A stretch of DNA of 64,000 bases from Deltaproteobacteria bacterium (lineage in GTDB: Bacteria; Desulfobacterota; DSM-4660; Desulfatiglandales; HGW-15). Location: NCBI GenBank assembly GCA_019308745.1, contig JAFDHO010000009.1:1-64000 (forward strand), in the 5' to 3' direction. The notes beneath the pieces were generated by a model that was given only the letters and a program-made list of their open reading frames with translations, ran no database searches and was not told where the DNA came from. The position numbers were made by a program, and so were the translations under genes. Every line of letters begins with the position of its first letter. The first letter of the stretch is position 1. Shown piece by piece: positions 1 to 64,000 of this stretch.

Positions 1-360
1 TGCTCGCTCTAAGTCGATTTCAAGGGCCTGTAGTTTCTTCTTCAGCTCTTCGTTTTCCTTGGACAAGGTGCTTGCCTTGAGTTCCCATGGGACCCGGGAC
101 GTCAGGTACCGGGTCAATACCCATCCCTCCTCTGTATCATCACCTCTACCCAGGAGGCGAACCCGGCTCCAGTCCCCCTGGGATTCCAAGACTTCCACCG
201 CCTGCCCCGAGGCCAGCATGGCGACAATCTTGTTTTCCAGGGTCGGGCCCGTCCGAAAAGTGATCCTAAAAGAATCGGTCACATAGGCCTTCTCTGCCAG
301 GGCCGGGCCAGTGACATTGAGTAAGAAAAGCAGGCAAAGTATGATAATACTCTTGGTCAT
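1..360 (-). CDS. SH3-domain (TIGR04211/YgiM-like) secreted protein, partial (C-terminus lies beyond window start)
   Basis: Manual reverse-strand translation from ATG at 360: MTKSIIILCLLFLLNVTGPALAEKAYVTDSFRITFRTGPTLENKIVAMLASGQAVEVLESQGDWSRVRLL...; signal peptide, bacterial SH3-like pattern, coiled-coil start; open to the window edge. Confidence 0.75.
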   Translation of the reverse strand, partial: MTKSIIILCLLFLLNVTGPALAEKAYVTDSFRITFRTGPTLENKIVAMLASGQAVEVLESQGDWSRVRLLGRGDDTEEGWVLTRYLTSRVPWELKASTLSKENEELKKKLQALEIDLERA

Positions 361-433
361 AGTCCTAACTCCAAGAAAGGTGATTATCCATTTCCTGTCA
401 TCCCGCCATAATCAAGATCGAGCAAAAGGCCGG

Positions 434-499
434 TTCAAAGCCTCCGTTCACTCGCCATCGCCAGGATGCCCCGGCTTCTGCCGGGGGAGCTTCACTCGT
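434..499 (-). repeat. Dispersed hairpin repeat, copy A
   Basis: Reverse complement GTGAAGCTCCCCCGGCAGAAGCCGGGGCATCCTGGCGATGGCGAGTGAACG; hairpin plus GCATCCTGGCGAWGGCGAGTGA tail shared with other copies. Confidence 0.7.
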
Positions 500-2802
500 C
501 AAGATTGATTCTTCTCCGGAAACTCTACAAATCCGATTCCCTTTTGGGATCTGACGTCCTGGTAGATATGGAGGAATCTCCCGCCACAGCACCCTGGTAC
601 ATGCACGACCCGCACCACATCGCCGTAAGGTGCCAGCTCCTTACTCAGGGCCGTCAATTTATTGGGGGACTCCAGAAAGAACTCTTCTTTGAACAGAAGG
701 CCGGTTTCATCGGGATAGATCGCTATGGGGACGATAGATGCCTCGATCAGGTCATTGAAAAAATGTGTCCCGGAGGAGACCTCAGGAGCCACACCATCCT
801 TCTCAAAGGCTATCTCGGCCAGGATGCAAGTACGGTTGATGTCCTCGTAACCTACACGAACGCCAAGGTTAATGTCGTTGCTTCCCCATCTGCCCGGGCC
901 AAAGAGCCCGTATCGCTTGCCTGCCAGCTTCCTATTGAGCTGGCTCACCACGCTTCCTATCCTTAGCTTTTCCTCGTAGGAGCCCAGGTTGGCATAGGCC
1001 TTGGGATCAACATAGACGACATACTCTATGTCTCTTGTTATGCTGTTTGAGAGGATCCTGTTGTTGGTAAAGATGACATGTTCCTCGGGGATGTCCTCTG
1101 GGAGTTCCACCACCTCCACCCCCTCCGGCATGGACAGGGTCCGGCACTGGAGGAGATACAATTTCCCCTGGTCCCATGCGAACTCCATGTCTATGGGCCT
1201 CCCATAGGCATCTTCCAAACTCCGCAGGATCTTCTTGATCAAACCGATAAAGGGGCTCTTCCGGATGAAGTTATCAAAGGTTACGCAAGGGTTCTTCACA
1301 TCCCCGGGTCGGACCATGACCAAAGGGACGGAAAGATGCCCTGATTCTTCCATGGAGCATGCCTCGAAGATATACTCCTTTGGCAAGTCCGGCATTAGTT
1401 CCTGGAAGGGGACGGACTCCAGCCTCCCGGTTTCTAGATTCAAAAGATCCACCAGTCTCTGAGAGTACTTCCTGATCTGTGCCGCATCCACCTCTGGCCT
1501 GAGCAGTGGGTGGCTCAAGGGGATCATCCTGGGATAATCTGAGCCGACCCTGTCCACTGCCCTCGTTCCCAGCCCGAAGACCAGCCTGACCACCCCGTCT
1601 TCCTTTCTGATGCGAGGCGACCACCTGAAGGGATTCTGGGAGAAGGCCACTCCCGCCGCCATGGGAAAGATGTAATTCCCGATCTTTCTCCCCACTACCT
1701 TTTGAACCAGGACACTCATCCTTTCATCAAAATCCAAGAGGTCGTGGTCCTTCCGATAGAGTATAGGAGCCGGCCCATAGGTGCTCATGTGCACCCTCTT
1801 GAGCCCCCGTATGAAGGAGTCAAGGCGGTCTTCTATAGGCCCTTGGTTGGCGATAAATACGGAATCGTACTTCCGTGAAAAGGCATAACCGAAGTTGTCT
1901 TCCAGGAGGCTGGAGGACCTCAGAATAAGGGGATGTTCTCCAACCTTCCTAAGGAATTCTCGAAACATCTCGATCATGTCCGGCGGGAAGGAGGCGCCTT
2001 CGAAGAGTTGGGAGATGTTCTTGTATTCCTCTTCTATGGCCTCCCTTGTCTTGTATTTCTGGCTATGGAAGTGGTGGAAATTGTTGTAATCAATAAAGTC
2101 GGAGAATATGCCCGAGTTGAAGTAGTAGGACTCCGGGATGCGGACATACCTCTGAAATTCAGGGTCTTTCCTGGAAAGCCGGGGGAGCAGGATCCTGTAG
2201 GCCAGGAACATCCCGGCTGCCTTGCCCCCTATCTTTCCCGGTCTCCTGGGATTCCAGTAACTGCATTCCAGCATCTCATCCACATCACGGATCGTTATGA
2301 AACGCTTGCCAACACCCAGAAAGGGCAACTGGTTGGAGATGAAATGGCTGATAAGGGCCACCCTGACCCCTTCCGCCTCGTCGGGATTGATGAAAAGATC
2401 TCCCTGGGGAATCTCACAAAACTCCTTGAGGGCCTTCTTTATCTTGAGAGAAGTCACCCCTTCCGTGTTCACGACCCTGTTGAGATTCCTGAACCTGTCC
2501 TGCTTCCTGGCCAGGTTGATATGGTCTTCTATCTCCCTTTCATCGAAGTAATTCGCGAAGTAAAGATCAATCAATGCATCCCTGTACTCTTCAACCCTCC
2601 CTTCTTCTGGAAGGATACCCTTTTCCTCAAGGGTCTCCAGGGCCTCCCTGCGAAGTCTTTCCCCATCAGCTATTCCGCGCCTTTCCAGGGCGGACAGGAA
2701 GATGAACCTCATCTCCTTCACCAGTTGCGGGTATGCCGTCATCTTCTGGTAGAGCCGGTAGGCCAGGACAGGGTCCATCTTCCTGTGCGTGCCTGCCGCC
2801 AT
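499..2802 (-). CDS. PEP/pyruvate-binding (PPDK N-terminal ATP-grasp type) domain protein lacking obvious His-swivel and PEP-barrel domains
   Basis: 767 aa; GKIGGKAAGMFLAYRIL, LILRSSSLLEDNFGYAFSRKYDSVF and MEFAWDQGKLYLLQCRTL motifs typical of the PEP-synthase/PPDK ATP-binding domain. Confidence 0.8.
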   Translation of the reverse strand: MAAGTHRKMDPVLAYRLYQKMTAYPQLVKEMRFIFLSALERRGIADGERLRREALETLEEKGILPEEGRVEEYRDALIDLYFANYFDEREIEDHINLARKQDRFRNLNRVVNTEGVTSLKIKKALKEFCEIPQGDLFINPDEAEGVRVALISHFISNQLPFLGVGKRFITIRDVDEMLECSYWNPRRPGKIGGKAAGMFLAYRILLPRLSRKDPEFQRYVRIPESYYFNSGIFSDFIDYNNFHHFHSQKYKTREAIEEEYKNISQLFEGASFPPDMIEMFREFLRKVGEHPLILRSSSLLEDNFGYAFSRKYDSVFIANQGPIEDRLDSFIRGLKRVHMSTYGPAPILYRKDHDLLDFDERMSVLVQKVVGRKIGNYIFPMAAGVAFSQNPFRWSPRIRKEDGVVRLVFGLGTRAVDRVGSDYPRMIPLSHPLLRPEVDAAQIRKYSQRLVDLLNLETGRLESVPFQELMPDLPKEYIFEACSMEESGHLSVPLVMVRPGDVKNPCVTFDNFIRKSPFIGLIKKILRSLEDAYGRPIDMEFAWDQGKLYLLQCRTLSMPEGVEVVELPEDIPEEHVIFTNNRILSNSITRDIEYVVYVDPKAYANLGSYEEKLRIGSVVSQLNRKLAGKRYGLFGPGRWGSNDINLGVRVGYEDINRTCILAEIAFEKDGVAPEVSSGTHFFNDLIEASIVPIAIYPDETGLLFKEEFFLESPNKLTALSKELAPYGDVVRVVHVPGCCGGRFLHIYQDVRSQKGIGFVEFPEKNQS

Positions 2803-4074
2803 CTAGACCCAACCCCTCATCTTACAAGCCTCTGCTACCCTTGACACCGCCACAAGGTAGGCCGCCATTCGCATGGGGATCTTCTCTTGCCTGCTGGCCT
2901 CATGGACGCTCTGAAAGGCCATTGTCATCTTCTCATCCAGACGCCTGTGCACTTCCCCAAGGCTCCAGTAGTAATTGTAGGTGTTTTGGACATGTTCAAA
3001 ATAGGAGACGGTCACGCCGCCGGCGTTTGCCAGGAAATCCGGCAGCACAATGATACCCCTGTCATAGAGGATCTCATCTGCGTCGGGAGTCGTAGGACCA
3101 TTGGCCAATTCACATGAAATCTTGCACCTGATCTTCGCGGCATTCCCTCCGGTAATGACATTTTCAAGGGCTGCCGGAAAGAGTACCGTTGTTTCAAGCT
3201 CGAGTAATTCCTCGTTGGTGATGGGGTCTGTGTCGGGGAATCCCTCCAGCGACCCGTTGTCCTGCTTGTATCGGACCAGCCTTTCCACGTCGATCCCCTT
3301 GGGGTTATAAACCCCTCCCCTGGAATCCGATGCCGCGATCAGTTTGAGACCCAGCAGCTCCCTGCCGAGGATTGCCGCATTCTGCCCGGCATTCCCAAAA
3401 CCCTGGACCACCATGGTCTCCCCTTCCAACTCTGTCCCGTAGGCCCTCGCCGCTTCCCTGGTCACATAGATGCCCCCCCGTGCGGTGGCATCATCCCGCC
3501 CCGGGGAACCGCCCAGGGACAAAGGTTTTCCCGTAATGACGCCAGGGTGTTTCTCTCCTGCAAGGACCTCGTACTCATCCATCATCCAGGCCATTATCTG
3601 AGGGGTGGTGTAAACGTCCGGGGCCGGGACATCCTTGGTAACTCCCAGGCCAGAAGCGATCGCCCTTATGTAGGCCCTTGCAAGGCGTTCCTTCTCCGTG
3701 TCCGTAAGCTCCTTGGGATTGCAGATGATGCCGCCCTTTCCCCCGCCCAGCGGGATATCAACGACCGATGTCTTCCAAGTCATCCAGGCAGCCAGGGCCC
3801 TGACCGTGTCAATCGTTTCGTCCGGATGCCACCGGATCCCTCCCTTTGCGGGCCCCCGTGCGGTGTTGTAAACGACCCGAAAGGCGTGGAAGATCTTGCA
3901 AGATCCATCATCCATTCTCACGGGGAGGGTAACCTTCAATTCCTTCATGGGCCATCTTAACATCTCGTGGGTGGCGTCATCAAGACCCAGCCGGTCCACA
4001 GCCTCATCCAATTGCTGTTGTGCTATCCTGAAAGGATTCAGTGCCTCGTTCGTGGATTCCCTCTTAACCTCCAT
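2803..4074 (-). CDS. gdhA: Glu/Leu/Phe/Val dehydrogenase (glutamate dehydrogenase)
   Basis: [35 protein letters not shown] motifs; start chosen at internal ATG with a GGAGG-type SD (ORF track start 4098). Confidence 0.92.
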
Positions 4075-4269
4075 AAAATGGTTACCTCCAATCAGCAAAG
4101 TTATTTACATTCTCCAAGAAATAACCTATTAAAGGTATCATTAATCTTTCTGGTTGATTTTTGCAACCCTTACACACACAAAAACCTAAGGATCCCAGTC
4201 TCGACCTCAGGACAATCGGCTTTCAGTAATCCCTGACCTGTGGGACACGAGAATTAGGCGGTATGGAAA

Positions 4270-4830
4270 ATGATCATGGTCCCTTCGAATCATAATCCTT
4301 TGCTCCGGAGGGAGGACTCCCTTCTCATCATTATCGACATGCAGGAAAGGCTCGTGCCGGTAATGGAGCAGAAGGATACACTGGTCAAGAACGTCTGCAC
4401 ATTGCTCAAGTGCTCAAATCTCCTCGGTATCCCCCTGGTTGTTACGGAACAACAAAAACTCGGAGGCACCATCCCGGAAATCCGTGAAGAATTGGGGAGC
4501 ATTTCTCCCATAGAAAAGGTGGAATTTGATTGTTTCCGCTCCGGGGCATTCCGAACGAGACTGGCCGATCTGGGAAAGCAGGCCCTGGCCCTGGCAGGTA
4601 TCGAGGCCCACATCTGCGTGACTCAAACGGCCTTGCATGCTGCGCCAGACTATCAGGTGCATGTCGTAAGCGACGCTGTTTCTTCCCGATCTCTCGAGAA
4701 CAAGCGGGTGGCCCTCGGCAGAATGGCACGGGCCGGCGTTATCCTCTCGTCCACTGAAATGGCCATCTTCGAGCTCCTTGAGAAGGCGGGAACCGATACT
4801 TTCAAAGAGGTATTGAAGCTTGTGAAATGA
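4270..4830 (+). CDS. Isochorismatase-family cysteine hydrolase
   Basis: LLIIDMQERLVPVM, ALAGIEAHICVTQTALHA motifs. Confidence 0.88.
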   Translation: MIMVPSNHNPLLRREDSLLIIIDMQERLVPVMEQKDTLVKNVCTLLKCSNLLGIPLVVTEQQKLGGTIPEIREELGSISPIEKVEFDCFRSGAFRTRLADLGKQALALAGIEAHICVTQTALHAAPDYQVHVVSDAVSSRSLENKRVALGRMARAGVILSSTEMAIFELLEKAGTDTFKEVLKLVK

Positions 4831-4875
4831 TGCCCCCGGGCTTCCGCACGGGGCATGCCGGCGAAGGCGAGTGAT
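4831..4875 (+). repeat. Dispersed hairpin repeat, copy B
   Basis: TGCCCCCGGGCTTCCGCACGGGGCATGCCGGCGAAGGCGAGTGA immediately after the preceding stop codon; matches copies A and C2. Confidence 0.7.
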
Positions 4876-4988
4876 TCCTTAAAGGAGCGACAAAACGTCT
4901 CGTAGGGGCACGACCCGTTTTGAAGCTCTTTTGTAAGAATGCAGGACAAAGGAACCCAAAGGACAGCAGGCACAACAAGGAGGCAAGA

Positions 4989-5411
4989 ATGGAAGACTGT
5001 ATCTTTTGCAAGATAGTCAAGGGTGATCTGCCCTGCTTCAAGGTCTACGAGGATGAAAAGGTGCTGGCATTCGAAGATATCAATCCGGTATCTCAAGGCC
5101 ACACCCTCATCATACCAAAGAGGCACGCGGAGAACCTGTGGGAGGTCCCTGAAGATGACCTTGCCGCCATACACGCGGCTTCGAAGAGGGTCATAGCCGC
5201 CATGAGGAAGGCCCTGGACCCGGTTGGGGTAGCCCTTCTCCAGTTGAACGGCCGGGGCGTGAATCAGGTGGTGATGCACTACCATCTCCACTTAATGCCC
5301 CGCTCGCGCGATGAGCCTCCGTTGCCCGTCACCAGCTGGGAACTCAAGGAAGGTGATATGGATTCCATAAGAGAAGTCTCTAAAAGGATTGCAGCAGCGA
5401 TAGCAGAATAG
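4989..5411 (+). CDS. HIT family protein
   Basis: DCIFCKIVKGDLPCFKVYEDEKVLAFEDINPVSQGHTLIIPKRHAENL and HYHLHLMPR (HxHxH) motifs; start moved to internal ATG of the 4920 ORF. Confidence 0.92.
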   Translation: MEDCIFCKIVKGDLPCFKVYEDEKVLAFEDINPVSQGHTLIIPKRHAENLWEVPEDDLAAIHAASKRVIAAMRKALDPVGVALLQLNGRGVNQVVMHYHLHLMPRSRDEPPLPVTSWELKEGDMDSIREVSKRIAAAIAE

Positions 5412-5428
5412 AAGGAGGAACGTCAACA

Positions 5429-6826
5429 ATGAATCTCATCGTGATTTGCATAGACAGCCTGAGAAAAGACCACCTCGGATGTTTCAGCAACCCCTGGATC
5501 ATGACACCCAATTTCGATCGCTTTTACGAAAATTCTATTGTCTTCGAAAATTTCAAAATGAACGGCATACCAACCATCCCTTTTAGGCGGGGAATGATGC
5601 TCGGCAGAAAGATCTTCCCCTTCAAGGACACTGTCCACATACCCGGGGTCAGCAAGATACTCGGATGGCAACCTCTCTCCCACGACGAAGTTACCTTCCA
5701 GGAGATTCTCAATAAAGCCGGCTATGTCACCGGGATGATTACGGACGTGTGGCACTATTTCTGGCCCGCCTACAACTTCCACAGGGGGTTCGACTCCTGG
5801 CAGTTTATCAGGGGGCACGAGGCCGATCCTTACATGACAGGGGAATCTTTCATTGATCCCGACCAGTTCGTAAATCAGGACCTTGAAGGTACCAAGGTGA
5901 AGGCCTTCCTCGAACAATACATTCGCAACTTCGGCAACCGTTCTTCTGAGGAGGACTACTTCTCGCCTCGAGTATTCAGAACAGCAGAGCGGTGGCTCGA
6001 AAAAAATGCGAGGTACTATGAGAACTTCTACCTTTATATCGATTGCTTTGATCCCCACGAGCCATGGGACCCCCCCAGGGAGTACAGGGAGCTCTACGAT
6101 CCGGGTTACAGGGGCAAAGAGATCATTTTTCCCATGAACGGGTACAACGAATACCTGACGCAAGAGGAAATCAGGCATATCCGGGCCCTGTATGCCGGCA
6201 AAGTGACCATGGTTGACCGGTGGTTCGGACATTTTATGGAGAAATTTCACATCATGGGGTTGGACAAGGATACGGCTGTCCTGCTTTTGTCCGACCATGG
6301 CGTCGGGCTGGGCGAACATGGGATTTTCAAGAAGACACCCGCGGTCCTCTATCCGGAGCTACTGGAGGTCCCCATGATGCTGATGATGCCAAAGGGATCC
6401 CGGGAAAAGAGACCTGTCAAAGGGTTCGTCCAGGAATACGATATCGCCCCAACCCTTCTCAAACTCCTTGGTATTGAGATACCTGAGTCCATGAACGGGA
6501 TTGATCTGTGGCCTCTGATCAAGGGAGAAGTGACTTCCCAGAGGGAATACGTCGTTGGGGGCTTCCACACCCACGCCTATCTTCGAGATCAGAGGTACCA
6601 CTACTTCCGCAGCTTGAAGGAAGGGGAAGAGGAGCCCCAGCTCTTTGACCTTGAGAAGGATCCTGGGATGGAGCGCAACATTGCGAAGAAAGACACCCAA
6701 TTGGTTCGCATCATGGAAGAGAGGCTCCTCGAGGAGCTGGATGGATGGCGCTTGCCAGAAATGATCGGGAAGAGCGTGGCCCAGCTGCCCTATGAACCGC
6801 TCGGGAAGAGGAGAAGCCAAACATAG
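5429..6826 (+). CDS. Sulfatase/alkaline-phosphatase superfamily hydrolase with Thr at the nucleophile position
   Basis: MNLIVICIDSLRKDHLGCF, TPNFDRFYENSIVFENF, YIDCFDPHEPWDPP, LLLSDHGVGLGEHGIFKK; nucleophile region reads NGIPTIPFRRGMMLGR. Confidence 0.88.
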   Translation: MNLIVICIDSLRKDHLGCFSNPWIMTPNFDRFYENSIVFENFKMNGIPTIPFRRGMMLGRKIFPFKDTVHIPGVSKILGWQPLSHDEVTFQEILNKAGYVTGMITDVWHYFWPAYNFHRGFDSWQFIRGHEADPYMTGESFIDPDQFVNQDLEGTKVKAFLEQYIRNFGNRSSEEDYFSPRVFRTAERWLEKNARYYENFYLYIDCFDPHEPWDPPREYRELYDPGYRGKEIIFPMNGYNEYLTQEEIRHIRALYAGKVTMVDRWFGHFMEKFHIMGLDKDTAVLLLSDHGVGLGEHGIFKKTPAVLYPELLEVPMMLMMPKGSREKRPVKGFVQEYDIAPTLLKLLGIEIPESMNGIDLWPLIKGEVTSQREYVVGGFHTHAYLRDQRYHYFRSLKEGEEEPQLFDLEKDPGMERNIAKKDTQLVRIMEERLLEELDGWRLPEMIGKSVAQLPYEPLGKRRSQT

Positions 6827-6948
6827 AGGGCACAGTGGCCGGCCCCCATCCCTTGGAACCGGGAAAGACCGGCAGAAGAACCAGGCCTTTACCGCTAAGA
6901 AATTACAGGGAGTGAGGCTGATTCTCGAGATGAAAGGGGGAATCGCGC

Positions 6949-7389
6949 ATGGAAAGGGAAGAACTCCTTCGAAAGGTAACGCTCTTTTCTGTTTTGAAGG
7001 ACTCGGATATCAAAAGCCTGGCCGACTTTTGTGCGGAGAGGTCCTTTAGGGAAGGGCAGACCCTTGTCCAACAAGGAGAACCCGGAGTCGGTCTCTATAT
7101 TATCAAGACAGGAAAGGTCAAAATCGTCAAAAAGACCGCCAGCGGCCAGGATCTCGAAATTGCAATCCTCGGGCCGGGCGAGTTTTTCGGAGAAATGAGC
7201 GTGCTTGATGACGCGCCAAGATCGGCCAGCGTCGCCGCTCTTGAGGATACTAGATGCCTCTTCTTGACGGCCTGGGATTTCAAGGCCAGGATGAAGGTCC
7301 ACCCGGAGATAGCGCTCCAGATCTTGCCCGTTGTGGTGCAGAGATTCAGGGAGACGAATGAAAGGCTCCTGGCCCTGTCCGCCCTCTGA
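6949..7389 (+). CDS. Stand-alone cyclic nucleotide-binding domain protein
   Basis: 146 aa; GQTLVQQGEPGVGLYIIKTGKVKI and phosphate-binding-cassette-like FFGEMSVLDDAPRSASVAA; no HTH follows. Confidence 0.88.
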   Translation: MEREELLRKVTLFSVLKDSDIKSLADFCAERSFREGQTLVQQGEPGVGLYIIKTGKVKIVKKTASGQDLEIAILGPGEFFGEMSVLDDAPRSASVAALEDTRCLFLTAWDFKARMKVHPEIALQILPVVVQRFRETNERLLALSAL

Positions 7390-7434
7390 CCTGGTTCCAT
7401 AACCCTCATCCCGGTCTCACATGAGGAAGGCACT

Positions 7435-7992
7435 TCAAAAGATTATCAGGGGGATGGCCTCATATTTCCTATTCCGGTCCAGGGGAAGCACCCTCAAGGA
7501 ATACTCGAAGTTCTCCTCCTGTGTCTCCTCGTTAACCTGACCTGACAGAGGCACATAATAGAAGGCCAGTTTCATTTCTCCCTTGAGTTCCCACAACTTG
7601 AGTTTGATCTTAATCTTTCCCGCCTTCCACTGGTAGACAGAATGATCTTTGCGCACCTTGATTTTGGGCGTGCCGTACAAGGAGGTGATCTCCTGCCTGA
7701 TCTCACTGAGGGCTTCCCAAGAGTTAAAGCTGATATATCCCGCGAAGAATCTGTCCAGATAGAACCCGTAGACGACCCTGGAAGGGTATCTGCCCTTCAA
7801 CCTGTAGGTGACATCCGTTCGCGCGAAATAGGATACTTTGTCCCTCTGGTGCAGCTCAGAAAGTCCCTCCACCTGAGTTATGCTCTCACCCCAATTGACG
7901 CCCAGAAAGCCCTCCTCCAGGCTGGCCCCGTAGAGGACTCCTCCCCACAGGAGACAGAAAACCGCCAAACCCAGACCTGTTAATCTTTTCAC
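7435..7992 (-). CDS. Hypothetical exported protein
   Basis: GTG start gives VKRLTGLGLAVFCLLWGGVLYGASLEEGFLG (signal peptide); no family recognised; ORF track start 8097 would run into an inverted-repeat arm. Confidence 0.6.
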   Translation of the reverse strand: MKRLTGLGLAVFCLLWGGVLYGASLEEGFLGVNWGESITQVEGLSELHQRDKVSYFARTDVTYRLKGRYPSRVVYGFYLDRFFAGYISFNSWEALSEIRQEITSLYGTPKIKVRKDHSVYQWKAGKIKIKLKLWELKGEMKLAFYYVPLSGQVNEETQEENFEYSLRVLPLDRNRKYEAIPLIIF

Positions 7993-8066
7993 GTCTATCC
8001 GACTCCCTTCGGTCTCAGTCACATATTGACGGGCTGCTGCCCAAAACACAACAGTGATGGCCGTTA

Positions 8067-8283
8067 GCCCCTTGGGAGGTCTTTTCAAAAGGCTCAATCA
8101 AATTCCTCCCAAGACTTTGGCAACGGCACCAAAATTTAATAGCAGCCCCCAATAGCCCCAAAAGATCATCTCCATCGGAGTCTCCGTCTTTTGTGCCTGT
8201 CAGGAGACGACTATGAGGATTATGGGGGCGCATAAAAGGATCAGGACGAATATTGAGCCTTTTGAAAAGACCTCCCAAGGGGC
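8067..8283. repeat. Perfect 32-bp inverted repeat (arms 8067-8098 and 8252-8283) with 153-bp spacer
   Basis: GCCCCTTGGGAGGTCTTTTCAAAAGGCTCAAT versus ATTGAGCCTTTTGAAAAGACCTCCCAAGGGGC. Confidence 0.9.
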
Positions 8284-8686
8284 GCAATACTCCCTTGATA
8301 GTCCCTGTTCGGGGGTAGAACAGACAAAGGGATCTGGGCAACAGCTCGTTGAATATGTGGCTTGAAGACATGACTCTTTGTCCCAAAAAAAATATGATAA
8401 AGCAAGGCAAGGACGTATGCAAGTGGAGATTGATTCTAAATTCAATGCCTGCAGTCCCCCCGCCTCAGGGGCTTGTGGACCTCAAGATGCCCTAGGATCT
8501 GGAGCGGGTTATAATTATCTGAAATCACGGGAATATTGAAATTCTCATTTATCTTTAGCTCCATTTGTGTTATATTCTATTATTTATGGCAGATGAAAGG
8601 GGCCTTAGGGGATTTGGTTTTCGTCCCCTAGGGCTCTGTGGTACCCGCAGAATTCCAGGGAAGACCCTTGATCCCGAGTGTTCACT

Positions 8687-9040
8687 ATGGACCCTAAAGA
8701 TAGAAGAAGACCTCGAATTGAGTCTGAAAACCTTGTGAGTTATACTTTAATAGATAAGGATAACTACCCTATTGGGCAAGGCATTGGAAGGACACTGAAT
8801 GTCTCTGAAGGTGGTATCCTGCTCCAGACACACTCGCCTCTCGATGCTCGAAATACCCTGCTACTTACAATTGGTCTTGAGGATGATCTCACGGAATTCG
8901 AGGGGCAAATCATCTATACCAGGTCCTTGCAAGAGAAGCGTTACGAGCATGGTATCAAGTTTATTCATTTGGATAAGGAGAAGCTGAATTTCCTCAGGCA
9001 GTATATCGTTATGTTCGATGAGCGGAGACGAAACAATTAA
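8687..9040 (+). CDS. PilZ domain protein
   Basis: MDPKDRRRPRIESENLVSYT...GIGRTLNVSEGGILLQT...YEHGIKFIHLD: RxxxR and (D/N)xSxxG PilZ signature. Confidence 0.85.
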   Translation: MDPKDRRRPRIESENLVSYTLIDKDNYPIGQGIGRTLNVSEGGILLQTHSPLDARNTLLLTIGLEDDLTEFEGQIIYTRSLQEKRYEHGIKFIHLDKEKLNFLRQYIVMFDERRRNN

Positions 9041-9067
9041 GCCGGTTATCCTGCATAGTGGAGTCCG

Positions 9068-9973
9068 ATGACTGAGAAAGAGCAAATAAGGTCCCTGTTG
9101 AAGCAAGCGGAAATGTACAGGTCACAGGGCCTCCTTGCGGAAGCCAAAATGAGTTATCTAAAGGCCGTTCGAATTGTCAAGAAAAGCGGGACACTGGCCG
9201 GGAATAAAGACATCATAAGGGCCATCGCAAAAAGGATCCGGGGCATTGAAAAAGAGATCAAAGAAATCAATGAAGACGAGGGAAAACCGGAATTGACCCC
9301 CGAGGTGCAAGCCTTGATCACCAAGTTGTTTGCGTTCTCAAAGGACCATGAGACGGCCGCTATAGAGGGGGCAGTGGCGCTGGCCAAATTCGGTCAATAT
9401 GACAAGGCCCTTGTTGAGTTCAAGAGGTTATTGCAGCTGGGAGTATTACCCCTTGTGGCCGCAAAAAACATCCTCAGGTGTTACTTGAGCCTCTCTTCAC
9501 CCGAATCAGCGGTCAATCAGTTGAAACTATGGATATCGGAGAACGCTTTCTCAAGCCGGTATTTGGTGAACCTGCACAATTTCCTGGGAGATCTCTTTGA
9601 AAAGCGCGGCATAGACATGGAACTCCCCGAAGTGGCGGTTCAACCTTCTGACAACGATTCCTCACCGGACAAGGAGATGGAAATACTTGACATATCCCTG
9701 GTGAGCATAAAACTGGACAATGGGCCTAGGAAAGGCGCTGTCATGGAGTATGATGTCAACTTCCAAACCGGAAACACTATCAGCATTATGATCCCTGCCG
9801 ATCAGAAAGACATTATCGAGGCCTTGAAGCCAGGGACTCGACTTCCTGAGATGCAGTGCTATTCACTGCTGGCCGTATTCAATGGCAGTGGGACGGTCTC
9901 CGGCCTGAACAGGATTGCTTCAGGTCCAAAGAAAGGAAATTACACTCTTGATGTGACGATCAATGGATCCTAG
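9068..9973 (+). CDS. Hypothetical helical-repeat (TPR-like) protein with C-terminal beta-rich domain
   Basis: 301 aa; helical N-terminus MTEKEQIRSLLKQAEMYRSQGLLAEAKMSYLKAVRI, C-terminus VSIKLDNGPRKGAVMEYDVNFQTGNTISIMIPADQ. Confidence 0.6.
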   Translation: MTEKEQIRSLLKQAEMYRSQGLLAEAKMSYLKAVRIVKKSGTLAGNKDIIRAIAKRIRGIEKEIKEINEDEGKPELTPEVQALITKLFAFSKDHETAAIEGAVALAKFGQYDKALVEFKRLLQLGVLPLVAAKNILRCYLSLSSPESAVNQLKLWISENAFSSRYLVNLHNFLGDLFEKRGIDMELPEVAVQPSDNDSSPDKEMEILDISLVSIKLDNGPRKGAVMEYDVNFQTGNTISIMIPADQKDIIEALKPGTRLPEMQCYSLLAVFNGSGTVSGLNRIASGPKKGNYTLDVTINGS

Positions 9974-10165
9974 CTAGCCGGGGGCGACAGGGTGTACTCG
10001 TCTCGCGCACCTTGCCCTAACTCGTGACCTTGACCAAGGGAGGCCCGTGGGCTCGAAACCCGTCACCCCGCTCCGGTTCCGATGATAGGACAGAGACCTG
10101 GGCACCATTCGAGCAATTTCTGTAGCTCGAGATAAAGGACCGAGAGAGGAGACCCATCACATTCT

Positions 10166-10780
10166 ATGGCAATATTCAATGCAAAAGAAAGAGTTATAGA
10201 ATGCAAGATAGTATACTACGGACCGGGAAGAGGCGGCAAGACGACGAACCTGGAGTACATCTTTAAGGCAGGCAAGAAATACGCCACCAGCGACATGATC
10301 TCTATTGATACCAAGGGCGATCGGACCCTTTACTTCGATTTCTTGCCCCTGGGGCTGGGGAAGATAAGGGGGTGCGATGTAAAGGTTCAGCTCTACACGG
10401 TCCCTGGCCAAGTGAAGTATGTATCTACCAGAAAGCTGGTCCTGAAGAATGTGGATGGAATCGTTTTTGTCGCGGACTCCCTTGAAATTCGTAGAAAGGC
10501 AAATATCATGTCGTTGAAGGATCTGCAGCAAAACCTCGCAGAGCAAGACATGAGCATTTTCAAGGTGCCGCTTGTCATGCAGTACAACAAGAGGGATCTC
10601 GCCGAGCAGGGTATACCAGTCCTACCGATGGAGGTCCTTGAGAAGGACCTCAACAGAAAACTTGGGGCACCTTCTTTCCCTGCCAGCGCCTTGAAAGGGA
10701 AAGGAGTGGGTGATACGCTAAAAAAGTGTCTCGTACTCACCTTGCGCCACTTGCAAAACGAGCTTTCTTGGGCTGAGTAG
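10166..10780 (+). CDS. MglA-like small Ras-superfamily GTPase
   Basis: P-loop GPGRGGKTTNLEYIF, LYFDFLPLGLG, YTVPGQVKYVSTRKLVLKNVDGIVFVADS, NKRD motif. Confidence 0.9.
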   Translation: MAIFNAKERVIECKIVYYGPGRGGKTTNLEYIFKAGKKYATSDMISIDTKGDRTLYFDFLPLGLGKIRGCDVKVQLYTVPGQVKYVSTRKLVLKNVDGIVFVADSLEIRRKANIMSLKDLQQNLAEQDMSIFKVPLVMQYNKRDLAEQGIPVLPMEVLEKDLNRKLGAPSFPASALKGKGVGDTLKKCLVLTLRHLQNELSWAE

Positions 10781-10791
10781 TTGAATAAGTT

Positions 10792-11967
10792 ATGTCGAGC
10801 AAAACCGTACTAAGAGGGGAATTGACCTTCCTGGGCCTCCCGGACCTCTTTCAGATCTTGGGCTCGGCCAAAGGCACAGGCCTCCTGAAGATTACCAGTC
10901 GGTTCAACCCCGATACAGCACGGATCTACTTCCTAAACGGAAACCCCGTGAATGGCTCAAACGGGCAGCTGCGCGGCTTGAAGGCCGTTTACTCCCTCTT
11001 TGGATGGACCGAAGGGGCCTTTGAATTCAGTGAAGAAAAGGTGCGGGTTGAAAGAGCCATCAAGAAGAGCAGGATGGAGATCATTCTTGATGCCCTGAAG
11101 ATGTTGGACGACGGAGTGATAAAGAAGGTGGGCCCGCCCGCGGTGTCTGAGGGCACCGTATCTGGAAAAGACGGTCAGGAAAAGGCCCCCTCCCTGCCGG
11201 TTGTCAAAGGACCCCTGCCTGACTACCTCTACATTATAGAAGAAGAGGAATATCGGGAGGGAGAACATATTGTCAAGGAAGGCGGCTTTGGCAAATGGAT
11301 TTGGGTTGTTCTCGAGGGGCAAGTGAAGATCACGAGAGACACGGATAAGGGCCCACTGACCTTAGCCCTGGTTGGAGAAGGGAGCTTCATAGGAACCTTT
11401 TCCTCCTTTCTCTTCAAGGAGACCGCTCGAAGTGCCACCGCTACAACCATGGGGGAGGTCAGGTTGGGCCTATTGGATAATGAACGCCTCGCCGGTGAAT
11501 ACGAGAGCCTGCAATCGGAAGTCCGAAAGCTCCTGATCAGCCTCGATCGGAGACTGAGAAAGATCACGGACAGAGTCGTTGATCTCGCCATGAAGAAAGA
11601 CCCTTTGAGCGCACTCATAAAAGGGAAAAGGGTCATCATGAAGAGGGGCTCCCAAGAGGAGGGGCTTTACATGATAAACCAAGGAGAAGCCCTTGTCGTT
11701 GGGAAATCCTCAAAGCGCCACATCCCTCTCTTGCGCCTCGAAAAAGACGACTTTTTTGGTTCAATCCCCTTCCTGGATTATGCCCAGGAACCGGGCTCCG
11801 CATCCGTCTTGGCCTCGGAGGACCTGGAGATCATCGAGCTTAAGCTCGCGCCCCTTCAAGAGGCATACGAAAAAGTCCCCGAGATTCTGAAGAACCTGGC
11901 AAACAATATCTCCACTAATATCGCCATGACGACCGGTCTGCTTTACCGCATGATAGAACGCGGATAA
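10792..11967 (+). CDS. DUF4388 (PATAN) domain protein with two cNMP-binding-like domains
   Basis: LRGELTFLGLPDLFQILGSAKGTGLLKIT...ARIYFLNGNPVNGSNGQLRGLKAVYSLFGWTEGAFEF; then two double-stranded-beta-helix-like segments (about aa 145-260 and 275-380). Confidence 0.8.
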   Translation: MSSKTVLRGELTFLGLPDLFQILGSAKGTGLLKITSRFNPDTARIYFLNGNPVNGSNGQLRGLKAVYSLFGWTEGAFEFSEEKVRVERAIKKSRMEIILDALKMLDDGVIKKVGPPAVSEGTVSGKDGQEKAPSLPVVKGPLPDYLYIIEEEEYREGEHIVKEGGFGKWIWVVLEGQVKITRDTDKGPLTLALVGEGSFIGTFSSFLFKETARSATATTMGEVRLGLLDNERLAGEYESLQSEVRKLLISLDRRLRKITDRVVDLAMKKDPLSALIKGKRVIMKRGSQEEGLYMINQGEALVVGKSSKRHIPLLRLEKDDFFGSIPFLDYAQEPGSASVLASEDLEIIELKLAPLQEAYEKVPEILKNLANNISTNIAMTTGLLYRMIERG

Positions 11968-12090
11968 TCACGAAAACGCAGTGCTGTCTTGAACACGGGC
12001 CGTTGCCCAAGAGCTTAGTGCTGCAGTTACCTCGGGATAGGCCGGCTTGAATCGCTCGATAGAACCTCTTTGTTTCCATAGTGGTTAAGG

Positions 12091-13017
12091 ATGATCGTTC
12101 AAATCTATGAAATACAGACCCCACATGAGGCGGAGAATTGCGCCCGGCTTGGTGTAGACCATATCGGATGTGTCCTTTTTCCAGAGGAAGAGGGCCAGGA
12201 CCGGAACCTGAAAGAGGTAATGCGGGTTTCAAGGGAAGCTGGATTGAAAAGCAGTCTCTTGCCCCTTTTTCAAGAAAGGGATCTGGTCTGGAGGGCAATC
12301 GAAGATTACTCTCCTGATTATGTTCATTTCTGCCAGAGCCTGACAAACCATCTCGGACAACCCGCGGGAATCGAGGATCTGGTCTCTTTTCAGGCCGACT
12401 TCAAGGAATCATTTCCACAGACAGGCATTATTCGGACCCTGCCTGTTCCAAGAAAGGGATACGGCACCTTTTCCTTCCCCCATCTCGAGGTCCTTCGGTC
12501 TTTGGAGGAAGTGAGCGATTTTTTTCTCCTGGATACATGGATAGAGAAGGAACCTGTAAAGGGCTTCATAGGTATTACCGGGAGGATTTCGAACTGGAGC
12601 GCGGCACGAGAGATCGTGCTCAACAGTAGGATCCCTGTGATCTTGGCAGGAGGGATATCTCCGGAGAATGCCCATGAGGCCGTGTTGAGCGTTGTCCCGG
12701 CAGGCATAGATAGCTGCACCTGGACCAACAGGGTTGACAAGGAAGGAAACCCTATCCGCTTTCAAAAGGACTTCAACAAGGTGGAAGCGCTCGTGAAGGA
12801 GGCCAGGAGGGCGGAGCAGGCCCTCGAAAACATGAAAGACCATATAGAAGAGACGCTCACCCGCCTTAAGGCAGAACTGGCTGAAAGAGAAGCAGCTCTT
12901 CCAGCCCACTCGATTCGCCCCCATCAGTTGCTGCTGATCGAGGACCTTGAAGATCAGATTGCACAAAAGGAAAAAGAGCTTGCCTGCCTTGAATTGGCTG
13001 TCTCCATAGGAAGGTAA
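12091..13017 (+). CDS. Phosphoribosylanthranilate isomerase-like TIM-barrel protein with C-terminal coiled coil
   Basis: EAENCARLGVDHIGCVLFPEE, FFLLDTW, ILAGGISPENAHEAVLSVVPAGIDSCTWTN resemble TrpF; C-terminal Glu/Lys heptad region. Confidence 0.65.
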   Translation: MIVQIYEIQTPHEAENCARLGVDHIGCVLFPEEEGQDRNLKEVMRVSREAGLKSSLLPLFQERDLVWRAIEDYSPDYVHFCQSLTNHLGQPAGIEDLVSFQADFKESFPQTGIIRTLPVPRKGYGTFSFPHLEVLRSLEEVSDFFLLDTWIEKEPVKGFIGITGRISNWSAAREIVLNSRIPVILAGGISPENAHEAVLSVVPAGIDSCTWTNRVDKEGNPIRFQKDFNKVEALVKEARRAEQALENMKDHIEETLTRLKAELAEREAALPAHSIRPHQLLLIEDLEDQIAQKEKELACLELAVSIGR

Positions 13018-13977
13018 ATGGAAAAACGACCCCTTGGAATCTCCGGCATCTATGTGACCCCCATAATCATGGGGACCTGGCAAGCAGGCAAGGCCATGTG
13101 GTCCGGGGTCAAGGATTCGGAATCTCGCGAGGCCATACGACGCGCCTACGAGGCCGGGATCACCACCTTTGACACAGCCGAGGCATACGGTAACGGGCAC
13201 AGCGAGAGATTGCTGGGTAAAACCCTGGCCGATGTGAGAGAGAGCACCGTCTATGCAACAAAGGTCTCCCCAAACCACCTGAACTACCCCCAAGTGCTGG
13301 CGGCCTGTGACAGGTCGCTCAAGAACTTAAGGACGGACTATATTGACCTCTACCAGATTCATTGGCCGGCCGGTTCCTGGGGCGGCAAAAGGGTCCCTAT
13401 AGAGGAAACCATGGAGGCGTTGAACGACCTAAAGGAAAAAGGGAAGATCAGAGCCATAGGCGTATCAAATTTCTCACTAAGTCAGCTTCAAGACGCATGC
13501 AGGCATGGAAGAATAGACAGCCTTCAACCCCCCTATTCTCTCTTCTGGCGGCATGCCGAAAGGGATCTTATCCCCTTTTGTCTTGAAAACCGCATCACCC
13601 TGTTAGCCTATTCTCCACTGGCGCAGGGGCTTCTAACGGGCAAATTCGGACCTCAGCACACGTTCCCCCCGGGAGACAACAGATCAAGAAACAAGCTATT
13701 CAAGGGAAAGAACATGGACAGGGCACAGGCAGCCCTCCGGAGACTCCGACCAATTGCAGAAAGACACGGGGCGACCCTGGCTCAATTGGCATTATGCTGG
13801 GTAATCGCCCATCCCCGGACCTGCGCCGTCGTGGGGGCCAGCAAGGCAAATCAGGTCCTGGAGAATGTCCGGGCAGCCGGCCTGCGTATTACCGAGGCGG
13901 ACCTCCGGGAAATGGATTCCATCAGCCGCATCGTTACGGATCACCTGGATGACGATCCAGTCCTATGGGATACTTAG
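13018..13977 (+). CDS. Aldo/keto reductase
   Basis: TFDTAEAYGNGHSERLLGKTL, YIDLYQIHWP, IRAIGVSNFSLSQL, AYSPLAQGLLTGKF motifs; start immediately follows preceding stop. Confidence 0.93.
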   Translation: MEKRPLGISGIYVTPIIMGTWQAGKAMWSGVKDSESREAIRRAYEAGITTFDTAEAYGNGHSERLLGKTLADVRESTVYATKVSPNHLNYPQVLAACDRSLKNLRTDYIDLYQIHWPAGSWGGKRVPIEETMEALNDLKEKGKIRAIGVSNFSLSQLQDACRHGRIDSLQPPYSLFWRHAERDLIPFCLENRITLLAYSPLAQGLLTGKFGPQHTFPPGDNRSRNKLFKGKNMDRAQAALRRLRPIAERHGATLAQLALCWVIAHPRTCAVVGASKANQVLENVRAAGLRITEADLREMDSISRIVTDHLDDDPVLWDT

Positions 13978-14043
13978 AATTCACCGGAATGTTCTTGATC
14001 TGAATGGAGGATAGTGATGTGGCAGAATACGGTAACAGACCTT

Positions 14044-14184
14044 TCAGGCTTGATCACTTGCGGATAATTCCCTCAATGCTTCTGCATTCTTCTTGATCCG
14101 TTTCATATCCGCCTTGAGATTGGCCTTGTTCGGCCTCTTTTTCCTGTCTCGAATTCGACTAACTTTTTTCGTCTTGGATGCCAT
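14044..14184 (-). CDS. Small basic protein (46 aa), not in ORF track
   Basis: Manual translation: MASKTKKVSRIRDRKKRPNKANLKADMKRIKKNAEALRELSASDQA*; upstream purine-rich AAGGGGGT. Confidence 0.65.
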   Translation of the reverse strand: MASKTKKVSRIRDRKKRPNKANLKADMKRIKKNAEALRELSASDQA

Positions 14185-14244
14185 TGTCGAAATACCCCCT
14201 TAGACCGGTATTCTCTAAAGATTTGTGCTCTTTTCTTTCAATGA

Positions 14245-14367
14245 TTATTGCGTTCCTGGAGCCTGCTGTGCGAGGCGCTCCTTTGCCCTCTGCTTCAATC
14301 TCTTCTGTCTTCTCCGTCTTCTCCGCTCAATCTCCCTGCGCCGCTCGATCTTCTTGTGCCGACCCAT
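14245..14367 (-). CDS. Small Arg/Lys-rich protein (40 aa)
   Basis: MGRHKKIERRREIERRRRRRQKRLKQRAKERLAQQAPGTQ*; strong SD GGAGGT upstream of this internal ATG; the 103-aa track ORF is an upstream extension. Confidence 0.6.
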   Translation of the reverse strand: MGRHKKIERRREIERRRRRRQKRLKQRAKERLAQQAPGTQ

Positions 14368-14483
14368 AGGCCCCCACCTCCTCGCATAAGGCTTTCTCCC
14401 CCATAGGATACGAATCACCTTGGGAAAGTTGACTATGTAACCAAATCCTTTCCCAATAGTCAACATGAAAATGGACTCCTGCG

Positions 14484-14520
14484 GTGAAGTTCCCACGGCA
14501 GGAGCCCGGGGAATCCGTGA
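14484..14520 (+). repeat. Dispersed hairpin repeat, degenerate copy D
   Basis: GTGAAGTTCCCACGGCAGGAGCCCGGGGAATCC versus copy A GTGAAGCTCCCCCGGCAGAAGCC-GGGGCATCC. Confidence 0.45.
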
Positions 14521-14737
14521 CAGAATTTGCTGTTGACCTGGCAACAAACTTTTCATATATTCCCAAGGGTTCCCGGACTATTCTCTCGAGGTCGGGACTA
14601 TCTTGTCGGGCTTCTCCATTTCGCCTGGAGCCCAACAGAGGCGAGGAAGCCGGGCGTCGTATCTCTTGTTTCTTGACACCATTGAAGACCTGCCAACCCC
14701 CGTGCATGGGGGAAGTCTACTAGATGAGGATAATGCC

Positions 14738-15646
14738 ATGAAAAAAGCAGATGAAAAAGATATCTCCCTGGTCGATTTCAATCCCAGGACAGACCAGATG
14801 ACGGAGTTGTGGTTCCAGGACAGTATCGAGTTCGGACACGGATGCAGCCTGCACATAAAGATCAAGAATGTCCTTTTCCATTACAAGTCAAAGTTCCAGG
14901 AAATCATTATCATGGAGACTGAAAAGATGGGCAGAATGCTGGCCATAGACGGGATCACCATGCTCACGGAATTCGATGAATTCGCTTACCACGAAATGAT
15001 CGTCCACGTGCCACTCCTGGTCCATCCTGACCCGAGAAAGGTCCTCGTTATCGGAGGCGGAGACGGGGGCACTGTCCGTGAAATCATCAAACACCCGGAG
15101 GTTCAAGAGGTTCATGTGTGCGAGATCGACGAGGAGGTAGTCAGGGCATGCCGGGAATACTTGCCCTCCCTGGCCTCGTCCTTTGACGACCCGAGGGTGA
15201 AGGTCTTCTATGAAGATGGGGCCAAGTACGTAAAGGAGTCTCCAGGCTCCTATGACGTGATCATTGTTGACTCCACGGACCCCTTGGGCCCTGGCCAGAT
15301 CCTCTTTCAGAGGGAGTTCTACGAGGACATGAAGGGGGCGCTCCTGGACCAGGGGATAGCCGTGACACAGTGCGAATCCATGTACCTCCACCAACATGTC
15401 ATAAGAGGAGTCTATTCCTTTGCAAAGGACATCTTTCCAAGACTGGGCTACTATTTCACCATGGTGCCCACCTATCCAAGCGGGCTCATAGGCTTCTATT
15501 TCTGTTCCCTGTCCCGGGATCCCGTTTCAGATATCGACGAGGACCGTGCAAGGACCTTGAAAGGCCTCAAATACTACACTCCGGAACTGCATCGGTCTTC
15601 CTTCACTTTGCCTCGATTCGCAACGGAGTTCTTCCGCCCCGAGTAA
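14738..15646 (+). CDS. speE: Spermidine synthase
   Basis: LWFQDSIEFGHGCSLHIKIKNVLFHYKSKFQEI, MLAIDGITMLTEFDEFAYHEMIVHVPL, VLVIGGGDGGTVREI, VIIVDSTDPLGPGQILF. Confidence 0.95.
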   Translation: MKKADEKDISLVDFNPRTDQMTELWFQDSIEFGHGCSLHIKIKNVLFHYKSKFQEIIIMETEKMGRMLAIDGITMLTEFDEFAYHEMIVHVPLLVHPDPRKVLVIGGGDGGTVREIIKHPEVQEVHVCEIDEEVVRACREYLPSLASSFDDPRVKVFYEDGAKYVKESPGSYDVIIVDSTDPLGPGQILFQREFYEDMKGALLDQGIAVTQCESMYLHQHVIRGVYSFAKDIFPRLGYYFTMVPTYPSGLIGFYFCSLSRDPVSDIDEDRARTLKGLKYYTPELHRSSFTLPRFATEFFRPE

Positions 15647-15661
15647 GCCCGAGATGCGCCT

Positions 15662-16492
15662 TCAGGCATGTTTCACAACCCGCTTCTTTCTGCCCTTTAC
15701 CGAATCAATTACAAGGGAAATGAAGAAGCCGACCCCTGCAACGAGGATGATCGTTGCGCCGGAAGTGAGATCAAAGGTGTAGGAGAGCCATATCCCGGCC
15801 AGAGTAAACAGCATGCCCAGAATTGTGGCAAGGAGCATCATCCTGCCCAGAGACTTTGTATATCTTTCCGCAATGTAAGGCGGTATGGTCAAGAGGGCAA
15901 TGACAAGGACCAGGCCGACCACCCGAATTATCAAGACGACCGAAAGTGATATCAATCCCATGAGAAGGAAATAGAGGGCCTTCACGGGCACGCCAACGAC
16001 AAATGAAAACTCCTCATCATAGGACATGGCCAGAAATTCCTTGTAGAACACCAAAACCACTGACAGGACAAGAATTCCAAGGCACAACATAAAGACGATG
16101 TCCACCAGGGGTACGGAGAGAATGCTGCCGAAGAGATAGCCCATGAGGTCTGCGTTGTAGCCGGGTGTCAGATCCGTCAGAAGTATGCCTACGGCCATTC
16201 CAACAGCCCACAGCACTCCTATGATTGTGTCGGATCTCTCTCTCCTCTTGAAGCTGGTAAAAGCCATAATCATGGCGAAAAGGATGGAAAACAGCGCTGC
16301 CCCGGCCAGGGGAGGAATCTTTGTGTAGAAGGCCAACCCGATGCCCCCGAAGGCGGCGTGAGCAATACCTCCGGATATGAAGACGATCCTGTTGACGACC
16401 ACAAGGGTGCCGATGATCCCACAGATCATGCTGACGAGGGCCCCAGCAAGCAGGGCGTTCCTCATGAACTCAAGATGCAGGGCCTCCCACAC
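15662..16492 (-). CDS. znuB: Metal (Zn/Mn-type) ABC transporter permease
   Basis: ABC-3 family: IVFISGGIAHAAFGGIGLAFY, GYNADLMGYLFGSILSV, IIRVVGLVLVIALLTIPPYIAERYTKSLGRMM; GTG start after the znuC stop is proposed. Confidence 0.88.
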   Translation of the reverse strand: MWEALHLEFMRNALLAGALVSMICGIIGTLVVVNRIVFISGGIAHAAFGGIGLAFYTKIPPLAGAALFSILFAMIMAFTSFKRRERSDTIIGVLWAVGMAVGILLTDLTPGYNADLMGYLFGSILSVPLVDIVFMLCLGILVLSVVLVFYKEFLAMSYDEEFSFVVGVPVKALYFLLMGLISLSVVLIIRVVGLVLVIALLTIPPYIAERYTKSLGRMMLLATILGMLFTLAGIWLSYTFDLTSGATIILVAGVGFFISLVIDSVKGRKKRVVKHA

Positions 16493-16493
16493 C

Positions 16494-17255
16494 TCACTCC
16501 TCCTTGTGGACAGGCAGCACCCTGTGGGGGACACCATGTGCTATGAGATCAACAGGGCACTGATAGGCCATGTCAATCATTTCTTGTGTGATCTTTCCCC
16601 CTTCATGGAATATGAGATATTGATTCACGCAGGCTATGGACTTCATGTGGCTGGAGACCACGCCGATGTCATGGGTAATGATGACGATGGTCACTGACCT
16701 GTTGAGTTCATGGAAAAAATCGTAGAGGTCCGTCTGGAAGTCTGGATCAACACTGGCGGTGGGCTCATCCAGGAACAATATGTCCGGCTCGGCGGCGAGG
16801 GCCCGGGCTATGAATACGCGCTGCCTTTGTCCCACGGAAAGCTTACCTATGGGTGCGGATCGGTGCTCCCACATGCCCATTTCCTCTAAGAGACGTGCGA
16901 CCTTGTCCCGGTCCTCCTGTCCGTACTTTCTTCCCAGGGGAGACCTGCCTATTCTCCCCATGAGAGCCACGTCCATCGCTGAAATGGGAAACCCCAAGTT
17001 GAAGCTCAGATCCTGGGGAACATATCCCATCCGGTGCCTGACCTCGCGGGGTGATTGCCCAAGAATCCTAACGCTCCCCTTGTCAGGCTTCAGCAGGCCG
17101 AGCATGAGCTTCAAAAGTGTGGTCTTTCCGCCCCCATTCGGTCCGATTATGCCAAGGAATTCCCCCTGTTCGAGCTTGAGGTTGACGTCCCTCAGCACCT
17201 CGGTATCATCATAGGCAAAACTCAGGTCTTCTATCTCTATTGCATAGGCTCTCAT
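16494..17255 (-). CDS. znuC: Metal ABC transporter ATP-binding protein
   Basis: GPNGGGKTTLLKLMLGLL (Walker A), LSVGQRQRVFIARAL, ILFLDEPTASVD. Confidence 0.9.
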   Translation of the reverse strand: MRAYAIEIEDLSFAYDDTEVLRDVNLKLEQGEFLGIIGPNGGGKTTLLKLMLGLLKPDKGSVRILGQSPREVRHRMGYVPQDLSFNLGFPISAMDVALMGRIGRSPLGRKYGQEDRDKVARLLEEMGMWEHRSAPIGKLSVGQRQRVFIARALAAEPDILFLDEPTASVDPDFQTDLYDFFHELNRSVTIVIITHDIGVVSSHMKSIACVNQYLIFHEGGKITQEMIDMAYQCPVDLIAHGVPHRVLPVHKEE

Positions 17256-17279
17256 GGCCGTGTGGAGACCTTCTTAGGT

Positions 17280-19925
17280 CTAAAGGGTGTCGAGAAGATC
17301 CAAGTTTCGGTTAAGTTTTTCCAGCCTGATATCCAGCTCCTTTACCCTGTTCCGGACCTTTTCAACGATGTCCGCCGGTGCCCTCTCCAAGAACTGCTTG
17401 TTGGACAGTTTTGCCCTTGCTGCGTCCATCTCTTGACCGATGGTGTTGATCTGTTTGCGCAGCCTGTTTCTCTCTTCTTCGAAATCAATCAGTCCCTTCA
17501 AGAGGACGTGCACCTGGTTTTGCCCATATACTGCCGTGGCTGAGGCTTCCGGTTTCGGTGTGCTTTCCACGACATCCATGCCCTCCACCCCTGCCAAGGT
17601 CTTGATATGAACCCTGTTTTCCTCGATGAGATTCCTATCCCTTTCAAGAGGCGCTTCCACGACAATGTTCACCTTTTTGCCAGGTGGTATGTTCATCTCC
17701 CCCCTTATGTTCCTCACCCCTGTTACCACACCCACAATTGTCTCGATTTCGGTTAGAGCCTCTTCGTCGCTCATGAATTCAGACGGCTCTGGGAAAGAAG
17801 AGACCATGATGCTTCCTTGGGTCCATGGCAATCTTTGCCAAATCTCTTCTGTCACAAAGGGCAAAAAGGGGTGGGCAAGCCGCAAGACTGCTCCTAAGGC
17901 CTTTTGCAATACGGCTTTGGTGGACTTCCTGTGCCCGGCATCTTGACCGTAGAGACCCGGTTTGGCCATCTCGACGTACCAATCACAGAACTCATGCCAA
18001 ATGAATTGGTAGCAGGTATTTGCAGCTTCATTGAAGCGGTATTCATCGATGGCACTGGCCATATCGTGGCTCACCCGACCCAGCCGCGTCAAAATCCATC
18101 TTTCTGGCAAACTTCTGGGGGGTTCGCTTGTAACCTGGTCCTCCTCACCTTCCAGATTCATAAGCACGAAGCGGGCCGAATTCCAGATCTTGTTCACGAA
18201 GTGCCTGTAGCCCTCTATCCTCTCTTCCGATAGCTTTATGTCCCTCCCTTGTGCGGCCAGGGCTGCCAGTGTAAAGCGGAATGCGTCCGTTCCGAACCGG
18301 TCCATCACCTCAAGCGGATCAATGACATTCCCCTTGGATTTGCTCATCTTTTTGCCCTCGGCATCCCGTACCAGGGCATGGATGTAGACATCGTAAAATG
18401 GAACATCACCCATGAAGTGGATTCCCACCATCATCATCCTGGCCACCCAGAAAAAGAGTATGTCAAAGCCCGTGACAAGAACCGACGTAGGATAAAAGGT
18501 CCTGAGTTCTTTTGTCTCCTCGGGCCAGCCCAAAGTGGAAAAGGGCCATAGGGCGGAACTGAACCACGTATCCAGGACATCCCTCTCCTGCCTGAGATCC
18601 TCGCTTCCGCAAGACCGGCACGACGCTGGGGCCTCCATGGCTACGATCACTTCCCCGCATTTGTCACAATACCATGCTGGGATCCGATGCCCCCACCATA
18701 TCTGTCTGGAAACACACCAATCCTTGATATTGTTCATCCACTCGAAGTACACCCCCTCCCAGTTTCCCGGGATGATCCTTGTCCTTCCCTCTTTCACCGC
18801 TTCAACGGCCTTCTCAGCAAGGGGGCCGACTTTTACAAACCATTGCTTCGAAAGGAGAGGTTCAATCATGGTCTTGCATCTATAGCAATGTCCCACTGCA
18901 TGGCGGTAAGGCTCCACTCTTTCCAGCAGCCCGGACTTCTCAAGATCCCGGAGTATCTCCTCCCTGCACTCGAATCTGTCCATCCCTTTGTAGGGCCCGG
19001 CACGGTCATTCATCCGACCTTCCTCGTCAATGACCTTGACCCTCTCGAGATTATGCACGTTGCCTATTTCGAAGTCATTGGGGTCGTGGGCAGGGGTTAT
19101 CTTTAACGCCCCTGTCCCGAATTCCCTGTCCACGTATCTATCAAATATGATGGGGATAGGCTTGTTCAGCAGGGGCAGGAGAACATGGACCCCGGACAGA
19201 TGCTCATACCTCTCGTCCTCCGGATTCACGGCTACCGCAGTGTCCCCAAGAAGGGTCTCAGGCCTTGTGGTGGCCACTGTCACGTGACCATCTCCTCTTT
19301 GGAAGGGGTATCGAATGTAGTACAGGGCACTTTCTCTTTCCTCGTGTTCCACCTCTAAGTCAGCCAGCGCGGTTTGACACCTCGTACACCAATTTATGAT
19401 GTAGTCTCCCCGGTAAACGAGGCCTTCATCGTAGAGATGGACAAAGACCTTTCTTACCGCCCTGGAAAGCCCTTCGTCCATGGTAAAGCGTTCCCTGCTC
19501 CAATCACACGAGCTCCCAAGACGTTTGAGCTGGTTGATGATCATCCCGCCGTATTTTTCCCGCCACTCCCAAACGAGTTCGATGAATCTATCACGTCCGA
19601 TCTTGTGTCGATCCGTCTCCCTGGATGCCAAGTCCTTCTCCACAACGTTTTGGGTTGCAATACCCGCGTGATCGGTCCCTGGCTGCCAGAGCACGTTGTA
19701 GTCCTTCATCCTCTTGTACCTGCAAAGAATGTCCTGCAAGGTATTGTTGAGGGCATGTCCCATGTGCAAAGAACCAGTAACGTTGGGCGGCGGTATCACA
19801 ATGCAGAAGGGTGTCTTGTCCGAATCAAGATCCGGCCGAAAAAGGCCCTCCTGTTCCCAATACCTGTACCAGCGATCTTCCACATCCCTTGGTTCATATG
19901 CTTTGGCCAAAGTCTGTCTCTGCAT
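17280..19925 (-). CDS. valS: Valyl-tRNA synthetase
   Basis: PPPNVTGSLHMGHALNNTLQD, KMSKSKGNVIDPL, C-terminal coiled coil; 881 aa. Confidence 0.98.
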   Translation of the reverse strand: MQRQTLAKAYEPRDVEDRWYRYWEQEGLFRPDLDSDKTPFCIVIPPPNVTGSLHMGHALNNTLQDILCRYKRMKDYNVLWQPGTDHAGIATQNVVEKDLASRETDRHKIGRDRFIELVWEWREKYGGMIINQLKRLGSSCDWSRERFTMDEGLSRAVRKVFVHLYDEGLVYRGDYIINWCTRCQTALADLEVEHEERESALYYIRYPFQRGDGHVTVATTRPETLLGDTAVAVNPEDERYEHLSGVHVLLPLLNKPIPIIFDRYVDREFGTGALKITPAHDPNDFEIGNVHNLERVKVIDEEGRMNDRAGPYKGMDRFECREEILRDLEKSGLLERVEPYRHAVGHCYRCKTMIEPLLSKQWFVKVGPLAEKAVEAVKEGRTRIIPGNWEGVYFEWMNNIKDWCVSRQIWWGHRIPAWYCDKCGEVIVAMEAPASCRSCGSEDLRQERDVLDTWFSSALWPFSTLGWPEETKELRTFYPTSVLVTGFDILFFWVARMMMVGIHFMGDVPFYDVYIHALVRDAEGKKMSKSKGNVIDPLEVMDRFGTDAFRFTLAALAAQGRDIKLSEERIEGYRHFVNKIWNSARFVLMNLEGEEDQVTSEPPRSLPERWILTRLGRVSHDMASAIDEYRFNEAANTCYQFIWHEFCDWYVEMAKPGLYGQDAGHRKSTKAVLQKALGAVLRLAHPFLPFVTEEIWQRLPWTQGSIMVSSFPEPSEFMSDEEALTEIETIVGVVTGVRNIRGEMNIPPGKKVNIVVEAPLERDRNLIEENRVHIKTLAGVEGMDVVESTPKPEASATAVYGQNQVHVLLKGLIDFEEERNRLRKQINTIGQEMDAARAKLSNKQFLERAPADIVEKVRNRVKELDIRLEKLNRNLDLLDTL

Positions 19926-20087
19926 TTACCAATAATCCCCCGCACTTGTACTAGAATGATGCGCTCCTGCAACTGCTGCCGTATGCTTGTCCCTCTTGCA
20001 TTCAAATTGAAAAGGGGTTGCACACGGAACAACCCCTTAACTAACCACAGATTTGCAAGAATTCAAAGATTTTTGTTTGGCTTCGTC

Positions 20088-21083
20088 CTAATCTTCCCGG
20101 GATTTGATACTCTCCCTCAAGGTCTCAATAGCCTCTTTGATGACCCGCTCCGCCACCTCGGCCATGGTCTCCCTCGTAACCCTTTCCAAGACGTCCGAGA
20201 CCACTCTTGTCACTATCTCTTCAATCTTTTCCTCTGTCAAGGCCTGGAGTCCAACACCCGCAACTTCAGCTTCTTTCCGGATTTCTTCCGGGGGAGGCGC
20301 TTCGCTCACTGCCGCAATAGCCTCACTGACCTTTAACTCCTCCCTGGGTTCGTCCTCCAGCTCCACTTCCTCCCCCATGCCTTCGGGTTGACTTTCCTTG
20401 GCCAATTCGGCCGTAGCTCCCTCCTCCTTCACAGACCCTTCAAGACCTCGAGAGGGTTCTCCCGCGGGCTCCTCGACTTCTTTCAGTTCAATCTCTCCAG
20501 CTCCCTGTCGTTCGGCACCTTCCAGTTCCAGATCCACAAGTTCCGTCGGTGCCTCTTCAAGCATAGCCTCGAGTTCCCTCTCCGTCACTTCCCCTTCGGT
20601 CGTCCCCTCTGCCTTCTCAGCTCCCTTTTCTTCAACACCAAAGTCTATCGCCTCGGTGGCGTCCTCCTCGAGCAGCCCTTCTATCTCGAGTTCCGAATCC
20701 TGGACCTCTTCCATCTCCTCCTCGGACTCATCCTCCAGGGTGAGATCCGAGAGTGACAGATCTGACAGGTTCATACCGTACTCGGTTTCCCCACCCGGCT
20801 CCTTATCAAATTCGCCCGTAAGGTCCGACAGTTCATCGGTGGAAAACTCTATCTCCTCTTCTGAATCGCCGGGTTCTTCTTCCTCTATCAAGCTCTCCGG
20901 CTCTTCCTGACCTTCCTCCCGTTCCTTTTCGCCCTTTTCCACCAGGTCCACAAGTTCCAGTATTTCCTCGTCCGTATCTGCAACCGTGTCCCCGCCCTCG
21001 CCTTCGAAATCGAGGTCCTCCAGCTCAAAGTCTATCAGGTCCTCTTCGGTTATTTCTTTGCTCTGATCCTCTTTTTCTTCCAT
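20088..21083 (-). CDS. Extremely acidic Glu-rich protein with conserved-looking C-terminal helix
   Basis: 331 aa, mostly E/D/S/L low complexity; C-term EKIEEIVTRVVSDVLERVTRETMAEVAERVIKEAIETLRESIKS. Confidence 0.65.
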   Translation of the reverse strand: MEEKEDQSKEITEEDLIDFELEDLDFEGEGGDTVADTDEEILELVDLVEKGEKEREEGQEEPESLIEEEEPGDSEEEIEFSTDELSDLTGEFDKEPGGETEYGMNLSDLSLSDLTLEDESEEEMEEVQDSELEIEGLLEEDATEAIDFGVEEKGAEKAEGTTEGEVTERELEAMLEEAPTELVDLELEGAERQGAGEIELKEVEEPAGEPSRGLEGSVKEEGATAELAKESQPEGMGEEVELEDEPREELKVSEAIAAVSEAPPPEEIRKEAEVAGVGLQALTEEKIEEIVTRVVSDVLERVTRETMAEVAERVIKEAIETLRESIKSRED

Positions 21084-21444
21084 GGGGATCCCCTATCAAA
21101 TGAATTTATTGACAGCCCTGGAGGCCGTCTCCCCTCATTGGCCTTGGCCAAAACGTCCCCACCCGGCTTCTCCCAAGAAGAGCCGTCCGCAGGGCCTCAT
21201 ATAGGAGCTGTATATCATGGACAGTAACGACTGAATCTTTCAATTTAACCTATTTCTGCTATTCCTAACATAGTTGGATCTCCCTGTCAAGATTTTTTCA
21301 ATTTGAGCCTAATTAATCTTAAGTCCTTTAAAAAACAGCTTAACAAAATAACCCTGGTTTACGAACCCTCTCTTTACATAACTGCCCATAAGTGGGAAGA
21401 TCTCTGTTGACCCCTGTCCCAAAAGGGCCTACAATGGGCAAAAA

Positions 21445-21521
21445 GGGCGATTAGCTCAGTTGGATAGAGCGTTGGTCTCCGGAACCAGAGGTCGCGCGTT
21501 CGAGTCGCGCATCGCCCACCA
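21445..21521 (+). tRNA. tRNA-Arg (anticodon CCG), CCA encoded
   Basis: GGGCGAT..TTGGT-CTCCGGA-ACCAG..GCGCGTTCGAGTCGCGC..ATCGCCC-A-CCA cloverleaf. Confidence 0.96.
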
Positions 21522-21531
21522 TCCGTGAATT

Positions 21532-21566
21532 AGGGGGGTCGGTTGATTTCCGCCCCCTTTCTTTTT
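21532..21566 (+). terminator. Rho-independent terminator downstream of tRNA-Arg
   Basis: AGGGGGGTCGGTTGATTTCCGCCCCCTTTCTTTTT. Confidence 0.75.
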
Positions 21567-21762
21567 GCAGTCACCTCTAAATCAATATTTCGAGCTTCCG
21601 GGGCTGGCCCTTTTGGCCATTGAAGAACGCAGATATTGGAGAATTGATTTCAGGCTATCAAGATAGTAGCTTGTGGTTTGGCTGAGAGCGACCAAGTTTC
21701 TCCTTCCAACTGATCCCAGAAGGGAACCGGGTTGTCTCCCGGGCCTCCACCCCAGATCATGA

Positions 21763-21850
21763 TGGTGCCTGGGACGAGAATCGAACTCGTACGGGGCAAT
21801 GCCCCAAGGGATTTTAAGTCCCTTGCGTCTACCAGTTCCGCCACCCAGGC
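21763..21850 (-). tRNA. tRNA-Leu (anticodon TAA), CCA encoded
   Basis: Reverse complement GCCTGGGTGGCGGAACTGGTAGACGC..GGGACTTAAAATCCC..CGAGTTCGATTCTCGTCCCAGGCACCA with long variable arm. Confidence 0.96.
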
Positions 21851-22096
21851 ACGTCAACCCTCTCATTGGATACCGGATTTTCCCATCGCCGGAAACCTGC
21901 GTCCACCCCTCCGGAATTGAACATGGCTCCACAGCCCCAACTATCTATATAGCGAAGAGCCCTTGCGTTGTCAAAAACAAATCCTGTGTCCCCCTGTCTC
22001 ACTGGCTTTTGGACATGGCGCTTGACCCTGCGGGATAACCCCTATATGCTTATATGGTGGTATTGCTGAAAGACAAGGAAACGAGGCTTATCAATT

Positions 22097-22786
22097 ATGG
22101 AAACAGGTAGGTTCCAATGGACGAGAAGGCCGTGCGCACTCTTCTGGATCCTTTTGTTCATGCTCCTTTTCTCCTTTGGCTGTGCTGAGAGGTCAAAGCA
22201 ACAAAAGACAGGGGTTGAGACCCCTGTCCCAGCGAGTCGAGTAACGGGGCTCAAGCCCCTCAAGCCTCAACCCAATGAAGCGGATATGGAACCGGGCCTC
22301 AAGGTCTGGTACTTCACCGAGCTTTTCATCAGGCGTATTGAAGAGATGCCCCAGGGCAAACCGCCCTTCAGCTGGGGGAAGCAAGGTAAACCCATCCCCT
22401 ATCTAAATCACCACTTTGTCGGGGAAAACAGGAAGAAACTGGAGGTCTTTGACAGCGGAACCCATAGGGGTGTCGCAATGTATCTGTGGGGGATGATAAG
22501 ATTTCCATCGGCTGGCAGATACTTCTTTAAATCCATGGTCAACGACGGGATACTTGTCCTGATTGACGAGAAGACAATAATCGATGATTCCACCTGGGGC
22601 AGTGATCGCTTCTCTAAAGAGACGGTCGTCGAGGTATCAGAGCCTGGATGGTACCCTATCGTTGTGAAGTATTTCCAACGGAAAGGGACCGCAAGGGTAC
22701 ACTTGTTTTGGAAGAGGCCCGGCCAAGATGCTTATGTTTTTGTCCCTCCCGAGGCCTACGCCCATCTGAGGACAAGCTCAAATTGA
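22097..22786 (+). CDS. PA14-domain putative lipoprotein
   Basis: N-terminal hydrophobic segment ending LLFSFGC; GVAMYLWGMIRFPSAGRYFFKSMVNDGILVLIDEKTIIDD...GWYPIVVKYFQRKGTARVHLFWKRPG is PA14-like. Confidence 0.7.
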   Translation: METGRFQWTRRPCALFWILLFMLLFSFGCAERSKQQKTGVETPVPASRVTGLKPLKPQPNEADMEPGLKVWYFTELFIRRIEEMPQGKPPFSWGKQGKPIPYLNHHFVGENRKKLEVFDSGTHRGVAMYLWGMIRFPSAGRYFFKSMVNDGILVLIDEKTIIDDSTWGSDRFSKETVVEVSEPGWYPIVVKYFQRKGTARVHLFWKRPGQDAYVFVPPEAYAHLRTSSN

Positions 22787-22828
22787 TCCTTCCACGCCAA
22801 TCGGGATATCTGCCGCAGGAGATCTCCA

Positions 22829-23608
22829 ATGGCCCGATCAGACAATAGCGTAGAGGTCAACCCAGGAGGGAAATTGGGCAGAGATGCACCCGTACCCGAA
22901 ATGCAGAGACCAAAGGGGATCCTACTGGACCTGGGGAATACTCTGCTTGCCGAACTCCGCTTTGACCCCTTTGCAGGCACGGACAGGCTCCTGGCCCTTT
23001 CAGGTAGTCTTGAAAGACATGATGCCGGCAAAATCCATGATTTCATCAATCAACTATACCGTGATGTCAAGAGGGAGCATGAAATCTCGCAACTGGAGTG
23101 GCCCACTGCCCTGATCCAGAAGGTCGTTTATGAGATCTTCGGGATCAGGTCCACCTTGAATTCCAAGGAATTGGAAAGGGAATTCTGGGCCGCTTCCAGC
23201 CGGACTTGCCTTGAGCCGGGTGTCAAAGAGGCCTTGGATACCGTGGCCCACAGGGGAATACCAATGGGGATCCTAAGCAACTCGGCGTTTAGCGGTGAAA
23301 CCCTTCTAACAGGGCTTGAGAAACATGGAATCTCGGGATACTTTGAGTTCTTGATTTCCAGTTCCGATTATGGGATCCGCAAACCCCACCCTGCCCTGTT
23401 CCTGGTCGGCGCATCGAAGCTCGGCTTGCCTGCTGAGAGCATTTGGTTCATTGGCAATTCTCTCCACCATGACATAGAAGGGGCTATGGGGGTAGGAATG
23501 GGGGCGGTTTGGTATAACAGAGAAGGCGATCCAAGATACGGGGAAGGCCCTTGGCTGGAGTCAAACGACTGGTACCGTTTCCCGGCTCTCCTGAAAGAGC
23601 ACCTGTAA
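22829..23608 (+). CDS. HAD-family hydrolase
   Basis: GILLDLGNTLL, MGILSNSAFSGE, IRKPHPALFLVGASKLGLPAESIWFIGNSLHHDIEGAMGVGM. Confidence 0.88.
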   Translation: MARSDNSVEVNPGGKLGRDAPVPEMQRPKGILLDLGNTLLAELRFDPFAGTDRLLALSGSLERHDAGKIHDFINQLYRDVKREHEISQLEWPTALIQKVVYEIFGIRSTLNSKELEREFWAASSRTCLEPGVKEALDTVAHRGIPMGILSNSAFSGETLLTGLEKHGISGYFEFLISSSDYGIRKPHPALFLVGASKLGLPAESIWFIGNSLHHDIEGAMGVGMGAVWYNREGDPRYGEGPWLESNDWYRFPALLKEHL

Positions 23609-23621
23609 AGATGAATGAATC

Positions 23622-24869
23622 CTAATTCCCGTCCACGTGATCCATATAGAGGCACGCAAAGATCTTGGCATCGCTGATAACGTTGCTGATGTGACAATAC
23701 TCGTTGGGCTGATGGGCGCAGTCCGGAGAGGTCATCCACACAGCGGCCGGAAGGCCTGCCTTGCGGAAAAAGGCTGCGACTGTTCCCCCGCCTATGCCCC
23801 TCGGGCTGGCATCTTTTCCGGTCACGAGTTTGATTGCCGAGGACAAGGCCCTTACCACGGGCGCGTCCACGGGCGTTGGGTTGGAATTCTCCTGGCGGTA
23901 GACCTCTTCGACCTCTATTGACATCCCTATCTCGGCCCCCACCTCTGCGGCAATCTTCCCGGCCTCTTCCAGGACCTGATCCACCCCATAGTGAGGCAAT
24001 ATCCTGCAATCCAAGTAGAACACGTCTTTTCCCGGGATTGTGTTGATATTGCCGACGTTGGCCTCTATCTTGGTGGGCTCCAGCGTAGAGTATTCCGGCC
24101 GGAAGAGCCCGTCCTTCTTCGAGAAGGTCTCCTTCAGCCGGTCGAGGGCGACAATCAGCCGGGAAGCCCCCACCAGGCTATTCTTGCCCCTGTCGGGCAT
24201 GCTTGCGTGGCACTGTTTCCCCAGGACCGTGAATCGCAACCACAGCATGGACTTCTCCGCGATTTCTATCATGGTCCCTTCCTCGTTGCCGCCGTCGGGG
24301 ACAACGATGAGATCACTCTCCTTGAAGAAGTCTCGATGGTGAGAAAGTATGTACTCGAGACCAAAAGCGCTCCCGGTCTCTTCATCAGCCACGAACGCAA
24401 GGCCCACAGGCCTGACCGGCCTGAGGCCGAATTCAAGGATAGCCTTGAGTGAAAGGTAGGAACTGATAATCCCCTGGTGATTGTCCAGTACGCCCCTGCC
24501 GATTATCCTGTCTCCCTCCACCGTGATCTTGTAGGGATCACTCTGCCAAAGGGAAAGATCACCCGGAGGAACAATGTCCATGTGGCTCAGGACCCAAACC
24601 CTGCTCCCCGTGCCTTCACCTCCCCATCCAGCCAAAAGGTTGGGCCGGTACCCCCCCTCTGCCTGCTCATCCGAGGCCTTTATCTCTTCTAGAAACTCGG
24701 GTTTCAGATCGCCGAGCCTTTCTCGGAGGTACCTGGCCTTTTCGTACTCCCCGGTTCCACCGTTTTTCGGGCCAATGGCTATCCTCGAGGTAAGCTCCTT
24801 CTGGAGCCCTATGATTTCATCCTTGTAGCCCTCAATCCTGCTAAAAATCCCTTTTATGTCCGGTGTCAT
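23622..24869 (-). CDS. M20-family metallopeptidase/deacylase
   Basis: VWVLSHMDIVPPGDLSLWQSDPY, GRGVLDNHQG, FVADEETGSAFG; start at internal ATG with GGAGGAG SD. Confidence 0.9.
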   Translation of the reverse strand: MTPDIKGIFSRIEGYKDEIIGLQKELTSRIAIGPKNGGTGEYEKARYLRERLGDLKPEFLEEIKASDEQAEGGYRPNLLAGWGGEGTGSRVWVLSHMDIVPPGDLSLWQSDPYKITVEGDRIIGRGVLDNHQGIISSYLSLKAILEFGLRPVRPVGLAFVADEETGSAFGLEYILSHHRDFFKESDLIVVPDGGNEEGTMIEIAEKSMLWLRFTVLGKQCHASMPDRGKNSLVGASRLIVALDRLKETFSKKDGLFRPEYSTLEPTKIEANVGNINTIPGKDVFYLDCRILPHYGVDQVLEEAGKIAAEVGAEIGMSIEVEEVYRQENSNPTPVDAPVVRALSSAIKLVTGKDASPRGIGGGTVAAFFRKAGLPAAVWMTSPDCAHQPNEYCHISNVISDAKIFACLYMDHVDGN

Positions 24870-24932
24870 GGCTCCTCCACAAGGGGGGCACAGGGCCATC
24901 CCGCGTGGCCCTCCCCCTTCCCTGCTCTCCTC

Positions 24933-26759
24933 TTACTCGACGGTTACGCTCTTGGCCAGGTTCCTTGGCTTGTCAATTTCCCGATTCAAGAATCTGGCAC
25001 AGTGGTAGGCCAGGAGTTGGCATGGGACAACGCATAGGATGGGATAGAGATAGTCGAGGGTTTGTGGAATCTCGATGACATCATCCGCCATTTCCTTTAT
25101 CTTCTCGTCACCTTCGGTAGCTATGGCGATGACCGGCCCTCTCCGGCTTTTGATCTCATGGATGTTGTTGAGCATCTTTTCGTGCATGGAATCCTTTGGA
25201 ACTATAGCGACCGTTGGCATCTCCGGGTTGATCAGGGCTATGGGTCCATGTTTCATTTCTCCTGCAGCGTACCCCTCTGCGTGAATATAGGATATCTCCT
25301 TGAGCTTCAGGGCACCCTCCATTGCTATGGGATACCCGTACTTCCTCCCCAGGAAGAGCCAGTTGTTCCACCTGTAATACTTCTCAGCAACTGCCTGAAT
25401 ATAATTATCCTGGGCCAGGACCCTTTTCAGTTGGTCAGGGAGTGCTGAAAGGGCCTTGATGGCTTCAACCCCTTCTGTCAGGGAGAGTTTCTGATGCCGT
25501 CCCAACAGGAGCGCCAGCAGGGTCAGGATCGTCAGCTGGGAAATGAATATCTTTGTGGAAGCCACTCCTATCTCCGGACCCGCATGGCAATAGATGCCGG
25601 CCTCCGTCTCCCTGGATATGGAGCTCCCGACCACGTTCACGATCCCCATCAGGTGGGCACCCTTTCTTTTGGCCTCCCTTATGGCGGCAAGGGTGTCCGC
25701 CGTTTCTCCTGACTGGCTTATGGCAATGATGAAAGTATTAGGTGGGAAGTTGAGTTTCCTGTAACGAAACTCCGAGGCAAGTTCCACTTCTACGCCAATC
25801 TCAGTCAACTTTTCGAAGGTGTAACGCCCCACGCAGCCGGCATAGTAGGACGTGCCACAGGCCACTATGACAACGTGCCTGCATTCCTTGAGCTTCTCCC
25901 ACACGGGCATTATCCCACCCAGTTTGGGGACTCCTTCTCCGGGTTCGAGTCTCCCCCTAATGGCATTCCTGATGGTTTCGGGTTGTTCGAATATCTCCTT
26001 TAACATGAAGTGGGGGAACCCGTTCAATTCAGCGTCTTCAGGCTGCCATTCCACCGTCTCGGTAGCCCGTTCGACCGTCTTGGCCTGGGCCGTGGATATG
26101 GTTATCCCTTCATCGGAGAGGGAGGCGAGCTCATTATCGTTCAGATGGATGACCTTGTTGGTGTACCTCACCATGGCAGCCACGTCCGATGCCGCAAAAT
26201 TCTCGTCTTTCCCGATGCCTATGATCAGGGGGCTGCCCCTGCGGGCCACAACAACCTCACCTGGCTTGTGCCTGTGGATCACGGCCAATCCGAAGGTCCC
26301 TTCTACCTGGGCCATGGTCTTTCTTACGGCCTCGTCCAGATTTCCATCGAAGTTGAGTGCAATGAGGTGGGCCAGGACCTCTGTGTCGGTCTCTGAACGG
26401 AAGACCGTGCCCGACTTCTCCAACCTCTTTTTCAGGGTGTGGTAGTTCTCTATTATCCCGTTATGAATAAGGAAGATGTTTTCGTCCTGGTCCATCTGGG
26501 GGTGGGCATTTGCCTCCGAGGGCTCTCCGTGGGTGGCCCATCGGGTATGGGCAATACCTGTTGTGCCGCAAATGTCCAGATCATTGATCTTCTTTTCCAG
26601 TTCGATTATCTTTCCCGTGGTCCTGAAGCAGTGGATGTGGTTCCCGTCCTGGACTGCAAGGCCTGCAGAATCATACCCCCGGTACTCCAGCCTCTTCAAT
26701 CCTTCCAGTAGAATGGGCTTCGCCTTCTTCTTTCCCACGTAGCACACTATTCCGCACAT
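24933..26759 (-). CDS. glmS: Glutamine--fructose-6-phosphate aminotransferase (isomerizing)
   Basis: MCGIVCYVG, LKRLEYRGYDSAGLA, TRWATHGEPSEANAHP, C-term NLAKSVTVE. Confidence 0.98.
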   Translation of the reverse strand: MCGIVCYVGKKKAKPILLEGLKRLEYRGYDSAGLAVQDGNHIHCFRTTGKIIELEKKINDLDICGTTGIAHTRWATHGEPSEANAHPQMDQDENIFLIHNGIIENYHTLKKRLEKSGTVFRSETDTEVLAHLIALNFDGNLDEAVRKTMAQVEGTFGLAVIHRHKPGEVVVARRGSPLIIGIGKDENFAASDVAAMVRYTNKVIHLNDNELASLSDEGITISTAQAKTVERATETVEWQPEDAELNGFPHFMLKEIFEQPETIRNAIRGRLEPGEGVPKLGGIMPVWEKLKECRHVVIVACGTSYYAGCVGRYTFEKLTEIGVEVELASEFRYRKLNFPPNTFIIAISQSGETADTLAAIREAKRKGAHLMGIVNVVGSSISRETEAGIYCHAGPEIGVASTKIFISQLTILTLLALLLGRHQKLSLTEGVEAIKALSALPDQLKRVLAQDNYIQAVAEKYYRWNNWLFLGRKYGYPIAMEGALKLKEISYIHAEGYAAGEMKHGPIALINPEMPTVAIVPKDSMHEKMLNNIHEIKSRRGPVIAIATEGDEKIKEMADDVIEIPQTLDYLYPILCVVPCQLLAYHCARFLNREIDKPRNLAKSVTVE

Positions 26760-26762
26760 CTC

Positions 26763-29410
<2,648 letters not shown>

Positions 29411-29599
29411 TCACTCTCGCTAACGACAGCATTCGAACTATCATTCTTAGCATATGCAGGGCATTAAGGTCAAATATTTTGGACTCCTGTCTAATCGTGT
29501 CTAATAAACACACTGAGGCAAATTCTCAGATATTGCAAATAATTGTAGGCAAACCTGACACCAGCCCGAGGTCTTCTCAAGACATCCCCTATCGAAAAG

Positions 29600-29636
29600 A
29601 AAACCGCCCCCTCTCGCATCACGTCAGGGCGGTTTT
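29600..29636 (-). terminator. Intrinsic terminator downstream of cstA (sequence is bidirectional)
   Basis: AAAACCGCCC-17 nt-GGGCGGTTTT. Confidence 0.75.
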
Positions 29637-29663
29637 CATGAAGTGCCATCCTGGAAGCCTGAT

Positions 29664-31415
29664 CTATCCCAGGGCCGTAGCAGGCTCTATCTCGGCCCCA
29701 TAGACCTTTCTCAATACGATGATACTCTCGATGACCATCCAAATCTCTAACAGGAATACTGCCAATCCGATCAGGAAGAGGAGCCAGTTGGACGTGCCAA
29801 AATACTTGCTCAGGTTGATTAGCATGGCCCATCCTGTCATGAATAGCATGAATATCATGGGAATCATCGTATATTTCAGCGGAGCCTTCTTGTGTGCCAG
29901 ATAAACCGTGATGACCAGCAAGGCCAGACCGGCCAGGAGCTGGTTGACTGACCCGAACAATGGCCAGAGTGTCAATGCCCCCTTTCCGCTGCCATTGTAA
30001 AAGGCCAGCACCATGGCCGTGCCCACTGCAATAATGGTGGCCGGATGCCTTTTTGCAAGAGACGGAACCCCCCATGCGGTGGTCAGCTCACCCACGATGT
30101 AGCGCTGGAGACGGGTGGCCGTGTCCAGGGTGGTTGCCGCAAAGGAGGCGACGAAGACCCCCATGATGGTCAAGGTTATCTTGTGGGGAATGCCGATCCT
30201 TTCGATCATGTTTGCCGAACCCACCACAAAGGCATTGATCTTGGATCCGAGACCGGCTGCAGCCCCCCAACTCGCATAATGCTCGCTGAAGGCCGCCGCT
30301 CCCGTGATGGTCTGGCCTCCTTTGGTCAAACCCAGGGCGAGACCGGCCCCGCAGGCCACAACGACCAGGGTTGCCAACATGCCCTCCATGAGCATCCCCC
30401 CGTAGCCGATGGGCAAGGAACTTGTCTCCGCATCACACTGCTTTGAGGATGTGCCGGAGGATACGAGGGAGTGAAAGCCCGAGATGGCCCCGCAGGCAAT
30501 GACCACGAATAGCATGGGCCATATGGGTGGGGCTCCCTTTGGCGAAAAGTTTGCGGCCGGTGCAACCATCGCGGGATGGGCGACCAGTACCCCCAGCAAG
30601 AGCAGCCCCAGCGCCACAAAGAGCTGGTGGGAGTTGATATAGTCCCTCGGCTGGAGCAAAGTTTGCACGGGAAGGGTCGAGGCTATATATGCGTAAATGA
30701 GGAGGATGATGACCCAGCTTGCCACGGGGTTCAACCCCAGAATCGTGGGCATCTTGATGGGCACGTACGCCCCGATGATCACTGTTATATACATGATGAT
30801 CACAGCAACAATACTCATGGGAAGATGGGACGCCCCTTTGTTATAGACCATGTAACCCAGCCAAACAGCGATAGGGATCTCCAACCAGACCGGTAATACG
30901 GCCTGCGGAAACATGTTGAACACCACTGCAATGACGACCCCGAAAATGGCAACCACGATCCACAGTTCGAAAAAGATAATCAAGAGAAATAGGGTCCTCA
31001 CGCGGCTGTTTACGATATCAGATGCAATATCCCCGATGGATCGCCCCTGATTTCTCAGGGACACCACCATGGCCCCGAAGTCGTGAACAGCCCCCATAAA
31101 AATGGACCCCACAACAATCCATATGATGGCGGGGACCCAGCCCCAAATGATCGCGATGGCGGGTCCCACAATGGGACCAGTGCCTGCGATGGATGTAAAG
31201 TGATGTCCGAAGAGGATGGGTTTTTGGGTTGGAATGTAATCGACGTTGTCCCGCAGGGACTCGCTGGGGCACACCGCCTCGGGATTGAGTCGGAAGATCC
31301 TCCTGCCCAAGTACTTGCCATACGTGTGGTAGGCAATGAGATACAAGATCCCTGCCCCTATGGCCAAAACCAATGAATTCATAACAGCACCCCTTTCTGA
31401 CCTGTACAAGGTCAA
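29664..31415 (-). CDS. cstA: Carbon starvation protein A (pyruvate/peptide transporter family)
   Basis: GHHFTSIAGTGPIVGPAIAIIWGWVPA, FHSLVSSGTSSKQ, polytopic 583 aa. Confidence 0.93.
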   Translation of the reverse strand: MTLYRSERGAVMNSLVLAIGAGILYLIAYHTYGKYLGRRIFRLNPEAVCPSESLRDNVDYIPTQKPILFGHHFTSIAGTGPIVGPAIAIIWGWVPAIIWIVVGSIFMGAVHDFGAMVVSLRNQGRSIGDIASDIVNSRVRTLFLLIIFFELWIVVAIFGVVIAVVFNMFPQAVLPVWLEIPIAVWLGYMVYNKGASHLPMSIVAVIIMYITVIIGAYVPIKMPTILGLNPVASWVIILLIYAYIASTLPVQTLLQPRDYINSHQLFVALGLLLLGVLVAHPAMVAPAANFSPKGAPPIWPMLFVVIACGAISGFHSLVSSGTSSKQCDAETSSLPIGYGGMLMEGMLATLVVVACGAGLALGLTKGGQTITGAAAFSEHYASWGAAAGLGSKINAFVVGSANMIERIGIPHKITLTIMGVFVASFAATTLDTATRLQRYIVGELTTAWGVPSLAKRHPATIIAVGTAMVLAFYNGSGKGALTLWPLFGSVNQLLAGLALLVITVYLAHKKAPLKYTMIPMIFMLFMTGWAMLINLSKYFGTSNWLLFLIGLAVFLLEIWMVIESIIVLRKVYGAEIEPATALG

Positions 31416-31913
31416 GAATTATTAGAATGCAACCAATGTCCTCCTGCCCTTCATCACCTCCTTTTCTCGCGAAAGATTCTGTGCATCAACTGAAACACAA
31501 TGACTGACTTGGCGAAAAAATAGCATTTATACATAAAAAAGTCAACAATAAACAAAAGTAGCCTATTTGGATTCGATATTCTTATTTCTGACGAGAAATC
31601 TCAAAAACTAGCTATTGCTGATTAAGGTCGGACGCGCACATGCGTTCGAGACCGGGCCGATGCATTTGCCTGTTGATCCTTTTCACGTCCGGTGAATATT
31701 GTGACATACAGAATTGACCGCCGGGCAAAAAAGCCATATATTCTGTTTGGCGGGTATGGGTTCGAACGCCATGAAACGGAGACAGGAGATACTGAGGGGC
31801 CGCGATCTGCCTTGCGAGGGGACCATGTAATTGAAACCCTTGATACTTTTCGGAAGATGGCTTCCTGAACTCGGTCCCCAAAGAAGGTCATCTCCGTGTT
31901 GGCGGTTAAAGGT

Positions 31914-32210
31914 ATGAAGATCTCCATAAGTCCAAAGGCAAAGAGGTTCATGGAAGAGAGGGGCATCGAGGATGTGACTTTTCATCTGAGAGAGTCAGAG
32001 GCTGTCGGATGCTGCCTGGGCATCGTCAAGGAAATAGAACCCGTTTATCGCGCTGTGAAGAACGCCTCGGATTATCGGTACTTCTATACTGAAGGAAAAC
32101 ACATCTTCGTTTCGAGGAAGATAAAGATATTGGGCCCTTTGACCATAACGACGGAAGGTTTTTGGAAGACAAAACGCCTTGCCCTTAGCGGAGCTACCGT
32201 ACCGATTTGA
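31914..32210 (+). CDS. Small HesB/IscA-like protein with CC motif (CC/Se-motif family-like)
   Basis: MKISISPKAKRFMEERGIEDVTFHLRESEAVGCCLGIVKEIEPVY; start at internal ATG. Confidence 0.55.
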   Translation: MKISISPKAKRFMEERGIEDVTFHLRESEAVGCCLGIVKEIEPVYRAVKNASDYRYFYTEGKHIFVSRKIKILGPLTITTEGFWKTKRLALSGATVPI

Positions 32211-32521
32211 CCGGCCGAAGGACCCGTTCCTCAGCTGCCCGAGCCTCAGCCTTCTCCAGTGGCAATTGCTCTTTCCTGTTTGGCTGCTTGCCGCCTCCGG
32301 CCTTCTAAACATCTTCCGTTCATCCGATACCCGGGACTCCCTGTTCACCCTTGGCCAAGGGATGACGGCCCATTGAAATGGCGGCCTTTTTTGGATTTGC
32401 ACTTGAAAATAAGGGGTGTTATAAAAAATGGCTTTGAAGTGGATTTTCATTCCCTTCAGGAAGGCCCCTCAAGCAGGGGGCCTTTCCCGGCGAAAAAGAG
32501 GATCCATATCTTAGAGGCACA

Positions 32522-33925
32522 ATGGAAACAAAGACCAAGAGTTCCAACGCCATCTGGAACATCTTTAGCTCAGTAAAGACAACGATTGCGCTCCTGATCG
32601 TCCTTGCCGTCATTTCAGTTATAGGCACCCTTGTCCCCCAACAGGAAGAGGCCGTGCAATTTGCTCAGAAGCTCAGCCCTCAGTTGTTCCGAATTCTCAG
32701 CTTCCTCCAGATCTTTGACCTCTACCATTCAACCTGGTTCAGGATTATCATCGGCATGTTGTCAGTAAACCTGATCATATGCTCACTCGATCGCCTCCCG
32801 GGCGCCCTGAGGCTCTTTCGGACAAAACCCAGGGCTGACAGGAAGAGGCCCTTTGAGAATATCCCAGAGCACCGGCAACTCACGGTGAAGGGAAGGTTGG
32901 AAGATGTCACTGCTAGGACCGCCGATATTCTTAGAAAAAGATTCAAGAAGATCGAAATCAAAGAAGCCGGGGATGACACCTTTCTCTACGGGGACAAAGG
33001 TCGCTATTCCTATTTTGGGGCTTACATCGTGCACCTCAGCGTCCTGCTCATCCTGTCAGGTGGTATCATAGGGTCCATTTTCGGTTTTGAAGCCTACGTG
33101 AATATTCCAGAAGGGGGAGTCATAGAGGCCGTTAGGCTTCGCAAGAGCGGAATCCCCAAAAACCTGGGGTTTGCCATCAGATGCGATAGGTTTCTGGTTG
33201 ATTTCTACCAGGACGGCACCCCCAAGGAGTATCGCTCTGATCTCAGTTTCCTTTCCGACGGAAGTGTCATCTTGAAGGGAAGCGTGCTTGTAAACCATCC
33301 TATTACATTCAAGGGAATCACCTTCTACCAGTCCAGCTACGGAAATGTCCCCGGCGACAGGGTGAGGATAAGGGTGTCTCAAAACGATGCGGCTGAGAAC
33401 ACCCCTCCCATTGACCTTATAAAGGGGAGCAGCTTTGAATTGCCCGGAGGTGAAGGGAAAATCCAGCTGATGGAGATCTCACAGAATTTTAGGGGAATGA
33501 TGGGTCCGGCCGCCCTTCTGTTCGTGAAACCAACACACGGTGATGGATCGCGATTCTGGGTGTTTCAATATATCGATATGTTGAAGAAGAGATTTCCTCC
33601 TGCCATGTTCAAGGCTCCCATCCTGAATCCTTCGTCATTCAAGCCCTACACCTTTGAATTGGTTGACATTGAAAGCAAATACTACACGGGTCTCCAGGTC
33701 AACAGGGATCCCGGGGTCCCGCTGGTGTGGATCGGGTGTTTTCTGATGGTGGCAGGCTTCTTCATAACCTTTTTCGCTTCCCACAGGGGGGTCTGGATCA
33801 GGATAACCAAGAAGGGAGAAAGCCTTAGAATAAGTGTGGCAGGAAGGACCAACAGGAACCCTGTCGGGCTTGAAAGGGAACTCGACCAATTGGCCCTCAA
33901 ATTAACAAATCAATTTAAGAAATAA
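32522..33925 (+). CDS. resB: Cytochrome c biogenesis protein ResB/Ccs1
   Basis: SSVKTTIALLIVLAVISVIGTLVPQ, FDLYHSTWFRIIIGMLSVNLIICSLDRL, YFGAYIVHLSVLLILSGGIIGS. Confidence 0.93.
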   Translation: METKTKSSNAIWNIFSSVKTTIALLIVLAVISVIGTLVPQQEEAVQFAQKLSPQLFRILSFLQIFDLYHSTWFRIIIGMLSVNLIICSLDRLPGALRLFRTKPRADRKRPFENIPEHRQLTVKGRLEDVTARTADILRKRFKKIEIKEAGDDTFLYGDKGRYSYFGAYIVHLSVLLILSGGIIGSIFGFEAYVNIPEGGVIEAVRLRKSGIPKNLGFAIRCDRFLVDFYQDGTPKEYRSDLSFLSDGSVILKGSVLVNHPITFKGITFYQSSYGNVPGDRVRIRVSQNDAAENTPPIDLIKGSSFELPGGEGKIQLMEISQNFRGMMGPAALLFVKPTHGDGSRFWVFQYIDMLKKRFPPAMFKAPILNPSSFKPYTFELVDIESKYYTGLQVNRDPGVPLVWIGCFLMVAGFFITFFASHRGVWIRITKKGESLRISVAGRTNRNPVGLERELDQLALKLTNQFKK

Positions 33926-33934
33926 AGGTATGTG

Positions 33935-34777
33935 ATGATAAATGCAACAATATTGAGCTATGTTACTTTCGTGTTATTCTTCAGCTTTATGTCCTATCTC
34001 ATATGGATGGTCATGGGAAAAGAACTCTTCGGCCGGATAGGAACCTACATTACCCTGCTGGGGTTGATAGGCCAGAGCGTTGCTATTGTCCTCAGGTGGA
34101 TTGAGTCCTATGACCTGGGAATAGGTCATGCGCCCTTTTCCAACCTCTACGAATCCTTGATCTTTTTTGCGTGGACCATAGTCTTTCTCTATGTGCTCGT
34201 GGAGTGGCGCACTCGAAACCGGAGCATTGGGGTCTTCGTCACACCCATTGCCTTTTTGTCCATGGCCTATGCATCTTACTCACCGGGCATTAGCAGTAAG
34301 ATCCAACCCCTCGTGCCGGCCCTCAAGAGCAACTGGCTCATCGCCCATGTGATTACCTGCTTTTTTGGCTACGCCGCTTTCGGGCTTGCATTTGCCTTTA
34401 GCCTGATGTATCTCCTCAAGAGGATGGAGAACCCGGCCACAAAGAATCTCTTCCTGAGACTCATTCCAAGGCCCGCGGTCCTGGATGATCTCAATTACCA
34501 ACTCGTGGTCATCGGGTTCCTGTTGTTGACATTGGGCATCATAACGGGTTCTGTTTGGGCCCATTCTGCCTGGGGCACTTACTGGAGCTGGGACCCAAAG
34601 GAGACCTGGTCGTTGATCACGTGGCTGGTCTACGCCGCTTTCCTCCATTCGCGTATGGTAAGGGGGTGGAGGGGCAAGAGGCTTGCCTTTCTCAGCATAA
34701 TCGGTTTCTGTTGCGTCATCTTTACTTATTTGGGCGTCAATTACCTTTCCGGGCTCCATAGCTACGCCCAGTCCTAG
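33935..34777 (+). CDS. ccsA: Cytochrome c biogenesis protein CcsA/CcsB (heme handling)
   Basis: GHAPFSNLYESLIFFAW, SVWAHSAWGTYWSWDPKETWSLITWLVYAAFLH (WWD-like motif). Confidence 0.95.
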   Translation: MINATILSYVTFVLFFSFMSYLIWMVMGKELFGRIGTYITLLGLIGQSVAIVLRWIESYDLGIGHAPFSNLYESLIFFAWTIVFLYVLVEWRTRNRSIGVFVTPIAFLSMAYASYSPGISSKIQPLVPALKSNWLIAHVITCFFGYAAFGLAFAFSLMYLLKRMENPATKNLFLRLIPRPAVLDDLNYQLVVIGFLLLTLGIITGSVWAHSAWGTYWSWDPKETWSLITWLVYAAFLHSRMVRGWRGKRLAFLSIIGFCCVIFTYLGVNYLSGLHSYAQS

Positions 34778-34804
34778 TTGGATCACCCGGGGATTGAGCC
34801 CGGG

Positions 34805-34851
34805 CAGCTCCCCCGGCACGAGCCGGGGGCATCCGTGGCAAAGCCAAGCGG
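34805..34851 (+). repeat. Dispersed hairpin repeat, copy C1
   Basis: CAGCTCCCCCGGCACGAGCCGGGGGCATCCGTGGCAAAGCCAAGCGG. Confidence 0.6.
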
Positions 34852-34911
34852 ACGTGCGCCGAAGCCAACCCGGCTTCACTCTGCGGGCTGCGCCGCGGTC
34901 ACCTTTAGCCC

Positions 34912-34957
34912 TTCCTCCCCGTGCTTCCGCACGGGGCATCCTGGCGAAGGCGAGTGA
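34912..34957 (+). repeat. Dispersed hairpin repeat, copy C2
   Basis: CTTCCTCCCCGTGCTTCCGCACGGGGCATCCTGGCGAAGGCGAGTGA, near-identical tail to copy B. Confidence 0.7.
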
Positions 34958-34985
34958 TATTCCTCTTTCAGGAGAACGCTGCATA

Positions 34986-35633
34986 ATGAAGAAGAAAAAC
35001 AAAGTCATCACCTTCTTGGGACAGGACACGGAGTTTGAGGGAAGGCTCAACTTCCGGGGAACCATCAGGATAGACGGCCATTTTAGGGGCGAAATCAGAT
35101 CGGGGGGCAACCTTATCGTGGGAGAGGACGGCATCATCGAGGCCAATATGCATGTGGAGCACATGGTCGTTAAGGGCGAGGTCCACGGAAACATTATTGC
35201 AGAGAAGAGGGTCGACGTGCTCTCGCCCGGCAAGGTCTTCGGTAACATTGAAGCCCCCTCGGTGGTCATCGATGAAGGGGTCATCTTCGAGGGAAAGACC
35301 AGGATGTACAGGGCGAGGGACAACGATAAATCCGTGTCGCTTGGGGGCCAGGAGGCCCTCGAACAGGAGCCTCCGCCAAGGATTACCGCAATATACGGCA
35401 TTGTTAGAGATCAGGAGACCGGTGATCCCATAAGAAATGCGGAGGTAGTGTGCAAAGGTGCGAATGAATTGAAGACCAAGACCAACGCTTCAGGTTATTA
35501 TGAGCAGATCAATCTCCGGGAGGGCAAATGGAGCCTGGTCGTGCGGGCCAAGGGCTACAAGAAGGCAAAGACAAAGGTCCTGATAACAGGTAAGGGCACT
35601 CATGAACAGAACTTTCAATTAGCCCCCAAATAA
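34986..35633 (+). CDS. Bactofilin-domain protein with C-terminal carboxypeptidase-regulatory-like domain
   Basis: TFLGQDTEFEGRLNFRGTIRIDGHFRGEIRSGGNLIVGEDGIIEANMHVEHMVVKGEVHGNI; C-term IYGIVRDQETGDPIRNAEVVCKGANELKTKTNASGYYEQINLREGKWSLVVRAKGYKKAK. Confidence 0.87.
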   Translation: MKKKNKVITFLGQDTEFEGRLNFRGTIRIDGHFRGEIRSGGNLIVGEDGIIEANMHVEHMVVKGEVHGNIIAEKRVDVLSPGKVFGNIEAPSVVIDEGVIFEGKTRMYRARDNDKSVSLGGQEALEQEPPPRITAIYGIVRDQETGDPIRNAEVVCKGANELKTKTNASGYYEQINLREGKWSLVVRAKGYKKAKTKVLITGKGTHEQNFQLAPK

Positions 35634-35749
35634 ACCCCTCCCCAAGCCGCCCTTTGCGTTTCCTAACCAGAGTTCCAGGGTGACGCATTGCACCGGATAC
35701 CATTTTATGATAAAAGGGGCTCTCCAAGAAACAACGGAAAGGTCGATTC

Positions 35750-36262
35750 ATGATGATGGGCGTTGAGCGGTTCAAGAAAGGTTTTGAGACCTGGATATAT
35801 CCCTTTGCCAGGCTCACGGACCACATTGCCTCAGCAGTTCTTTTCCTTTTGATGGCCCTGACGATCACCGACGTGTTCCTGAGGAAGGTCTTCAGCCGGT
35901 CAATTCTGGGAACTGTGGAAGTGAGCGAGTTCATGCTCCTGATCATCATCTTTTTCTCCCTCGCCCGCACGGAGGCGCTCAATGGGCATGTGAAGGTAGA
36001 TCTGGTCATGAGCCGTCTTGGGCCGCGAATTCAAGGAATCGTAGATATGGTTACCCAGGGGGTATGTTGCGTCCTGTCGGTACTGATCACCTGGTCCTCA
36101 CTGGTCTATTCGGAAAAGATGAGGGAAGCAGGCGAGGTAAGTCAGGACCTCTGGCTGCCCATATATCCTTTTATCTATGTTGTGGCCTTGGGATGCGCCC
36201 TTTTGAGCCTGACGCTCATGGTCAAGTTCCTCCAATCTCTGGTGAAAGCCATAGAGCCATGA
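35750..36262 (+). CDS. dctQ: TRAP transporter small permease (DctQ)
   Basis: 4-TM; VFLRKVFSRSILGTVEVSEFMLLIIIFFSLARTEALNGHVKVDLVM. Confidence 0.9.
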   Translation: MMMGVERFKKGFETWIYPFARLTDHIASAVLFLLMALTITDVFLRKVFSRSILGTVEVSEFMLLIIIFFSLARTEALNGHVKVDLVMSRLGPRIQGIVDMVTQGVCCVLSVLITWSSLVYSEKMREAGEVSQDLWLPIYPFIYVVALGCALLSLTLMVKFLQSLVKAIEP

Positions 36263-37563
36263 ACCCCATAACCGTCGGCATAATTGGGATCTTTTGTCTG
36301 TTCCTGCTCCTGGCAATGAGGATGCAGATAGGCTTCAGCATGGCGGTCGTGGGATTCTTGGGATTTGCTGTCCTGACGTCCTTTACCCCGAGCTTTTCGA
36401 TCCTCGGCATGGAACCTTACAAGATCGGGGCCTCTTACAGCCTGACAGTTATTCCCCTTTTTATTCTTATGGGCCAGTTTGCAAACTACTCCGGGATGGG
36501 GTTCGAGATCTACCAGACTGTATACCGGTGGCTCGGTTTCCTCCCCGGCGGGTTGAGCATGGCCACGATCGGGGCCTGCGGGGGCTTTGCCGCCATATCA
36601 GGATCATCCCTTGCCGCCGCTGCCACGATGGGAATGGTGGCCCTTCCCGAGATGAAGCGCTTCAGGTACGACGATTCCCTGGCAACAGGGTGTATTGCCG
36701 CAGGTGGGACCCTCGGGATCCTGATCCCTCCCAGCACGGTCATGATCATTTACGGTATACTGACAGAGCAGCCCATTGCGACGCTCTTCATAGCCGGTGT
36801 TTTTCCGGGCCTTTTGCTGGCCGGGCTCTTCATCCTCACCATATACATCATGACGAAGATCAAGCCCTCCCTGGGACCCCCAGGGCCGAAGTTTACCATG
36901 AAGGAAAAGCTATATTCCCTCAAGGATACCTGGAGCATCCTTTCCCTGTTCTTCCTTGTCATGGGAGGGCTTTACACGGGATGGTTCACCCCCACCGAGG
37001 CAGCGGGTGTTGGGGCCTTTGGTGCCTTCTTGATCACGATTGTCAAGGGGAAGCTGACACGCGCCAACCTGTGGGCATCCCTTGCAGAAACCACCAAGAC
37101 GACCGCCATGGTGTTCCTGATCCTGATCGGCGCCCACATATTCGGTTACTTCCTCACTATCAGCCAGATACCGGATCAGCTTTCAATCCTGGCAACCGAG
37201 GCCGGCCTGGATCGGTACGTCGTAATGTCCCTGCTGGTCCTTGCCTACGCCATCCTGGGTTGTTTCATGGAAGGTCTGGCCATAATGGTCCTCACGATAC
37301 CGGTCGTGTATCCCATGGTGTTGGACCTTGGGTTCGATCCCATATGGTTCGGAGTGATCATCACCCTGGTCATGGAAATGAGCCTGATAACACCCCCGGT
37401 GGGAGTCAATGTATTCATCCTCAGCGGAATAGCAAAGGATGTTCCCATGTACACCATCTTCCGGGGAATCGTTCCCTTCTGGATCGCCATGGTGGCATGC
37501 ATTATCCTGGTAACGATCTTTCCTCAAATAGCCTTGTTCCTGCCGGCAACCATGGGCGGTTAA
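36259..37563 (+). CDS. dctM: TRAP transporter large permease (DctM)
   Basis: GIIGIFCLFLLLAMRMQIGFSMAVVGFLGF, ATGCIAAGGTLGILIPPSTVMIIYGILTEQPIATLFIAGVFPG; ATGA overlap with dctQ. Confidence 0.93.
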   Translation: MNPITVGIIGIFCLFLLLAMRMQIGFSMAVVGFLGFAVLTSFTPSFSILGMEPYKIGASYSLTVIPLFILMGQFANYSGMGFEIYQTVYRWLGFLPGGLSMATIGACGGFAAISGSSLAAAATMGMVALPEMKRFRYDDSLATGCIAAGGTLGILIPPSTVMIIYGILTEQPIATLFIAGVFPGLLLAGLFILTIYIMTKIKPSLGPPGPKFTMKEKLYSLKDTWSILSLFFLVMGGLYTGWFTPTEAAGVGAFGAFLITIVKGKLTRANLWASLAETTKTTAMVFLILIGAHIFGYFLTISQIPDQLSILATEAGLDRYVVMSLLVLAYAILGCFMEGLAIMVLTIPVVYPMVLDLGFDPIWFGVIITLVMEMSLITPPVGVNVFILSGIAKDVPMYTIFRGIVPFWIAMVACIILVTIFPQIALFLPATMGG

Positions 37564-37654
37564 GGAAGGAGACCAGGATGTTGGCTGGAAATGCTCCCCC
37601 GCGATCTCTGCCCCATGCCTGCTTTTTCTCCTATTGATCGCAAGAGACATCCGC

Positions 37655-38068
37655 TCAATGGATCTCAAAGGGAATGACCATCAACAATCTGCCCTCGGGA
37701 CCAAGGACATCCACGTGCCATTCCCCTATTTCATGGGCTTGAATCCGCTTTGAGCTGTAAGTCCGCCAATTGGAGGATCCTACCTTGAGATTGACCCGTG
37801 CCCTCTCCTTGTCCCCGTAATACCAGACATGGGTAACAGAGGTGGGGTTCTCCGCGCCCACGATCCTGGTAAAACAGAAAAGCCGATCCGGAGGGACGGC
37901 AAATCGAGTATTCGCATTGAGACATTCCCTGTCTACGACATCTGAGCAAATCTTCCCCTCCGCGACGCTTAGGCCCCCGGGACCCTGGCCGTGGGAGATG
38001 CCTTGAGACACTACCACGACACCCAGGATGACGAGCAGGCCGAAAATACCGGCAAACGTTCGCTTCAT
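37655..38068 (-). CDS. DUF2914-domain exported protein
   Basis: Signal peptide then LFCFTRIVGAENPTSVTHVWYYGDKERARVNLKVGSSNWRTYSSKRI...GEWHVDVLGPEG. Confidence 0.8.
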   Translation of the reverse strand: MKRTFAGIFGLLVILGVVVVSQGISHGQGPGGLSVAEGKICSDVVDRECLNANTRFAVPPDRLFCFTRIVGAENPTSVTHVWYYGDKERARVNLKVGSSNWRTYSSKRIQAHEIGEWHVDVLGPEGRLLMVIPFEIH

Positions 38069-38310
38069 ACTGTTATCCTCCCGAAATGAATTCCAAAAAA
38101 TTAGATCACAATACGTCCTATTTTTCAACCAGATAATTAGTGGGCCTTTCCCCCTTCACCCTTGTCTTGAAGGTGTTTTTGTGCCACTATGAGACCGATC
38201 AGTCGCGGCCTGTTGCTCGAAGCGAGATGCTATTGCAACTCATCCATCCGGCATGGCCCATCCGGGCGTAAGGCAAACAAAGGGATTCGGCGCGTAGACC
38301 CATGGGGAGT

Positions 38311-38336
38311 GTCGGGCATTTCTTGTGATGCCCGAC
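38311..38336 (+). promoter_or_regulatory. Perfect 9-bp-stem hairpin upstream of the PNPOx-like gene
   Basis: GTCGGGCAT-TTCTTGTG-ATGCCCGAC. Confidence 0.4.
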
Positions 38337-38350
38337 CGATCGCAGAGATC

Positions 38351-38851
38351 ATGAAAACAGATGGAGATCATATCCCCGGAGGGGACGAACTAAGGACCCT
38401 GGCCATCAAACTAGTCCTTGAGCAGACCACCATGACCCTGGCAACGGCCAGCGGGGATATGGCGTGGTCAGCGCCCGTCTATTATGTGAACCGGGACTTT
38501 GACTTCTATTTCTTTTCCGATCCGGAATCCAGGCACATAAGGGAGTCCCTGAAGACGGGGCAGGCGTCGGCGAGCATATTTGCCCCTGCCTCCTCCTGGA
38601 GGGACATCAAGGGGATACAGATGTCCGGCGCAGTAGAAACCCACCCTCCTGGACTGGAGGCCATTAATGTCCTGCGAGTCTACCTCAAGAAATACCCCTT
38701 TACCGAAGACTTTTTTGATCCCGGTCAAAAGATCGATCTGGCCACTCTCCTGAAACGGTTCCGGGTGAGATTGTATCGGTTTAGGCCCGACCTGCTCTAC
38801 TATTTAGACAACAGAATCAAGTTCAGCTTCAGGGAAAAGATACCCCTGTGA
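38351..38851 (+). CDS. Pyridoxamine 5'-phosphate oxidase-like split-barrel protein
   Basis: TTMTLATASGDMAWSAPVYYVNRDFDFYFFSDPESRHIRESLKTGQASASIF; ORF track has upstream extension to 38189. Confidence 0.8.
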   Translation: MKTDGDHIPGGDELRTLAIKLVLEQTTMTLATASGDMAWSAPVYYVNRDFDFYFFSDPESRHIRESLKTGQASASIFAPASSWRDIKGIQMSGAVETHPPGLEAINVLRVYLKKYPFTEDFFDPGQKIDLATLLKRFRVRLYRFRPDLLYYLDNRIKFSFREKIPL

Positions 38852-38914
38852 GGTTATGCCCTTGGTTGTTGGCCTAGGACCCAAAGTAATAATCATGGGG
38901 TCAAGGATTGAGCC

Positions 38915-39394
38915 ATGAGTCGGGAATTGAGCAAAAAGGCACAGGTGGTGCAGGAGGCCCTCAGGGAATTCGGGCTTTCCTGCGAAGTGGTCCAATTACC
39001 TGATTCCACGAGGACCGCGAAAGAGGCGGCCCAGGCCATTGGATGCTCTGTCGATCAGATAGCAAAGTCCATTGTGTTCAAGGGCATACAGACCGGTAGG
39101 CCATACTTGGTCGTCGCCAGGGGGACCAAGAGGGTGGACGAAAGAAAACTGGAGGCAATTGTTCGAGAGCCTGTGGAAAAGGCCGATGCTGATTTCGTGC
39201 GCAGGGAGACAGGCTTTGCCATCGGCGGTGTCCCTCCATTAGGCCACACGAAAAAGATAGACACCTTCATCGATGAAGGCCTGAGCCAGCATGAGAGTTT
39301 GTGGGCGGCTGCGGGCACCCCTCATGCTGTCTTTAAGCTTACCCCGGAAGACTTGTCCAGGATCACCTCCGGGCTGATTGTCAAGATAAGCTAG
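38915..39394 (+). CDS. YbaK/EbsC-family aminoacyl-tRNA deacylase
   Basis: TAKEAAQAIGCSVDQIAKSIVFKG, GFAIGGVPPLGHTKKIDTFIDEGL, AAAGTPHAVFKLTPEDL. Confidence 0.93.
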   Translation: MSRELSKKAQVVQEALREFGLSCEVVQLPDSTRTAKEAAQAIGCSVDQIAKSIVFKGIQTGRPYLVVARGTKRVDERKLEAIVREPVEKADADFVRRETGFAIGGVPPLGHTKKIDTFIDEGLSQHESLWAAAGTPHAVFKLTPEDLSRITSGLIVKIS

Positions 39395-41031
39395 GTGCTG
39401 CCTGCCATCCTGATCAGAGACGGGTCATAGTCTTCGGGCTTTTCGTAGCCCAGGAGGTTCAAGAGTGTGGCAGCTACGTTTGAAAGGCCGGGCCTTTCCA
39501 CCGGGGCCATCTCGTATTCCCGGTTATACCCTGGATCGAATATCGCAAAGGGCACCGGATTCAAAGAGTGGGCGGTCCTTACCTTTCTGTTGCCCCCGTT
39601 ATCGTAGGTAAACATGAGATCCGCGTTGCCGTGATCCGAGGTCACGACGGCAATCCCTCCCAATTCCTCCGTGACCTTCAGGAGATCCCCTACACATCGG
39701 TCAACCGTCTCCACGGCGACTATTGCCGCCTCCATAACTCCCGTATGCCCGACCATGTCCCCGTTGGCGAAGTTCAAGCGACCGAACCGGTAACTCCTTT
39801 CTTCGAGCAGCCCTATTGTCCTTTTTGTTATTTCAGGTGCCTTCATTGCGGGCGCCCTGTCGAATTCTATCTTGTCTGAAGGAATCTCTATATAGGTCTC
39901 CAGATTTTCATCAATATAACCGGACCTGTTGCCGTTCCAAAAGTAGGTAACATGCCCAAATTTCTGCGTCTCGGATATGGCGAACATCTCCACCGCTTCA
40001 CTGCAAAGATATTCGCTTATGGTCCTGTCGATGGCCGGAGGATGAACAAGGTAATTAGGAGGGATGTGCAAATCCCCGTCGTACTCCATAATCCCCGCAT
40101 ACAGGATATCAGGAAGCGGTCCCCTGTCGAACTCGCTAAAATCCTTTTCACTGAAGGCCCTGGATATTTCAATGGCCCTGTCCCCCCTGAAATTGAAACA
40201 AATCACCGCATCCCCGTCCAATACGGGGCCTATGGGATTCCCTCTGCCATCTACTACCACAAAGGCATCGAGATATTGATCCGTCACAGCCGGACCTTCC
40301 TCATAGAAAACCCTTATGGCCTCGGAGGCCGAGGAAAAGGGCCTCGCTTTACCCAGGACATGGGCTTCCCACCCTCTCTTTACGATGGACCAATCTGCAT
40401 TGTATCTGTCCATCGTAACCTTCATGCGGCCTCCCCCTGAGGCGATGGCATAGTCCAGTCCCCTTTCCTTTGATATTTTCTTGAGCTTTTTTTCCGTGGG
40501 AATGACATATCTCAATGCAGTACGTTCTCCCACATCTCTCCCATCCAATAGGGCATGCACCCTTACCCTTTTTATACTCGTCTCCGCGCACCTGTCCAAG
40601 AAGGCAAAGAGGTGGTCGATATGAGAGTGGACATTCCCGTCAGACAGGAGCCCCAGAAAATGAATCGTCCCTCCCTCCTCGCCCCTTTGAACGATCCTTT
40701 TCCACAGATCTGTCTCGAAGATCTCTCCCTTTTCAATAGCCCTGTTTACGAGCCTGGCGCCCTGGTCAAACACCCTGCCCGCTCCGAGGGCATTGTGTCC
40801 CACCTCGCTATTCCCCATGTCCTGGTCAGTGGGCAGGCCAACGGCCGTTCCGTGGGCCTGGAGTTGTGTGTAAAACCTCGATCCCGTCAACCGGTCGATG
40901 TTGGGGGTCCTTGCCAGGTACACGGCATTCCTTTCATCCTGGGGACCCACTCCAATGCCGTCCATGATAATGAGTAGTAAGGGGCCCTTTCTTCCTTCAA
41001 AGCTTCCAAGTTTCTTCAGGCTAAGTTGCAC
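39391..41031 (-). CDS. gpmI: 2,3-bisphosphoglycerate-independent phosphoglycerate mutase
   Basis: LLLIIMDGIGVGPQDERNAV, DMGNSEVGHNALGAGRV, HALLDGRDV, NGDMVGHTGVMEAAI, VTSDHGNADLM. Confidence 0.96.
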   Translation of the reverse strand: MQLSLKKLGSFEGRKGPLLLIIMDGIGVGPQDERNAVYLARTPNIDRLTGSRFYTQLQAHGTAVGLPTDQDMGNSEVGHNALGAGRVFDQGARLVNRAIEKGEIFETDLWKRIVQRGEEGGTIHFLGLLSDGNVHSHIDHLFAFLDRCAETSIKRVRVHALLDGRDVGERTALRYVIPTEKKLKKISKERGLDYAIASGGGRMKVTMDRYNADWSIVKRGWEAHVLGKARPFSSASEAIRVFYEEGPAVTDQYLDAFVVVDGRGNPIGPVLDGDAVICFNFRGDRAIEISRAFSEKDFSEFDRGPLPDILYAGIMEYDGDLHIPPNYLVHPPAIDRTISEYLCSEAVEMFAISETQKFGHVTYFWNGNRSGYIDENLETYIEIPSDKIEFDRAPAMKAPEITKRTIGLLEERSYRFGRLNFANGDMVGHTGVMEAAIVAVETVDRCVGDLLKVTEELGGIAVVTSDHGNADLMFTYDNGGNRKVRTAHSLNPVPFAIFDPGYNREYEMAPVERPGLSNVAATLLNLLGYEKPEDYDPSLIRMAGST

Positions 41032-41110
41032 CGTATTTTCTCCTTCCAGGCGCGAGGCATACCAGGCCGTGACTTTCTCCCGATTCGCTCGAAGAATTCT
41101 GATGGTTGAC

Positions 41111-42262
41111 TCACTTTTGGCAAGGATTCGGAAAGGTTTCAGAATAGTGGCTCAGTTTTCTTAGGTTCTCGTTGCTTACCCCAATACCCAGACCGGAGCC
41201 CCCCAGAGGCCCGGCTTCCCCCCCGGGCCCGAAGGAGACGTCTTCTAAAGTTATGTTTTCCCTAAGCAGAAATCGGTCATAGGAGCCGTCATAGTAGAGG
41301 GAATCCCTGCACAGGAGAGAAAGGGCCCTTCCCGCAGCAGAAAGAAGGCCTGACTCCCCCAGTTGGCAGGCTATCTGGAAGACAATCCCCTGTTCCCGGA
41401 GATACTCTATTATCCTCAGGGACCTCCGGAAGCCGCCGCATTTGGATAGTCTGACATTGATCATATCGTAATGGCCTTCAGCCACAAGATCTTTGACATC
41501 TTCCAGGGTGCAGGCAGACTCATCGGCCATGAGCTTGACATTCAACTCCTTAAGGATGTTCGAGAAATCGCTTAGCCCTTGGTCTCCAGGCACCATAGGC
41601 TGTTCCACTACCCTTATATTGTACTCTTCAATAAGGGGAATATGGCTAAGGGAAAGGCCCAGGTCCCACGCCCCGTTCACGTCTATCTTGAGGTCGCAAC
41701 CCCTTTCAAAAACATCAACTATCACTTTAAGCATCTCACTATTTTTCTTGAAATCCCGATCCATTTTCAGTTTTATCCTTGTGATTCCCAGCCCCTTGAT
41801 GAACTCGGCTATCTCAAGGATCTGATCCCTCCCACCCAGGGGCATGGCAGCACCGTAAAAGATCTTTTCTGTGAAATGGCCGAGGGGAAAGTACTCGATG
41901 ATAGGTTTCCCCTCCTTCTTCCCGAGGGCGTCCAGCAGGGACATCTCCACAGCACAGAGGGCTGCATTACGTTCTCGGCCCTCCGGGACACTATCCACAA
42001 ACTCCCATACCTGTGATATGTCCTCCAGATCCCAGGGGAAATGGGGGTGGGCCAGGAACAACTTGATGCTCTCGATTGAACTCTCCTGGGTTTCGCCCGT
42101 GACGTAGGGCCTTGGGGCCCCTTCGCCGTAACCGGTCACGCCTCCGTTTCCGAGAATTTCGACGATTGTATTCTCTGCTATCGTCCCGCTCTTCAGTGCA
42201 TGGGGAAAGGCCTGCAAGAACGGCAAAGAAACATGATAAAGGTTTACTCTGTCGACTCTCAT
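41111..42262 (-). CDS. Enolase-superfamily enzyme (muconate cycloisomerase/dipeptide epimerase subgroup)
   Basis: TRIKLKMD (KxK), LKIDVNGAWD, VVEQPM, LMADESA, NVRLSKCGGFRR. Confidence 0.85.
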   Translation of the reverse strand: MRVDRVNLYHVSLPFLQAFPHALKSGTIAENTIVEILGNGGVTGYGEGAPRPYVTGETQESSIESIKLFLAHPHFPWDLEDISQVWEFVDSVPEGRERNAALCAVEMSLLDALGKKEGKPIIEYFPLGHFTEKIFYGAAMPLGGRDQILEIAEFIKGLGITRIKLKMDRDFKKNSEMLKVIVDVFERGCDLKIDVNGAWDLGLSLSHIPLIEEYNIRVVEQPMVPGDQGLSDFSNILKELNVKLMADESACTLEDVKDLVAEGHYDMINVRLSKCGGFRRSLRIIEYLREQGIVFQIACQLGESGLLSAAGRALSLLCRDSLYYDGSYDRFLLRENITLEDVSFGPGGEAGPLGGSGLGIGVSNENLRKLSHYSETFPNPCQK

Positions 42263-42274
42263 AGCGGGGTATTT

Positions 42275-44221
42275 CTAATGTCGTGCCATCGGGGAACCGA
42301 CTGCGGGGTCAAAGGGGATATTCAGTACAAAGGTGGTGCCTTCATTGACCTTGCTCTTCACTTCGATAGTGCCACCGTGGTCACGTATATTCTGGTATGC
42401 GATGAAGAGCCCCAGGCCGGTACCGTTATGAAGGCTGCTCTTGTGCTTCGTTGTGAAGTAGGGATCAAAGATCTTGTCAATGTTGGATTCCTCTATGCCC
42501 GGCCCTGTATCCCTGATTTCTATTATCACTCCTTGACGCTTACCCTCCCTTTCGATTCCCCTCGTCACGATTTCAATTTCCCCCCCCTCCGGGGTAAACT
42601 CTACCGCATTCGAGAGGAGGTTGATGATTACTTGCTTCATCTTTTCAGCATCCAGCCAGACCTTCCCGAACCTGGGATCAAACTTCCTTAGAATGCTTAT
42701 CTTTTTTGCGTTACTTTGAGGGGAAAGGAGCAGGATCATCCTATCAATCAGGCTATGGAGGTCATTGTATTCAAAGTGGGACTCCTTTGTCTTCACCAGA
42801 TCAAGCAATTCAGTAATGAGATTATTAACCCTTTCGGTCTCCTCCATCGCAATCTTGTAAAAGTCATTTCTGAACTCCTCATCGTCGTATTTCGCAGGAA
42901 GAAGCTGAATGAAGGTCCCTATTGCCGTCATGGGGTTCTTTATCTCGTGGGCGAGCCTTGCCGCCAGATTGCCCAGAAAGGAGAACTTCTCCGCCCTGCT
43001 CAAAAGGGTCTGGGATTCCTTGAGCTCCAGCATCTGCTCTTTAAGCCTGCTGTATAGCTTGGCGTTCTCGATGGCAATTGCGATCTGGGGTGCAAATATG
43101 TCCAAGGTCTCCCTCGTCTCCTTGGGAACCCCTTTACCATGGACCGCGTCTGTCGCGAGAACGCCTATGACCTTGGACCTCGTGATCAAAGGGACCACGT
43201 AGGCCGAGGCCGGCTGGCCGTAGACCAGCATGATGTTTCCCTTTCGGAGCCTCGAGCTCTCAATGTCCGGAACATATTCCGACTTGCCCGTATTGGTTAC
43301 CCTGACCAGCAGATTGCTTACTCGCTCCAGGGGAATTTTGTAGTTTCTTATGGCCTCCGGAACTCCTCCCTCAAAACCGACCCCGTAGAGGTACTGGAGG
43401 CACTGCTCTTCCTCCTTGACCAGCATGATCAAGGCGCGATTAATCTCGCACACGTTGGAGAGGAGGTTCATAATAGACTTCATTAACTGATCCAACTCCA
43501 GGATGGACAGTATGGCCTTTCCCGTCTCCTGGATTGCCGTTACCTGCTTGATCTTCCTGTCAAGCTCCTGGTTCAAGCGATTGACTTCTTCATATTTCTG
43601 CTCGATGATCTCTTTGTCGTCCTCCATCTCCTTGATGATTTCCATGAGGACGGCCTTTGACCCAAAGAACCTGGAGAAGACCTCGTGGAACCGAAAACAG
43701 CAATTCTCTGTCAGCTTCAAGGGTTTTCCCCCCCATATGATAGGCATGTACGTGTAGGAGCCTTGGTTCATGAGACACAGATGCTTTGAGACCTTCATGT
43801 TCCCGTCCCAGTGAAGCCTCACGAGGGCCTCATTCTTTTCTATTTCGACCAGATCGACTCTCTTATTTCTATTGTAAGTGTCATTTATCTTCTGGGCGTG
43901 CTTGAGGGCGTTTTTGTAAGACCAGAACGCCTTGACCAGGATTCGCTGGGTATAGCCCAGAGATGTGTTTTCGATGGCGTGCCTGGCAATTTTGTAGGCA
44001 ATTGTCTTATCGTTGAAGAGGAGGCTCGCCCTTTCATACAATTCTGAGGCCAGGGCACAGGAAATCCAGTTGTTGGGGTCCCTCAAGAATTGTTCGGGTT
44101 CGGGTAAGTCATCGATTTCAGGATGGAGGTCCTTCAGCAGGGATGAACAATCACCGTTGTTGTGTTCTCTGACATAGTCCAGTATTGCCCGTGAATTGAT
44201 GCAGCTTACTTCCTTTTCCAT
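42275..44221 (-). CDS. GAF-domain sensor histidine kinase with uncharacterised N-terminal domain
   Basis: LAARLAHEIKNPMTAIGTFIQLL (H-box), INLLSNAVEFTPEGG, DTGPGIEESNIDKIFDPYFTTK, GTGLGLFIAYQNIRDHGG. Confidence 0.92.
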   Translation of the reverse strand: MEKEVSCINSRAILDYVREHNNGDCSSLLKDLHPEIDDLPEPEQFLRDPNNWISCALASELYERASLLFNDKTIAYKIARHAIENTSLGYTQRILVKAFWSYKNALKHAQKINDTYNRNKRVDLVEIEKNEALVRLHWDGNMKVSKHLCLMNQGSYTYMPIIWGGKPLKLTENCCFRFHEVFSRFFGSKAVLMEIIKEMEDDKEIIEQKYEEVNRLNQELDRKIKQVTAIQETGKAILSILELDQLMKSIMNLLSNVCEINRALIMLVKEEEQCLQYLYGVGFEGGVPEAIRNYKIPLERVSNLLVRVTNTGKSEYVPDIESSRLRKGNIMLVYGQPASAYVVPLITRSKVIGVLATDAVHGKGVPKETRETLDIFAPQIAIAIENAKLYSRLKEQMLELKESQTLLSRAEKFSFLGNLAARLAHEIKNPMTAIGTFIQLLPAKYDDEEFRNDFYKIAMEETERVNNLITELLDLVKTKESHFEYNDLHSLIDRMILLLSPQSNAKKISILRKFDPRFGKVWLDAEKMKQVIINLLSNAVEFTPEGGEIEIVTRGIEREGKRQGVIIEIRDTGPGIEESNIDKIFDPYFTTKHKSSLHNGTGLGLFIAYQNIRDHGGTIEVKSKVNEGTTFVLNIPFDPAVGSPMARH

Positions 44222-44259
44222 GGCCTATGCCCTCCAAAAGAAGTTGTTCCAAGCTCGCC

Positions 44260-45798
44260 TTATATGTCCAGCTGCCGTATACTTCTCTCTCCGGCCATCA
44301 ACTTCTTGTATTTTGCAGTGAGTGCCGGGACTGCCTCCCTGAAGGCTCTCAGACTTCCGCTCCTTGCGTCAAACACCCCCCTTCCGGTCCCTCTGTAGCA
44401 GCACTCTGGAATCGAAGCATCTTTCAGTGACTTCGCAGGCAAACGAAAAAAAGGCATCATATTCAAGATTTCACCTTGAAGTCTTTCGGTGGGATTGGAT
44501 AGATGAAAAATTTCTTCCATGTACGCTAAGATCTTTTCGAAATCGAGATCTCTTGATGTCCGGGTGACCACGTTATCGCTGAAGACCCCATTGTCATGAA
44601 AGATCACATCGGGCAAGGATTTGGCAAACTTATATAACTTTGTCTTGGGGTAGACCCTGCACTCCCCTATCTTGAACACATATCCGCCGGGCCCTTTGAT
44701 CCTCGAAAGCTCTCTAACGAATTGGAGGCTTTCCTCCAAATCCTTTTCGGTGTCCCCCGGATAGCCGGCTATCATGAAAATCATAATGGGAATGTCGTTT
44801 CTTACGGCCTCCTCGAAGACCCTGACCGTATTTCCCACATATTTTGCATAATGGGACCGGTCTTTGACCTTGTTCATCCGCTTCAATGTGTCAAAGCTCG
44901 CTGATTCAAAACCAAGGGCAATCATGCCGACTGCGTTTGAGATCTCCGGAATGATAGAGGGATCCATCACGTCACTGCGAGTCTCGAAGTTTACCTTTAA
45001 CCCTAGCGAGCGCAGCATTGGAAACAGGTGAAAAGACCGAAACAGGGCGTCGCTGACCATGAGTGTTTTCGCATTACTTGCTTTTGAAAGCCTCCCCAAA
45101 TCCTCTCTAACCACTTCAGAGGGAACTTCCCTCCGAATTGGCCGGATAAACTCCTCCATGCAAAAATTACATTGATAGGGACAGCCCCTGCTGAAGGAAT
45201 AAGGCAAAATATCATAGGCCATAGGATATTTTAATAGCCCCAAATCCATCGGTGCCTTGGTGCTCAAGTCAACTCTGACCGGTTGCCTGTTTGCGTGAAT
45301 CTCCCCGCCTCGCCTGTAGGCAGTATTAGGAATCTCTTCTCCGAGGGGGTCGCCTCCCTTTTCCAGGATCGAGACAATCCTAAGCGCCCCGGGCTCCCCT
45401 TCTCCTAGCACAATGATATCTACCGCAGAGGTCCTCGAAAGCAATTCCTCATAGTAGAGGGTCGGGAAATAACCCCCCATGAAGACAAAGATATTCGGAT
45501 CCGCAGCCTTAATGGCCTCGCTCAGGTGGATGGCTTCCTCCGCCTGGGATATAGCCGTGCAAGATATTCCGACACCCGATGGCTTCATTGACTGGACATC
45601 TTCCAGAAACGAGGCGTAAATCTCTTCCTTCCCTTTCTGGTCAAGAGGCAACCCGTAATCCACGGGGATAGAAATGATCTTGATATCTAAGCCGGGGAGG
45701 TGGGACTTGATATAGCTGCCTATCTCCAGGATGGGCAGGGGGTAGGCAGGTATATACATATCGATGTTCTTTGATATTGGCTCCACCAGAAGGATCAT
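44260..45798 (-). CDS. B12-binding-domain radical SAM protein
   Basis: YSFSRGCPYQCNFCMEEF (CxxxCxxC), N-terminal cobalamin-binding-like region, GFESASFDTLKRMNK. Confidence 0.9.
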   Translation of the reverse strand: MILLVEPISKNIDMYIPAYPLPILEIGSYIKSHLPGLDIKIISIPVDYGLPLDQKGKEEIYASFLEDVQSMKPSGVGISCTAISQAEEAIHLSEAIKAADPNIFVFMGGYFPTLYYEELLSRTSAVDIIVLGEGEPGALRIVSILEKGGDPLGEEIPNTAYRRGGEIHANRQPVRVDLSTKAPMDLGLLKYPMAYDILPYSFSRGCPYQCNFCMEEFIRPIRREVPSEVVREDLGRLSKASNAKTLMVSDALFRSFHLFPMLRSLGLKVNFETRSDVMDPSIIPEISNAVGMIALGFESASFDTLKRMNKVKDRSHYAKYVGNTVRVFEEAVRNDIPIMIFMIAGYPGDTEKDLEESLQFVRELSRIKGPGGYVFKIGECRVYPKTKLYKFAKSLPDVIFHDNGVFSDNVVTRTSRDLDFEKILAYMEEIFHLSNPTERLQGEILNMMPFFRLPAKSLKDASIPECCYRGTGRGVFDARSGSLRAFREAVPALTAKYKKLMAGERSIRQLDI

Positions 45799-45956
45799 GG
45801 GATGAGTTCCAAATCAATTGTTCGGTTAACGATGATCAAGTATCTTATGAAAAAAATGGGATATGTCAAAAAGATTTGTCTGTCTATGTTCAAACTCCAG
45901 GGCGCCTCCCTCTGGCAAAGGCCTGCGCACAAACCTCTTCCGGGCCCGGCCGAGAA

Positions 45957-46934
45957 CTAGACTGCATTGTCATTAAAGGCCGCCCTTGGCAGAGAGACGC
46001 CTGCCCTGAACATCTTTCTATCTAAGGCAGACGTGGCTCGCATCTGAGCAAAGTTATTCCACTGATACCATGCCTCGGGGTGAATGTAAATGAGTTTTTC
46101 GAAGTACTTCAGGATGGCGACCCCGACAGAATAGGACCTCTTTCCCAGACTTTGAAGGATTCCTTCATAATCATTGAGGAGCAACTCGTAGTCATCCAAG
46201 CTGGCCCTGTGCAAGAGGCCAAAAAGTACGACCGCGCCCGCCCTTTTTTGGATAAGGTTGATCGTCCTGTCAACGCCCACCCTCTTTTTCAGAAAGGAGA
46301 TGGTCTCCTTTTTAGATGGCCTCCACTCTTCAATTTCATCACACTCAAAAAACACGATTCGATTGTGTCTTAGTTCCCTGATGATCTTGTTCAATATGTG
46401 TGTCTCTTCCCTCGCATCGATAATCCTTAACCCCAGGTCCTTTGTCTTCAAGTAAAGGCTCTCCTTGAGCTCTCTGGTGGAAAACTTTGCTATGACCGAA
46501 ATGGGATATCCCTCAAGGGCAAGGAACATGGGGATATATTCTATCCCTCCGTAGTGGCCCGTCACAAAAAGCACGCCCCTCCCCTTGGAAAGGCCCCTAT
46601 CAAGCTTTTCAAGGCCTCCCCTCGTCCTTATGCTGGTCCTGAAAAACCCCTTCAACGCCTCCAAGTCCTCATAGGCGTTGAAGAGCTTTTCGTAGTAGTG
46701 GGCCAATATGCCCTGAAATACGCCTCTCTTAAGTTTGTCTATTTCAGATTTGTCCTTTCCCTCCTTGAAAACCTCCTCAACACATTCTTCGATCCTTTCT
46801 TTCTCTCTTCTATTCACCAAGTAGTAAAGGCTTCCAAGTATCAGGACATACCGGTAGGTCAATCTCCAGCCCAACTTCCGGTAGAGAAGAACATTTAGTC
46901 TCCATTGCAAAAAAGCACTCAGCTTCACCCTCAT
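45957..46934 (-). CDS. LpxL/HtrB-like lysophospholipid acyltransferase
   Basis: GRGVLFVTGHYGGIEYIPMFLALEGYPISVIAKF, FFECDEIEEWRPSKKETISFLKKRVGVDRTINLIQKRAGAVVLFGL. Confidence 0.82.
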   Translation of the reverse strand: MRVKLSAFLQWRLNVLLYRKLGWRLTYRYVLILGSLYYLVNRREKERIEECVEEVFKEGKDKSEIDKLKRGVFQGILAHYYEKLFNAYEDLEALKGFFRTSIRTRGGLEKLDRGLSKGRGVLFVTGHYGGIEYIPMFLALEGYPISVIAKFSTRELKESLYLKTKDLGLRIIDAREETHILNKIIRELRHNRIVFFECDEIEEWRPSKKETISFLKKRVGVDRTINLIQKRAGAVVLFGLLHRASLDDYELLLNDYEGILQSLGKRSYSVGVAILKYFEKLIYIHPEAWYQWNNFAQMRATSALDRKMFRAGVSLPRAAFNDNAV

Positions 46935-47493
46935 TTCAAGGCGGTCCCTTTTCTGTTACCTGGTTTACCCCCCCTGTTATTACTAGATGGCTTCTATTTC
47001 CAAATTATGTCATATGCCATTTTCGTGCCAACTTTACTTTTTTCAATATTGCCTTGGGTATACCGTAAGATGGCACTATCATTTAGCCTAACTTACTAAT
47101 ATTGCATAACTAATATCACCATCAAATTTGCGGCTTTCCCTCGTTCATGAATTCATCTTGGAATGGCACCATGAGGGGCTTTCCAAACTTAGTCAAATCT
47201 TTCAAAATTTGCACAAAATTCTGCCAATTTTCGTCATTTTCTGGGAGGTGAGCCAAATACTACAGAGACGGGAAATGATCAGAATGCTTGACCTGGAATG
47301 TATTATGTGTTGATATACACCCACGCGCTGATTCGTCCTCAGCGGCTTCTACCCAACAGGCGTTATTCTCTCAACATATTGATTTCTGGGAAAAACACTG
47401 TTTCGAGCTCGGTATACTCTCTTCTGCCTCCTCCCTGCGGGTTCCCTGACCTTGGGGGTGGTGGATGAGGGCCCATGGAATAGAGAAAGCCCC

Positions 47494-48837
47494 ATGCATG
47501 ACAAGCCCACCATTCTCGTCGTAGATGATGAACCCGGAGTCCGCCAGTCATTTAACATCGTCCTGAAGGACAAATATAAGGTCTTCCTCGCCGGCACAGG
47601 GGAAGAGGCTATTGATCTCCTGAGCAGGAAGTCCATTGGCCTGGCCCTCCTGGATATCAGGCTCCCGGACCTGGACGGGATCGAACTCCTTGGAAAGCTC
47701 AAGGAAATTGACCCCAACTGTGAAATCATCATGGTCACGGCCGTCAAGGAGATAAAGACCGCGGTCAAGGCCATAAAACTGGGGGCCTATGAATACATAC
47801 TAAAACCTTTCTCCGTAGAGGAAGTGCTCAATACCATCAAGAGGGCCTTGGAAAAGCATGAGCTCGAAAAGGAGGTGACCTATCTCAGAAATGAGCTTCA
47901 GCGCTATCAGCCATTTGAGGAGATCGTGGGTCAGGACAAGAAAATGCAGGAGGTCTTCGGGATTGTATCCAGTATTGCCGACAGTGATGGTGCCGTGCTC
48001 ATCCAAGGGGAAAGCGGGACAGGGAAAGAACTTGTGGCACGGGCCATACACAATCTGAGTCTCAGAAAGATCTACCCCTTTGTGGTAGTCAATTGTGCGG
48101 CCATTCCCCCGAATCTGATGGAGAGCGCCCTCTTCGGCTACCACAAAGGTGCCTTCACAGGGGCTGTGGCCACCACCCTGGGCAAACTCGAGATCGCAAA
48201 CAGGGGCACCGTGTTCCTTGATGACATCGATACCCTGGATATCAACATGCAGGCAAAGCTCCTCAGGGCGATCCAGGAAAAAGAGTTCGAAAGGCTGGGG
48301 GGTACCAAGACCATCACCGTTAATGTCAGGTTTATTGCCGCCTCGAACAAGGATCTCACGAGACTGATAGAGGAAGGGAGGTTCAGAGAAGACCTTTACT
48401 ACCGCCTCAATGTCTTTCCCGTAACCCTACCCCCTTTGCGAGAAAGGAAAAAAGACATCCCTCTCTTACTGGATCATTTTCTGAGGCTCAATGCAAAGAA
48501 CACTGGGAAGCCACTCAAGAGATTCTCCAAGAGTGCCATAAAAACCCTTATGGAATATGATTGGCCGGGAAATGTACGGGAGCTTCAAAACCTGGTGGAG
48601 AGATCCTTCACCATATCCAGAAATCCCGTCATTCACCTTGACGATATTGCTCCCTACAGGAGAAAGCGAGCGGACTTCAAAGAGATGACATTGAAGGAGG
48701 CAGTTGCTGACTTTGAACGGAGATACGTAAACGAGGTGTTGGAGCTAGTCAACGGCAACAAGAAGAAGGCGGCAGAAATCCTCGCAGTTCACCGAAACAC
48801 CCTCTCCGCCAAGATGGATTCCACTAAACCCAAGTAG
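47494..48837 (+). CDS. Sigma-54-dependent response regulator (NtrC family)
   Basis: TILVVDDEPGVRQSF, LALLDIRLPDLDGIELL, GESGTGKELVARAIH, GAFTGA, Fis-type C-term GNKKKAAEILAVHRNTLSAKM. Confidence 0.95.
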   Translation: MHDKPTILVVDDEPGVRQSFNIVLKDKYKVFLAGTGEEAIDLLSRKSIGLALLDIRLPDLDGIELLGKLKEIDPNCEIIMVTAVKEIKTAVKAIKLGAYEYILKPFSVEEVLNTIKRALEKHELEKEVTYLRNELQRYQPFEEIVGQDKKMQEVFGIVSSIADSDGAVLIQGESGTGKELVARAIHNLSLRKIYPFVVVNCAAIPPNLMESALFGYHKGAFTGAVATTLGKLEIANRGTVFLDDIDTLDINMQAKLLRAIQEKEFERLGGTKTITVNVRFIAASNKDLTRLIEEGRFREDLYYRLNVFPVTLPPLRERKKDIPLLLDHFLRLNAKNTGKPLKRFSKSAIKTLMEYDWPGNVRELQNLVERSFTISRNPVIHLDDIAPYRRKRADFKEMTLKEAVADFERRYVNEVLELVNGNKKKAAEILAVHRNTLSAKMDSTKPK

Positions 48838-48891
48838 TCTGTCCGACCCTCCTCTCAGACGCGAGAGGTTCCACCATCCCGGACCGGGTCA

Positions 48892-49587
48892 TCAAATCCC
48901 GCAGGTCCTTCTGACGTCCTCATTCTCCATGAGCTCTTCGACCTTGCCCTCGTAACATATCCTCCCGTTATCGATGATATAGCCGTAATCGCTCAAAGAC
49001 AGAGTGAACTTGACATTTTGCTCCGCAATGAGGACGGTCAATCCGGTCTCCTTTAGACTGGTCGTTGTCTCCCCCAGGGACTTGACCAGGGCCGGAGCGA
49101 GACCCTCCGTGGGCTCGTCCAGCAGAAGGAAGTCCGGATTGCCCATCAGGGCACGGCCGATTGCGAGCATCTTCTGCTCGCCTCCGCTGAGAAGCCCTCC
49201 CCTTCGTGATTCCATCCCCTTCAGGGCGGGGAAGAGTTCGTAGACCCTTTCCTTGTCCCACAGGTCCCTCCCTTCGGATCTCCTCGCAGCGATTTCCAGG
49301 TTCTCCCCCACGGTCAAATCTGCAAAGATCCTCCTGTCGTCCGGAACATAACCGATTCCCCGCCGCACGAGCCTGAAGGGTTCCTCTCCAGTGACATCTT
49401 TATTCTTGAACCTGATCCTTCCGGCCTTCGGAGGAGCGAGTCCGAGAATACTCTTGAGGGTGGTCGTCTTGCCCGCCCCGTTACGCCCCAGCAGGCAAAC
49501 CATCTGGCGGGACTCCACCTTCAGCGACACCCCGAAGAGGATATGGCTCAGGCCATAGAAGGTGTGGATGGACTCGACTTCAAGCAT
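48892..49587 (-). CDS. livF: Branched-chain amino acid-type ABC transporter ATP-binding protein LivF
   Basis: GRNGAGKTTTLKSILGL, LLSGGEQKMLAIGRALMGNPDFLLLDEPTEGLAP. Confidence 0.93.
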   Translation of the reverse strand: MLEVESIHTFYGLSHILFGVSLKVESRQMVCLLGRNGAGKTTTLKSILGLAPPKAGRIRFKNKDVTGEEPFRLVRRGIGYVPDDRRIFADLTVGENLEIAARRSEGRDLWDKERVYELFPALKGMESRRGGLLSGGEQKMLAIGRALMGNPDFLLLDEPTEGLAPALVKSLGETTTSLKETGLTVLIAEQNVKFTLSLSDYGYIIDNGRICYEGKVEELMENEDVRRTCGI

Positions 49588-50323
49588 AATCTCCCCCTAA
49601 GTAAGCCTCCTGGACGGCCTGGTTTTGCCTTACCTTCTCGGGTGAATCCTGAACCAGGGTCCTCCCGTGGTGCATCACCATTATGCTCTGTGCCACATTG
49701 AAGACCACATCCATGTCGTGCTCGCAGAACAGGACCGTGAGACCCTCCTTCTCGGCAAGCTGCTTTATGAGCCCCATGGTCGCCGTCGTCTCCTCGGGAG
49801 ACATGCCAGCTGTGGGTTCGTCCAGGATCAACATCTTCGGCCTGTTGCCGAGGGCTATGGCTATTTCAAGGATCCTTTGATCCCCGTGAGACAAGGAGCC
49901 TGCGGTGTAGGCGGCCTTGTCCAGAATCCCGACGCTCTTCAAGATCCTGTTCGTCTCTTGGATTGCCATCCTCCCGGAAAACCGGAAGAGTTTCCGGCTC
50001 ATCTGCCTTTGAGACAGAACCGATACCTGGACATTCCTGAACACGGACAGTCGATGGAAGATATTGGCGATCTGGAAGGACCTGGCAATCCCCCTCCTGC
50101 AAATCCTGTAGGCGGGCAGCCTGGTGATATCCACATTGTCAAAGATTATCCTGCCCTTTTCCGGCCTGAGCTGTCCGGTAATCAAGTTAAAGAGGGTGGT
50201 CTTTCCCGCCCCGTTCGGCCCGATGACCGCCACCAATTCTCCTTCCTTGACGCTTAGGCTTGCACCGTCAACTGCCTTGAAATCATCAAAGGACTTGTGG
50301 ACGCCCTCAACCTGTAGCATCAA
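49580..50323 (-). CDS. livG: Branched-chain amino acid-type ABC transporter ATP-binding protein LivG
   Basis: GPNGAGKTTLFNLITGQLRPEKGRI, SLSHGDQRILEIAIALGNRPKMLILDEPTAGMSPEET. Confidence 0.93.
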   Translation of the reverse strand: MMLQVEGVHKSFDDFKAVDGASLSVKEGELVAVIGPNGAGKTTLFNLITGQLRPEKGRIIFDNVDITRLPAYRICRRGIARSFQIANIFHRLSVFRNVQVSVLSQRQMSRKLFRFSGRMAIQETNRILKSVGILDKAAYTAGSLSHGDQRILEIAIALGNRPKMLILDEPTAGMSPEETTATMGLIKQLAEKEGLTVLFCEHDMDVVFNVAQSIMVMHHGRTLVQDSPEKVRQNQAVQEAYLGGDYA

Positions 50324-51278
50324 TCTCTTCTCCTGTGATCTTCTCTTCCCCCAGGTGCAATTTTTCCAATAGGAAACCCATCACCCCCTCAGGCAGGAAG
50401 AAAATCAGCAAAATGAGGATTATCCCCAATATGAGGGTCCAGTACTCGGTGTATGTCCCTACAAACGTGCGGAGAGCGACTGTTATGGCTGCCCCGAGTA
50501 TGGGCCCCGCAAAGGTGAACCAGCCCCCCAGGAGGCACATGATAAGAACTTCCAGGGAGAGGACCCAGAAAAGGAGGTCCGGGAATACGGATCGCTCCAA
50601 GATGACGAAAAGGACCCCGGCCACCCCTGCGAAAAAAGCAGCTATGACGATGGCCAAGAGCCTGTGTTGTTTGACATTGATGCCCACCGCCTCGCACCTC
50701 TCGGGATTGTCCCGTATGGCCTGGAGGGTGGTCCCAAAGGGTGATTCCAGAATCACGTACATGAGCCCAAGGCAAACCGCCATGACTATCAAGACAAAAT
50801 AATAAGAACTGCTCAGGGAACTCAGGAAATCAGGCACGGGTATGCCGTGGATACCATCGTCGCCGCCTGTGAGGCTGTACCACCGGAAGGCGATCGCCCA
50901 AATGAGCGACCCCAAGGATATCTGCAGCATGCCGAAATAAAGTCTTGACAGCCTCACACAAAACCATCCTATGAGAAAGCCCGCCAGGGCCGCCACGAGG
51001 GGAGCAACCACAAATGCAATCCACGAGGGTAATGAGGTCTTCGCTTGAATCAATGCAAAACAATAGGCACCCACCCCGTAAAACACGGCATGATGAAACT
51101 GGTACAAACCCCCGTAACCGACGACAAGATTGAGACTCATGGCAAGCAAGGCAGTAATCAAGATGATGGCCGTCAAATAGGTATAGAACTTAATGACAAG
51201 AAACGGCAGAATAAGGAGGAGCAATAGGATGGGTATGGAGAGCACCTGGGGCCTTCTTTTGAGGACTCTTGCTAACAA
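50307..51278 (-). CDS. livM: Branched-chain amino acid-type ABC transporter permease LivM
   Basis: AMSLNLVVGYGGLYQFHHAVFYGVGAY, AIRDNPERCEAVGINVKQHRLLAIVIAAFFAGVAG. Confidence 0.93.
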   Translation of the reverse strand: MLARVLKRRPQVLSIPILLLLLILPFLVIKFYTYLTAIILITALLAMSLNLVVGYGGLYQFHHAVFYGVGAYCFALIQAKTSLPSWIAFVVAPLVAALAGFLIGWFCVRLSRLYFGMLQISLGSLIWAIAFRWYSLTGGDDGIHGIPVPDFLSSLSSSYYFVLIVMAVCLGLMYVILESPFGTTLQAIRDNPERCEAVGINVKQHRLLAIVIAAFFAGVAGVLFVILERSVFPDLLFWVLSLEVLIMCLLGGWFTFAGPILGAAITVALRTFVGTYTEYWTLILGIILILLIFFLPEGVMGFLLEKLHLGEEKITGEEIDATG

Positions 51279-51293
51279 GGTCGAATTCCTTTC

Positions 51294-52190
51294 TTACCAA
51301 ACCGATTTCAACATTCCCTTGGGCCTTATCAAGAGCACGATAACAACGGCCATATAAGGGAAGACGATTGCAAATTGGGGCCAAAAGAGGACACCAAAAG
51401 ATTGTGTCAAGCCGAATATGAGAGAACCCACCATGGCCCCCCACATATTGCCGAGCCCCCCTATTGTTACTATGAGAAACGCTTCGATGATAATGTTATG
51501 ATCCATCCCGATGGTGATGCTTATGGTGGGTGCAACGAGGGCTCCTCCCAGGCCTGCCAGAAAACACCCGATCACAAAGGCAAAGGCAAAGACCCAGCTG
51601 ACATTTATGCCTATGGCATTCACCATTTCCATATCGACTGCCGCTGCCCTTGAAATCTTGCCTATCTTTGTCTTGTTGGTAAATAACCAGAGTCCCGCGG
51701 CCGCGGCCGGACCAATGATCAACAGGAAGAGATTGTACCTGGGAAATGATGACCCAAATATTGATATGGAGCCCCTCAGGAACTCAGGCGCCATGATTGA
51801 CCTGTATTCGGCACCCCAGACGATCTTCACCAGGTCACCGAAAATCAGCATTAGGGCAAAGGTGAAGAGCAGGAGCATCAGGTGCTCCCTCTGGTACAGA
51901 TGGCAAAACAAAAGCCTCTCGGTCACAAGACTGACGGCCGCTACCATACAAGGCGCAAGAACCAGTGAAAGCCAGAAACCGGTCGCGCCCCCGCCCAGCA
52001 TCTTGGACATGCTGAAGGCCAAAAAGGCCCCCAGCATGTAGAGGGAGCCATGGGCCACATTGGGTACCCTGAGTACGCCCAGAACAAAGCTGAGCCCTGA
52101 TGAGACAATGAAGAGGATCATTGCCCTGCTCAGCCCCACGAAGAAATGACTGCCTAACGCTGCTAAGGTAACTCCGGCACCCGCTTCCAT
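51294..52190 (-). CDS. livH: Branched-chain amino acid-type ABC transporter permease LivH
   Basis: GLSFVLGVLRVPNVAHGSLYMLGAF, AINVSW-type VNAIGINVSWVFAFAFVIGCFLAGLGGAL, TIGGLGNMWGAMVGSLIFG; internal ATG start. Confidence 0.92.
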   Translation of the reverse strand: MEAGAGVTLAALGSHFFVGLSRAMILFIVSSGLSFVLGVLRVPNVAHGSLYMLGAFLAFSMSKMLGGGATGFWLSLVLAPCMVAAVSLVTERLLFCHLYQREHLMLLLFTFALMLIFGDLVKIVWGAEYRSIMAPEFLRGSISIFGSSFPRYNLFLLIIGPAAAAGLWLFTNKTKIGKISRAAAVDMEMVNAIGINVSWVFAFAFVIGCFLAGLGGALVAPTISITIGMDHNIIIEAFLIVTIGGLGNMWGAMVGSLIFGLTQSFGVLFWPQFAIVFPYMAVVIVLLIRPKGMLKSVW

Positions 52191-52381
52191 TGAAAAGATC
52201 TCCTTTGATCGCTGAGTACTTCCCTGATCATGGAAGAAAGCATCCCTGTCAAAAAACTCCTGCAAGAAGCTCCCAAAAGGTCGCTCTCGCCAGGAACGGT
52301 CTCATGGGAGCTTTAAGGTCATAACAACCTTTACTGCTCCATCTGTTTCCACGGGCCCAGGCCTACCCACTATCTTCCATC

Positions 52382-53641
52382 CTACTTTCTTGACCTGGCC
52401 TCTCTGATTTCATCGCAGGAAGGCATAACGTCATCTCCCGTGAGGGTGATAATGTCGCTGGCAGTCAAGAAATCATACTGGGGCGTCTTCTTGGTAACAC
52501 CCATGAAGATGGGCAAAACAGCTTGATGATCACAGGCCCTCATTTCTATCTCACCGGCAGGGCTGTCTATCCTGAGTCCCTCCAGGGCGTCAATAAACTT
52601 CTCCTTGTCCACAGAGCCCGCCTTCCTGAACGCTTCTGCTATTAGATGTGCCGTAATATAACCGTGAAAACCCGAGAACCCTGGAGGGGCTCCATATTCC
52701 GCTTGAAAGGCACTGGCAAATCCCCTGTTGGCCGGCGTATCAGGGTAATAGAAAAGGTAGTCGCTGGTTCCCATGACGCCCTCAGGGGCCCCGGGACCGA
52801 GTGCCCTGAGAATGGAAGTCTCTGTGGCCGTGTGGACCCAGGCCTGGACTTTGCTTGTAAGGCCCGTGGCCTTGGCTGTCTTCATGACGTTTACCATGCT
52901 TGCCCCGCCGGTGCAAAATATCACCGCATCGGGCTTAGCAGCCAGGATGGCCGTGATATAGGGAACCAGGTCAGGCTCCCCTATTTTCCACCAGGACTGT
53001 CCGAGCAATTGAACATTCGGTTTGAGCTTCTTCAGGTTTCGCCATGCCGCGTCTGCTATGGCGTGGCCGTATTCATAGTCATCCCCGGCTATCCAATACT
53101 TGGTGAAGGGCTTCTTGGCGAGGGCAACACCGCCCGCCTTACCAAACATGGCTGTGTTCTCACTCGTGGAAAAGACATACCTGTGCCCCTTTTGCCCGGT
53201 AATCCTCTCGCTCTTGGCGATCCAAACGATCAGGGGCACCTTTTCCCTCCTAGCATAGTCAGAGACAGCAAGGGCAACGCTACTGCTGATAACACCAACC
53301 AGCACATCCACGCCTTCCCTCATTATCAATTCCTTGGCGACGCTGAGTCCAATGTCGACCTTGAATTTCGTGTCTCGCGTGGTATATTCGATCTTCCTTC
53401 CGAGAACCCCTTTCTCGTTAATCCCCTTGAGGGCGAGCTTGAAACCGTTCAGCGCCTCTTTACAAAACATGGCAGGTGGCCCGCTGTAGGTGTCGATAAT
53501 CCCGACCTTGATATTCCGGGCCTTTGCCTCTAAGGGTGGAATAGCCACAAAAGCGATAAACAGGGCCAAGACACAAACCACAAGCTTCAAATGGACATTA
53601 ATCTTTGCGCTGCTAGACATTTTTATCCCTCCCTTGGTCAA
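52382..53641 (-). CDS. ABC transporter substrate-binding protein (LivK-like)
   Basis: Signal peptide; IKVGIIDTYSGPPAMFCKEALNGFKLALKGINEKGVLGRKIEYTTRD periplasmic-binding fold. Confidence 0.9.
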   Translation of the reverse strand: MTKGGIKMSSSAKINVHLKLVVCVLALFIAFVAIPPLEAKARNIKVGIIDTYSGPPAMFCKEALNGFKLALKGINEKGVLGRKIEYTTRDTKFKVDIGLSVAKELIMREGVDVLVGVISSSVALAVSDYARREKVPLIVWIAKSERITGQKGHRYVFSTSENTAMFGKAGGVALAKKPFTKYWIAGDDYEYGHAIADAAWRNLKKLKPNVQLLGQSWWKIGEPDLVPYITAILAAKPDAVIFCTGGASMVNVMKTAKATGLTSKVQAWVHTATETSILRALGPGAPEGVMGTSDYLFYYPDTPANRGFASAFQAEYGAPPGFSGFHGYITAHLIAEAFRKAGSVDKEKFIDALEGLRIDSPAGEIEMRACDHQAVLPIFMGVTKKTPQYDFLTASDIITLTGDDVMPSCDEIREARSRK

Positions 53642-53953
53642 AAAAGTTAATGTTAGAGAAACTAATAGGTTCTGCGAAACGGTGTCCTACGGGTGCTTCT
53701 CAGTCCAAAATGGTTAATGCTCTAAAGGATGGCCCTAATTGTGATAGGTTATTCGAGAATACCGGTTTCCCGGGAATTATCGTTCGCAAGTATAGGGGAA
53801 ACAACTTAGCGTGTCAATTCCCATCTGAAGGCCCCTGAAAAACCCCCGTAACATATTCCCGTTGACAAGCTCTCCTTAAACTGGTAGGGGCCTTTGTTGG
53901 TTCATGACAGGATGAAGAGATGAGTCCTTTACGGGGGAGGTCCAAGAGACAAA

Positions 53954-55150
53954 ATGGGTGATGATTTTACAATTCCTTTATCCGAGATCCAGGACAGAAC
54001 GAAAAGGGTCCAGACCCAGCTACAAGAAAGCCCCATGGACGGCCTCTTCATAGTCCAGCGTGTAGACTTATTTTACTTTTCCGGGACCGCACAAAACGGC
54101 TTCCTCTACATTCCCGCCGACGGCAAGCCACTCCTCTTCATTAAGAAATATCTGCCCAGGGCAAGAAAAGAGTCCCCAATAGAAAACATTATCCAAATCA
54201 GCACCGTGAGGGAGATCCCGGGATTGATCCGAGATTTCTATGGTCGCCTTCCAAGAGTTCTGGGGTTTGAACTTGATGTCATTCCGGTAAATGACTTTAA
54301 CTTTTACAGGACCCTCTTTCCCAAACAGGAATGCGTGGATGGTTCTCCATTGATCCTCCGTGTAAGGATGATCAAGAGCCCGTGGGAAATAGAAATAATG
54401 GAAGAAGCGGCAGAGGTATCCTGGAAGACCTTTGAACATATGAAGACCCTTATACGGCCCGGACTGACGGAGATGGAGTTCTCGGGCCTGTTCGAGGCGT
54501 TTGCCAGGAAACTGGGGCACGGCGGGCAATTGAGGGTCAGACACCATCTGACGGAAGGATATCCGTGGCATGTTCTCAGCGGCACAAACGGAGGCATGGT
54601 CGGCCTTCTTGACTCCCCGGCAAGCGGTCAAGGGACCTCGCCTGCCTTTCCTTGCGGCGCGGGCTGGAAAGAGCTCCAGAGAGATGAACCCATCATGGTG
54701 GATCTCGGGGTAATGGTCAAGGGCTACCACATAGATGAAACCCGGATGTTCGCCATCGGCTCAATGCCCGCAGAGGCCCTGCGGGCCAGCGAGGCAGCCA
54801 TATCCATACACAATGGCGTCCTTGAAAGAGCGCGACCCGGAGTCACGGTGGGGGAACTCTTCCAGCACTCCTTGACCTTGGCCGAGAGGCTGGGCTACGG
54901 GGAACCCTACCTTGGTCCTCCCGGCTACAAGGTCACCTTCATCGGGCATGGCATAGGGCTTGAACTGGTGGAGCCTCCCATCATGGCCAAGAACAAAGAT
55001 GACCTGCTTCAGCCCGGCATGACCTTTTCTCTGGAACCCAAAATGGTATTTGAAGATGAATTCTCCGCCGGGGTGGAAAGCGTCTTCCTGGTGACGGAAT
55101 CGGGGGCCCGCCTCATTAGCAAGGTACCCCTGGAGATCTTCCTGTGCTGA
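53954..55150 (+). CDS. M24-family Xaa-Pro-type aminopeptidase
   Basis: MVDLGVMVKGYHIDETRMFAIG, VTFIGHGIGLELVEPPIMAKN, LQPGMTFSLEPKMVFEDEFSAGVESVFLVTESG. Confidence 0.93.
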   Translation: MGDDFTIPLSEIQDRTKRVQTQLQESPMDGLFIVQRVDLFYFSGTAQNGFLYIPADGKPLLFIKKYLPRARKESPIENIIQISTVREIPGLIRDFYGRLPRVLGFELDVIPVNDFNFYRTLFPKQECVDGSPLILRVRMIKSPWEIEIMEEAAEVSWKTFEHMKTLIRPGLTEMEFSGLFEAFARKLGHGGQLRVRHHLTEGYPWHVLSGTNGGMVGLLDSPASGQGTSPAFPCGAGWKELQRDEPIMVDLGVMVKGYHIDETRMFAIGSMPAEALRASEAAISIHNGVLERARPGVTVGELFQHSLTLAERLGYGEPYLGPPGYKVTFIGHGIGLELVEPPIMAKNKDDLLQPGMTFSLEPKMVFEDEFSAGVESVFLVTESGARLISKVPLEIFLC

Positions 55151-55160
55151 ACCCGGAGAC

Positions 55161-55481
55161 CTAGGAGAGTTCCTTCAAGATGTCCCTCAACTCCTCCTTT
55201 AACCCGGAAATAAGCGAAGGATGTTCCCCAAGGACCTTCTTCTGCCTCAACCTCTTCCTCGCCCCCTCTATGGTCAGCTTTTCCTCGTAAAGGAGCCGCT
55301 TTATTTCGAGAATGATCTCCAGATCCTTTTTCTGATAAGTCCTCTGATTTGTATCTGCCCTTTGGGGTTTGATTTGAGGGAATTCATGCTCCCAGTACCT
55401 GAGCACGTAGGGTTCGACGCCGATGATACGGCTCACTTCACCGATCCTGAAATACCTTTTTTCTTCGGGGAGGTCCTTCAT
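55161..55481 (-). CDS. MerR-family transcriptional regulator
   Basis: YFRIGEVSRIIGVEPYVLRYWEHEFPQIKPQRADTNQRTYQKKDLEIILEIKRLLYEEKLTIEGARKRL. Confidence 0.93.
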   Translation of the reverse strand: MKDLPEEKRYFRIGEVSRIIGVEPYVLRYWEHEFPQIKPQRADTNQRTYQKKDLEIILEIKRLLYEEKLTIEGARKRLRQKKVLGEHPSLISGLKEELRDILKELS

Positions 55482-55485
55482 AACG

Positions 55486-57903
55486 TTACCCCTCACGCAA
55501 CCTGGCGCCCGTCTTTGACATGATCCTCTCGATGATATGATCATGGAGCCGGTTTACCTCTTTGCCGTCAAGGGTATGATCTTTCGAGCGATAGCATATC
55601 CTGAAATTGAGCGCCTTTTCCGATGGATCCAGTCCTCTGCCTTCGTATATATCAAAGATGTGGGCAGACTCCACCAGGCCGCTCCCTTCCCCCTTTATAA
55701 CCTTCACGACCTCGGCGCTTTCCAGTCTCCTCCTGACAATCAGGGAAATATCCCTGTAGACGGCGGGATATTTTGGAACGGGTTGGAAGCGTCTTACGGG
55801 TTCTATCTCGCCTGCCAGGACCTGCATGTCCAATTCGAAGAGAAAGACATTGCTCTCCTTTAGATCAATCTTCTCAAGGATCCGACCCGAGATCCGGCCC
55901 AGATTCCCTATGTGGATTCCGGAGCAGTGAATGGAGGCCGAAACCTCACCGTCATAATGGGGCGGCGTGTTCCCCCGCTCAAAGGACACCCTGTCAATGA
56001 GACCCACTGCCCTGAGAAGGGCCTCAATAGATCCTTTCATGTCATAGAAGTCGGCCTTTCTCGGTGGTGCATACCATTCTTGTCTGTTGTAGAGACCTGT
56101 CATCACGGAGGCCAGAAAGGGCCTTTCCACGGGAAGCTCATCTTCCTCCCTTGCAAGGAATATCCTGCCAAGCTCGAAGAGTTTCAAGTTCTCTTCTCCA
56201 TAGGATACATTCAGCTTGACCGCGTCGAGAAGCCCCGGGATGAGAGATGTCCTCATAACAGATTGCTCCAAGCTCAAGGGGTTCATCAACTTCACAAAGG
56301 AGCGGACGGGACTGTCCTCCTCCGCCTCCATGAGGTCCGCGGAATCGGAAGATATGAAACTGTAAGATATGATTTCAGTAAAACCCAGACCTACCATTAT
56401 GTCCTTGACCCTGGCGCTGACCAAATCCTGTGAGTCCTCTTCCTCTTCTGCGGCCTTTATGGGCGGTGCCGTTACCGGAATGCTCTCGAACCCTTCGATC
56501 CTCGAGATCTCCTCTACCAGGTCTACCTCACGTGTGATATCCACTCGAAAGGAAGGGGGGCTTACGCGAATGGTATTGCTGTCAAGCTCCTCCACCGTCA
56601 TCTCCAGGGATCGAAGATACCGCGACATGGTTCTCTGCTCAATGGATGTCCCCAGAAAGGCATTCGTCCTGTCCACCCGTAGATCAATCACAGGAGCCAC
56701 ATAGGGTTTCGGATACCGGTCTATCACTCCCTTCGCGATCCTTCCTCCTGCCAGGCCTTTCATGAGCATTAAGGCCCTCTTGAGCGCCGTCACCGTACCC
56801 TCAATATCGATCCCTCTCTCGAAACGGTAGGATGCCTCCGTGAAAAGGCCGAGCATCTTTGACCCCCTCCTTATGGTGACTGGGTCAAAAAAGGCGCTTT
56901 CCACCAGGACGTTCCTCGATCCTTCAAAGATCTCCGAGTTCAGACCACCCATGATCCCGGCAAGGGCCACGGACCTCTCTCCGTCACAGATCATGAGCAC
57001 CTCCCTGTTGAGGCCTCTGGTCTGCCCGTCTAAGGTGGTGAAGACTTCTCCCTCTTCCGCCCTTCTGACGACGATCCTTTTCTCCCTCAGCCTGTCGTAG
57101 TCAAAGGCATGGAGGGGCTGCCCCATTTCCAGGAGCACGTAGTTCGTTACATCGACTATGTTATTGATGCTCCTGATGCCCGATACAAAAAGGCGGTATC
57201 GTATCCAGAAGGGGGAAGGCCCCAGGTGCACGTCTTGTATGATCCCGGCCGAATAGCGGGGGCAACCCTCCGGATCAATGAGGGTGACATCTGCCAAGTC
57301 CTCTGCCGGGGTGTCCTCCTCCTCCAGTTCAATCGCAGGTTTCTTCAAGGTCTTCCCTGTCAGGGCGACGATTTCCCGCGCAATCCCAATAACCGACGTG
57401 CAGTCCGAACGGTTGGGGGTAATACTGATATCGATTGCCCAGTCCTCGATGTCCGACGCCAAGGGCAGCGGGGTCCCGGGCCTGAGCTCGGGGGACAGGA
57501 TCATGATCCCACTGTGATCATCAGTAAGACCCATTTCATCTTCGGCCAGGAGCATCCCAACAGATTTCTCGCCCCTTATGACACTCTCCTTGACCTTGAT
57601 GCCCCCCGGAAGCCTTGTGCCGGGGGGCGCGAGAGGCACCATCGCTCCGACCTCAAGGTTAGGAGCACTGCATATGACCGGCACCACCCCATCTCCCCTG
57701 TCCACCTCACAAACGTAAAGGCGATCTGCCCGGGGGTGGGGTCTTATGGCCGATATCCTTGCGGTGAGGACATCATGGAGCGAATGACCCACGGGTTCAA
57801 GGGATTCAACCTCAAGGCCGGCAAGGGTCAGCAACTCGGCCAGATCCGAGGGGCTCGCATCAATTTCGACAAACTCCTTCAGCCATTTCAGACTGACGCG
57901 CAT
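55486..57903 (-). CDS. pheT: Phenylalanyl-tRNA synthetase beta subunit
   Basis: MRVSLKWLKEFVEID, ITPNRSDCTSVIGIAREI, NIVDVTNYVLLEMGQPLHAFDYD, C-term FDX-ACB-like domain. Confidence 0.98.
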   Translation of the reverse strand: MRVSLKWLKEFVEIDASPSDLAELLTLAGLEVESLEPVGHSLHDVLTARISAIRPHPRADRLYVCEVDRGDGVVPVICSAPNLEVGAMVPLAPPGTRLPGGIKVKESVIRGEKSVGMLLAEDEMGLTDDHSGIMILSPELRPGTPLPLASDIEDWAIDISITPNRSDCTSVIGIAREIVALTGKTLKKPAIELEEEDTPAEDLADVTLIDPEGCPRYSAGIIQDVHLGPSPFWIRYRLFVSGIRSINNIVDVTNYVLLEMGQPLHAFDYDRLREKRIVVRRAEEGEVFTTLDGQTRGLNREVLMICDGERSVALAGIMGGLNSEIFEGSRNVLVESAFFDPVTIRRGSKMLGLFTEASYRFERGIDIEGTVTALKRALMLMKGLAGGRIAKGVIDRYPKPYVAPVIDLRVDRTNAFLGTSIEQRTMSRYLRSLEMTVEELDSNTIRVSPPSFRVDITREVDLVEEISRIEGFESIPVTAPPIKAAEEEEDSQDLVSARVKDIMVGLGFTEIISYSFISSDSADLMEAEEDSPVRSFVKLMNPLSLEQSVMRTSLIPGLLDAVKLNVSYGEENLKLFELGRIFLAREEDELPVERPFLASVMTGLYNRQEWYAPPRKADFYDMKGSIEALLRAVGLIDRVSFERGNTPPHYDGEVSASIHCSGIHIGNLGRISGRILEKIDLKESNVFLFELDMQVLAGEIEPVRRFQPVPKYPAVYRDISLIVRRRLESAEVVKVIKGEGSGLVESAHIFDIYEGRGLDPSEKALNFRICYRSKDHTLDGKEVNRLHDHIIERIMSKTGARLREG

Positions 57904-58061
57904 CTCATGATCCTGACAATTCCAAGAAGTTAGTATGGTGTTTGCTCATGAGCATATCTGACCCCAATCCCAAGTGCAGAAGCCCCAATCCCCCTGAGAG
58001 GGTTATGAATCGGATTGAATCAGGCGATCCGACGTGCAAAGACCCCCATGATCTGGGCTCC

Positions 58062-59093
58062 CTAGAACTGCCCCAAGAAACGGATATCATTTCTAAAGAA
58101 CATATGGATATCATCGATCCCGTACTTGAGCATGGCTATCCTTTCAATTCCCAGTCCAAAGGCAAAACCGGAATACACCTCGGGATCATAATCCACGAAT
58201 TCATACACGGCGGGATCCACCATGCCTGAGCCCAGGATTTCCAGCCATCCGGTTTGTCCGCAGGTCCGGCACCCCTCCCCTTTGCAGATCACGCAACGGA
58301 TATCCACCTCGGCGCTGGGCTCCGTGAAGGGAAAGAAACTGGGCCTGAACCTTAACGCTGTCTTCTTGCCGAACATCTGGTGAACGAAGCTCGTGAGCGT
58401 GCCCTTGAGATCGCCGAAGGTCACTCCCCTATCCACGAGCAACCCCTCGACTTGGTGGAACATGGGGGTGTGCGACACGTCAGAGTCCCTCCTGTAAACC
58501 CTGCCCGGAGCGATTACGGCCACGGGCGGAGGGTGCCTCTCCATAGTCCTGACCTGCATGGGAGATGTGTGGGTCCTCAGCACCACATTTTCGGAAATGT
58601 AGAAGGTGTCCTGCATGTCCCGTGCAGGATGATCCTTGGGGATGTTGAGGGCCTCAAAATTGTAGTAATCCAGTTCCACGTTGGGGCCCTTCACGATTCT
58701 GTAGCCCATCCGTACGAATATTCGGCACACCTCTTCCAGTACCTGTGTAATCGGGTGCAGTTGCCCCCTCGGCGGCTCTCTCCCGGGCAAAGAGACATCC
58801 AAAAAGGCCTTCTCGTCCCTTCGGCCTGGCCCGAAATCTCTCTTTTTCTCCTCGAACAGTCTGTTGAGTTTCTCCTTGAGGCGATTGGCCAGCTTTCCGA
58901 CCTCCGGCCTTTCCTGTGGCGGCAGCCGTCCCAGGTCTCGCATGATGGAGGTTATTTCTCCCTTTTTCCCCAGGTACCTTACCCTGAACTGCTCCAGGGC
59001 CTCGGGGTCTGTCACCCCTTCAAGCTCCCTTGAAGCCTTCCTTTCGATTTCTAGGAGTCTGTCTTTCATCGCGCGAGCCTGGTCCTGTATCAT
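58062..59093 (-). CDS. pheS: Phenylalanyl-tRNA synthetase alpha subunit (start may be internal ATG at 59069)
   Basis: [68 protein letters not shown]. Confidence 0.97.
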
Positions 59094-59098
59094 GAGAG

Positions 59099-59138
59099 AA
59101 AAAATGCGAGCCCCGCCTGCTTCGCCAAACGGGGCCTC
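59099..59138 (-). terminator. Intrinsic-terminator-like hairpin between rplT and pheS (possible attenuator)
   Basis: Reverse complement GAGGCCCCGTTTGGCGAAGCAGGCGGGGCTCGCATTTTTT, ending just before the pheS start. Confidence 0.6.
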
Positions 59139-59168
59139 GGTGTAGAGATGCCGGAGATCTGCAAATCC

Positions 59169-59516
59169 TTACTGGAGAGCCATGCTGACGACTTTGGAGA
59201 ACCCTGCTCGGTCATTTACCGCCATATCCGCAAGGGTTTTCCTGTCTATATCCACCCCGGCCTTGTGGAGTCTACCCATCAATTGGCTGTAAGAGATTCC
59301 GTTCTCCCTGGCCGCGGCATTGATCCTGACAATCCACAGCCGCCTGAAATCCCTTTTCCTGTTCCTGCGGTCCCGGTAGGCATAGGCCCTCGCTCTACTC
59401 ACGGAGATGAAGGCCGTCTTATAGAGCCTGCTCATACCTCCTCTGTACCCCTTGGCCCCCTTCAGGACCTTCTTTCTTCTATGTCTCGCTTTCGTACCCC
59501 TCTTTACCCTTGGCAT
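59169..59516 (-). CDS. rplT: 50S ribosomal protein L20
   Basis: [57 protein letters not shown]. Confidence 0.98.
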
Positions 59517-59570
59517 TTCAATAACTCCTCATTGTTGATTCCCGCAAAAGAGCAGCCCCCTGCACATTTC

Positions 59571-59768
59571 CTACATGTACGGCAGGAGCCTCGACACGTT
59601 CTTCTTGTTGGTAGAATGAACCAGTTCTGACTTCCTCAAGTTCCTCTTTCTCTTGGTCGTTTTCTTGGTGAGGATGTGGTTTGCGAAGGCCTTACTCCTC
59701 ACGATCATCCCTGTGCCTGTGGCTTTGAACCTCTTGGCTGCCCCGCGGTTCGTCTTAAGCTTGGGCAT
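59571..59768 (-). CDS. rpmI: 50S ribosomal protein L35
   Basis: [35 protein letters not shown]. Confidence 0.98.
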
Positions 59769-59799
59769 GTTAAACCTCCCTAAGTAATTGATATCACGT

Positions 59800-59831
59800 A
59801 CTGCGGCACGGCTGCTTCCAGGTGCCGCAGT
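59800..59831 (-). promoter_or_regulatory. Perfect 10-bp-stem hairpin in the infC-rpmI leader (candidate L20-responsive element)
   Basis: Reverse complement ACTGCGGCAC-CTGGAAGCAGCC-GTGCCGCAGT. Confidence 0.5.
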
Positions 59832-59950
59832 GATTGCAATTCAAGCCCGTTGCCGTGCGCCACATTTACCCCTGGTCACGGCATGCCCGAGATTGAAGGA
59901 TTTACATGGTGATGTCTGCTGATGGTGATCCGTGAGACAAAAGAAGAGCG

Positions 59951-60466
59951 CTACTTTGGAACCAATACCATAGTGAGGCGCCATCCCTCTCTCGTTGGGG
60001 GCTGCTCCACAGTTCCGAGGTCCTCCACCTCTTCACTGATCCTCTTTAACAACTCGACCCCGGCGTCCATGTAAGCCATTTCCCTGCCCCTGAAAATCAC
60101 GGATACCTTGACGCGCGCCTTCTTTTCCAAAAACTTCTTGAGATTTCTTATTTTGAATCCCAGATCGTGTTCCTCGGTGTGGGGTCTCAGTTTTATCTCC
60201 TTGACCTGGAATGCCTTGCCTTTCTTCTTACCCCCCTGGACTTTCTTGCTGGTCTGGTACTTGTACTTCCCATAATCCATTATCCTGCAAACAGGGGGTG
60301 ATGAGTTGGGGGCAACCTCTACAAGATCCATCCCATCCTTTTCAGCTGCATCCAGGGCCTCCCTGAGTGGCACGATTCCCAGCTGGTTGCCATCAGCCGA
60401 AATGAGCCTGACCTCCTTGGCGCGAATCCTCTCATTTACTCTCACATCATCTTTTTTCTTGACTAT
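59951..60466 (-). CDS. infC: Translation initiation factor IF-3 with apparent AUA start codon
   Basis: Reading from ATA: (M)VKKKDDVRVNERIRAKEVRLISADGNQLGIVPLREAL; AGGAGG SD 7 nt upstream of ATA, inside the end of thrS. Confidence 0.9.
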   Translation of the reverse strand: MVKKKDDVRVNERIRAKEVRLISADGNQLGIVPLREALDAAEKDGMDLVEVAPNSSPPVCRIMDYGKYKYQTSKKVQGGKKKGKAFQVKEIKLRPHTEEHDLGFKIRNLKKFLEKKARVKVSVIFRGREMAYMDAGVELLKRISEEVEDLGTVEQPPTREGWRLTMVLVPK

Positions 60467-60470
60467 AGCC

Positions 60471-62384
60471 CTACCTCCTTTGTCTGCATTCTTCCCTGAG
60501 AAGATCGATAAACTCTTCTTTACTCATAAAAGGAAGGTTTTCGCCACTCCTCAATCTGGGTGTTACTCCTCCCTTCTCGGTTTCCCTCTCGCCGATAATC
60601 AACATGTAGGGGACCTTTTGAAGCTGGGCTTCCCTGATCTTGAGACCAAGCTTCTCGTTTCTGAAATCTCCCTCTGCCCGGACGCCTTCATCCCTCAACC
60701 GTGTCAAGACGCTTTTCCCGTAAGGGATGCTCCTGTCCGTCACAGTGAGAACAACGGCCTGGACCGGGGCCAGCCAAACCGGGAAAGCCCCCCCATAATG
60801 CTCTATCAAGACACCTATGAACCTCTCCAGGGCCCCAAGGATGACTCGATGGATCATAGCGGGTCTGCGCCTTTCTCCATCCCTGTCTATGAAGTGGAGG
60901 TTGAACCTCTCCGGGAGCGTAAAATCGCACTGGATAGTCGCGCACTGCCATTTCCTTTCCAGGGCGTCCTTGAGCTTTACATCGATTTTCGGCCCATAGA
61001 AGGCCCCCTCGCCCTCATTGATCTGATATGGCAGACCGCTGTCTTCCATCGCACTCATAAGTGCCTTTGTGGCCCGATCCCAGTCCTCATGGGAACCTAT
61101 TGATTTCTTCGGCCTGGTGCTGATTTCCAACTCGTAATCAAAGCGGAAGACGGCCATCACGTCCCTGACAAAATTCAGCACGCCTTTGATCTCCTCGTCC
61201 AGCTGTTGAGGCGTACACAGGATGTGGGCATCGTCTTGGGTGAATTCCCTGACCCTGAGGAGGCCATGCAGGACACCGGAACGTTCGTGCCTGTGAACCA
61301 GCCCCAATTCGAAATATCTCTTCGGAAGGTCCCTGTAGCTCCTTATCTTGGAGGCAAATATGAGCATGTGGGCCAGGCAATTCATGGGTTTGATACCGTA
61401 GGATTGCTTGTCTATCTCCGTGAAGTACATATTCTCACGGTAGTTTTCAAAGTGCCCCGATCTTTTCCACAGTTCCGTCTTCAAGATCTGGGGCCCCTTG
61501 ACCAGTTCGTACCCTCTTTTCAGGTGCTCCTCAATTTCAAAATCCTCCAGGATATGGCGGAGCATTGCCCCCTTTGGATGCCAAATAACCATCCCAGCAC
61601 CAACTTCCTCGTGGGTGCTGAAGAGCTCAAGCTGGTGGCCCAACTTGACGTGATCCCTTCTTCGTGCCTCCTCGATCTTCTTGACATAGGCCTTGAGGGA
61701 CTTCTGATCAGGAAAGGCGATACCGTAAATCCTGCTAAGCATGGGCCTGTTTTCATCACCACGCCAATAGGCCCCCGCAACTTTGGTAAGCCGAAAGGCC
61801 TTGATCTTGCCACTAGAAGGGATATGGGGACCCCTGCAAAGATCGGTGAAACTCCCTTGTCTGTAAAGCGTTACCTTATCTTGGCCCAGATCGTCTATCA
61901 CCTCAATCTTGTAGTCTTCTCCTTGCTCCTTGAAGAAATCAACGGCTTCCTGACTGCTCACCTCTTTTCTCTCAAAGGGCAGATCAGCCTTGATGATTTC
62001 CTTCATCTTGGCCTCAATCCCGGGAAGGTCTTCTTCTCTGAAGGGCCTTTCGTAATCGAAATCATAATAGAAACCATTTTCAATGGCAGGACCGATGGTG
62101 ACCTTCACCCCGGGGAAGAGTTCCTTTACCGCCAGCGCCATTACGTGGGCTGTACTGTGGCGCAGTATTTCAGTCCCCTCATCGGATTCCAGATAGATGG
62201 GTTCGATCTCAGCCTTGGGATTTATCTTGGTGGAGAGATCACGGATCTCTCCATTGATCCTTAGGGCTACGACCTTGTCCAAATCAGGTACATTGAGCTT
62301 TCTCAACGCGTCGAGGCCTGTAAGGTCATCAGCCTTCACGGTCTCGGGAGGTTTTCCCTTTAGATTTATCTCGAAAGTCTTCAT
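60471..62384 (-). CDS. thrS: Threonyl-tRNA synthetase
   Basis: TGS and catalytic domains: [77 protein letters not shown]; internal [13 protein letters not shown]. Confidence 0.97.
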
Positions 62385-62837
62385 GGAACCAGGTCTCAAA
62401 CAAAATAAGGCATCCAAAGTATTACGGGACGTTACTTAGATGCCTCTCTAGGATATTATCTGCAGTTTTTTTGCCCTGTTCGTGCACCTTTCCTTTATTG
62501 CCTGCCCAACACCCAGAGATCTCCGAAAGTGCCCCCTTGTTCGTGATTCAAATGAAAATCATGTCCTGCTCCCCGGGAGGATACTCTCCGGTCTCTCCGG
62601 ATCAACATAGATAAGATCCAGTAATAATTGATATCTTTTTCTGTCTTTATCCAAAATAGAGCGAATTATTGCACAGAGATTTGCTTTGGCCCTAAATTAA
62701 GCGCTCTTTTGAGAACCGAATTCTTTCAGCTGGGAATAATTTCCTTTAGATTCCCTGGACTTTTTATGTCTTTATTTTTATTATTCATTTTGGTTTTGTT
62801 GTCAATAAAAAATTGATGAGCAACCCATACTCAAACA

Positions 62838-63242
62838 ATGAAGCTCCTTGCAGCCCTGGCATCAGCAGACATCTGCATCAAGTTTGCTGCAGGCAAGCTC
62901 AACAATAGCTTAGGCCTCCTGTTCTATGGGGCCTGCACTTTTCTGACCGGTCTCACCTGGGTGCTCCTTGACTACTTGAAAGGGGCGACCTTCCAGGTCG
63001 AGTTAAGGGGACTCCTTGCAGCTATCGGAGTCGGAGTATCATTCAGCCTTGTAACCGTCGGTCTTTACATAACCTTCAGGGCCGGAGCCCCCATATCCCT
63101 CGTTTCACCCTTCGTCCGTCTAGGTGGTCTCCTTGTGGCCAGCCTGGTTGGTCTCACTCTCTTTCAAGAGGCCTTTTCATGGCGCTACGCCATTGGTATG
63201 GTCCTTTCCATGACCGGCGTCTATTTGATAGTTACGAGGTAA
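62838..63242 (+). CDS. Short EamA/SMR-like membrane transporter
   Basis: 134 aa, 4 predicted hydrophobic helices; LVSPFVRLGGLLVASLVGLTLFQEAFSWRYAIGMVLSMTGVYLIV. Confidence 0.75.
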   Translation: MKLLAALASADICIKFAAGKLNNSLGLLFYGACTFLTGLTWVLLDYLKGATFQVELRGLLAAIGVGVSFSLVTVGLYITFRAGAPISLVSPFVRLGGLLVASLVGLTLFQEAFSWRYAIGMVLSMTGVYLIVTR

Positions 63243-63277
63243 TGCTGGGCCTCACACACTCCAATTTCGAAAGGCGG

Positions 63278-63311
63278 CAAAAACAAAAGGCTGGTCTCCT
63301 TGCCAGCCTTT
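63278..63311 (-). terminator. Intrinsic terminator downstream of tRNA-Val
   Basis: Reverse complement AAAGGCTGG-CAAGGAGA-CCAGCCTTT followed by TGTTTTTG. Confidence 0.85.
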
Positions 63312-63323
63312 GGGTACACATCC

Positions 63324-63398
63324 TGGTAGGCACGACGAGATTTGAACTCGTGACCTCTACCGTGTCAGGGTAGCGCTCTCCCCCTGAGCTACGTGCCT
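63324..63398 (-). tRNA. tRNA-Val (anticodon GAC), CCA encoded
   Basis: Reverse complement AGGCACG-TA-GCTC..GAGC-G-CTACC-CTGACAC-GGTAG-..ACGAGTTCAAATCTCGT-CGTGCCT-A-CCA. Confidence 0.96.
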
Positions 63399-63434
63399 GC
63401 GGAGATCTTCTATTACCAACTCGCATCATCCCTG

Positions 63435-63989
63435 TCAAGAGATATTATTCTGGGCCCCAGAGCCTTCATTGATGATCTTAAACCATGCATGCATGTAGTG
63501 GAGGCCCGAACTGATGGTAAAAAGGCCGGTGACATAAAAGATAAATACAAGGAACTCAACAGGCAGACCCAAGTATTCCTTGGACAGTATGGATATGACC
63601 GTTGCGAACTGGGAGCATGTGGCCAGTTTTCCCAGGATGGAAGGCCTTATATTGAATTCAAGTCGGTTCAAGAAGAGGACAATGACCCCTGACAGAATCA
63701 GTATATCCCTTGCGATCACGACGACTGTCAGCCAGTTTGGGATGTGATTCCTTGCAAGGAGCGCGATGAAGGTCGCGATGAGGAGTATTTTGTCGGCAAG
63801 GGGATCCAGATATGTCCCCAGTCTGCTTTGCTGCTTGAACAACCTCGCCATCATTCCGTCAAGGCCGTCGCTGAGGGCGCAAAGGACGAAAACGATCAAA
63901 GCAGAGGAGAACTGCTCGTTTATGAGATAGATGATAAATATGGGCGCGAGAATGATCCTGATGGTGGTGATCAGATTGGCTACTGTCAT
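63435..63989 (-). CDS. pgsA: CDP-alcohol phosphatidyltransferase (phosphatidylglycerophosphate synthase type)
   Basis: NLITTIRIILAPIFIIYLI, SDGLDGMMARLFKQQSRLGTYLDPLADKILL (DGx2ARx8Gx3Dx3D motif). Confidence 0.92.
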   Translation of the reverse strand: MTVANLITTIRIILAPIFIIYLINEQFSSALIVFVLCALSDGLDGMMARLFKQQSRLGTYLDPLADKILLIATFIALLARNHIPNWLTVVVIARDILILSGVIVLFLNRLEFNIRPSILGKLATCSQFATVISILSKEYLGLPVEFLVFIFYVTGLFTISSGLHYMHAWFKIINEGSGAQNNIS

Positions 63990-64000
63990 CGCTATTTCCC

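Follow-up and report, generated by a model that had tools for sequence, protein, structure and literature searches.

A conserved PilZ-TPR-MglA-PATAN/cNMP gene unit in Desulfobacterales, usually found without MglB, as a candidate c-di-GMP-responsive switch for the type IV pilus motor

A unit of four genes, encoding a PilZ protein, a TPR/β-barrel protein, the GTPase MglA, and a protein that combines a PATAN (DUF4388) domain with two cNMP-binding-like domains (PATAN-cNMP2), is conserved in Desulfobacterales and is represented in the window, a 64,000-nucleotide stretch of a desulfobacterial genome (GenBank assembly GCA_019308745.1, contig JAFDHO010000009.1) that was analyzed here. The domains, their order on the chromosome, and the GTPase motifs of MglA are preserved; most genomes of the window's family have no detectable MglB, and relatives encode fusions of the same kind of TPR domain with an ATPase. 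We consider it fairly likely that this operon forms a c-di-GMP-responsive MglA switch that usually operates without MglB and acts on the motor of type IV pilus extension, an ATPase of the PilB/GspE type. An earlier note, made from the window sequence alone, had proposed a module that couples second-messenger sensing to a polarity or motility GTPase; the pilus motor, to which the evidence now points as the target, was absent from that proposal.

Composition and conservation of the gene unit

All six open reading frames named in the earlier note were found at the same positions in an ORF check of the window, and its domain calls proved correct: Pfam recognizes the cNMP, PilZ, GTPase, and PATAN domains and gives sub-threshold TPR matches for the product of the gene at 9068. 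The conserved unit itself, positions 8678 to 11967 (Table 1), is smaller than the module drawn there, which had also taken in the stand-alone cNMP gene at 6949. That gene is not a consistent neighbor of the unit in relatives and was rejected as a member; in the window, the two are separated by a gene on the minus strand and by a MITE-like element of high copy number. The four genes of the unit are presumably co-transcribed. Scans for promoter-like sites (10 versus 4.0 ± 2.1 expected) and terminators (10 versus 7.0 ± 2.8 expected) gave no usable operon limits.

Table 1. Features of the gene unit and its surroundings (positions in the window)
Feature	Position	Strand	Evidence and remarks
Stand-alone cNMP gene	6949-7389	+	Pfam cNMP_binding, 93 bits; outside the conserved unit
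PilZ protein, 120 aa, candidate c-di-GMP receptor	8678..9040	+	Pfam PF07238, 34 bits (cut-off 22.5); RxxxR and NxSxxG
TPR protein, 301 aa, candidate MglA effector	9068..9973	+	Helical repeats at about residues 1-180, C-terminal β-barrel at about 203-301
β-Barrel C-terminal domain of the TPR protein	9674..9970	+	AF2 strands 209-299; Foldseek match to MrkH; resembles PilZ at best; no evident c-di-GMP motif
MglA, Group 1 GTPase, 204 aa	10166..10780	+	Pfam Arf/Ras-type; phmmer matches to MglA structures; motifs
PATAN-cNMP-cNMP protein, 391 aa, starting 11 bp past mglA	10792..11967	+	Pfam DUF4388, 63 bits, and two cNMP_binding stretches, 82 bits
PATAN/DUF4388 domain, candidate PilB-binding or MglA-regulating domain	10792..11145	+	AF2 model

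The TPR protein alignment, used alone as the query against 84,980 species genomes, retrieved 80 loci whose titles name Desulfobacterales, Desulfobacteraceae, single genera of the order, unclassified Deltaproteobacteria, and one Proteobacteria bin. MglA is encoded by the next gene downstream of the TPR gene in 71 of the 80 loci, and 68 have the order TPR-MglA-PATAN/cNMP2; the TPR and PATAN/cNMP2 genes follow each other without an intervening mglA in 6 loci. In 47 of the 80, a PilZ gene of the same orientation adjoins the trio: 5 have it upstream, the arrangement of the window, and 42 downstream. MglB is encoded in a single unit locus. The gap between mglA and the PATAN gene has a median of 9 bp (68 loci), and clustering at 80% identity still divides the 80 TPR proteins into 64 groups, so the shared gene order does not result from the resampling of close strains. 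It is conserved far beyond chance. Thus, the trio at 9068 to 11967, for which the earlier note had suggested a neighborhood analysis, is a conserved unit in Desulfobacterales rather than a peculiarity of one genome; PilZ belongs to it as well, and the recurrence of the trio agrees with the suggestion made there that the TPR and PATAN proteins are natural candidate partners of MglA.

Within an even draw of genomes from the phylum, the TPR protein was found at E ≤ 1e-20 in 14 of 395. MglA-PATAN pairs with no TPR gene seen beside them occur in five loci (L070, L082, L084, L094, and L096), in two of which (L082 and L084) the start of the contig hides the upstream gene. The loci also include cases in which the MglA and PATAN genes are in frame. 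A search for MglA in a plasmid collection yielded a single match, from Deinococcus, and was uninformative. No description of a PilZ-TPR-MglA-PATAN/cNMP2 operon was found in a literature search whose scope left out most subscription journals.

MglA and the distribution of MglB

The window GTPase aligns end to end with solved structures of Myxococcus MglA (phmmer; PDB entry 6hjh, E = 4e-53) and also matches those of Thermus MglA, in agreement with its earlier assignment as a Ras-like MglA. It has the P-loop GPGRGGKTT and the guanine motif NKRD. The TVPGQ motif (LYTVPGQVKY in the window) is present in every one of the commonest G3 variants among 83 unit-type sequences, and GDRT, with the arginine finger next to the G2 threonine (KGDRTLYFDF in the window), in all of the commonest variants of the same set. 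Group 1 MglA proteins are defined by these motifs, including the intrinsic arginine finger (Wuichet and Sogaard-Andersen 2014, PMC4316618), and by its sequence the window protein is a member of this group with its GTPase motifs intact. In an MglA tree of 126 rows obtained from a short search, where only two labels were counted (83 unit-type and 28 MglB-coupled sequences), a single change separates the unit-type from the MglB-coupled MglA.

MglA normally works with MglB as its partner. The window encodes no MglB, as the earlier note had remarked, and has no Robl or MglB match within four genes of mglA, but the genome as a whole does carry one Roadblock/MglB gene, on contig C38 (positions 6826-7212, 208 bits). 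The tetranucleotide composition (r = 0.967) and GC content (0.518) of C38 match those of the window, and the idea that it is a contaminating contig was rejected. The MglB gene there adjoins a second mglA, whose product is 59% identical to the window MglA, in a longer locus (L006) that also encodes a Cache-like protein, a REC-PATAN protein, and others; relatives of this locus combine MglB with the second type of MglA, often together with a TPR-ATPase or a TPR protein.

A profile built from 24 order- and phylum-level MglB sequences was run, along with Pfam Robl_LC7, on 118 related genomes. In the window's family, the MglA-PATAN/cNMP2 pair is present in 15 of 17 genomes, and MglB was found only in the window's genome (G000), in G006, and, as a fragment, in G015. 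These searches detected no MglB in 12 of the 15 unit-bearing family genomes, all of them draft assemblies; 8 of the 12 are at least 90% complete, and 7 of these 8 have no Roadblock match of any kind. The missing MglB could reflect draft assemblies or divergent GAPs, and MglB is encoded in other unit-bearing genomes as well (e.g., G006, G049, G058, and G067). On this sequence evidence, the unit is most likely independent of MglB in the usual case.

TPR/β-barrel protein and its ATPase-fused relatives

Sub-threshold TPR matches, confined to residues 1-160, are all that Pfam gives for the TPR protein. Its AF2 model (pLDDT 81.7, pTM 0.56) has nine main helices followed by a β-barrel at residues 203-301; accordingly, the earlier description of a helical-repeat protein fits the TPR-like N-terminal part, while the separate C-terminal barrel had gone unmentioned. 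Foldseek comparison of the model gives TPR matches, and the best match other than TPR is the c-di-GMP-binding protein MrkH (5ked; E = 3.5e-3, rmsd 4.1, 101 columns), a match so weak that the barrel is PilZ-like at best. The 25 Pfam families found most frequently in the 22 homologues of the TPR protein alignment (A1) include no PilZ match for the C-terminus.

The TPR domain has homologues at the N-termini of TPR-MshEN-T2SSE ATPases whose genes lie next to mglA in relatives (32-71 bits with the A1 profile over about 190 residues). These proteins have roughly 780-800 aa, and their best-scoring NCBIfam family is PilB, under its cut-off (497 of 676 bits), with GspE next. In G074, the TPR-ATPase gene lies divergently beside an MglA-PATAN/cNMP2 pair (L097); L115, L122, and L130 have a free protein with both the TPR and barrel domains in place of the TPR-ATPase. 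Contig C354 of the window's genome encodes a related ATPase with a matching N-terminal region, whose TPR part scores a weak 14 bits on the profile. A resemblance between TPRs may be generic, although the natural TPR proteins of the PDB reach no more than about 19 bits with the A1 profile; the higher scores of designed and repeat-rich PPR chains come only from many short stretches, and the PDB sequence matches of this profile were set aside as mainly repeat artifacts. The unit does not include a PilB gene. PilB-like ATPases are encoded in every genome checked, so their co-occurrence with the unit does not discriminate.

PATAN-cNMP2 and PilZ proteins

The PATAN domain is recognized by Pfam (PF14332, 63.4 bits versus a cut-off of 25), and its AF2 model is confident (pLDDT 89.8, pTM 0.81). 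A Foldseek search of this model against the PDB gave nothing below an E value of 0.2 and no Roadblock entry among the 50 matches listed. The idea that PATAN is a Roadblock/MglB protein in disguise is not supported by this search; as modeled, the domain is not an obvious disguised MglB.

The cNMP domains were compared in an alignment of 34 rows and by residue counts in 83 sequences. Domain 1 has Arg213 in 83 of 83 sequences and the cAMP-pocket glutamate at position 202 in none; domain 2 has no conserved arginine, and glutamate at position 324 is not among the five commonest residues. The CRP-type phosphate-binding cassette (GE, R(S/T)A) is not matched by PATAN-cNMP2. Because of the loss of the pocket glutamate and the lack of a conserved arginine in domain 2, the case for cyclic-nucleotide sensing by this protein, as proposed earlier, is weak, and a structural role, or one with another ligand, appears more likely than cAMP sensing for these degenerate domains.

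Both RxxxR and [DN]xSxxG are kept in all 53 distinct PilZ proteins, that of the window included, which makes c-di-GMP the likely signal. In Myxococcus, the lack of either of the PilZ proteins PlpA and PixA shifts the localization of MglA (PMC8316039).

Proposed mechanism and alternatives

We propose that MglA would act as the GTP switch and that, in its GTP-bound form, it would bind the TPR protein, which would behave like SgmX of Myxococcus. The signal would reach the motor by way of the TPR domain, a domain of the kind that in some relatives is fused directly to a PilB-type ATPase. PATAN-cNMP2 would serve as a second adaptor, by analogy with the binding of PATAN domains to PilB in cyanobacteria; with the TPR-ATPase fusions, this makes two lines of evidence that converge on the pilus motor. 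PilZ would set the response to c-di-GMP, which would thereby control the unit. Since the unit is usually found without MglB, GTP hydrolysis would depend either on residues of MglA itself, its intrinsic arginine finger and its glutamine, or on a regulator that is not of the Roadblock type. The contacts among these proteins and the pilus output of the unit are predictions from the domains, their neighborhoods, and the precedents discussed below.

Such a regulator could be encoded in the unit itself. One of its own proteins, PATAN-cNMP2 or the TPR protein, would then act on MglA as a GAP or GEF of non-Roadblock type, an idea that is compatible with the mechanism just described and has a real, if minority, chance of being correct: PATAN-cNMP2 is the most tightly coupled gene, the MglA-PATAN pair occurs with no TPR gene seen beside it, and the catalytic residues of MglA are kept while MglB is absent. 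Against it, TPR-PATAN/cNMP2 pairs without MglA between them exist, the PATAN model shows no Roadblock-like fold in the 50 Foldseek matches listed, and PATAN already has a known role at the pilus motor. Somewhat less likely again is the fuller version, a self-contained MglA system in which PATAN-cNMP2 or the TPR/β-barrel protein replaces MglB as a GAP/GEF of a new structural class and c-di-GMP, through PilZ, gates the pilus-motor switch.

The target of the unit could also lie outside type IV pili, e.g., in secretion or exopolysaccharide, reached via a GspE-like or other protein. The TPR-fused ATPases stay under the PilB cut-off and also match GspE, and the neighbors of the unit in relatives (uvrBC, mdh, and a gene for a ParB_N protein) are unrelated to pili. 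Yet PilB is the best-scoring family of these ATPases, and the MglA-TPR, PATAN-PilB, and PilZ-MglA precedents all come from pilus motility or polarity; we regard a different target as unlikely.

Control in trans by the MglB of contig C38, which would make this an ordinary MglA/MglB system with scattered genes, is more doubtful still. In its favor are the single MglB gene of the window's genome, on a contig of matching composition, and the MglB genes of some further unit-bearing genomes. The earlier note had named an MglB-like GAP elsewhere that fully explains GTPase control as grounds for giving up its proposal, and on paper there is an MglB elsewhere; however, the C38 MglB sits beside an MglA of its own, most unit-bearing family genomes, including nearly complete ones, have no detectable MglB, and one change on the tree parts the unit-type MglA from the MglB-coupled one. 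Finally, although the flanks of the unit in the window are unrelated genes, a chance grouping of the four genes is excluded by synteny over 64 sequence clusters and by the placement of PilZ on either side of the trio.

Comparison with known systems

All parts of the proposed switch have precedents: MglA near PATAN, MglA with a TPR protein, and MglA as an orphan. In Myxococcus xanthus, the TPR protein SgmX binds MglA-GTP and localizes PilB (PMC7519303, PMC7668184), i.e., a Group 1 MglA and a TPR partner act on the pilus extension motor. SgmX, as described, has 1,060 aa and 14 TPRs and is encoded in a cluster with tamAB-like genes, whereas the window TPR protein has 301 aa and a barrel, and its gene sits in an mglA operon with PilZ and PATAN-cNMP2 and without MglB. 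The MglA of Bdellovibrio has lost MglB and binds the TPR protein Bd2492, which contacts a c-di-GMP receptor (PMC3983030). This MglA-Bd2492-RomR-CdgA hub resembles the proposed switch in that an MglA without MglB is bound to a small TPR protein and linked to type IV pili and a receptor for c-di-GMP (PMC3983030); its genes are scattered, with bd2492 in the tamAB operon, whereas those of the window lie together, and Bdellovibrio MglA has S21 where the window MglA has G21.

The survey in PMC4316618 records PATAN genes as occasional neighbors of Group 1 and Group 5 mglA (Makarova 2006, as cited there). The Group 1 neighborhoods in that survey are widely variable, in contrast to the fixed, MglB-less PilZ-TPR-MglA-PATAN/cNMP2 unit described here. 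Direct binding of PATAN domains to PilB is reported in cyanobacteria (PMC10519157, PMC7690835), where it is known from response regulators (PixE, PixG, PilG, and TaxP2), not from PATAN-cNMP proteins: there the PATAN adaptor is fused to a receiver domain, whereas in the window it is fused to two degenerate cNMP domains. Like the unit, the canonical mglBA locus on C38 encodes an MglA and a protein with a PATAN domain (REC-PATAN), and its counterparts in relatives add a TPR or TPR-PilB protein. The locus differs in having MglB, a Cache-like sensor protein, and the REC-PATAN architecture and in the position of its MglA on the other side of the tree.

Implications

So far, work on MglA has dealt with a few model bacteria, with dispersed partners and a central role for MglB. 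An operon that joins MglA in a fixed arrangement to a candidate TPR effector, an adaptor with a PATAN domain, and a receptor for c-di-GMP, and that is found in genomes without detectable MglB, makes MglB-free MglA switching testable, and likewise the route by which c-di-GMP reaches the MglA-pilus axis. The TPR-PilB fusions encoded beside mglA speak for a direct chain from MglA through TPR to PilB; in Myxococcus, such a chain has been inferred from separate proteins.

Genes and repeats around the unit

Upstream of the PilZ gene, a minus-strand gene encodes a 220-aa protein that the earlier note called exported; comparison with Pfam and NCBIfam gave a significant match in neither. Between this gene and PilZ lies a MITE-like element with perfect 32-bp inverted repeats separated by 153 bp, of which the genome carries about 40 near-full-length copies (81 to 100% identity). 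On the other side of the unit, a PRA-isomerase-like barrel protein with an additional C-terminal segment scores far below the curated TrpF cut-offs. The same 64-kb window holds five aminoacyl-tRNA synthetase genes, all on the minus strand.

In Desulfobacterales, a ParB_N-domain protein is encoded near the unit in 36 of the 80 loci selected by the TPR protein alone (within L146 to L225); its wider context includes uvrB, uvrC, and malate dehydrogenase genes, these three being named by eye.

Features of the window, its genome (G000), and related genomes (L, loci compared; G, genomes; C, contigs)
Feature	Location	Strand	Remark
220-aa protein	window 7435-8097	-	
MITE-like element	window 8067-8283		
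PRA-isomerase-like barrel protein	window 12091-13017	+	
Val-type synthetase	window 17280-19925	-	by domains
Ser synthetase	window 28115-29401	-	by domains
Phe synthetase, beta	window 55486-57903	-	by domains
Phe synthetase, alpha	window 58062-59093	-	by domains
Thr-type synthetase	window 60471-62417	-	by domains
ParB_N protein (example)	L221:7800-8774		
118-aa protein	L006:12600-12956		and homologues
Third mgl arrangement	L114:3517-4712, L117:430-1548, L121:3620-4746		
TPR-ATPases	L104:4968-7310, L097:4857-7274, L110:10662-13049, L127:3852-6251		
Second PilB-like class	G005:C115, G009:C25, G000:C261		and others (L226, L229, L227)

Other mgl arrangements and PilB-type ATPases

The mglBA locus of the window's genome (L006) encodes a 118-aa protein that lacks a Pfam match and appears Roadblock-like by eye; its homologues recur in the MglB-type mgl locus and are absent from the loci with the TPR-MglA-PATAN/cNMP2 trio. 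In a third arrangement, PilZ directly follows MglA, and neither the TPR nor the PATAN-cNMP2 protein adjoins.

In related genomes, mglA is adjoined by genes for ATPases of the PilB/GspE type that carry a TPR domain at the N-terminus; the literature searched gave no description of these proteins. A second class of PilB-like ATPases, with an N-terminus of roughly 200 residues that looks GAF-like by eye, is present in most genomes of the window's family.
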